A stretch of DNA of 24,771 nucleotides from a virus. The stretch is taken from positions 1-24,771 of IMG/VR virus record IMGVR_UViG_3300027971_000211; one strand, written 5' to 3'. The notes below the pieces were generated by a model, which was not told where the DNA came from, made no database searches, and was given only the letters and a program-made list of their open reading frames with translations. Positions 1-24,771 of this stretch are shown here, in pieces. Both the position numbers and the translations under genes were made by a program. Numbering within the stretch: the first letter of the stretch is position 1; every line of letters begins with the position of its first letter.

Positions 1-882
1 CAAGGATCACTTGCTGACACAGTTGTTAAGGAACTTACACGAGAAGTTGGATGTTTAGCTCGCAAAAGCGTAGTGCTTCAAGGCAACAATCTGTTATTTT
101 TGTCTGATAATGGCATTTATGGCCTTGCATTTATTGACCAATACAATCTTCGTGGCGTAGAACAACCATTGTCTAGGGATGTTCAGCCATACATTGATCG
201 TATTAACAAGAATTTAGCAGAAAATGCTGTTGCAACGTACTTTAATAACCGCTACTGGATTGCTTTACCGCTTGATTCGGTGGCAGGAGCTAATGATGCA
301 ACTGGTAACAATGCAATTTTGATTTACAACTTCTTGAATAATGGATGGGAGTCACTGGATACCTATGGAGATTCAAGATTTTTGATTACAAATCTAATTG
401 TAGCCCGTGCTGGAGTGCGTGATGATCTATATTGCGTAACATCAACTGGCGGATTACACCGAATTGATGACAGTGATGGTGTTCTTGATGTTGTTTCGGT
501 TGATACAACGTCTGCAACTAATTTAAGTGTGCCAATTTCATCTTCAGTGACAACTAGAGGTTACGATTTAGGAGATCTAGGACGCAAACGCTATACTGAT
601 ACTCAGATTGAAATGCAAGCTCTTGATAATGATGCTTCAAGCGAGTTGAGTATTGCATTCTCAACAGAAGATCCAGATAATGCAGTTACTGTTGGCACTA
701 CAAGTGACTCTATTGGAGAATTTCTTACTTATGGAGATACTGCAAACATCAGAAATAGACTTGGTGGAGTCCGTGGTTACACTGGCACAGTAGTATTGAC
801 AAGAACTGCTGGATCACCCAAGGTTCATTCAATCAAAGTTGCAGGATCATTAACAAATAGATCAATTATTTCACAGCATTAA
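1..882 (+). CDS. Packaged-DNA stabilisation / tail nozzle-like protein, 3' part only
   Basis: The reading frame is open from the first base, so this is the C-terminal part of a longer gene (293 codons visible); the GTG at 73 is internal, not the start. The visible protein is beta-rich with repeated blade-like segments, for example NNRYWIALPL, AILIYNFLNNGWES and DDLYCVTSTGGLHRID. These are typical of the beta-propeller tail proteins of podoviruses that close the tail after packaging, known from the P22 gp10 family. The C-terminal RGYTGTVVLTRTAGSPKVHS segment fits the same group. A fibre gene and ejection proteins follow directly, which agrees with a tail role. The assignment rests on remembered family style; the N-terminal half lies outside the window. 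Confidence 0.6.
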   Translation, partial: QGSLADTVVKELTREVGCLARKSVVLQGNNLLFLSDNGIYGLAFIDQYNLRGVEQPLSRDVQPYIDRINKNLAENAVATYFNNRYWIALPLDSVAGANDATGNNAILIYNFLNNGWESLDTYGDSRFLITNLIVARAGVRDDLYCVTSTGGLHRIDDSDGVLDVVSVDTTSATNLSVPISSSVTTRGYDLGDLGRKRYTDTQIEMQALDNDASSELSIAFSTEDPDNAVTVGTTSDSIGEFLTYGDTANIRNRLGGVRGYTGTVVLTRTAGSPKVHSIKVAGSLTNRSIISQH

Positions 883-885
883 GTT

Positions 886-1602
886 ATGGGAGTTATCAAT
901 ACATCACAATCCTTTGCAAATGGCGATAGTGTCACAAGCACTAAGTTAAATAACATCACAAGTGGATCAACATTTGATTCTAGCGCAGTTTCTGGTACTG
1001 GATTGACAGTTACAGGTGGTGGATTGCTATCACTAGGAACTGTTGCATCTTCCAATATGGGAACAAACTCTGTTCTTACTGGAAGTATTGCTGATTTGAA
1101 CGTAACAACAGCAAAACTTGCTGATACTGCTGTAACTACGGCAAAGATTACCGATCTAAATATCACAACTGGCAAAATTGCTGATCTTTCAGTTACATTC
1201 GGAAAGATGGCAACTGCTGCAATCGGCACAAAAGCTGAACTGGAAGCGTCAACGGCATCCAAATTGGTAGCGGCAGATCTTATTAAGCATTCACCACCAG
1301 TTGCAAAGGCTTACGGAAGTTTTACTGTTGCCTCATCTGCACGAACACTTACTGGATCAATTAACGTATCAGTAACTAGGATCAATTCAAATAGTTCACA
1401 GGTTACATTTACATCAGCGTTAGCAGTATCGGAATACACAGTAGTTGCTCAAGTAAGTGATTCTGCTTCCTCCTCTCCCGGGACAATTGATGGAAACCCA
1501 ATTGTTTATAACAAGACGACAACTGGATTTAAGATTTTGCATTCACCAGAAGCGACTAACCGAGCTATTGACTTTGTTGTTTTTGGAAGCACTCTTGCTT
1601 AA
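886..1602 (+). CDS. Fibre-like structural protein with 10-residue repeats
   Basis: The protein has 238 aa and begins three bases after the preceding stop. The N-terminal phrase FANGDSVTSTKLNNI is a common opening of phage tail and fibre proteins. Residues 61-110 form five consecutive 10-residue repeats of the form (L/T)xVTTxKIxD. This pattern is known from trimeric fibre shafts and related adhesins. The C-terminal half (about 145-238) is Ser/Thr-rich and beta-predicted, ending in FVVFGSTLA. Its place after the nozzle gene suggests a virion appendage, perhaps a short fibre or tail needle-like protein; this is inference. No enzymatic motif is visible. The start has an AT-rich leader (taagtt before ATG) and no Shine-Dalgarno motif. 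Confidence 0.65.
   Translation: MGVINTSQSFANGDSVTSTKLNNITSGSTFDSSAVSGTGLTVTGGGLLSLGTVASSNMGTNSVLTGSIADLNVTTAKLADTAVTTAKITDLNITTGKIADLSVTFGKMATAAIGTKAELEASTASKLVAADLIKHSPPVAKAYGSFTVASSARTLTGSINVSVTRINSNSSQVTFTSALAVSEYTVVAQVSDSASSSPGTIDGNPIVYNKTTTGFKILHSPEATNRAIDFVVFGSTLA
1066..1215 (+). repeat. Five 10-residue coding repeats in the fibre-like protein
   Basis: Residues 61-110 read as NSVLTGSIAD, LNVTTAKLAD, TAVTTAKITD, LNITTGKIAD and LSVTFGKMAT. The unit is 30 nt. The DNA copies have diverged, so this is an old repeat maintained at the protein level rather than a fresh tandem array. Confidence 0.85.
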
Positions 1603-1616
1603 TACGCTAATCATTA

Positions 1617-1949
1617 ATGAATGAATACCTTGAGCAATCAATCAAAATTTACGAACATCATGGAATTGATTTCCATGGTTTGCTTAATTGGCATCTTTGC
1701 CACGGTATCGTTATTGCTAGTTTTGATGGATTCGCTATGGGATACTACACTCGTCGTGAAGATCCGACAAATCCTAGTACAATTTATCATTCAGACTCGT
1801 TGTTTGTTACAATGTGCTGTGGCAACATGCAAAAATGCTTGGAATCATTCAAGGATGATTTTGACTTCATTATTTTTCAAAGATCATTTAAAAACTCACC
1901 AAGGGTAAGAGCATACCCTATGCAAAAATTCTTCAAACAACTTAAATAA
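1617..1949 (+). CDS. Small protein of unknown function
   Basis: The protein has 110 aa. It contains short hydrophobic strands (IVIASFDGFAMGYY, DSLFVTMCCGNM) followed by FDFIIFQRSFKNSPRVRAYP and a basic C-terminus. The central part could be a small GNAT-like alpha/beta fold. The T7 internal virion protein gp13, also placed just before ejection proteins, is of similar size and GNAT-like, but I see no firm sequence match, so that comparison is speculative. This frame was preferred over the overlapping +1 frame (1621-1908) because its stop falls 7 bases before the next start and its composition is ordinary, whereas the other frame gives an uninformative peptide. Confidence 0.6.
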   Translation: MNEYLEQSIKIYEHHGIDFHGLLNWHLCHGIVIASFDGFAMGYYTRREDPTNPSTIYHSDSLFVTMCCGNMQKCLESFKDDFDFIIFQRSFKNSPRVRAYPMQKFFKQLK

Positions 1950-1956
1950 TACGATT

Positions 1957-2841
1957 ATGGGCGGCAGTTCTCCAAACATTAAAGCACCACAGGCAAATTA
2001 TGGAAGCGATATTAGCACATTGCTTGGCGCCTATCAACAATCAATGCCGAGTATTCTTGGCTTTGAACAACAATATCGTCCAGGGCTTGGAAATCTAAAT
2101 CTTGGTGATGTCCAAAATTTCTTACAAGGTGGGCAAGGACAACAAGGCATTCAAGGTCTTGGTGGAAAAGCATATCAAACTGGAGTTGGTCAACAACTTG
2201 CGGCACAACAGCAACAACTTGCTGGGCAACAAGGACAAGTTCAAGGATTGCGTCAGCTTCAAGCTGGGCTATCTCCAGAAGCAGCAATGGCTACTCAGCA
2301 AGCCTCTGATGCGGCTAGGACTGCTTATGCTGCATCTCTTGGAGTTACACCAGAAGAGCAACGCATGGCGCAGCAAGCAGCGCGTGAGGCAGCTCAATCA
2401 AGCGGTCGCCTTGGAGACAACTCATCTATTGCCGCTGAAGTGCTTGGACGTTCTGACATCATGGCTCGTAAACGTGCTGAGGCGGCTCAAGCAGGTAACC
2501 AAGCATTCCAACTTGGGCAATCATTCTATCAACAGCCGGGACTTCAAGCACTTTACTCAACTCCTGCTGGAATGCAGATTGGTCAGAACTACTTGAACTA
2601 TGGTGTTCAGTCCATTGGTCAATCCACTCCACAACTCTTCGATGTTGGACAAGCACTTAATCTTGGTGCAGCACAGCGTCAGAATCAACTTAGTGCAGCT
2701 CAAGCAAATGCTCAAATCAAGGCATCAAACCAAGCATCTGGTATGGGACTATTTGGCAGCATTGTAAAAGGAGCTGGTTCAATTCTTGCTGCACCAGCAA
2801 CAGGTGGTGGTTCACTATTTGCATCATTCTTAGGTAAATAA
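1957..2841 (+). CDS. Gln-rich internal virion / DNA ejection protein candidate
   Basis: The protein has 294 aa. Residues 58-100 are extremely rich in Gln and Gly, as in GGQGQQGIQGLGG and QQLAAQQQQLAGQQG. A long Ala/Gln-rich helical stretch follows, about 105-180, with RKRAEAAQAGNQAFQLGQ. The C-terminus is glycine-rich and hydrophobic, with GLFGSIVKGAGSILAAPATG. Short Ala/Gln-rich proteins with a glycine-rich membrane-active end are typical of podovirus ejection proteins such as the T7 gp14 and P22 gp7/gp20 groups. The next two genes look like partners in the same complex. The function is inferred from composition and position, not from a recognised domain. Confidence 0.55.
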   Translation: MGGSSPNIKAPQANYGSDISTLLGAYQQSMPSILGFEQQYRPGLGNLNLGDVQNFLQGGQGQQGIQGLGGKAYQTGVGQQLAAQQQQLAGQQGQVQGLRQLQAGLSPEAAMATQQASDAARTAYAASLGVTPEEQRMAQQAAREAAQSSGRLGDNSSIAAEVLGRSDIMARKRAEAAQAGNQAFQLGQSFYQQPGLQALYSTPAGMQIGQNYLNYGVQSIGQSTPQLFDVGQALNLGAAQRQNQLSAAQANAQIKASNQASGMGLFGSIVKGAGSILAAPATGGGSLFASFLGK

Positions 2842-2844
2842 TTT

Positions 2845-4362
2845 ATGGCACTTCTAGGACAATCAATTAATCCAGCACTATTCATTCAAGATTACTCTGG
2901 CTTTACAAAAGCCGCAGGAATTCAAGCACAGGGAATGCAGAATCTTGGGCAGCAGATTCAAGATGTCGCGAAAGACTATACTGCCAATAAGAAAGAGGAA
3001 TCAAGGCTAAGTGCGGTAAAGAAAGCCGGCATTGCTGATATTCAAGCAGCTATCCAGTTAAGCAAATCAAGTGGTCTTGGCCTTGAGTCAACGCTTGAGC
3101 CTCTACTTGCTGCTGCAACAGATCCAAACTCATCGTTGATTGAGCAAGCTACCGCTGCCCAACAAGCATCGCAGAGCATTGGTACAACGATGAATACAAA
3201 GTTCAAGATTGAAGAACTTAATATGCAGCGTCAAGCAGCTTCAAGAGCAGGAGCAATGGATGCAGCAAAACTTCAAGCTATTGCTAATGAACAAAAAAGA
3301 AGTGAAGCTATTGCCAATGTTGTTGGCCCACAATTATTTACAGCAACAGTTAGCCAACTTCCTCCAGACGTTTCTAAATCTCTAATTGAGGCATCTAAGA
3401 ATTTAACTCCATTACAACAATATCAAATTGCAACATCTCCAGATGTTTTGAGCCTTGTTCCGAAATTATCAGAAGGATGGAGAATTACAACTCCACAAGA
3501 AACTGCGAATTATGGAATGGCTGGACAAATCAACACTAAAACTAATGAATTTAAGCCGCTCCCAGAATCTAAAACAGACTGGAGAATAACTACACCAGAA
3601 GAAGTTAAGACTTATGGAGCGGTTGGGCAAATAAACATTAAAACTAATGAATTCAAGCCAATCCCTCTACCATCTGGAACACAAGTAACAGTGTCTCCAG
3701 AAGGAAACGTTGTATTCGCTCAAGGTGCTGGAGTTGGCGCACCAACAAAAACTGAAGTTGCATTAGCAGCACAAGGAAAACAAAAAATAGAAGGATTGGT
3801 TCAATTTAATGATCTCGCTGCAAATTTGATTCCACAACTTGAGCAACAAGGTACTGGAATTATGGCTGGAACAGCAAGAGCTATTGGATCATATATTCCA
3901 TCATCAGAAACTCAAGCTCTTCAAGATAAGTTATCTACTGTTAAAAACTACCTATCTAGAGATTATGTTAATACGCTTAGGGCAGCTTCACCAACAGGAA
4001 GTGCTGGTGGATCAATTACTGAAAAAGAATGGCCTCGATTTGAGAATCAATATGGAGTTGTAGATGCATCAAGAAGCCCAGTACAAAATATTAACAATCT
4101 TCAGAAGATTGGGTTCTATCAATTTAATGCCGTTCATGGAACACCATCAGAACGAGCACAACTACTTAAAGAGGGGAAAATTACTCCAGAGCAAAATGCT
4201 CAAGTAGAACAAATGTATCTTGATATGAGGAATCGACTTAAGATCCCTGCAACTGGAATTAAAGACGTGGCTGGATCAGAACTAAAAGTATCAATGCTAA
4301 AATCAAACCTATCGCCAGAAATTCTTAGAGAAGCAGAAGCGATGGGACTTCAACTTAAATAA
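2845..4362 (+). CDS. Internal virion / ejection protein candidate with internal duplication
   Basis: The protein has 505 aa and starts three bases after the previous stop. The N-terminal 160 residues are helical, rich in Ala and Gln with little Cys or Trp. Residues 212-240 and 246-274 are a tandem duplication of a WRITTPxE...TNEFKP(L/I)P module. The remainder is helical with Gln-rich and charged segments and contains the conserved-looking stretch SPTGSAGGSITEKEWPRFE at about 384-402. Similar SGGSxTExE(W/L)xRxE motifs occur in phage internal proteins that sit beside ejection genes. Its position between two other ejection candidates supports a virion role. I see no catalytic motif. Confidence 0.5.
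   Translation: MALLGQSINPALFIQDYSGFTKAAGIQAQGMQNLGQQIQDVAKDYTANKKEESRLSAVKKAGIADIQAAIQLSKSSGLGLESTLEPLLAAATDPNSSLIEQATAAQQASQSIGTTMNTKFKIEELNMQRQAASRAGAMDAAKLQAIANEQKRSEAIANVVGPQLFTATVSQLPPDVSKSLIEASKNLTPLQQYQIATSPDVLSLVPKLSEGWRITTPQETANYGMAGQINTKTNEFKPLPESKTDWRITTPEEVKTYGAVGQINIKTNEFKPIPLPSGTQVTVSPEGNVVFAQGAGVGAPTKTEVALAAQGKQKIEGLVQFNDLAANLIPQLEQQGTGIMAGTARAIGSYIPSSETQALQDKLSTVKNYLSRDYVNTLRAASPTGSAGGSITEKEWPRFENQYGVVDASRSPVQNINNLQKIGFYQFNAVHGTPSERAQLLKEGKITPEQNAQVEQMYLDMRNRLKIPATGIKDVAGSELKVSMLKSNLSPEILREAEAMGLQLK
3478..3666 (+). repeat. Tandem 34-residue (102-nt) duplication within the 505-aa protein
   Basis: Copy A covers residues 212-240 and copy B covers 246-274. They share WRITTP, E, YG, GQIN, KTNEFKP and a final P, with 102 nt between equivalent positions. 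Several third-position differences show that the duplication is not recent. Confidence 0.9.
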
Positions 4363-4363
4363 A

Positions 4364-7315
4364 ATGGGACTATACGAAGATTTAGATTTAGTAAAAGCTG
4401 GACAAAACCAACTTGAACAGCAGTTTGGACAATTATCAAGTGAGTACCAAACTCTCTTGCAATCAGATCCATATGGTGCAGAACAAAAAAAGGCAGAAGC
4501 ATCTCAACTTCTTGGGAAAATTCAACTATTTTCTGGAGAAGGTGAAAAACTAAAAGCCCAACTTGCTGATGATCTAAAGAATTCAAAATATCTCACATAT
4601 GGTCTTGGTGATACGAATGCTCAAATCTCATTTAGTGATGAGGCAATCAAGAACAAGACAGCAGAGGCATTATCAAAATTCATTGGAGAGCCTGTTGATG
4701 TAACAACTGGACTTGGATATGCTGATAGAACTGCTGATGCGTTCCTAAGGGATGAGTCGAAAGATGAGTATCTTGCGAACAAATATGGCAAAGACAATGT
4801 TAAGACTGTTAATGTTGGCGGATCACCAACCAGAATTGTAAGAAACGAAACAGGTGGATGGATTGCAATGAATGAAATGGGAGGATCATTAAAGGATGCT
4901 CTTCCTGTATTAGGCGAAGTATTTCCATTAGCTGGATCTATTCTTGGAGGAATTGGTTTATCCGCGCTTCCGGGCGCACCACCTGTTGCGTCTATGGCAG
5001 TTGGTGGAGGTGCTGGATATGCTGCGGCTGGAACACTTCAAGATCAGATAATGAAAGCCTATCTTGGGGCTGGAGATGGACTTGCTGAATCATTTGGCAA
5101 GCGATCAACCGAAGCACTTCTTGGGGCAGGCCTTGAATATGGAGCAGGTAAATTAGCAAGCCCATTCCTAAAAAAGATGGGAACTGCTAAAGTTGACGAG
5201 TATTATCAAGGACTTAAAAAAGCTGAGGAAGATCTTGCATCAAGAGGATATTCAATGAATGTTGCTCAACTTGTTCAAGGTGGAGAAATTCAGAATAAAA
5301 AATGGTTACAACTTGCCCAAGATCGTCCAAATTCACAAGTTGCAAAAGATATTCAAATTGGAGTTGATCGTCTTCAACGTTTGAAATCAGATTTGACTCC
5401 TGCTCAAAAGTCATCAGCACTCTATAAAAGCACATTAGACAATATTCGACAAGCCCAACAAACTACTGCTGATATGGTTGGCTTGTATGATCGAAAAGCT
5501 GGAGATATTCTTAGATCGAATCTTGATGAGCAAACCCAAAGTTTAGTATTTGGTGGTCTTGAAGATACTCATAAGCTTGGATCTGATTTATTTAAAGCTC
5601 TTGGCAAAGCTGAAGCAAAAGCTAATGATATCAAGAATGAAACATATGCTCCATTCTATGAGTTAGCAAAAGGAAAAGTATCAGTAGATCCAATTAAACT
5701 TGCTAAGTTTGTTGAGAAAAACTATTATAGTAGTGTTCTTAGAAATCCAACACTTCAAGCTGAAATAGACCTGCTTAGAGCGCGTCCACAAAATCTAAAA
5801 AGAATTAATAGTATTGATGATGAGTTAAAATCAGTAGTAGACCGAGATAAAAGAGCACAACTTCAACTTGAACGTGCAGAACTTGAGCAGCTTTCTGGAA
5901 ATCTTGATATCAAACAGTTGAATGATACTGTTAGAAAATTCTCAGAAGCATACCCAGATTCTGGAATGACTGGTGCTAAAACATCAAAACAAGTTGCTGG
6001 AGCCGCAGCAAATGATATCAGAACATTTAGAAATAATGTTCTTGATAATCAAGGTTTGCTTGATGAATGGAATAATGCAACTCAAGTTTTTAATCAAAGA
6101 CTTGGATTTGAAGAAGGAACTATCGGAAAGTATTTAAAAGAACTTTCTGGAGGAAAACCAAATATGGACGAGACTGAAATAGTAAATTCCATATTGAGCA
6201 CTCCTAGGACAATTACAGATGCTGTCACGGCACTAAGCGTTGGTGATCCAGCAGTTGCATCTCAATTAGTAAAACGTCTTCAAAATGCTTATTTCAAAAA
6301 TATTGGAATATCAAATCAATCTGGCCGCCAAGTTGATGGATTTAATTTTGATGAAGATGTTGTAAGATCATTATTTGGATTCAATAGTGCTGGTAAACCT
6401 AATTCAGCATATGGAGATAATATGATTCGCAAGTTATACTCTCTTCAAGATGCAATTAATGCTAAAAATCTTGATCCAGCGAAATTAACAATGAAAGATA
6501 TTGATGATTTATCTGGAACTCTTTCTAGAAATTCAGAAAAAGAACTGAGAGATAGCATTGAGAAAAGAATTCGTAATCAAATGAGCGTAGATCAAACTAA
6601 GAATGACTCATTGATGGGGATTGCTTTAAATGGTCATAGAGAAGCTCTTGTTTCTGGAGAATTCCCAGAAGCGTTATGGAACGCAAATCCAGATCAGCTT
6701 AAAAAACTTCTCGCAATCATGCCAGATGCCGATAAAGAGGTTCTATCTGGAGACATGGCTGAACACTTGTTTGCTAAATATCCTCCAAGTGGTGAGTATG
6801 GAATTCATGGTGAATTGCTATGGAATGGCAAACTACTGCTTAAAGACTTTGCAAAAAATCCAAAACGTGTGCAAGTTCTTCGTGGGATTCTTGGCGACGA
6901 AACAGTAGATAATGTAATTTCCGCATCAAGATTGATGCAAGCAGCAAAAAACAAACCTGTCGCAAAAGGAATTCCGCAAGGAGGTGGAGTAATCAATAAT
7001 GCTGGAGTCAAATGGTATTTCCCTATTGAAAAAATTTCCTCTGGAATTAGAAATACTTGGATGTCTGCTGCATACAGAACTGGTGATTTAGTTCCGCTTC
7101 TTCGCAACATTGCTCGAAAAGAAATTACTGAAGAAGAGTTTAAGAAAAATGTATCAAATACCATGTTGAAACTTGCAAAAACATCTGCTGGAATTGAGGC
7201 CATGACACAAAGTGGGAGATACAATCCAGAATGGTCTGCATGGCTAGGAAATAATCTTGGAACTACAAGTAAAGAAACTCAGCAGTATCAAGAAAAATTT
7301 GGAATCGGACGATAA
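4364..7315 (+). CDS. Large internal virion / ejection protein candidate (983 aa)
   Basis: This is the largest protein in the window. The N-terminal 80 residues are helical. Residues about 176-225 form a Gly/Ala-rich hydrophobic segment (PLAGSILGGIGLSALPG, AVGGGAGYAAAG) that could insert into or cross a membrane. The rest is mostly helical and charged with long predicted coils, for example around residues 470-530. The size, the glycine-zipper-like segment and the place at the end of the ejection block fit the largest component of a podovirus trans-envelope DNA channel, analogous to T7 gp16 or P22 gp16. I see no lysozyme or transglycosylase motif. It could also be a large phage polyprotein of another type. 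Confidence 0.5.
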   Translation: MGLYEDLDLVKAGQNQLEQQFGQLSSEYQTLLQSDPYGAEQKKAEASQLLGKIQLFSGEGEKLKAQLADDLKNSKYLTYGLGDTNAQISFSDEAIKNKTAEALSKFIGEPVDVTTGLGYADRTADAFLRDESKDEYLANKYGKDNVKTVNVGGSPTRIVRNETGGWIAMNEMGGSLKDALPVLGEVFPLAGSILGGIGLSALPGAPPVASMAVGGGAGYAAAGTLQDQIMKAYLGAGDGLAESFGKRSTEALLGAGLEYGAGKLASPFLKKMGTAKVDEYYQGLKKAEEDLASRGYSMNVAQLVQGGEIQNKKWLQLAQDRPNSQVAKDIQIGVDRLQRLKSDLTPAQKSSALYKSTLDNIRQAQQTTADMVGLYDRKAGDILRSNLDEQTQSLVFGGLEDTHKLGSDLFKALGKAEAKANDIKNETYAPFYELAKGKVSVDPIKLAKFVEKNYYSSVLRNPTLQAEIDLLRARPQNLKRINSIDDELKSVVDRDKRAQLQLERAELEQLSGNLDIKQLNDTVRKFSEAYPDSGMTGAKTSKQVAGAAANDIRTFRNNVLDNQGLLDEWNNATQVFNQRLGFEEGTIGKYLKELSGGKPNMDETEIVNSILSTPRTITDAVTALSVGDPAVASQLVKRLQNAYFKNIGISNQSGRQVDGFNFDEDVVRSLFGFNSAGKPNSAYGDNMIRKLYSLQDAINAKNLDPAKLTMKDIDDLSGTLSRNSEKELRDSIEKRIRNQMSVDQTKNDSLMGIALNGHREALVSGEFPEALWNANPDQLKKLLAIMPDADKEVLSGDMAEHLFAKYPPSGEYGIHGELLWNGKLLLKDFAKNPKRVQVLRGILGDETVDNVISASRLMQAAKNKPVAKGIPQGGGVINNAGVKWYFPIEKISSGIRNTWMSAAYRTGDLVPLLRNIARKEITEEEFKKNVSNTMLKLAKTSAGIEAMTQSGRYNPEWSAWLGNNLGTTSKETQQYQEKFGIGR

Positions 7316-7320
7316 TAATT

Positions 7321-7467
7321 ATGAAAGCAAAACCAAAAGTAAAAACTAAGTCAATGAAGCAAGTTGGCTATCTCCTTAGTAAGGTAAGTCCACTAACTCC
7401 AAAGGAACAGAACAAACTGAAAAAAGAATTGCATTCTGGCAAGGTAAAGATTAAAAAAGCTAAATGA
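7321..7467 (+). CDS. 48-aa lysine-rich small protein
   Basis: This short ORF begins with ATG behind the AT-rich leader gataataatt and ends in TGA, which overlaps the ATG of the terminase small subunit gene by four bases (ATGA). The product has about 30% Lys, beginning MKAKPKVKTKSMKQVGYLL and ending KVKIKKAK. The tight coupling with the downstream gene argues that it is translated. The middle segment (LSPLTPKEQ-like) may form a helix. The role is unknown; binding to DNA or to the packaging machinery is possible. A 42-aa protein at 19131 shares the MKAK start and the composition. Confidence 0.6.
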   Translation: MKAKPKVKTKSMKQVGYLLSKVSPLTPKEQNKLKKELHSGKVKIKKAK

Positions 7468-8027
7468 CCGATGAAACTCAAACACAACCAACCGAGTACA
7501 AGAACATAAGAGAGGAAAAGTCTGCTTGGTTTCTTGAGATCAAGGAAAGAGCCAAGAATCTGCCAAGGGGTTCAGTTGAACACTATGCTCCAGCGGTTGC
7601 TGCACAGGCACTCTGGATGCTAGCTCAAGGTGCTAGGATCAAATCAATCTCAGAAAAGACTGGCCTAGGGCATGAGACAATTCGGAAACTTGAATGGAGA
7701 CATAATGACACGCTTGAGACAAAGCGTAAGGAATTTTCCATGCGTTATGCCATTGCTGCCCAAGAATACACTGACTTACTATTTGAAAAGGCTGAGCAAT
7801 TATCCAATGATTCGGAAGCTCTATCTAAGATTTCTCCAGACAAACTGGCTCTCACTATCGGCATTATGACCGACAAAGCCGCTCAGTTGACTGGCATGGC
7901 TGGAATGGTTATCGAGCATCGCAAGGGAGCATCTATTGATGACGCAATGAAGATGATTGCTGAAACTAAAGCAAGAATTGCAGAACGGATTAAATCCCAA
8001 GCAATTGAAGCTGAAATTATCGAATAA
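7464..8027 (+). CDS. terS: Terminase small subunit
   Basis: The protein has 187 aa. Residues 50-80 contain a helix-turn-helix, LAQGARIKSISEKTGLGHET, that would recognise the packaging site. A helical central region for oligomerisation (about 90-150) and a charged C-terminal tail ending EAEIIE follow. The portal and large terminase genes lie downstream, and only one gene separates this from terL, which supports the assignment. The start is fixed by the ATGA overlap with the preceding 48-aa gene, and the stop overlaps the next ATG (TAATG). The family is diverse in sequence, so the call relies on the HTH plus context. Confidence 0.75.
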   Translation: MTDETQTQPTEYKNIREEKSAWFLEIKERAKNLPRGSVEHYAPAVAAQALWMLAQGARIKSISEKTGLGHETIRKLEWRHNDTLETKRKEFSMRYAIAAQEYTDLLFEKAEQLSNDSEALSKISPDKLALTIGIMTDKAAQLTGMAGMVIEHRKGASIDDAMKMIAETKARIAERIKSQAIEAEIIE

Positions 8028-8398
8028 TGGACATAATTGACGAGCCTATTACTTCTCAAATGAATCATGCTATTGAGAATGGATATATTGATGAATTCAA
8101 TTATAGATATTTAATAATAAATAAAAATGGATTTCAAAAAAAATGTATGTGTAGAGCATATGCAGATTATGTCTCTGAAGCAAAAAATGGAGAGATTTTA
8201 GATATTTTACTAAATAAGAAAATAAAACGCAGCAAGAAAAAATGTAATCATTGTAAGAAAAATTCATTATCATTGTGTTCTGGGAATCGAGGTTCATTTC
8301 CAAAAGAAGATGATACATACACTTGTGAATTTTGTTATTCAGTATATGATATAAGACAAATTATTCGTTCTGAAAATTTTTTATATTTAAACAAATGA
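8027..8398 (+). CDS. AT-rich zinc-ribbon-like protein inserted between terS and terL
   Basis: The protein has 123 aa and is coupled on both sides, by TAATG with terS and ATGA with terL. It carries two CxxC pairs, C73-N-H-C76 and C100-E-F-C103, that can form a zinc ribbon, plus a C40-M-C42 pair. Its N-terminal part is Ile/Asn/Tyr-rich. The DNA is strikingly richer in A and T than both neighbours, and Lys, Asn and Ile codons use A/T endings. This points to separate acquisition. I do not recognise the family. It could be a cargo gene, a remnant of an HNH-type element or a terminase accessory factor. The zinc site is visible; the function is unknown. Confidence 0.65.
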   Translation: MDIIDEPITSQMNHAIENGYIDEFNYRYLIINKNGFQKKCMCRAYADYVSEAKNGEILDILLNKKIKRSKKKCNHCKKNSLSLCSGNRGSFPKEDDTYTCEFCYSVYDIRQIIRSENFLYLNK

Positions 8399-9993
8399 TT
8401 TGGAAGCAGCATCAGATTCTCTCGCCTCCAAATGACGATGAGGTTGCACTTATGGAACCACAAGAACTTGTGGATCTTCATAAGGCATACCATGATGCTA
8501 TTGATAATTCAGAGAAAGATCCATATCGCTTTGGATTTAGGCTTCCTCACTGGATTAAAGCTGAAGAACAGCTTGATGAAGTAAATGAAATCCTTGCACT
8601 AGGAGGTAACCGGAGCGGGAAAACTCAGTGGGGTGCGTTCTCAGTTGTTCGTGCAGCAGTTGAGAATCCAAAGTCTGAAATCTTTTGCTTCGCCCAAACC
8701 TCCGAAGTTTCGATCCGCCAGCAACAAAGCGCGGTTTACGATTGGCTTCCTGCTGAGATGAAGACAAAGCACACTTCGGCCAACGCTTACATCAGCTACA
8801 CAAAGAAGAATGGATTCACGGATTCCTCTCTGATCTTGCCGAATGGGAGTCAAATCATCTTCAAGACTTATTCACAATATCAGAACAACCCAACCATTTT
8901 AGAAGGTGCCGAATTGGGAAGTAGAAACCCAACTTGGCACAATGTTGGAGTCTGGCTTGATGAGTATCTTCTTGGCCCAGAACTAATCAATACTCTCCGC
9001 TTCCGATTAGCTACTCGTAATGCCAAGATGCTGGTTACCTTCACGCCTATTGATGGCTGGACAGAAGTAATCAAGGAATATCTTGATGGAGCAACTATTG
9101 TTGAGTCTCGCAAAGCTGAATTGCTTAAAAAGGAACTTGTCCCATACGTCCAACGGAGCAAAAAACGTAATGCTTCAATTCATTACTTCCACTCTCAAGA
9201 CAACCCATTTGGAGGTTACGAACGAATTAAGGAAACCCTTATAGGTAGATCGAGGGAGGAAATTCTTATTCGTGCTTACGGAGTCCCAGTAAAATCACAA
9301 GCAACAAAATTTCCCAAGTTCAATACTGCCGTCAATGTCATTTCTCCAGACATGATTCCAGAAGAAGGAGTGACAAGGTATCATGTGATTGACCCTGCTG
9401 GAGCAAAGAACTGGTTCATGTGCTGGATTGCTGTTGATGCAAGTGGAACATTTTACGTTTACCGAGAATGGCCGGGGGTTGATGTGGGCGATTGGGCTGA
9501 ATGGAAGTCTGGGAAATGGATTGGTGGAGAAGGAGCTAAAGGACAAGGATACGGAATCAGAGATTATGCTGATCTCATTCTTGATCTTGAGGGCGACGAG
9601 GAGATCTTTGAGCGTCTTATTGACCCAAGACTAGGCGCGGCACGTTATCAAGCCACTGATGGGGCTTCTAGCATCATTGAAGACCTGTCTGATGCTGGCA
9701 TTGTTTGCGTTCCTGCTCCCGGACTAGAAATTGACGATGGATTGCAAATTCTTATTGGTAAAATGTCATGGGATACGGCAAAACCAATGGACTCAGTTAA
9801 TCGGCCAAGATTCTACGTCTCTAAAAACTGCGAAAACATTATTACAGCATTATCCGAGTACACTGGAGAACAAGGTTTGAAAGAAGCGTGGAAAGATCCT
9901 ATTGACGTTCTCCGATATGCAGCAGTTGCAGGAATTGACCATGCAGATGAAACAAAAACATTTACAACCATCCAAGGAGGTGGTGGATACTAA
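8395..9993 (+). CDS. terL: Terminase large subunit (packaging ATPase and nuclease)
   Basis: The protein has 532 aa, the usual length. The N-terminal ATPase has Walker A GGNRSGKT at 70-77, Walker B VGVWLDE at 184-190 and the coupling motif LVTFTP at 213-218. The C-terminal RNase H-like nuclease shows D333 in HVIDPAG, D410 in RLIDPRLG and a third acid near D504 in DPIDVLRYA. It drives DNA into the procapsid through the portal and cuts the concatemer. All key residues are present, so it looks functional. Its start overlaps the zinc-ribbon gene by four bases. Confidence 0.95.
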   Translation: MIWKQHQILSPPNDDEVALMEPQELVDLHKAYHDAIDNSEKDPYRFGFRLPHWIKAEEQLDEVNEILALGGNRSGKTQWGAFSVVRAAVENPKSEIFCFAQTSEVSIRQQQSAVYDWLPAEMKTKHTSANAYISYTKKNGFTDSSLILPNGSQIIFKTYSQYQNNPTILEGAELGSRNPTWHNVGVWLDEYLLGPELINTLRFRLATRNAKMLVTFTPIDGWTEVIKEYLDGATIVESRKAELLKKELVPYVQRSKKRNASIHYFHSQDNPFGGYERIKETLIGRSREEILIRAYGVPVKSQATKFPKFNTAVNVISPDMIPEEGVTRYHVIDPAGAKNWFMCWIAVDASGTFYVYREWPGVDVGDWAEWKSGKWIGGEGAKGQGYGIRDYADLILDLEGDEEIFERLIDPRLGAARYQATDGASSIIEDLSDAGIVCVPAPGLEIDDGLQILIGKMSWDTAKPMDSVNRPRFYVSKNCENIITALSEYTGEQGLKEAWKDPIDVLRYAAVAGIDHADETKTFTTIQGGGGY

Positions 9994-9994
9994 T

Positions 9995-10270
9995 ATGAGA
10001 AAAGTAGTTAAAAAGCTAGGCCGCCCTAAAAAGATGGATAAGCCAGAAGAAATAACTGAAATCCAAGTTGATGAAGATATTTCTGAGGATCAAGTATTTG
10101 ATAATATACTTGTATTGCGTAAATGTCCAAATCCAGATTTTGTCGTTGGAAGGCTTGATGGCTTTGCAATCAATATCCGCTGTGGACGAAAGGCATCAAA
10201 TAGGTTAATAGGAAAGCAGATTTCCATTAAGAAGTCAAAGGACGAAGAGATTTACCATTATTTACCATGA
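9995..10270 (+). CDS. Small protein with AT-hook-like N-terminus
   Basis: The protein has 91 aa. The chosen start is the ATG two bases after the terL stop; longer in-frame options would run inside terL. A GGAGG run lies about 14 bases upstream, but it also encodes terL Gly residues. The protein begins MRKVVKKLGRPKKMDK, containing the GRPKK core of an AT-hook, a minor-groove DNA-binding element. An acidic stretch and a folded C-terminal half with LRKCPNPDFVVGRLDG and INIRCGRKA follow. The stop overlaps the portal ATG (ATGA). It may accompany packaging, but its function is not known. Confidence 0.65.
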   Translation: MRKVVKKLGRPKKMDKPEEITEIQVDEDISEDQVFDNILVLRKCPNPDFVVGRLDGFAINIRCGRKASNRLIGKQISIKKSKDEEIYHYLP

Positions 10271-12339
10271 GCAAATACGAAGCAGAAGTCAGTGATGACT
10301 CACTAATTTACGCCGAAGAAGAGCCTGATGTTGGAATGCTTACGATGGCTTATGATAATATCCTTATTGAATTAGATGAATACTTTCAAAGTTGTCAGCA
10401 GTCATATCAAGATCGACGAAATATCTGGGATGGGAAGTCTGATGATCTAAGGAAACATGGAGCAAATGCTTTCCCATGGGAAGGTGCAAGTGACCAAGAA
10501 GTCAACATTGTTGGTGAGCGTATTGATATGTTTGTGTCGATCCTTGACCAAGCATTGAGTCGTAGCCACATCAAAGCATTCCCAACAAGCATGGCATCAA
10601 TGCCTCGTGCGGCAATGGTTTCTTCATTCTTGAAGTGGATGCGATCAAGTTATATTCCAAACTTCCGTAACGAAATGGAACTTGGGGCAAACTACCTGCT
10701 TGAGAAGGGAATCATGGTTTCTTATGTTGGTTGGAAACGAGAAAAGCGAACATTCTTGCAGGAAGTTTCTTTAGATCAAATCGCCCAACAATCACCAGAT
10801 TTAGCTAATTTGATTGTTTCTGGAAATGATGACGAAATAATTCTTGCAATGTTGGAGCAAGCATTTCCAGATTTGACTCCTAAACGCGCAAAGAAAGCCA
10901 TTAAAGAGCTTCGCGTAACTGGAAAAGCTAAGATTCCAATTCCTCGCCTATCAGTTGATTGTCCAGTTGTTCACTCTTGTTCATCCGATGGAGAGATTCT
11001 ATTTCCTCCGTATGTTTCAGATCCACAACGTAGTCCATATGTATTCTGGCGCACATTCCTTACGGCTCAAGAGCTTGAAAAAAAAGTAGCAAACGAGGGA
11101 TGGGATGAAGACTGGGTTCGTGGAGCAATCGAAGAGCTTCGCGGAAAAGATTCCATGTATATTGACGGAGAAAAGCTAAAGACTGTTACTCGTCTACCAA
11201 TTACTGATGACAATGATCTTGTGATGGTTGTCTATGGCTATCAGCGACTCATTGATGAAGAGGATGGTTCAGAAGGAATCTATTGCACTATCTTCCATCC
11301 TCAGAAAGATGGATATGCAAAGCATGAGCTTCTTAATGGATATGATGATTATCCATTTGTTGTAACTCGACTTTCAAACGATCAAAAGCGCATGTACGAA
11401 GTTCAGACATTCTCTGATATTCTTCGTGGAGCGCAAATGCAGATTAAGACTGAGCGTGATTCGCGTGTAGACAGGGCGTCTATTGCTACTCTCCCACCGA
11501 TCATGCACCCCGCTGGCCGTCCTCCATCTGATTGGGGGCCGGGACGGAGGGTTCCTTACCGCCGTCTTGGTGAGATTGCTTTTGGCCCTGTTCCCCAAAT
11601 GGATCAAGGATCAATGGAAGTTGAGCAGTCAATGCGTCTTCAAGCAGATCGAGCTGTTGGCCTTGATTTGAGTAATCCAATCTCTGCTATTCGTCAGCAA
11701 TTCTATGTTGGCAAATTCCTTGACCATGTTCGTGATGTCCTTTCACTTGCTTGGAAGCTTTATCAGCGCATGGGGCCAGATGAAGTATTCTTCCAGGTAA
11801 CAGGAAATCCAAATCCACAAGTAATGTCAAAGGGCAATCCAGATGAGAACTTCTCAATTACTGTTGCCTTTGACTCCCAAGCAAGTGATCCAGAAACTGC
11901 TGATATGCAGCTAAAAAATATGGTGAGCCTTGTCCAGATGGATCGCAATGGAATCATTGATGTCAATAAGATGCTTGAGTTTACAGCAGCATCCATTAAC
12001 CCAATTTTCGCGGATTATGTACTGCAACCTGCTGAAGAGTCCCAGCAAAAAATTGCTAAAGCGGTTACGGATGATCTTGCGAAAATCTTCTCTGGAATTG
12101 AGGTTCCTGCACAAGCTAATGGAGCGCAAATTGCGATGCAAATGGTTCAAGCTTATGTGCAACAGCCAGATATCGCACAACGCGCACAACAGGATGAAGC
12201 ATTTGCGGCAAGACTTCAGAAGTATGCTGGTCAGTACCAGTTTATGCTTCAACAAGCTCAGAATGCTCAAATCGGACGAATCGGAACTGCTCCAGCACAA
12301 ATGGGTGGAATGCAGACTCAACAAATGAATCAACAATAA
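10267..12339 (+). CDS. Portal protein (P22-like)
   Basis: The protein has 690 aa, within the range of P22-type portals. It follows terL, as is typical. Features seen are the N-terminal helical region with FPWEGASDQEVNIVGERIDMF-type wing residues (given as positions 69-89), the crown/stem region around DILRGAQMQIKTERDSRVD, and a Gln-rich C-terminal barrel-like tail from about 625 onward (QKYAGQYQFMLQQAQNA, GGMQTQQMNQQ). Twelve copies are expected to form the DNA entry ring and docking site for terminase and adaptor. The start overlaps the upstream gene by four bases. Confidence 0.9.
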   Translation: MSKYEAEVSDDSLIYAEEEPDVGMLTMAYDNILIELDEYFQSCQQSYQDRRNIWDGKSDDLRKHGANAFPWEGASDQEVNIVGERIDMFVSILDQALSRSHIKAFPTSMASMPRAAMVSSFLKWMRSSYIPNFRNEMELGANYLLEKGIMVSYVGWKREKRTFLQEVSLDQIAQQSPDLANLIVSGNDDEIILAMLEQAFPDLTPKRAKKAIKELRVTGKAKIPIPRLSVDCPVVHSCSSDGEILFPPYVSDPQRSPYVFWRTFLTAQELEKKVANEGWDEDWVRGAIEELRGKDSMYIDGEKLKTVTRLPITDDNDLVMVVYGYQRLIDEEDGSEGIYCTIFHPQKDGYAKHELLNGYDDYPFVVTRLSNDQKRMYEVQTFSDILRGAQMQIKTERDSRVDRASIATLPPIMHPAGRPPSDWGPGRRVPYRRLGEIAFGPVPQMDQGSMEVEQSMRLQADRAVGLDLSNPISAIRQQFYVGKFLDHVRDVLSLAWKLYQRMGPDEVFFQVTGNPNPQVMSKGNPDENFSITVAFDSQASDPETADMQLKNMVSLVQMDRNGIIDVNKMLEFTAASINPIFADYVLQPAEESQQKIAKAVTDDLAKIFSGIEVPAQANGAQIAMQMVQAYVQQPDIAQRAQQDEAFAARLQKYAGQYQFMLQQAQNAQIGRIGTAPAQMGGMQTQQMNQQ

Positions 12340-12343
12340 TACT

Positions 12344-12490
12344 ATGAAACAAGGATTATACGCTAATATCAACGCAAAGCGCAAACGTATTAAAGCAGGG
12401 AGCGGAGAAAAAATGAACAAAGTCGGAAGCAAAAATGCGCCAACGGCTAAAGATTTCAAACAATCTGCTAAAACTGCAAAGAAAAAGTAA
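12344..12490 (+). CDS. 48-aa basic protein, GLYANI...AGSGEKM type
   Basis: This short ORF starts five bases after the portal stop behind an AT-rich leader and ends in TAA, which overlaps the next ATG by one base. The product carries the phrase MKQGLYANINAKRKRIKAGS and then GEKMNKVGSKNAPTAKDF with a lysine-rich tail. I recall this phrase as recurring in small proteins, or as an end domain, in many environmental phages near portal genes. The role is not established. The strong charge suggests contact with nucleic acid or the acidic scaffold. Confidence 0.7.
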   Translation: MKQGLYANINAKRKRIKAGSGEKMNKVGSKNAPTAKDFKQSAKTAKKK

Positions 12491-12732
12491 TGGAGAAGCG
12501 GTTTAAAAAGGTAATCACGAATCCCACAACGGGACGTAAGAAAACAATCAAATATGGTCAAGCCGGCAAAGCTGCTGATGGAGGTGATCGTATTCGTCCT
12601 GGTACGGCTAAAGGTGATTCTTATTGCGCTCGTTCTGCAAAGATCAAAGGTGACTGGAAGTCAGATCCAAACTCACCAAATAACTTGTCAAGACGCAAAT
12701 GGAAATGCAAAGGCTCTAAATCAATGAAGTAA
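12490..12732 (+). CDS. 80-aa basic protein with two Cys
   Basis: The protein is rich in Lys, Arg and Gly with almost no hydrophobic core. It holds the phrase RIRPGTAKGDSYCARSAKIK (residues 35-54) and DPNSPNNLSRRKWKCKGSKS at its end. Such YCARS...NLSRxKWKC peptides recur in small phage proteins next to the portal. Its start overlaps the preceding stop by one base, and a 72-aa gene follows two bases after its stop. Function unknown; a packaging-linked or virion role is inferred from position only. Confidence 0.7.
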   Translation: MEKRFKKVITNPTTGRKKTIKYGQAGKAADGGDRIRPGTAKGDSYCARSAKIKGDWKSDPNSPNNLSRRKWKCKGSKSMK

Positions 12733-12733
12733 T

Positions 12734-12952
12734 ATGACGCAACTACCAAAACCAACAATCCAGCAAGCTGTGGAATCACTCTCTGATCGAGATGAATTCA
12801 AGGTGATTATTCAATTTGTCCGAGATGAACGTGAGCGATTCTTTGCGGATCTTCGTATGGCACAAGACACTAATGATGTGATGAAAATCGCAGGTTCAAT
12901 TTCTACACTTGACGAGTTGTTGAATTTATTGCACATTCCAGTCACTCAGTAG
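12734..12952 (+). CDS. 72-aa helical protein of unknown function
   Basis: The protein is entirely helical in character. An N-terminal segment is followed by FKVIIQFVRDERERFFADLR and an amphipathic helix ISTLDELLNLLHIP. This is the last gene before a strong terminator, so it closes the packaging operon. Small helical proteins of this kind are common beside podovirus portals, but I cannot name a family. The start is the ATG two bases after the previous stop. Confidence 0.65.
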   Translation: MTQLPKPTIQQAVESLSDRDEFKVIIQFVRDERERFFADLRMAQDTNDVMKIAGSISTLDELLNLLHIPVTQ

Positions 12953-12981
12953 TTGTGTTCTGAGTTTCATGTTCGGTGTTC

Positions 12982-13019
12982 GGAGAGGGGCTAGGGTTAA
13001 TTCTCTAGCCTCTCTTTTT
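12982..13019 (+). terminator. Strong intrinsic terminator after the packaging operon
   Basis: The left arm at 12982-12994 (GGAGAGGGGCTAG) pairs with CTAGCCTCTCT at 13005-13015, giving 6 perfect base pairs next to the loop, one G-U wobble, and then four more Watson-Crick pairs. The loop has 10 nt. A run of five T follows at 13015-13019. It ends the terS-terL-portal transcript. Confidence 0.85.
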
Positions 13020-13055
13020 ATCTAAGGCTAGTAATGTAACTATTGAAACTTTGCA

Positions 13056-13085
13056 TTGACACGTGCATCATTATTACATTACATT
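13056..13085 (+). promoter_or_regulatory. Candidate promoter for the capsid cassette
   Basis: TTGACA at 13056-13061 is a perfect -35 box. An 18-base spacer leads to TACATT at 13080-13085, a 4/6 match to the -10 consensus. It lies in the only sizeable non-coding gap (12953-13129), between a terminator and the scaffold gene. The weak -10 box, and the possibility that the host or phage uses another consensus, keep this uncertain. The rest of the gap, up to 13129, shows nothing else I can name. Confidence 0.5.
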
Positions 13086-13129
13086 CCGCTCATCGCCTTC
13101 GCTAGGGCGCATTAACTAGTGTTTTAATT

Positions 13130-14179
13130 ATGAGTAACAATCAAGCTATCGCTGGGGCTGAAGAACCAGTGTCTAACATCTCAATCGAAGAGCTAATTGC
13201 TCAACGTATTGGAAAAGCAACTGCATCCCAAGAAGAACCTTTAGAAGAATCTGAAGAGGAGACAGAGGAGGAAGATGATCTTGCCAGCTCAGAAAGCGAA
13301 GACGTTGAGGAATCCGATGAGGAATCAGAAGAAGAGAATGAAGAAGAAGCCGAAGGGCAGAATGAAATTGATCTCTTAGACCTCACAACTGAGCAAATCC
13401 AAGAGCTTGCTAAAAAGGGCAAAAGCCGGCTACTCCAACGAATTGGAGAACTCACGGCACAAAAGAAAGCCCTTGAAGAAAAGCTCACGGCCCAACCTCA
13501 AGTTGCGGAGTCCAAACGAGAAATTCCGCAAAATGATATTCCAGAATCTATTCGCTCTCTCAAGACATTTGAGGAGGTTAAGAGTAAGTTTGAAGAATAT
13601 GAAGCAGTGATTGAGGCAACAGATGATCTTCTTCGTCAGTATCGTAAATACGATGACGATGACATCATTGAATATCAAGGTCAGGAGCTTACAAAATTGC
13701 AGATTGAAAATGCTAATATCAACTCAAGGAAAGCACTGACAAAGTATCTTCCTGCTCAACAACAACATCTAGGAAAGATCGCTCAATACGATCAGCTTAA
13801 TAAGCAATATGTTGCCGCAATCGAGCAAGAGGTTCCAGAAATCAATGACTCCGAAAGTGAAATTGGTAAGAACTATGCAAATTTCATTGCCGATCCACTC
13901 ATCGAACGAGTACGAAAAGAAATCCCAGAAATCGGAATTCAGATCGAATATATCCTTGGTCATGCTGTAAGGTCTATCTTTGCAGGTAAGAAGCTAAAAA
14001 ATGCAACTCCAGTAATGGGAAGTAAATTGAAGGCAAGTCCGCCATCAAACCCAGTTGGTTCTGGTGCAGCAAAATCTAGCGTTAAGCCTACACAGAAAGT
14101 CAAAGACGCATATCAACGATTTGAATCTTCTGGTCGCCCAGAGGATTGGATTGCTGCTCGCATTTCAAAATTCAAGTAA
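13130..14179 (+). CDS. Capsid scaffolding protein
   Basis: The protein has 349 aa and precedes the major capsid gene, the standard place for a scaffold. Residues 35-80 are almost continuous Glu, Asp and Ser. Residues about 88-122 form a coiled coil (LLQRIGELTAQKKALEEKL). The middle is helical and charged, and the C-terminus is basic (QKVKDAYQRFESSGRPEDW, then ARISKFK), as expected for the coat-binding end. It would guide capsid assembly and leave before or during packaging. No protease motif is seen. The start is an ATG with an AT-rich leader (gttttaatt) and no Shine-Dalgarno motif. Confidence 0.85.
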   Translation: MSNNQAIAGAEEPVSNISIEELIAQRIGKATASQEEPLEESEEETEEEDDLASSESEDVEESDEESEEENEEEAEGQNEIDLLDLTTEQIQELAKKGKSRLLQRIGELTAQKKALEEKLTAQPQVAESKREIPQNDIPESIRSLKTFEEVKSKFEEYEAVIEATDDLLRQYRKYDDDDIIEYQGQELTKLQIENANINSRKALTKYLPAQQQHLGKIAQYDQLNKQYVAAIEQEVPEINDSESEIGKNYANFIADPLIERVRKEIPEIGIQIEYILGHAVRSIFAGKKLKNATPVMGSKLKASPPSNPVGSGAAKSSVKPTQKVKDAYQRFESSGRPEDWIAARISKFK

Positions 14180-14210
14180 CTTAACTTTCAATATCTAAAA
14201 ATATACTATT

Positions 14211-15203
14211 ATGGCTATTGCCGCTACATACAATCCAAACGCCCCAGCCCAAAAAACTGGAACGGGTTCCGCAATCAGCAACCGCGAGGATCTCAGCAAT
14301 GAGTTGACCTTGCTCGCACCAGAAGAAACTCCACTCTTGAGCCTTTGCTCCAAGGGCCGTGCTTCTGGTACGTTCAGTGAGTGGACTGCTGATAAACTTG
14401 CAACTCCAGTTACTACGGGTATCTCCGAAGGTTCTGATGTGACTTCGTTCAGCGACAAATTTGCTGATCGCGCTCGTCTTGGAAACTATGTCCAAATCTT
14501 TCGCCGTGACTATCTTGTCTCCAATCTTCAAAATGCAGTTAGCTCTGTTGGCCCTGCAAACGTGGCTCAAGCTGAAGCTAAGTGTATGCGTGAATTGAAG
14601 CGCGATGTCGAGGCCACTATCTGCTCGGATCAAGATCTGACTGTTGAAAATGGTGCTGGTACTCCATATGCCCTTCGTGGACTTGGTAAGTGGCTTCAAT
14701 CGACCGCTCTATCTGGTGTTCCAACTGCATACCTTACTCCTTCTGATTCAATTCAGTCTGGTGGTGCTACTCTTACTGAAAGCTCATTCAACACGATCAT
14801 TGGTTCGATCTTCACTGAAAATGGTGAAGCCAATTCGCTTACCTGTATTGCTGGTGTTGCTCTTCGTAAGGCAATCTCCAACTTCACTCGTAATGATGGC
14901 GCCGCAAGCAACGAAAACATCTATATGGTTACCCAAGATGCAGTTGCTAAAAAGGTTACTCTATCCGTCAATCTTTATGACTCCGACTTCGGTATCGTAA
15001 ACATTGTCAATGGTAACCCAAGCTGTATGCCAGCCACAAGCCGTGGTTATGTCATCAATCCAAAGTACCTTGCTTTCAACACGCTCATCCCAATGGGTGC
15101 TACTCGTCTTGAGAACCAAGGTGGTGGAGAGCGTGGATTTGTCGATATGACTGGAACGCTTGTTGTTAAGCATCCTCGCGCTCACGGTAAGATCACTGCT
15201 TAA
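14211..15203 (+). CDS. Major capsid protein, SU10 / DUF5309-like
   Basis: The protein has 330 aa. The N-terminal region reads NREDLSNELTLLAPEETPLL followed by SLCSKGRASGTFSEWTADKL. This matches the pattern of the SU10 major capsid family (DUF5309), where 'REDLSD...ISPTETPFLS...G...HEWQTD' is typical. The ending LVVKHPRAHGKI also agrees with that family's C-terminus. It adopts an HK97-type fold by family knowledge. GC content and codon choice here are somewhat more balanced than in the ejection genes, as often seen for a highly expressed gene. It follows the scaffold and precedes a putative decoration protein. Confidence 0.88.
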   Translation: MAIAATYNPNAPAQKTGTGSAISNREDLSNELTLLAPEETPLLSLCSKGRASGTFSEWTADKLATPVTTGISEGSDVTSFSDKFADRARLGNYVQIFRRDYLVSNLQNAVSSVGPANVAQAEAKCMRELKRDVEATICSDQDLTVENGAGTPYALRGLGKWLQSTALSGVPTAYLTPSDSIQSGGATLTESSFNTIIGSIFTENGEANSLTCIAGVALRKAISNFTRNDGAASNENIYMVTQDAVAKKVTLSVNLYDSDFGIVNIVNGNPSCMPATSRGYVINPKYLAFNTLIPMGATRLENQGGGERGFVDMTGTLVVKHPRAHGKITA

Positions 15204-15235
15204 TTCATCAATCATAGAATCAACTAAATAAAATT

Positions 15236-15670
15236 ATGCCTCAACTTACTAATCAAGAATCGCGTGGATTTACCCATGGCCTTAAGATTACTTCAACTGA
15301 TCTTAATACAACTGGTTATCTTACCTCGTCGCAAAAGATCATTGGATATATTCCTGCTGGTGGTATCGTAACAAATTGCGCTGTTGTAGTTAATACGGCT
15401 GCTGCTGGTGCAACCAATATCACATTAGCTGTTGGAACTACTTCTGGTACTGCTACTGAACTTATTGCAAGCACAGATCTTGATGCGCTTACCAAAGTTG
15501 CATATAACACTGGTGGATCTGTTGATACAGAACCGGGCCTTGTGAACAATACTGCTTCTGCTGTGCCTATTTACGCATTGTTTGGCGGAACCATTGCCAA
15601 CCTCACGGCTGGTGAATGGTATATTGCCTATACTTTGCTTGATCCAGCAAATCTTGTAAACAACGCTTAA
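15236..15670 (+). CDS. Putative head decoration / capsid-associated protein
   Basis: The protein has 144 aa, is beta-rich and rich in Ala, Thr and Gly, with almost no charge in its centre (VVVNTAAAGATNITLAVGTT). A C-terminal strand GEWYIAYTLLDPANL closes it. Its position directly after the major capsid gene and before a strong terminator suggests a protein needed in capsid-like amounts, such as a decoration or head-fibre protein. This is inference from fold type and place; I do not see a diagnostic family motif. Confidence 0.6.
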   Translation: MPQLTNQESRGFTHGLKITSTDLNTTGYLTSSQKIIGYIPAGGIVTNCAVVVNTAAAGATNITLAVGTTSGTATELIASTDLDALTKVAYNTGGSVDTEPGLVNNTASAVPIYALFGGTIANLTAGEWYIAYTLLDPANLVNNA

Positions 15671-15679
15671 TTCAAATTG

Positions 15680-15715
15680 GGTAGGGGAGGGTAAAATCTC
15701 CCCTGCCTTCTTTTT
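15680..15715 (+). terminator. Strong intrinsic terminator ending one base before a start codon
   Basis: GGTAGGGGAG at 15680-15689 pairs with CTCCCCTGCC at 15698-15707 over 10 consecutive base pairs, one of them a G-U wobble. The loop has 8 nt. TTCTTTTTA follows, and the ATG of the next gene begins at 15716. It closes the scaffold-capsid-decoration cassette. Confidence 0.9.
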
Positions 15716-16003
15716 ATGTCATTTTCTGAAGCAGCGTTAAATCACGCTCTCATTACAGAGCTTTGTAGTGGGCGCAAGTTCATGGAAGCTAAACAAGAGC
15801 TTCGTGAGCGTGATTGTGCAAGGGAGGCACTAACTGCAAAAGGACATAAGAGCATTCCACAACTTGGCAAATTAGCCGCTGTTATCCCACAACATGAATA
15901 CTTTATCATGCGTGAGCGTTATGGTGAAGACTGCTGGCACGATAGGGAATTCGTGCGTGACTTTCAAAGAACTCAATCACACCTTGCCGTACATAAAATC
16001 TGA
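15716..16003 (+). CDS. 95-aa small conserved-looking phage protein
   Basis: The protein has 95 aa. It is helical with a dense C-terminal segment, EYFIMRERYGEDCWHDREFV followed by RDFQRTQSHLAV. The stop overlaps the adaptor ATG (TGATG). The upstream ATG sits directly after a terminator T-tract and has no free Shine-Dalgarno motif: the purine run GGGGAGGG lies 25-32 bases upstream and is inside the hairpin. A later start at the ATG of residue 23 (15782) would still leave the conserved part. Similar small proteins between capsid and adaptor genes occur in podoviruses, but the function is unknown. Confidence 0.65.
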   Translation: MSFSEAALNHALITELCSGRKFMEAKQELRERDCAREALTAKGHKSIPQLGKLAAVIPQHEYFIMRERYGEDCWHDREFVRDFQRTQSHLAVHKI

Positions 16004-16623
16004 TGCAATATCGAACCTTCGCTGATCTATACGCACTCATTCAAGCACTTTGCGGAGTTAGCTTTGCTGTTGTTACTGAAAAGCCTCGTATCAAGGCATT
16101 GATAAATCGTAGGGCGCAAAAAGCGTATCGTTCAAGTAATTATTGGCCTCGTTATCTCAAGGTTGGAGAAGAGCGCACAGTTGCTAGTGGGTCTTTAATT
16201 GGATATACTCAATCTGGATTGTCATCCATTGACACATTCCTTCGTATTCACAAAATCGCTCCATACATGACTACTTCATCACAGGAGTATGACTTTATGG
16301 TTGGTGCTTCTGGAGCAACATTGATTGCAGGTACTCTCAACCCAACATCTGCATTTGTTACCTACAAGGAACAAATTTCCACAACTCAACTTGGTGATGG
16401 ATCTGGAGAAGACACTAACATTCCTTATGAGTGGTTCCAATATCTTGCTCATGGAACCTATGCAGATTATCTTCGGGCTGAAGGACAACAAGAGAAAGCC
16501 GCACTTGCTGACCAAGAAGCAACCGAATTACTGCAAGATGAGTTGATTCGTATTGACGAACAACACACTTTACAAACTGTTGCAAATCGCATATTTACAA
16601 CTGGAAATACTCAATCCCGATAA
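16003..16623 (+). CDS. Head-to-tail adaptor (gp4/gp6-like)
   Basis: The protein has 206 aa. The N-terminal half has MQYRTFADLYALIQALCGVS and then PRIKALINRRAQKAYRSSNY. The C-terminal half has HGTYADYLRAEGQQEKAALA and LQDELIRIDEQ. The helical arrangement and the C-terminal 'YADYLRxEGQxEKA' phrase are typical of podovirus adaptor or connector proteins that bind the portal after packaging. Its place after the capsid cassette and next to a fibre gene fits. It overlaps the neighbours on both sides by three bases (TGATG and TAATG type). The family name is inferred from pattern and context. Confidence 0.7.
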   Translation: MQYRTFADLYALIQALCGVSFAVVTEKPRIKALINRRAQKAYRSSNYWPRYLKVGEERTVASGSLIGYTQSGLSSIDTFLRIHKIAPYMTTSSQEYDFMVGASGATLIAGTLNPTSAFVTYKEQISTTQLGDGSGEDTNIPYEWFQYLAHGTYADYLRAEGQQEKAALADQEATELLQDELIRIDEQHTLQTVANRIFTTGNTQSR

Positions 16624-18155
16624 TGGAATACTCACTCTCTAGTTCACTTGTCGGAGGATCTGGATCAATCAACCCAGATGCGTCATCGCTGGATCTCCAG
16701 TTTGCTGCTGACAAGACACTCACTGCGCGTAAAGGGCCGACACCTGTGTTTACTAGGGCAAGCACAGCCACATATCTTGCACCTCAATTAAGTATTGATG
16801 GCTACCTTCTTGATAGTATTTATAATTCACAAAATGCTGTTTATCCATCATTTACTGTTTCATATAATGGAACTCAATGGCAGATAGCTAAAGATAACGA
16901 CCCAGAATCTCAAAATATATATTATGCTGCTGCTGGAAATGAATCAACTCCAGACAAGGCAGATTGGTCAGCATCTGGATCAAGTCCAGTAATAAAAACA
17001 TCATCCAGTATTGTTTATAGTGCTGCAATAAACGCTGCTCGTTTTGAACATGAACCACTAACTGCATTAAGTAAGGGATTACTAATTGAAGAATCACGCA
17101 CTAATCAAACAGCATATAGCACCAAATTTAGCAATAGTTATTCTAGTTACTGGAATAGCACAGCAAATAATGTAACAGCAGTTGATTTAGTGGCGACAAG
17201 TCCAAGTGGAACAGGATTATCATCTAGTTCAATTACTGAGATTGCTGGCGTTATGCTTACACGCCACATCCATGAAACAACTGGAGCATTTACTCCAGCA
17301 GCAAATACTGCATACACAATGAGCGCGTGGGTAAAACAACCACCATCTGATCCAGTGCGATATGTTCAACTTGCATTCTGGATTGCTGGATTTGGTTCTA
17401 CTGCCTACATGAATTATGATATTCAGAATGGAACAGTTGGCACTGGTGGGGCTGGAATTACAGCATCATCTATCACCGCATATCCAAATGGATGGTATAG
17501 GATTACCGCTACCGCAACAAGTGTAGCAAGTCCAGCAGCAAGTGGATTTCAGTTAGGATTCTCCACATCATCGAGTGCGGTGAGGACTGAGGCATACACT
17601 GTTGTATCTCCGCTCAAGTCGATTTATCTCTGGGGCGCACAGGTTGAGCGGGGGGCATTTGCTACTAGCTATATCCCAACAACTACCACATCCCTTACAC
17701 GCTCCGCTGACGTTTGCAGCATTACTGGATCTGATTTTACTGGAATGTGGAATCGTTTTGCTGGAACAGGAATCGCAAGCATTAGTAGTATGTATTCAAA
17801 TTCTGGACGTTTTGTTGCAAATAATATCGGAGCTAGAGCATTGGAAGTTTACAAAAACGGTGGTAATACTTTGTTCCTTGAGGCTGGTGGCGGAGGAGTA
17901 ATAGAAAGACAGATTTCAAATTCATCTACAGTTCCATTCAAAGCAGGAGTAGCGTATGCTATAGATGACTACCAAGGATCATTTAATGGAACGCTAGGTG
18001 GAGTTGATACAGATACTGGCGGAACCATTCCAAATGCCACATCGCTTAATATAGGCAATTTAAATAATGGTAATTTTCTCAATGGAACTATTTCATCAAT
18101 ACGTTACTTCAAGAAACGTCTACCAAATGCTAAACTCCAATCACTAACCACATGA
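16623..18155 (+). CDS. Lectin-like tail fibre / appendage protein
   Basis: The protein has 510 aa. It contains FTRASTATY (43-51), NAARFEHEPLT (137-147) and GLLIEESRTN (152-161), three signatures that occur together in many phage tail and structural proteins. A jelly-roll, carbohydrate-binding-like region follows, ending in LWGAQVERGAFATSYIPTTT. The last 130 residues resemble a LamG/concanavalin-type domain ending NGTISSIRYFKKRLP. It probably binds host surface glycans. A W-rich stretch of about 75 residues separates the first two signatures, which are usually much closer. The start overlaps the adaptor stop by three bases. Confidence 0.75.
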   Translation: MEYSLSSSLVGGSGSINPDASSLDLQFAADKTLTARKGPTPVFTRASTATYLAPQLSIDGYLLDSIYNSQNAVYPSFTVSYNGTQWQIAKDNDPESQNIYYAAAGNESTPDKADWSASGSSPVIKTSSSIVYSAAINAARFEHEPLTALSKGLLIEESRTNQTAYSTKFSNSYSSYWNSTANNVTAVDLVATSPSGTGLSSSSITEIAGVMLTRHIHETTGAFTPAANTAYTMSAWVKQPPSDPVRYVQLAFWIAGFGSTAYMNYDIQNGTVGTGGAGITASSITAYPNGWYRITATATSVASPAASGFQLGFSTSSSAVRTEAYTVVSPLKSIYLWGAQVERGAFATSYIPTTTTSLTRSADVCSITGSDFTGMWNRFAGTGIASISSMYSNSGRFVANNIGARALEVYKNGGNTLFLEAGGGGVIERQISNSSTVPFKAGVAYAIDDYQGSFNGTLGGVDTDTGGTIPNATSLNIGNLNNGNFLNGTISSIRYFKKRLPNAKLQSLTT

Positions 18156-18802
18156 TTGATTATCTTCTCAAAAAGATCTGCACGAAATGTGGTATTGAAA
18201 AGGATATTGCAAGTTTTAGTGTTGATAAGCAAAAGAAAGATGGTATTGTTTCGCACTGCAAGGAGTGTTGTCGTCTCGCTTCTAAAAAACACTACAGAAA
18301 TAATATTTCTTATTACCAGACTCGAAATAAAAAATTCTACGCTAATCTTTCTTCTGAAAAGAAGACTCAATATTGGGTTTCTTGCAACTCCAAAGAATCA
18401 ACAAAAATCAAACGATTGGAATGGCAGCAAGAAAACAAAGACAAGGTACGTGTTTACACTCAAAAATGGTATTCTAAAGCCATACCTGAAGTTTTGTCTC
18501 AAAAACGAAAAGATTATCGAAAGAAAAATCCTGAAGTATTTGCTAGGCACTCTGTAAAAAGAAGGTCTTCAGAAAAGGCTGCTACGCCGTTATGGGTAAC
18601 GGATGAGGATAAGGAAAAAACCAAATTGATTTATTTAAAGCGAGATTTCATAAATGAAGTGACTGGGATAAAACATGAAGTTGACCACATCTACCCAATA
18701 CAAGGTAAATATTCTTGTGGGCTACATGTTTATTGGAATCTTCGTATAATAACAGCCACTGAAAACAGAAGCAAAAAGAACTCTATACCTTGTTATGTGT
18801 GA
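18152..18802 (+). CDS. HNH endonuclease with N-terminal zinc finger
   Basis: The protein has 216 aa. Zinc knuckles C10-TK-C13 and C36-KE-C39 lie at the N-terminus. A long lysine- and tyrosine-rich helical linker follows. The C-terminal nuclease has HEVDHIYPIQG (D178, H179), then H192, N196 in YWNLRIITATEN and N205, with a trailing KKN. This is the HNH / beta-beta-alpha-metal pattern. Such genes are often free-standing homing endonucleases or packaging-linked nicking enzymes. It sits far from terL, between the fibre and lysis genes, which favours a mobile, homing-like gene. The composition is richer in A/T than the flanking capsid genes. The start overlaps the fibre stop (ATGA). Confidence 0.85.
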   Translation: MIDYLLKKICTKCGIEKDIASFSVDKQKKDGIVSHCKECCRLASKKHYRNNISYYQTRNKKFYANLSSEKKTQYWVSCNSKESTKIKRLEWQQENKDKVRVYTQKWYSKAIPEVLSQKRKDYRKKNPEVFARHSVKRRSSEKAATPLWVTDEDKEKTKLIYLKRDFINEVTGIKHEVDHIYPIQGKYSCGLHVYWNLRIITATENRSKKNSIPCYV

Positions 18803-19124
18803 TTATATTTTGAAATTCCCAAGCAAATCAGTAGCTGAACAATTTGGTATTTCCAATGGATTCGCACATCTTGACGAAAAGTCTGACGTAGTTGTCTCGT
18901 CTCTAGCATCCCATACTCACGCACTATGCGAGATCGGCGAGCATAACGGTGACGGCAACTTCTGGGTTCTTTTCCGCGACCTTGTTGGCATCCCGATTCC
19001 AGAAGGCGGCGAGCAGTTTATCTACTGGTCATCCAACATGGCGATCACAGACGATGCAGGAAGCGAGATCTCCATACCTCGTCCAGAATTTAACCCTGAC
19101 GTACCCAGCGTTTTCTGGGCATGA
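18795..19124 (+). CDS. 109-aa protein of unknown function
   Basis: The protein begins MCDYILKFPSKSVAEQFGIS and overlaps the HNH stop by eight bases. It shows two beta-like parts: VVVSSLASHTHALCEIGEHN and GNFWVLFRDLVGIPIPEGGEQF. Its end is PEFNPDVPSVFWA. GC content is higher than in the HNH gene, so it belongs to the phage backbone rather than to the HNH insert. It resembles the uncharacterised small proteins often placed before holins, but I cannot assign a family. The overlap suggests translational coupling with the HNH gene. Confidence 0.6.
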   Translation: MCDYILKFPSKSVAEQFGISNGFAHLDEKSDVVVSSLASHTHALCEIGEHNGDGNFWVLFRDLVGIPIPEGGEQFIYWSSNMAITDDAGSEISIPRPEFNPDVPSVFWA

Positions 19125-19130
19125 TTTCTT

Positions 19131-19259
19131 ATGAAAGCAAAAAAAACAACTAAGAAGATGGCAAAATCCATGCCAAAAATGACGATGGCTCAACATAAAA
19201 AAATGATGGGTAAGCATGAAAAGTCTAAGTATGGCAAAAAAGGTAAAGGAATGTGCTAA
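19131..19259 (+). CDS. 42-aa Lys/Met-rich small protein
   Basis: This short ORF begins MKAKKTTKKMAKSMPKMTMA and ends KKGKGMC with the stop TAA, which overlaps the following ATG by one base (TAATG). Lysine makes up more than a third of the residues and Met is frequent. The tight packing between two other genes supports translation. The function is unknown. It shares its first four residues and its composition with the 48-aa protein at 7321. Confidence 0.55.
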   Translation: MKAKKTTKKMAKSMPKMTMAQHKKMMGKHEKSKYGKKGKGMC

Positions 19260-19408
19260 TGAAAACTACTATTCTAGGAATCCTCACTATCGTTGGCGCA
19301 GTTGTGTCTGCTGCCACTCAATTTCTCACTTCTGGGTCTATTGACCTGCTGTCCATCGTTCCCGCTGTCACGGCTGGTTTAGGACTAATTAAGGCCAAAG
19401 ATCAGTGA
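19259..19408 (+). CDS. 49-aa membrane protein, holin candidate
   Basis: The protein has 49 aa and two hydrophobic segments: residues 4-20 (TILGILTIVGAVVSAAT) and 29-44 (DLLSIVPAVTAGLGLI). They are separated by a short polar turn and followed by a charged end, KAKDQ. Tiny two-segment proteins ending 'TAGLGLIKAKD' are typical of phage holin-like proteins beside endolysins. The gene is one gene before a second small membrane protein and two before the M15 peptidase. Holin function is inferred from topology and context. Confidence 0.65.
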   Translation: MKTTILGILTIVGAVVSAATQFLTSGSIDLLSIVPAVTAGLGLIKAKDQ

Positions 19409-19409
19409 C

Positions 19410-19580
19410 ATGAATGACCATTTCAAGAATGTAATGCATGGGGTATTTGGCACTATCATGCCGACAATCGGCTTGGTTACATCCATGCAGGAGCAGCTTG
19501 AGTATGGTCTTCGCATCACATCCTTGATTATTGGTATACTTGTCGGCATTTTGTCATTGACAAAAATAATCAAGAAGTAA
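19410..19580 (+). CDS. 56-aa membrane protein, second holin or spanin-like candidate
   Basis: The protein has 56 aa. Residues 35-52 form a strong transmembrane helix (RITSLIIGILVGILSLTK) followed by a short basic tail, IIKK. The N-terminal third (HGVFGTIMPTIGLVTSM) is moderately hydrophobic and could be a second, weaker segment. It starts one base after the stop of the first membrane protein and ends 10 bases before the endolysin. It may be a holin, an antiholin or another lysis accessory factor. No lipobox is visible, so an o-spanin is unlikely. Confidence 0.65.
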   Translation: MNDHFKNVMHGVFGTIMPTIGLVTSMQEQLEYGLRITSLIIGILVGILSLTKIIKK

Positions 19581-19590
19581 CCATCCCGAT

Positions 19591-20154
19591 ATGACATTCA
19601 GCGCAATATGCGAACTGCAAGAAAAGGTTGGTGCTCATGTTGATGGATTTTGGGGGCCAAAGAGCATTGAGGCTTGCCAGAAGCACTTAAAGAGCCTTTA
19701 CCCAAAGGTTAATCATTGGCCCAAGTCAGATGGTGAAAGTCTATTAGCTTTCTATGGTAGGCCCGGTGATGAATCAAAACTCGTATCCATAGGAGTTTCT
19801 CACTTAAACATTGAGTACGATGGATCTCCAGTATCTGTTATTCGATGCCATGAGCGAGTTGGGAAATCCCTATTCAAAGTCTTGACTGATATCAGTGAAT
19901 CCAAAGATAAAGGCGTGTTGAAAGAATATGCTGGAGTTTTCAACAATCGCCCCATGAGGAATGGAAGACTTCCATCTCTCCACGCTAGGGGTGCTGCTAT
20001 TGACCTAGATCCAAGCAGGAATGACAATATGGCTCATTGGCCGGCTAAGTCATCGATGCCACTTTCTGTGATGGAAGCGTTTGCGAGAGAGGGATGGTTA
20101 TCTGCTGGAGCATGGTGGGGTCGAGATGCAATGCATTTCCAAGCAACCCAATAA
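19591..20154 (+). CDS. Endolysin: M15-type peptidase with binding-domain-like N-terminus
   Basis: The protein has 187 aa. The catalytic part carries SLHARGAAIDLD (H131, D138) and the C-terminal RDAMHFQ (H182), the zinc ligands of the M15 D-Ala-D-Ala / L-Ala-D-Glu peptidase family. The N-terminal 35 residues (LQEKVGAHVDGFWGPKSIEA) look like a partial peptidoglycan-binding repeat. It would cut the peptide stems of the cell wall. No signal peptide is visible, so export depends on the two upstream membrane proteins. All zinc ligands are present. Confidence 0.85.
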   Translation: MTFSAICELQEKVGAHVDGFWGPKSIEACQKHLKSLYPKVNHWPKSDGESLLAFYGRPGDESKLVSIGVSHLNIEYDGSPVSVIRCHERVGKSLFKVLTDISESKDKGVLKEYAGVFNNRPMRNGRLPSLHARGAAIDLDPSRNDNMAHWPAKSSMPLSVMEAFAREGWLSAGAWWGRDAMHFQATQ

Positions 20155-20159
20155 TAACT

Positions 20160-20459
20160 ATGAAAATCCCTAAATCGGTATTGATTGGAGGGGTTAAATT
20201 CAAGATTCGCATTAAGAAAATGGAGTCTTGGGGTGAAATGCACTTTGACGATAAGGAGATTTACCTGTCAAAAAATGCTATTCTGAAAGAAGATATTTTC
20301 CTTGACACACTTCGCCATGAGATGCTTCATGCGTCATTGTCAGTCGCTGGAACATCATGGAGTGAGAAATATGACGAAGAATCCATAGTTCGTGCGATTG
20401 AGAATATCTTCTTTCCTGCGTTTAAATCAATCAAAAATCAAATTAGCGATGGCATTTAA
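20160..20459 (+). CDS. Small HExxH metalloprotein
   Basis: The protein has 99 aa. The start used is the ATG at 20160, five bases after the endolysin stop; longer in-frame options would run inside the endolysin gene. Residues 53-57 form the zinc motif H-E-M-L-H within LDTLRHEMLHASLS, with acidic residues in YDEESIVRAIENIFF that could supply a third ligand. The N-terminus is a small beta sheet (IPKSVLIGGVKFKIRIKK). It resembles small SprT- or zincin-like phage proteins. It may be a peptidase, but it could be non-catalytic. It overlaps the next gene by 11 bases. Confidence 0.7.
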   Translation: MKIPKSVLIGGVKFKIRIKKMESWGEMHFDDKEIYLSKNAILKEDIFLDTLRHEMLHASLSVAGTSWSEKYDEESIVRAIENIFFPAFKSIKNQISDGI

Positions 20460-21177
20460 GAAATTCCTAGTATGTGCTGATAATCACGGGCATCTTGTGA
20501 ACCAGGAGTGCAAGAAGAAGTTCATAGACTTCAAGAAAGAGTGGAAGCCTAATTACACCATTTGCTTGGGAGATATTTGGGATATGAATGGACTCCGTAG
20601 GTCTGCTGATGACGAGGAGAAGCGCGAGGGCATTTCTGCTGACTTCAAGGCTGGAATTGAGTTTCTTGACATTGGGTTTGATTACCTAACGCTAGGAAAC
20701 CACGATGCAAGGCTCTGGGAGGCCGCTGAAGGCGCAGCAAATGGAATCCTGCGTGAATCCTGCCAAGAGCTTGTAAAGTGCGTCACAAGCGAGTTTAAGA
20801 AGCGAAAAATCAAATGGGTTCCATACAATGTCAATTCGTATTTGCAACTTCCCGAAGGAGGGCCAAAACTTATTCATGGATTTTTAACTGGAATTAATCC
20901 CGCTAGGGCGCATTTTGAGAGGTTTGGAAGTTGCTTATTCGGCCATGTCCACGCTCCTTCATCATATATTGCAAAGCATATTGACCAAGGGCAAGCATAC
21001 GCCTTACCATGCATGGCGGATATTGAGTCACTAAAGTACGCTGAACGCTATCCCAATCGCCTTGGATGGCGTAATGGTTGGGGATTTGGCACCATCAATG
21101 ATAAGACTGGCAAATGGTCTTTCTGGAATGTAACCAAGGAAGACGGGTCTTACATCTCACCAATGGGAATTTTGTAA
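20449..21177 (+). CDS. Metallophosphoesterase (calcineurin-like)
   Basis: The protein has 242 aa, starting at the ATG that overlaps the upstream stop by 11 bases. All family motifs are visible: D11-x-H13 in CADNHGH, GD42 in LGDIWDM, GNHD at 83-86, H143 in KLIHGF, and GH166-V-H168. These residues bind two metal ions and hydrolyse phosphoester bonds. The substrate cannot be told from sequence; phage members act on nucleic acids, nucleotides or phosphoproteins. It looks intact. Confidence 0.85.
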   Translation: MAFKKFLVCADNHGHLVNQECKKKFIDFKKEWKPNYTICLGDIWDMNGLRRSADDEEKREGISADFKAGIEFLDIGFDYLTLGNHDARLWEAAEGAANGILRESCQELVKCVTSEFKKRKIKWVPYNVNSYLQLPEGGPKLIHGFLTGINPARAHFERFGSCLFGHVHAPSSYIAKHIDQGQAYALPCMADIESLKYAERYPNRLGWRNGWGFGTINDKTGKWSFWNVTKEDGSYISPMGIL

Positions 21178-21183
21178 TATATT

Positions 21184-21417
21184 ATGAAACACAGCACAAA
21201 AAAAGCACTATCAAGCCTTGATTTCGCAATCGCAGAGTGTACCCGGCCATCTAAAATGGATGATGAGTTTACACTATCCGAGTATATCGTTAAATCAAAA
21301 ATGCCACGAAGTACGGCTCAACAACATCTTGACAATCTTGTAAGGAGTGGAGTCTTGAGCAAGAGGAAGATTTCCATTGATGGGTCTATGTGCAACTTGT
21401 TCAAGAAAACCTGCTAA
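21184..21417 (+). CDS. Winged-helix DNA-binding protein
   Basis: The protein has 77 aa. It contains a helix-turn-helix, SEYIVKSKMPRSTAQQHLDN, followed by LVRSGVLSKRKISIDG, which has the shape of a small winged helix with its beta wing. It is the last plus-strand gene and its stop overlaps that of the convergent helicase-loader gene by four bases. Its position at the border between late and early regions is a natural place for a regulator, but no operator is visible. It is not recognised as a known repressor. Confidence 0.7.
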   Translation: MKHSTKKALSSLDFAIAECTRPSKMDDEFTLSEYIVKSKMPRSTAQQHLDNLVRSGVLSKRKISIDGSMCNLFKKTC

Positions 21418-21995
21418 ATTGCAGATTGCTTCCGATAGCTTTCCCAATCAAAGTGTAACCCAAGTCCGTTTTCTCTGATCCTGTCAAGTATCGCTGGAGA
21501 CATTGCTTGTGCAAATTTCTCTCTTGAGTAGTTTGAAATCAGCATTGTTGGTCTGCCATCAGCATATCTTGCATCAATGATCGAGGTTAGCTTGCGATCC
21601 TCAAAAGAAGTCTCTCCGCGCTCTTGAATCTCATCAATGACTAGAAATGCCGCTTCTGAATACTTCTTTACAACTTGCATCTCAGACATCTCAGCCTTGG
21701 GAGAGAATGATTCACGAAGCTCCATGAAGAGCATAACGGCTGTTGTGTAGTAACATGGCCTTGACTTGCGAATTGATGACATTCCAACAGCAGGAAACTC
21801 ATCTCTTGGCATCGTACAAGCCTTTGCGAGTTCATAAGCCATGCGAGACTTGCCTGTGCCATTGGTTCCGTAGGTTACGAGTATTCCGCCAGATTCGACT
21901 ATTGGCTTGCTCTTATTAAATGCTTCATGCCACTTGTCTCCCACGGGAGGTGCTGCGTCTTTGTATCGTTCTGGAAATCCTTTTAGAATGTTCAT
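21414..21995 (-). CDS. DnaC-like helicase loader ATPase
   Basis: The protein has 193 aa. Walker A is YGTNGTGKS (42-50), Walker B is FLVIDEI (117-123), sensor 1 is LISN (152-155) and the arginine finger is in ILDRIREN (R172). This is the DnaC/IstB AAA+ arrangement, reduced at the N-terminus. It would load a replicative helicase at the phage origin. No helicase gene is seen in this window, so it either lies beyond the right edge or is the host's. It starts with an ATG four bases after the stop of the gene at 22000. Confidence 0.85.
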   Translation of the reverse strand: MNILKGFPERYKDAAPPVGDKWHEAFNKSKPIVESGGILVTYGTNGTGKSRMAYELAKACTMPRDEFPAVGMSSIRKSRPCYYTTAVMLFMELRESFSPKAEMSEMQVVKKYSEAAFLVIDEIQERGETSFEDRKLTSIIDARYADGRPTMLISNYSREKFAQAMSPAILDRIRENGLGLHFDWESYRKQSAI

Positions 21996-21999
21996 TGTG

Positions 22000-22422
22000 T
22001 TAGTATTTGTTCAAGATGTTCGTGATTGAATACTTCTTCCTCATGTCAATCAATGCCAATTTGTCAACTGGCTGAGTTTTCTCAATCTTTTCTGACTCCT
22101 CTGTGCGAATTAACCTCTCAATCGCCTTTGATTCAGTGCATTTAAGCCTCTTAGCAAGTCTCTGTACCCGCTGGTAAGTCTCAACCGTTAGCCTTAAAGC
22201 AACTTGAACTCCACGTTCCTCTGGGGGCATTGGGTCACGCCCACCAACAAACCTAAACTTCTTCATGTCCTCGCGGGACATCTTTGTCTTGGTTCCTGTG
22301 ATGCGTTTCAAAGGTTTCCCAATCGCCTCTTCCCAAGAATGATCGCTCTGATTGCTGCCTTGGGTTGTCGAAAAGCCTTCTGATTGGGTTGTTTCTCCAT
22401 CCATATCCGTATTCTCCATCAT
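22000..22422 (-). CDS. Ribbon-helix-helix-like protein
   Basis: The protein has 140 aa from the ATG at 22422; an upstream TTG at 22443 would add seven residues. The N-terminal 60 residues are acidic and low-complexity. Residues about 68-105 (GVQVALRLTVETYQRVQRLA, then KRLKCTESKAIERLI) form a strand, helix and helix typical of a ribbon-helix-helix DNA-binding fold. It lies directly before the helicase loader, so it may bind an origin or act as a regulator. The assignment rests on pattern only. Confidence 0.65.
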   Translation of the reverse strand: MMENTDMDGETTQSEGFSTTQGSNQSDHSWEEAIGKPLKRITGTKTKMSREDMKKFRFVGGRDPMPPEERGVQVALRLTVETYQRVQRLAKRLKCTESKAIERLIRTEESEKIEKTQPVDKLALIDMRKKYSITNILNKY

Positions 22423-22497
22423 AATCGTCTGAGTCTTGGTCAAATTGATGTTGATTCATAGAGAGGCAAGTGATTTTTGTAACTCTATTATGAACAA

Positions 22498-22710
22498 TCA
22501 ATCATGGCAAGCAATTTTCTGTTGTGTTTTGTAGTAATTGTTCCTGCATCGTTGTTGCTGTGCAGCCCTTTTTTCTGGGTTAAGATAAGCCAGCTTCTTC
22601 ACTTCTGATATGCACCGAATGCATCGAGTTTTGTGACTCTCATAAAAGTGATTTGCTGGCTTATCTTGTTGGCATCTTCTGCACCATCGAGTTTCAATCG
22701 AGAAGGTCAT
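22498..22710 (-). CDS. Zinc-finger protein related to HNH N-termini
   Basis: The protein has 70 aa. C10-RR-C13 and C30-IR-C33 form a zinc finger with the same layout as the N-terminus of the HNH endonuclease at 18152. A positively charged helix LNPEKRAAQQQRCRNNYYK follows, as in HNH linkers. There is no HNH nuclease motif, so it is either a free-standing zinc finger or the shortened remains of an HNH gene. AAGAAGG lies eight to nine bases upstream of the ATG, a usable Shine-Dalgarno motif. The start overlaps the upstream gene's stop by 17 bases. Confidence 0.7.
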   Translation of the reverse strand: MTFSIETRWCRRCQQDKPANHFYESHKTRCIRCISEVKKLAYLNPEKRAAQQQRCRNNYYKTQQKIACHD

Positions 22711-23014
22711 CTTGAACCTTCTTCTTGAGATTATCCAAGTCTTGCCAAACTACGTTGAGCCGTTCAACGGCATCGCTTATTTGTCCTTCAAGCATCTCAT
22801 CGTATTCAAGATACATATCCCTCCAGCGTTTGGCCTCTTCTTGCCATAGATTGCGTTCATTAACAATATCGGAGTGTCCTTTTTGCCAAATGTGGCAACT
22901 ACGCACCGCCTCATCGCGTTCGGCAACAACTTCATCAATGCGCCGAAGCATCCGCAAGTAGTTTTCCTGATGTGCTTGCGCTCTTGATTTCCAGATTTCT
23001 AGTTCAGTTTTCAT
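22694..23014 (-). CDS. Coiled-coil early protein
   Basis: The protein has 106 aa from the ATG at 23014; an upstream TTG at 23062 would add 16 residues but overlap the previous gene by 59 bases, which is unlike its neighbours. The sequence is one long heptad-like helix: ELEIWKSRAQAHQENYLRML, then RRIDEVVAERDEAV and NERNLWQEEAKRWRDMY. It ends with a charged tail. The function is unknown. 'AERD' helices are common in small early genes of environmental phages. Confidence 0.65.
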   Translation of the reverse strand: MKTELEIWKSRAQAHQENYLRMLRRIDEVVAERDEAVRSCHIWQKGHSDIVNERNLWQEEAKRWRDMYLEYDEMLEGQISDAVERLNVVWQDLDNLKKKVQDDLLD

Positions 23015-23300
23015 CGTGTTGGGTTCGGTAAACTTTGTCGATTTCAGCAAGTGCTGAAACAACGCATTTTTGTGAAAGCGTAATGTTCCGCGCTATGTAA
23101 ATCTTCGCGCAGATCTTCCCTGCTTCTACGTATTTCTCTGCGAGTTGTTTTTGAAATAGCAGCTCGCTGAATAGTTCCTCCATCCGATCCGCTGCTTCTG
23201 CAATGGCTGCGTTGGCGACTCCTTCTTCGCTTTGTATATCATTGGCGAGAATTCTTAGTGCGCCGATAATTGTTTCTGTGCTGCTTCTCATATTTCCCAT
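23004..23300 (-). CDS. Small helical early protein
   Basis: The protein has 98 aa and contains ALRILANDIQSEEGVANAAI and AEAADRMEEL followed by a helical C-terminus. The phrase 'LRILAxDIQSExGVANAAIAEAADRMEEL' is one I recall from small proteins of environmental phages. Start choice: the ATG at 23300 overlaps the upstream gene by 13 bases, while a second ATG at 23291 gives the ATGA 4-bp overlap typical of this region and has GGGAA four bases upstream. The true start may be 23291 (95 aa). Function unknown. Confidence 0.65.
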   Translation of the reverse strand: MGNMRSSTETIIGALRILANDIQSEEGVANAAIAEAADRMEELFSELLFQKQLAEKYVEAGKICAKIYIARNITLSQKCVVSALAEIDKVYRTQHDEN

Positions 23301-23551
23301 GTTTGAGTTAGTCCATTATGACCACATTGTCCGCAGTCGTCTTTATCGTATTCCTGCTTACTGCATTGAAGTATTTGTAGCAGGTCGTACAATTCGACGC
23401 TGCCATCCACCAAGCCTTTTAATAGTTTGGCGCACAGAGCACTTTTGAAATCAAGAAGCACGTCGTCATCAAGATCATAGATACTCTCGTCGTTTACGGT
23501 TATGTACGTTCCCATGCAACCGCTGTATGCTTCGACTTTATATTTGCTCAT
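23288..23551 (-). CDS. 87-aa early protein with C-terminal CxxCxH
   Basis: The start is the ATG at 23551, which forms an ATGA overlap with the stop of the ABA-like gene. A strong GGAGGAGGA run lies a few bases before it, but that run also encodes Glu codons of the upstream gene. The protein is mixed alpha/beta: YKVEAYSGCMGTYITVNDES, then acidic DLDDDVLLDFKSALCAKLLK. It ends near D-C73-GQ-C76-G-H78. The three-residue metal-binding candidate is incomplete, so zinc binding is only possible. Function unknown. Confidence 0.65.
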   Translation of the reverse strand: MSKYKVEAYSGCMGTYITVNDESIYDLDDDVLLDFKSALCAKLLKGLVDGSVELYDLLQILQCSKQEYDKDDCGQCGHNGLTQTWEI

Positions 23552-23886
23552 TCTTCCTCCTCCCATTTTCCAAGTGTCCGCAAGAACGCTTCTGCTCGCT
23601 GGCGAGCGGTTGCGGTCATTGGAGCAAAGACAGGTTGCTCTGATTGCCATGCTGTAGATGTGAGCATTCGTGCATATTCTGCCGCTTTGATAGGATTTAA
23701 GGTCTTCTCAGTCTCATGCATGGCGTTGAGGCATCCTGCATAGTTGGGGATAATCGAATGACCCGTTTCATATTGAGGCATTAAATAGCGATTTCGTCCT
23801 TTGCAGAGTCCAAGGCTTTCCACATATTCGCAATCAGTCCACCCACACGCCTCTGCGATTGCTATGTTGATTTGTTCGTCAGTCAT
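23548..23886 (-). CDS. Phage ABA sandwich-like early protein, copy 1
   Basis: The protein has 112 aa. Its N-terminus MTDEQINIAIAEACGW, central GCLNAMHETEKTL and C-terminal TARQRAEAFLRTLGKW are the pattern I associate with the 'Phage ABA sandwich' family of environmental phages, whose function is unknown. It is a paralogue of the 108-aa gene at 24266: the start, middle and end match, but the segment between (residues 15-45) differs. The start codon overlaps the 26-codon micro-ORF by eight bases. Confidence 0.75.
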   Translation of the reverse strand: MTDEQINIAIAEACGWTDCEYVESLGLCKGRNRYLMPQYETGHSIIPNYAGCLNAMHETEKTLNPIKAAEYARMLTSTAWQSEQPVFAPMTATARQRAEAFLRTLGKWEEEE

Positions 23887-24065
23887 AATTGTAGTAAATT
23901 AGCATCATTGCAATCACCATGCCTGCGGCGATTGCGAGTTGGATTGTTTCGTTAGTCATTTTGATTGGTTGGTAATAGGGTCATTAAAGACTCAAATGCC
24001 TGTTGGGTATGGTAGCGGCCTTTAGCGTCGCGCAGATTTATGATCGCTTGGAGTAACACATCGCG
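23873..24065 (-). repeat. Tandem duplication, near-identical stretch, copy 1
   Basis: This 193-bp stretch matches 24579-24771 with four mismatches and no gaps at an offset of 706 bp. It covers the 3' third of the 105-aa gene, the micro-ORF and the first codons of the ABA-like gene. Confidence 0.95.
23879..23959 (-). CDS. Possible 26-aa hydrophobic micro-protein
   Basis: The frame starts at the ATG at 23959, inside the last codons of the 105-aa gene, and stops at TGA 23879-23881, inside the start of the ABA-like gene. The peptide is MTNETIQLAIAAGMVIAMML followed by IYYNYD, a single predicted membrane helix with a polar N-terminus. Eight-base overlaps at both ends match local gene packing, and it fills the only gap in this stretch. 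Against it, the equivalent frame in the second copy carries a nonsense codon, so it may be a chance frame. Confidence 0.35.
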   Translation of the reverse strand: MTNETIQLAIAAGMVIAMMLIYYNYD

Positions 24066-24269
24066 TTCGGCGATGGCGGTGGCTAGGAGGTCGCTTGCAC
24101 AATCTGCTGCTGACCTCAATCCATACAGTTTGCGTTCCAACTTTCGGCACAAAGCAACGATTGGATGCGTAAATGTAAATTTACCATTTAAAGACCAATG
24201 ATCTTCTTCCAAGAATTTGATATGCTTATTTTCTTTTACGCAATCGTCCGTTTCCGGTGTATCGCTCAT
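23952..24269 (-). CDS. 105-aa early protein (SDTPETD type), copy 1
   Basis: The protein has 105 aa from the ATG at 24269, which forms an ATGA overlap with the upstream ABA-like gene; an ORF start at 24284 would be further upstream. GGAGGAG lies six to twelve bases before the ATG, though it also codes for Glu in the upstream gene. The N-terminus MSDTPETDD is a phrase common in small phage proteins. A helical C-terminal half carries ALCRKLERKLYGLRS and AIAERDVLLQAIINL. The last 37 residues are repeated identically at the right edge of the window. Function unknown. Confidence 0.65.
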   Translation of the reverse strand: MSDTPETDDCVKENKHIKFLEEDHWSLNGKFTFTHPIVALCRKLERKLYGLRSAADCASDLLATAIAERDVLLQAIINLRDAKGRYHTQQAFESLMTLLPTNQND

Positions 24270-24592
24270 GCTTTCTCCTCCCATTTATTAAATGTTCGTA
24301 GAAAGGCTTCCGCTCGTTGGCGAGCAGTTGCGGATACATTATGTTCTAATGCAACTAAATATAAGCCATATCCCCCAATTAGGTCATAGCGAGAATCTCT
24401 ATCTAACGTCTTCTCAGCCTCATGTATCGCGTTGAGGCATCCTGCGCAGTTTGGGACTCTGTGTTCAATAAAATTTACCGCGATCTTAGTGCCATTAGGA
24501 TCTTCCCAATATGGCTCGTAGTCGGGATCATCCTCCACGAATCTCCATCCGCGTAGTTCAGCGATGGCTATGTTTATCTGTTCGTCAGTCAT
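24266..24592 (-). CDS. Phage ABA sandwich-like early protein, copy 2
   Basis: The protein has 108 aa, a paralogue of copy 1 at 23548. Shared parts are MTDEQINIAIAE, GCLNAIHEAEKTL and ATARQRAEAFLRTFNKWEE. The middle differs: this copy has WRFVEDDPDYEPYWEDPNGT, where copy 1 has a Cys-containing loop. The copies have diverged by many synonymous and some amino acid changes, so the duplication of this gene is older than the near-identical DNA to either side suggests. The function of the family is not known. Confidence 0.75.
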   Translation of the reverse strand: MTDEQINIAIAELRGWRFVEDDPDYEPYWEDPNGTKIAVNFIEHRVPNCAGCLNAIHEAEKTLDRDSRYDLIGGYGLYLVALEHNVSATARQRAEAFLRTFNKWEEKA

Positions 24593-24665
24593 AATTGTAG
24601 TAAATTAGCATCATTGCAATCACCATGCCTGCGGCGATTGCGAGTTAGATTGTTTCGTTAGTCAT
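24585..24665 (-). pseudogene. Second copy of the 26-codon frame, interrupted
   Basis: The DNA aligns base for base with 23879-23959 at an offset of 706, except for one change. That change turns the seventh codon from CAA into TAA (24645-24647). If the micro-ORF at 23879 is a gene, this is its broken copy; otherwise it is neutral spacer sequence. Confidence 0.4.
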
Positions 24666-24771
24666 TTTGATTGGTTGGTAATAGGGTCATTAAAGACTCA
24701 AATGCCTGTTGGGTATGGTAGCGGCCTTTAGCGTCGCGCAGATTTATGATCGCTTGAAGTAGCACGTCGCG
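24658..24771 (-). CDS. 105-aa early protein, copy 2, C-terminal part cut by window edge
   Basis: The frame is open from the right edge to TAA at 24658-24660 and encodes 37 residues, beginning RDVLLQAIINLRDAKGRYHT. They are identical to the end of the 105-aa protein at 23952. Three base differences between the two copies are all silent (GAC/GAT, CTA/TTA, CTT/CTC). The start lies outside the window. Confidence 0.75.
   Translation of the reverse strand, partial: RDVLLQAIINLRDAKGRYHTQQAFESLMTLLPTNQND

Follow-up and report, generated by a model that had tools for sequence, protein, structure and literature searches.

The window, meaning the whole stretch of DNA analysed here, comprises an entire viral record, 24,771 bases long. 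Read along the minus strand, its right end holds, in order, the end of an upstream gene, micro-ORF 2, ABA-like gene 2, a 105-aa gene of the TPETD type, micro-ORF 1, ABA-like gene 1, and an ORF of ~87 aa starting with MSKYKVEAYSG. The features are listed below with the blocks (C1, C2, C3) and cassettes (V1, V2) of the ABA-like genes; relatives (L002, L003, and so on) are loci on metagenome contigs, ranked by their similarity to the window proteins.

23548-23886, minus strand: ABA-like gene 1 (112 aa), from the ORF list, a family match, and an AF2 model (pLDDT 91)
23839-23886, 23701-23745, and 23551-23613, minus strand: conserved blocks C1, C2, and C3 of ABA-like gene 1
23746-23838, minus strand: cassette V1 of ABA-like gene 1, with no relation to its counterpart in gene 2 (26% at the amino acid level)
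23614-23700, minus strand: cassette V2 of ABA-like gene 1, with 94-95% DNA identity to the V2 of L003 and L002
23873-24050, no strand assigned: putatively homogenised junction tract, copy 1, from the mismatch list and a synonymous-site test; 1 mismatch against copy 2
23879-23959, minus strand: micro-ORF 1, MTNETIQLAIAAGMVIAMMLIYYNYD, with homologues in L002, L003, L071, L085, L089, L090, and L091
23952-24269, minus strand: 105-aa TPETD-type gene, apparently mosaic, from blastn and ORF maps
24266-24592, minus strand: ABA-like gene 2 (108 aa), from the ORF list and an AF2 model (pLDDT 84)
24545-24592, 24407-24451, and 24269-24331, minus strand: conserved blocks C1, C2, and C3 of ABA-like gene 2
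24452-24544, minus strand: cassette V1 of ABA-like gene 2, 91-94% DNA-identical in L003, L085, and L091
24332-24406, minus strand: cassette V2 of ABA-like gene 2, 97% DNA-identical in L045, where it accompanies an unrelated V1
24579-24756, no strand assigned: putatively homogenised junction tract, copy 2, from the same two analyses
24585-24665, minus strand: micro-ORF 2, interrupted by TAA at codon 7 (24645-24647), by direct reading
24658-24771, minus strand: 3' part (37 codons plus the stop) of the adjacent upstream gene, truncated where the contig stops; its tail is that of the 105-aa gene, and 70 nt are identical to the end of L118

The locus L118 (record IMGVR_UViG_3300027971_000531, 12,452 bases) overlaps the window at both ends: positions 1-165 of the window and 1-165 of L118 are 98.2% identical, and window 24702-24771 matches L118 12383-12452 at 100% over 70 nt. 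Joined, the two give a circular-looking sequence of ~36,990 bp. The record of L085, at 36,966 bp with 123-bp identical ends, contains homologues of genes from both halves. We strongly infer that the window and L118 make up one circular or terminally redundant phage genome of ~37 kb, short of proof because L118 comes from another strain. The early block (window 21414-24771) seems to run opposite to the structural genes in this genome and to be oriented with them in the 36,966-bp relative (L085 record; L119/L120). Elsewhere in the window, a 505-aa plus-strand gene carries an internal repeat (3478-3563 and 3580-3665; 102-nt spacing, 79%), in which the motif WRITTP...QINTKTNEFKP occurs twice, and a 216-aa ORF inserted after a tail-type gene (18152-18802) looks by eye like an HNH-type endonuclease.

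A preliminary description of this DNA had reported a repeat at an offset of 706 bp with an almost identical junction, and this was confirmed. The direct repeat (23852-24065 and 24558-24771) spans 214 nt with 8 mismatches (96% identical), and its core (23873-24050 and 24579-24756) has 1 mismatch in 178 nt, which excludes chance. It had also been proposed that the unit of 105-aa gene, micro-ORF, and ABA-like gene is present twice. Two ABA-like genes do follow the direct repeat, but the second 105-aa gene is represented by its last 37 codons only, because the contig ends inside the repeat, and the head found in L118 differs. Nor is the micro-ORF duplicated intact: the single differing base of the 178-nt tract creates a stop at codon 7 of the right-hand copy (CAA to TAA), which had been overlooked. 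Since the same tail stands on differing heads in the window and L118, the repeated element is, as far as these alignments reach, a segment made of tail, micro-ORF, and ABA start, probably with no clean duplication of a three-gene unit. An assembly artefact is unlikely for the two ABA-like genes, because they differ throughout.

The 105-aa gene, judged by its matches, is itself a mosaic. Its head (residues 1-60) is common to L045, L084, and L085, and its tail (61-105) to L003, L085, L086, and L089. The head is 96% DNA-identical over 179 nt to the L045 gene, which has another tail, while the tail is found on three other heads, in L085 (144 aa), L086 (158 aa), and L003 (112 aa). The L118 gene at the join combines the tail of the 105-aa gene with a head, MTNTMNRYSL..., that bears no relation to the 105-aa protein; it is immediately preceded by a third gene, in which the same tail stands on yet another head.

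The micro-ORF encodes a conserved 26-aa peptide, for which one transmembrane segment is predicted by composition. Relatives of 25-27 aa with the same start and a hydrophobic middle occupy the same place in L002, L003, L071, L085, L089, and L091, and a shorter relative is at the equivalent place in L090; a search with the exact start pattern found 1 contig only. By this conservation (pooled pS 0.44, pN 0.23), the micro-ORF is in all appearance a real gene, and since it precedes genes other than the ABA-like gene in L089 and L090, it forms a separate module. On direct reading, the start of micro-ORF 1 overlaps the stop of the 105-aa gene and its own stop overlaps the ABA start, which suggests translational coupling. 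The leader CAAAATGACT is common to many TPETD genes and micro-ORFs, with 16 occurrences against 0.36 expected and none antisense. A near-identical start leader, CCAACCAACCAAAATGACT, was also seen on genes with unrelated bodies, where it overlaps the stop of the preceding gene; it lies upstream of TPETD genes and micro-ORFs, for instance at ~23959 and ~24665 of the window and in L118, L003, L071, L089, and L090, and may be both a translation signal and a recombination joint.

The ABA-like genes are members of a family of which viral contigs contain at least 464 stretches. Tandem copies are common, as 27 of the 84 ABA-bearing loci gave more than one profile match, a few of these being split matches of one gene. 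In an alignment of 77 members there are three conserved blocks, with M1, G15, and H57 invariant and W16, L53-E60, R97-L102, and K107-W108 nearly so. Median pairwise identity is ~73-75% in the conserved blocks and 20% in each of V1 and V2, which in most members measure 20-34 aa and 22-35 aa, respectively. Three proteins were seen to be devoid of V1 with both neighbouring blocks kept (L067:3654-3881, L040:2665-2907, and L074:2723-2974). The two window genes are likewise similar to each other only in their N-terminal, middle, and C-terminal blocks, and given the family-wide pattern, their uneven divergence is a trait of the whole family. The divergence described earlier, placed mostly in residues 15-45, is thus real, but it falls in two cassettes, at residues 17-47 and 63-91 in the numbering of the first protein.

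The two cassettes were shown, by comparison of the predicted proteins, to be recurrent types that combine almost freely. Counting cassettes as shared at ≥60% identity and as unrelated below 35%, a first set of 104 distinct proteins gave V2 below 35% in 77 of 88 V1-sharing pairs and V1 below 35% in 58 of 70 V2-sharing pairs. After newly fetched loci had enlarged the set to 145 distinct proteins, 77 V1 types and 85 V2 types were found in 125 combinations; V2 was unrelated in 138 of 171 V1-sharing pairs and V1 in 91 of 123 V2-sharing pairs. More than one partner was found for 25 of the 27 recurrent V1 types and 27 of the 31 recurrent V2 types. A residual linkage between V1 and V2 (31 of 171, against a base rate of 1.2%) counts against fully free combination. 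Only two control families were usable: a 273-aa family from the same loci had no discordant pairs, and a coiled-coil family of ~130 aa had 8, so that mosaicism extends beyond the ABA family.

The window genes take part in this exchange. In L003 and L002, V2 matches that of ABA-like gene 1 at 94-95% though identity between the V1 cassettes is 54-55%; in L003, L085, and L091, the V1 of ABA-like gene 2 stands each time beside a different, unrelated V2. L003 therefore joins the V1 of one window gene (ABA-like gene 2) with the V2 of the other. The first set contained 135 discordant pairs, and in 35 of them one cassette is shared at ≥95% DNA identity, up to 100%, with the other cassette mostly 38-55% identical and the flanking "conserved" blocks 65-100%. 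Several pairs have a cassette at 100% and flanking blocks that are less alike, as in L046 and L057 (V2 100%, C2 93%, C3 68%, V1 38%), and L014 and L067 have the same cassette types in different pairings. These DNA comparisons showed that cassettes are exchanged as DNA blocks among genes that have diverged elsewhere. As a rule, C2 contains no long exact match (the longest has a median of 18 nt and a maximum of 35 nt), which is below the usual minimum for homologous recombination, so either the flanks have diverged since the exchange or a low-stringency pathway is needed.

Within shared cassettes, dN/dS is 0.14-0.15, similar to that of the conserved blocks, and selection there is, by this measure, purifying; new diversity consequently does not stem from accelerated amino acid change within a type. 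The "diversification of the ABA loop" proposed earlier gives way to a more specific account, in which diversity arises through exchange of whole cassettes between phages, each cassette being under purifying selection.

The junction behaves differently from the ABA genes that it adjoins. Between its two copies, none of 36.8 synonymous sites differ, whereas C1, C2, and C3 of the two window genes have 20.3 differences in 34.5 sites (Fisher p=6e-9). Other phages do differ from the window in the tail segment, by 3.5-7 synonymous differences in 21 sites, so constraint alone fails to explain the identity. Judged on synonymous sites, recent homogenisation, or a recent copying of the segment, accounts for it better. 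Of the two readings offered in the preliminary description, recent gene conversion is accordingly supported, and strong constraint is disfavoured both by the synonymous-site test and by the differences in other phages. The comparison of synonymous and nonsynonymous change per segment that it had called for points to homogenisation of the junction but to purifying selection (dN/dS ~0.14) in the cassettes. Conservation of the gene ends is partly translational, since on direct reading the C3 codons for WEEE contain GGAGGAGG immediately 5' of the next ATG.

The AF2 models of the two window proteins have the same order of elements, namely a helix at 3-13, 2-3 short strands in V1, a helix at 53-60, a helix in V2, and a C-terminal helix, so the models give both proteins the same predicted frame despite their different cassettes. 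A fold search of the PDB with the first model found nothing resembling it (best match E=3.3), and in BFVD at E≤0.001 its matches are uncharacterised proteins of uncultured Caudovirales only. Pfam Phage_ABA_S matched neither the 77 family members at E≤0.5 nor the window proteins, and Pfam and NCBIfam offered no usable family for either. The label "ABA-sandwich-like", given at the outset, has neither a family nor a PDB fold behind it, and the name, kept here as a handle, should be dropped. Sequence-profile matches to the PDB entries 2fic (E=0.02) and 6n7m (E=0.54) are to unrelated molecules and were taken as chance. The unknown-function PHROG phrog_444 is weakly matched by 20 of the 77 members (best E 2e-4), in contrast to the window proteins, which do not match; these matches are too weak to call membership.

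Phage reference records gave no DNA or protein match, and literature searches on the ABA sandwich, nin-region boundary sequences, and freshwater Verrucomicrobia phage mosaics returned nothing directly relevant. A scan of bacterial genomes found 3 Verrucomicrobia MAG contigs and 3 short partial matches, a weak hint that Verrucomicrobia are a possible host. In the contigs binned as Verrucomicrobia, L112, L113, and L114, the family lies beside helicase and other replication genes, and in one of them with a TPETD gene.

We consider it likely that the feature belongs to an array of mosaic early genes in a ~37-kb phage, in which the ABA frame and its exchangeable V1 and V2 cassettes are reshaped by recombination and the junction was recently homogenised. 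The frame, of ~110 aa, would consist of N-terminal, middle, and C-terminal helices and would carry V1 (strands and a loop) and V2 (a helix and a loop). The cassettes would be exchanged through low-stringency homologous recombination in the short conserved blocks, whether inside one phage or among co-infecting ones, with the phage's own Erf recombinase and exonuclease as the most likely agents. L118 encodes an ERF-family protein (6264-6845, E=3.6e-23) with an adjacent DUF3799/PDDEXK (PD-(D/E)XK) nuclease (6842-7630, E=1.4e-23), the composition of an Erf-type recombination system. ERF is also found in the L002, L085, L091, and L006 records and RecT in four other ABA-bearing records. With either one detected in 9 of 30 ABA-bearing records, which may be fragments or use other recombinases, the link to a recombinase is not general. 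Less certainly, the cassettes may form binding surfaces of a host takeover or counter-defence factor, and a swap would then change the target; types would be kept by purifying selection while their combinations turn over.

Several other explanations were weighed. According to the simplest, a plain tandem duplication was followed by point-mutational divergence of the ABA genes, while constraint preserved the junction. Homologous ABA genes and their junctions do occur twice in tandem, and tandem copies are common in relatives; yet the window genes share cassettes at 91-97% DNA identity with other phages while differing from each other beyond alignment, the junction is identical at synonymous sites where other phages differ, and the gene upstream of copy 2 has another head in L118, all of which makes this account unlikely. 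Chimeric metagenome assembly, as a source of both the mosaics and the repeated junction, is harder still to credit. The window and L118 both end inside the repeated junction, so assemblers break here, but the discordance recurs across many independent contigs and samples, the 3-9% divergence of the window's shared cassettes shows that they did not come from the same reads, and exact matches in C2 are short. A diversity-generating retroelement, or other targeted mutagenesis of the variable segments, is extremely improbable: variable segments in a constant frame resemble its variable regions, but here the variants come as separate, recurring blocks whose DNA is up to 100% identical from phage to phage, rather than as clouds of substitutions. 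Adenine-directed point variation was not found, the variation being block-wise with 95-100% identical DNA in shared blocks. The differences in cassette length and the low dN/dS inside a type speak against it too, and no reverse transcriptase was recognised among the proteins examined (by means other than a dedicated profile search).

The main rival is neutral exchange, a serious possibility, in which short, homologous, dispensable early genes recombine often without selection for new specificity. Mosaicism extends to the neighbouring TPETD genes, the start linker CAAAATGACT recurs on unrelated genes, and forms without V1 exist. Against it stand the purifying selection in cassettes, the conserved H57, G15, and L53-E60, and the ~80 types kept per position, from which it can be argued that each type is functional. 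The position among replication genes, the tandem copies, and the swappable modules suggest instead that the ABA-like protein might be a variable binding factor for host takeover or counter-defence, a reading that we put forward tentatively. Its extension to a widespread two-slot specificity system, with dozens of V1 and V2 modules per slot shuffled in arrays by low-stringency phage recombination into combinatorial counter-defence or takeover specificities, is just as tentative.

The recombinational reading gives a small, abundant, unannotated family an evolutionary logic, since modular swapping with purifying selection within modules normally marks interchangeable specificity. It suggests that in these phages the functional parts of an early protein are recombined instead of being changed gradually by mutation. 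Should the modules determine binding targets, the family would be a ready-made natural library for counter-defence or takeover factors, and phage variation by recombination of sub-gene cassettes, as opposed to mutation, would become testable.

The layout recalls HsdS of Type I restriction, whose two target recognition domains lie between conserved regions and undergo domain movement (PMC3077401). In both, two variable segments flanked by conserved regions recombine independently, through conserved or repeat parts, to give combinatorial diversity. However, HsdS is ~400 aa against ~110 aa for the ABA-like proteins, whose cassettes, unlike its domains, keep their position (the best V1-V2 cross similarity is low). 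No partner methylase or endonuclease was identified at the ABA locus, and no Pfam family, including DNA-recognition domains, recurs among the 77 members, so the likeness is one of layout only.

As for the proposed pathway, the relaxed recombination by Rad52-like proteins (De Paepe et al. 2014; PMC3945230) offers a parallel, with Erf and an exonuclease in the presumed other part of the genome (L118) and in several relatives, and with short, diverged homologies. On 78%-identical DNA, phage D3 Erf/Exo is roughly as efficient in recombination as lambda Red, and ~30 bp suffices for Red-beta (PMC3945230). That work concerned lambdoid phages and prophages, whereas the link here is one of genetic context. 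Domain mosaicism of phage proteins (Smug et al. 2023; PMC10684548) is similar in that fragments are swapped between otherwise different proteins, a process seen as ongoing. In the part of that report drawn on here, mosaicism is mainly found in receptor-binding proteins, endolysins, neck passage structures, and replication proteins; the ABA-like family differs from the cases given there in its cassettes of 20-35 aa, its tiny unannotated early protein, and its two-slot format.
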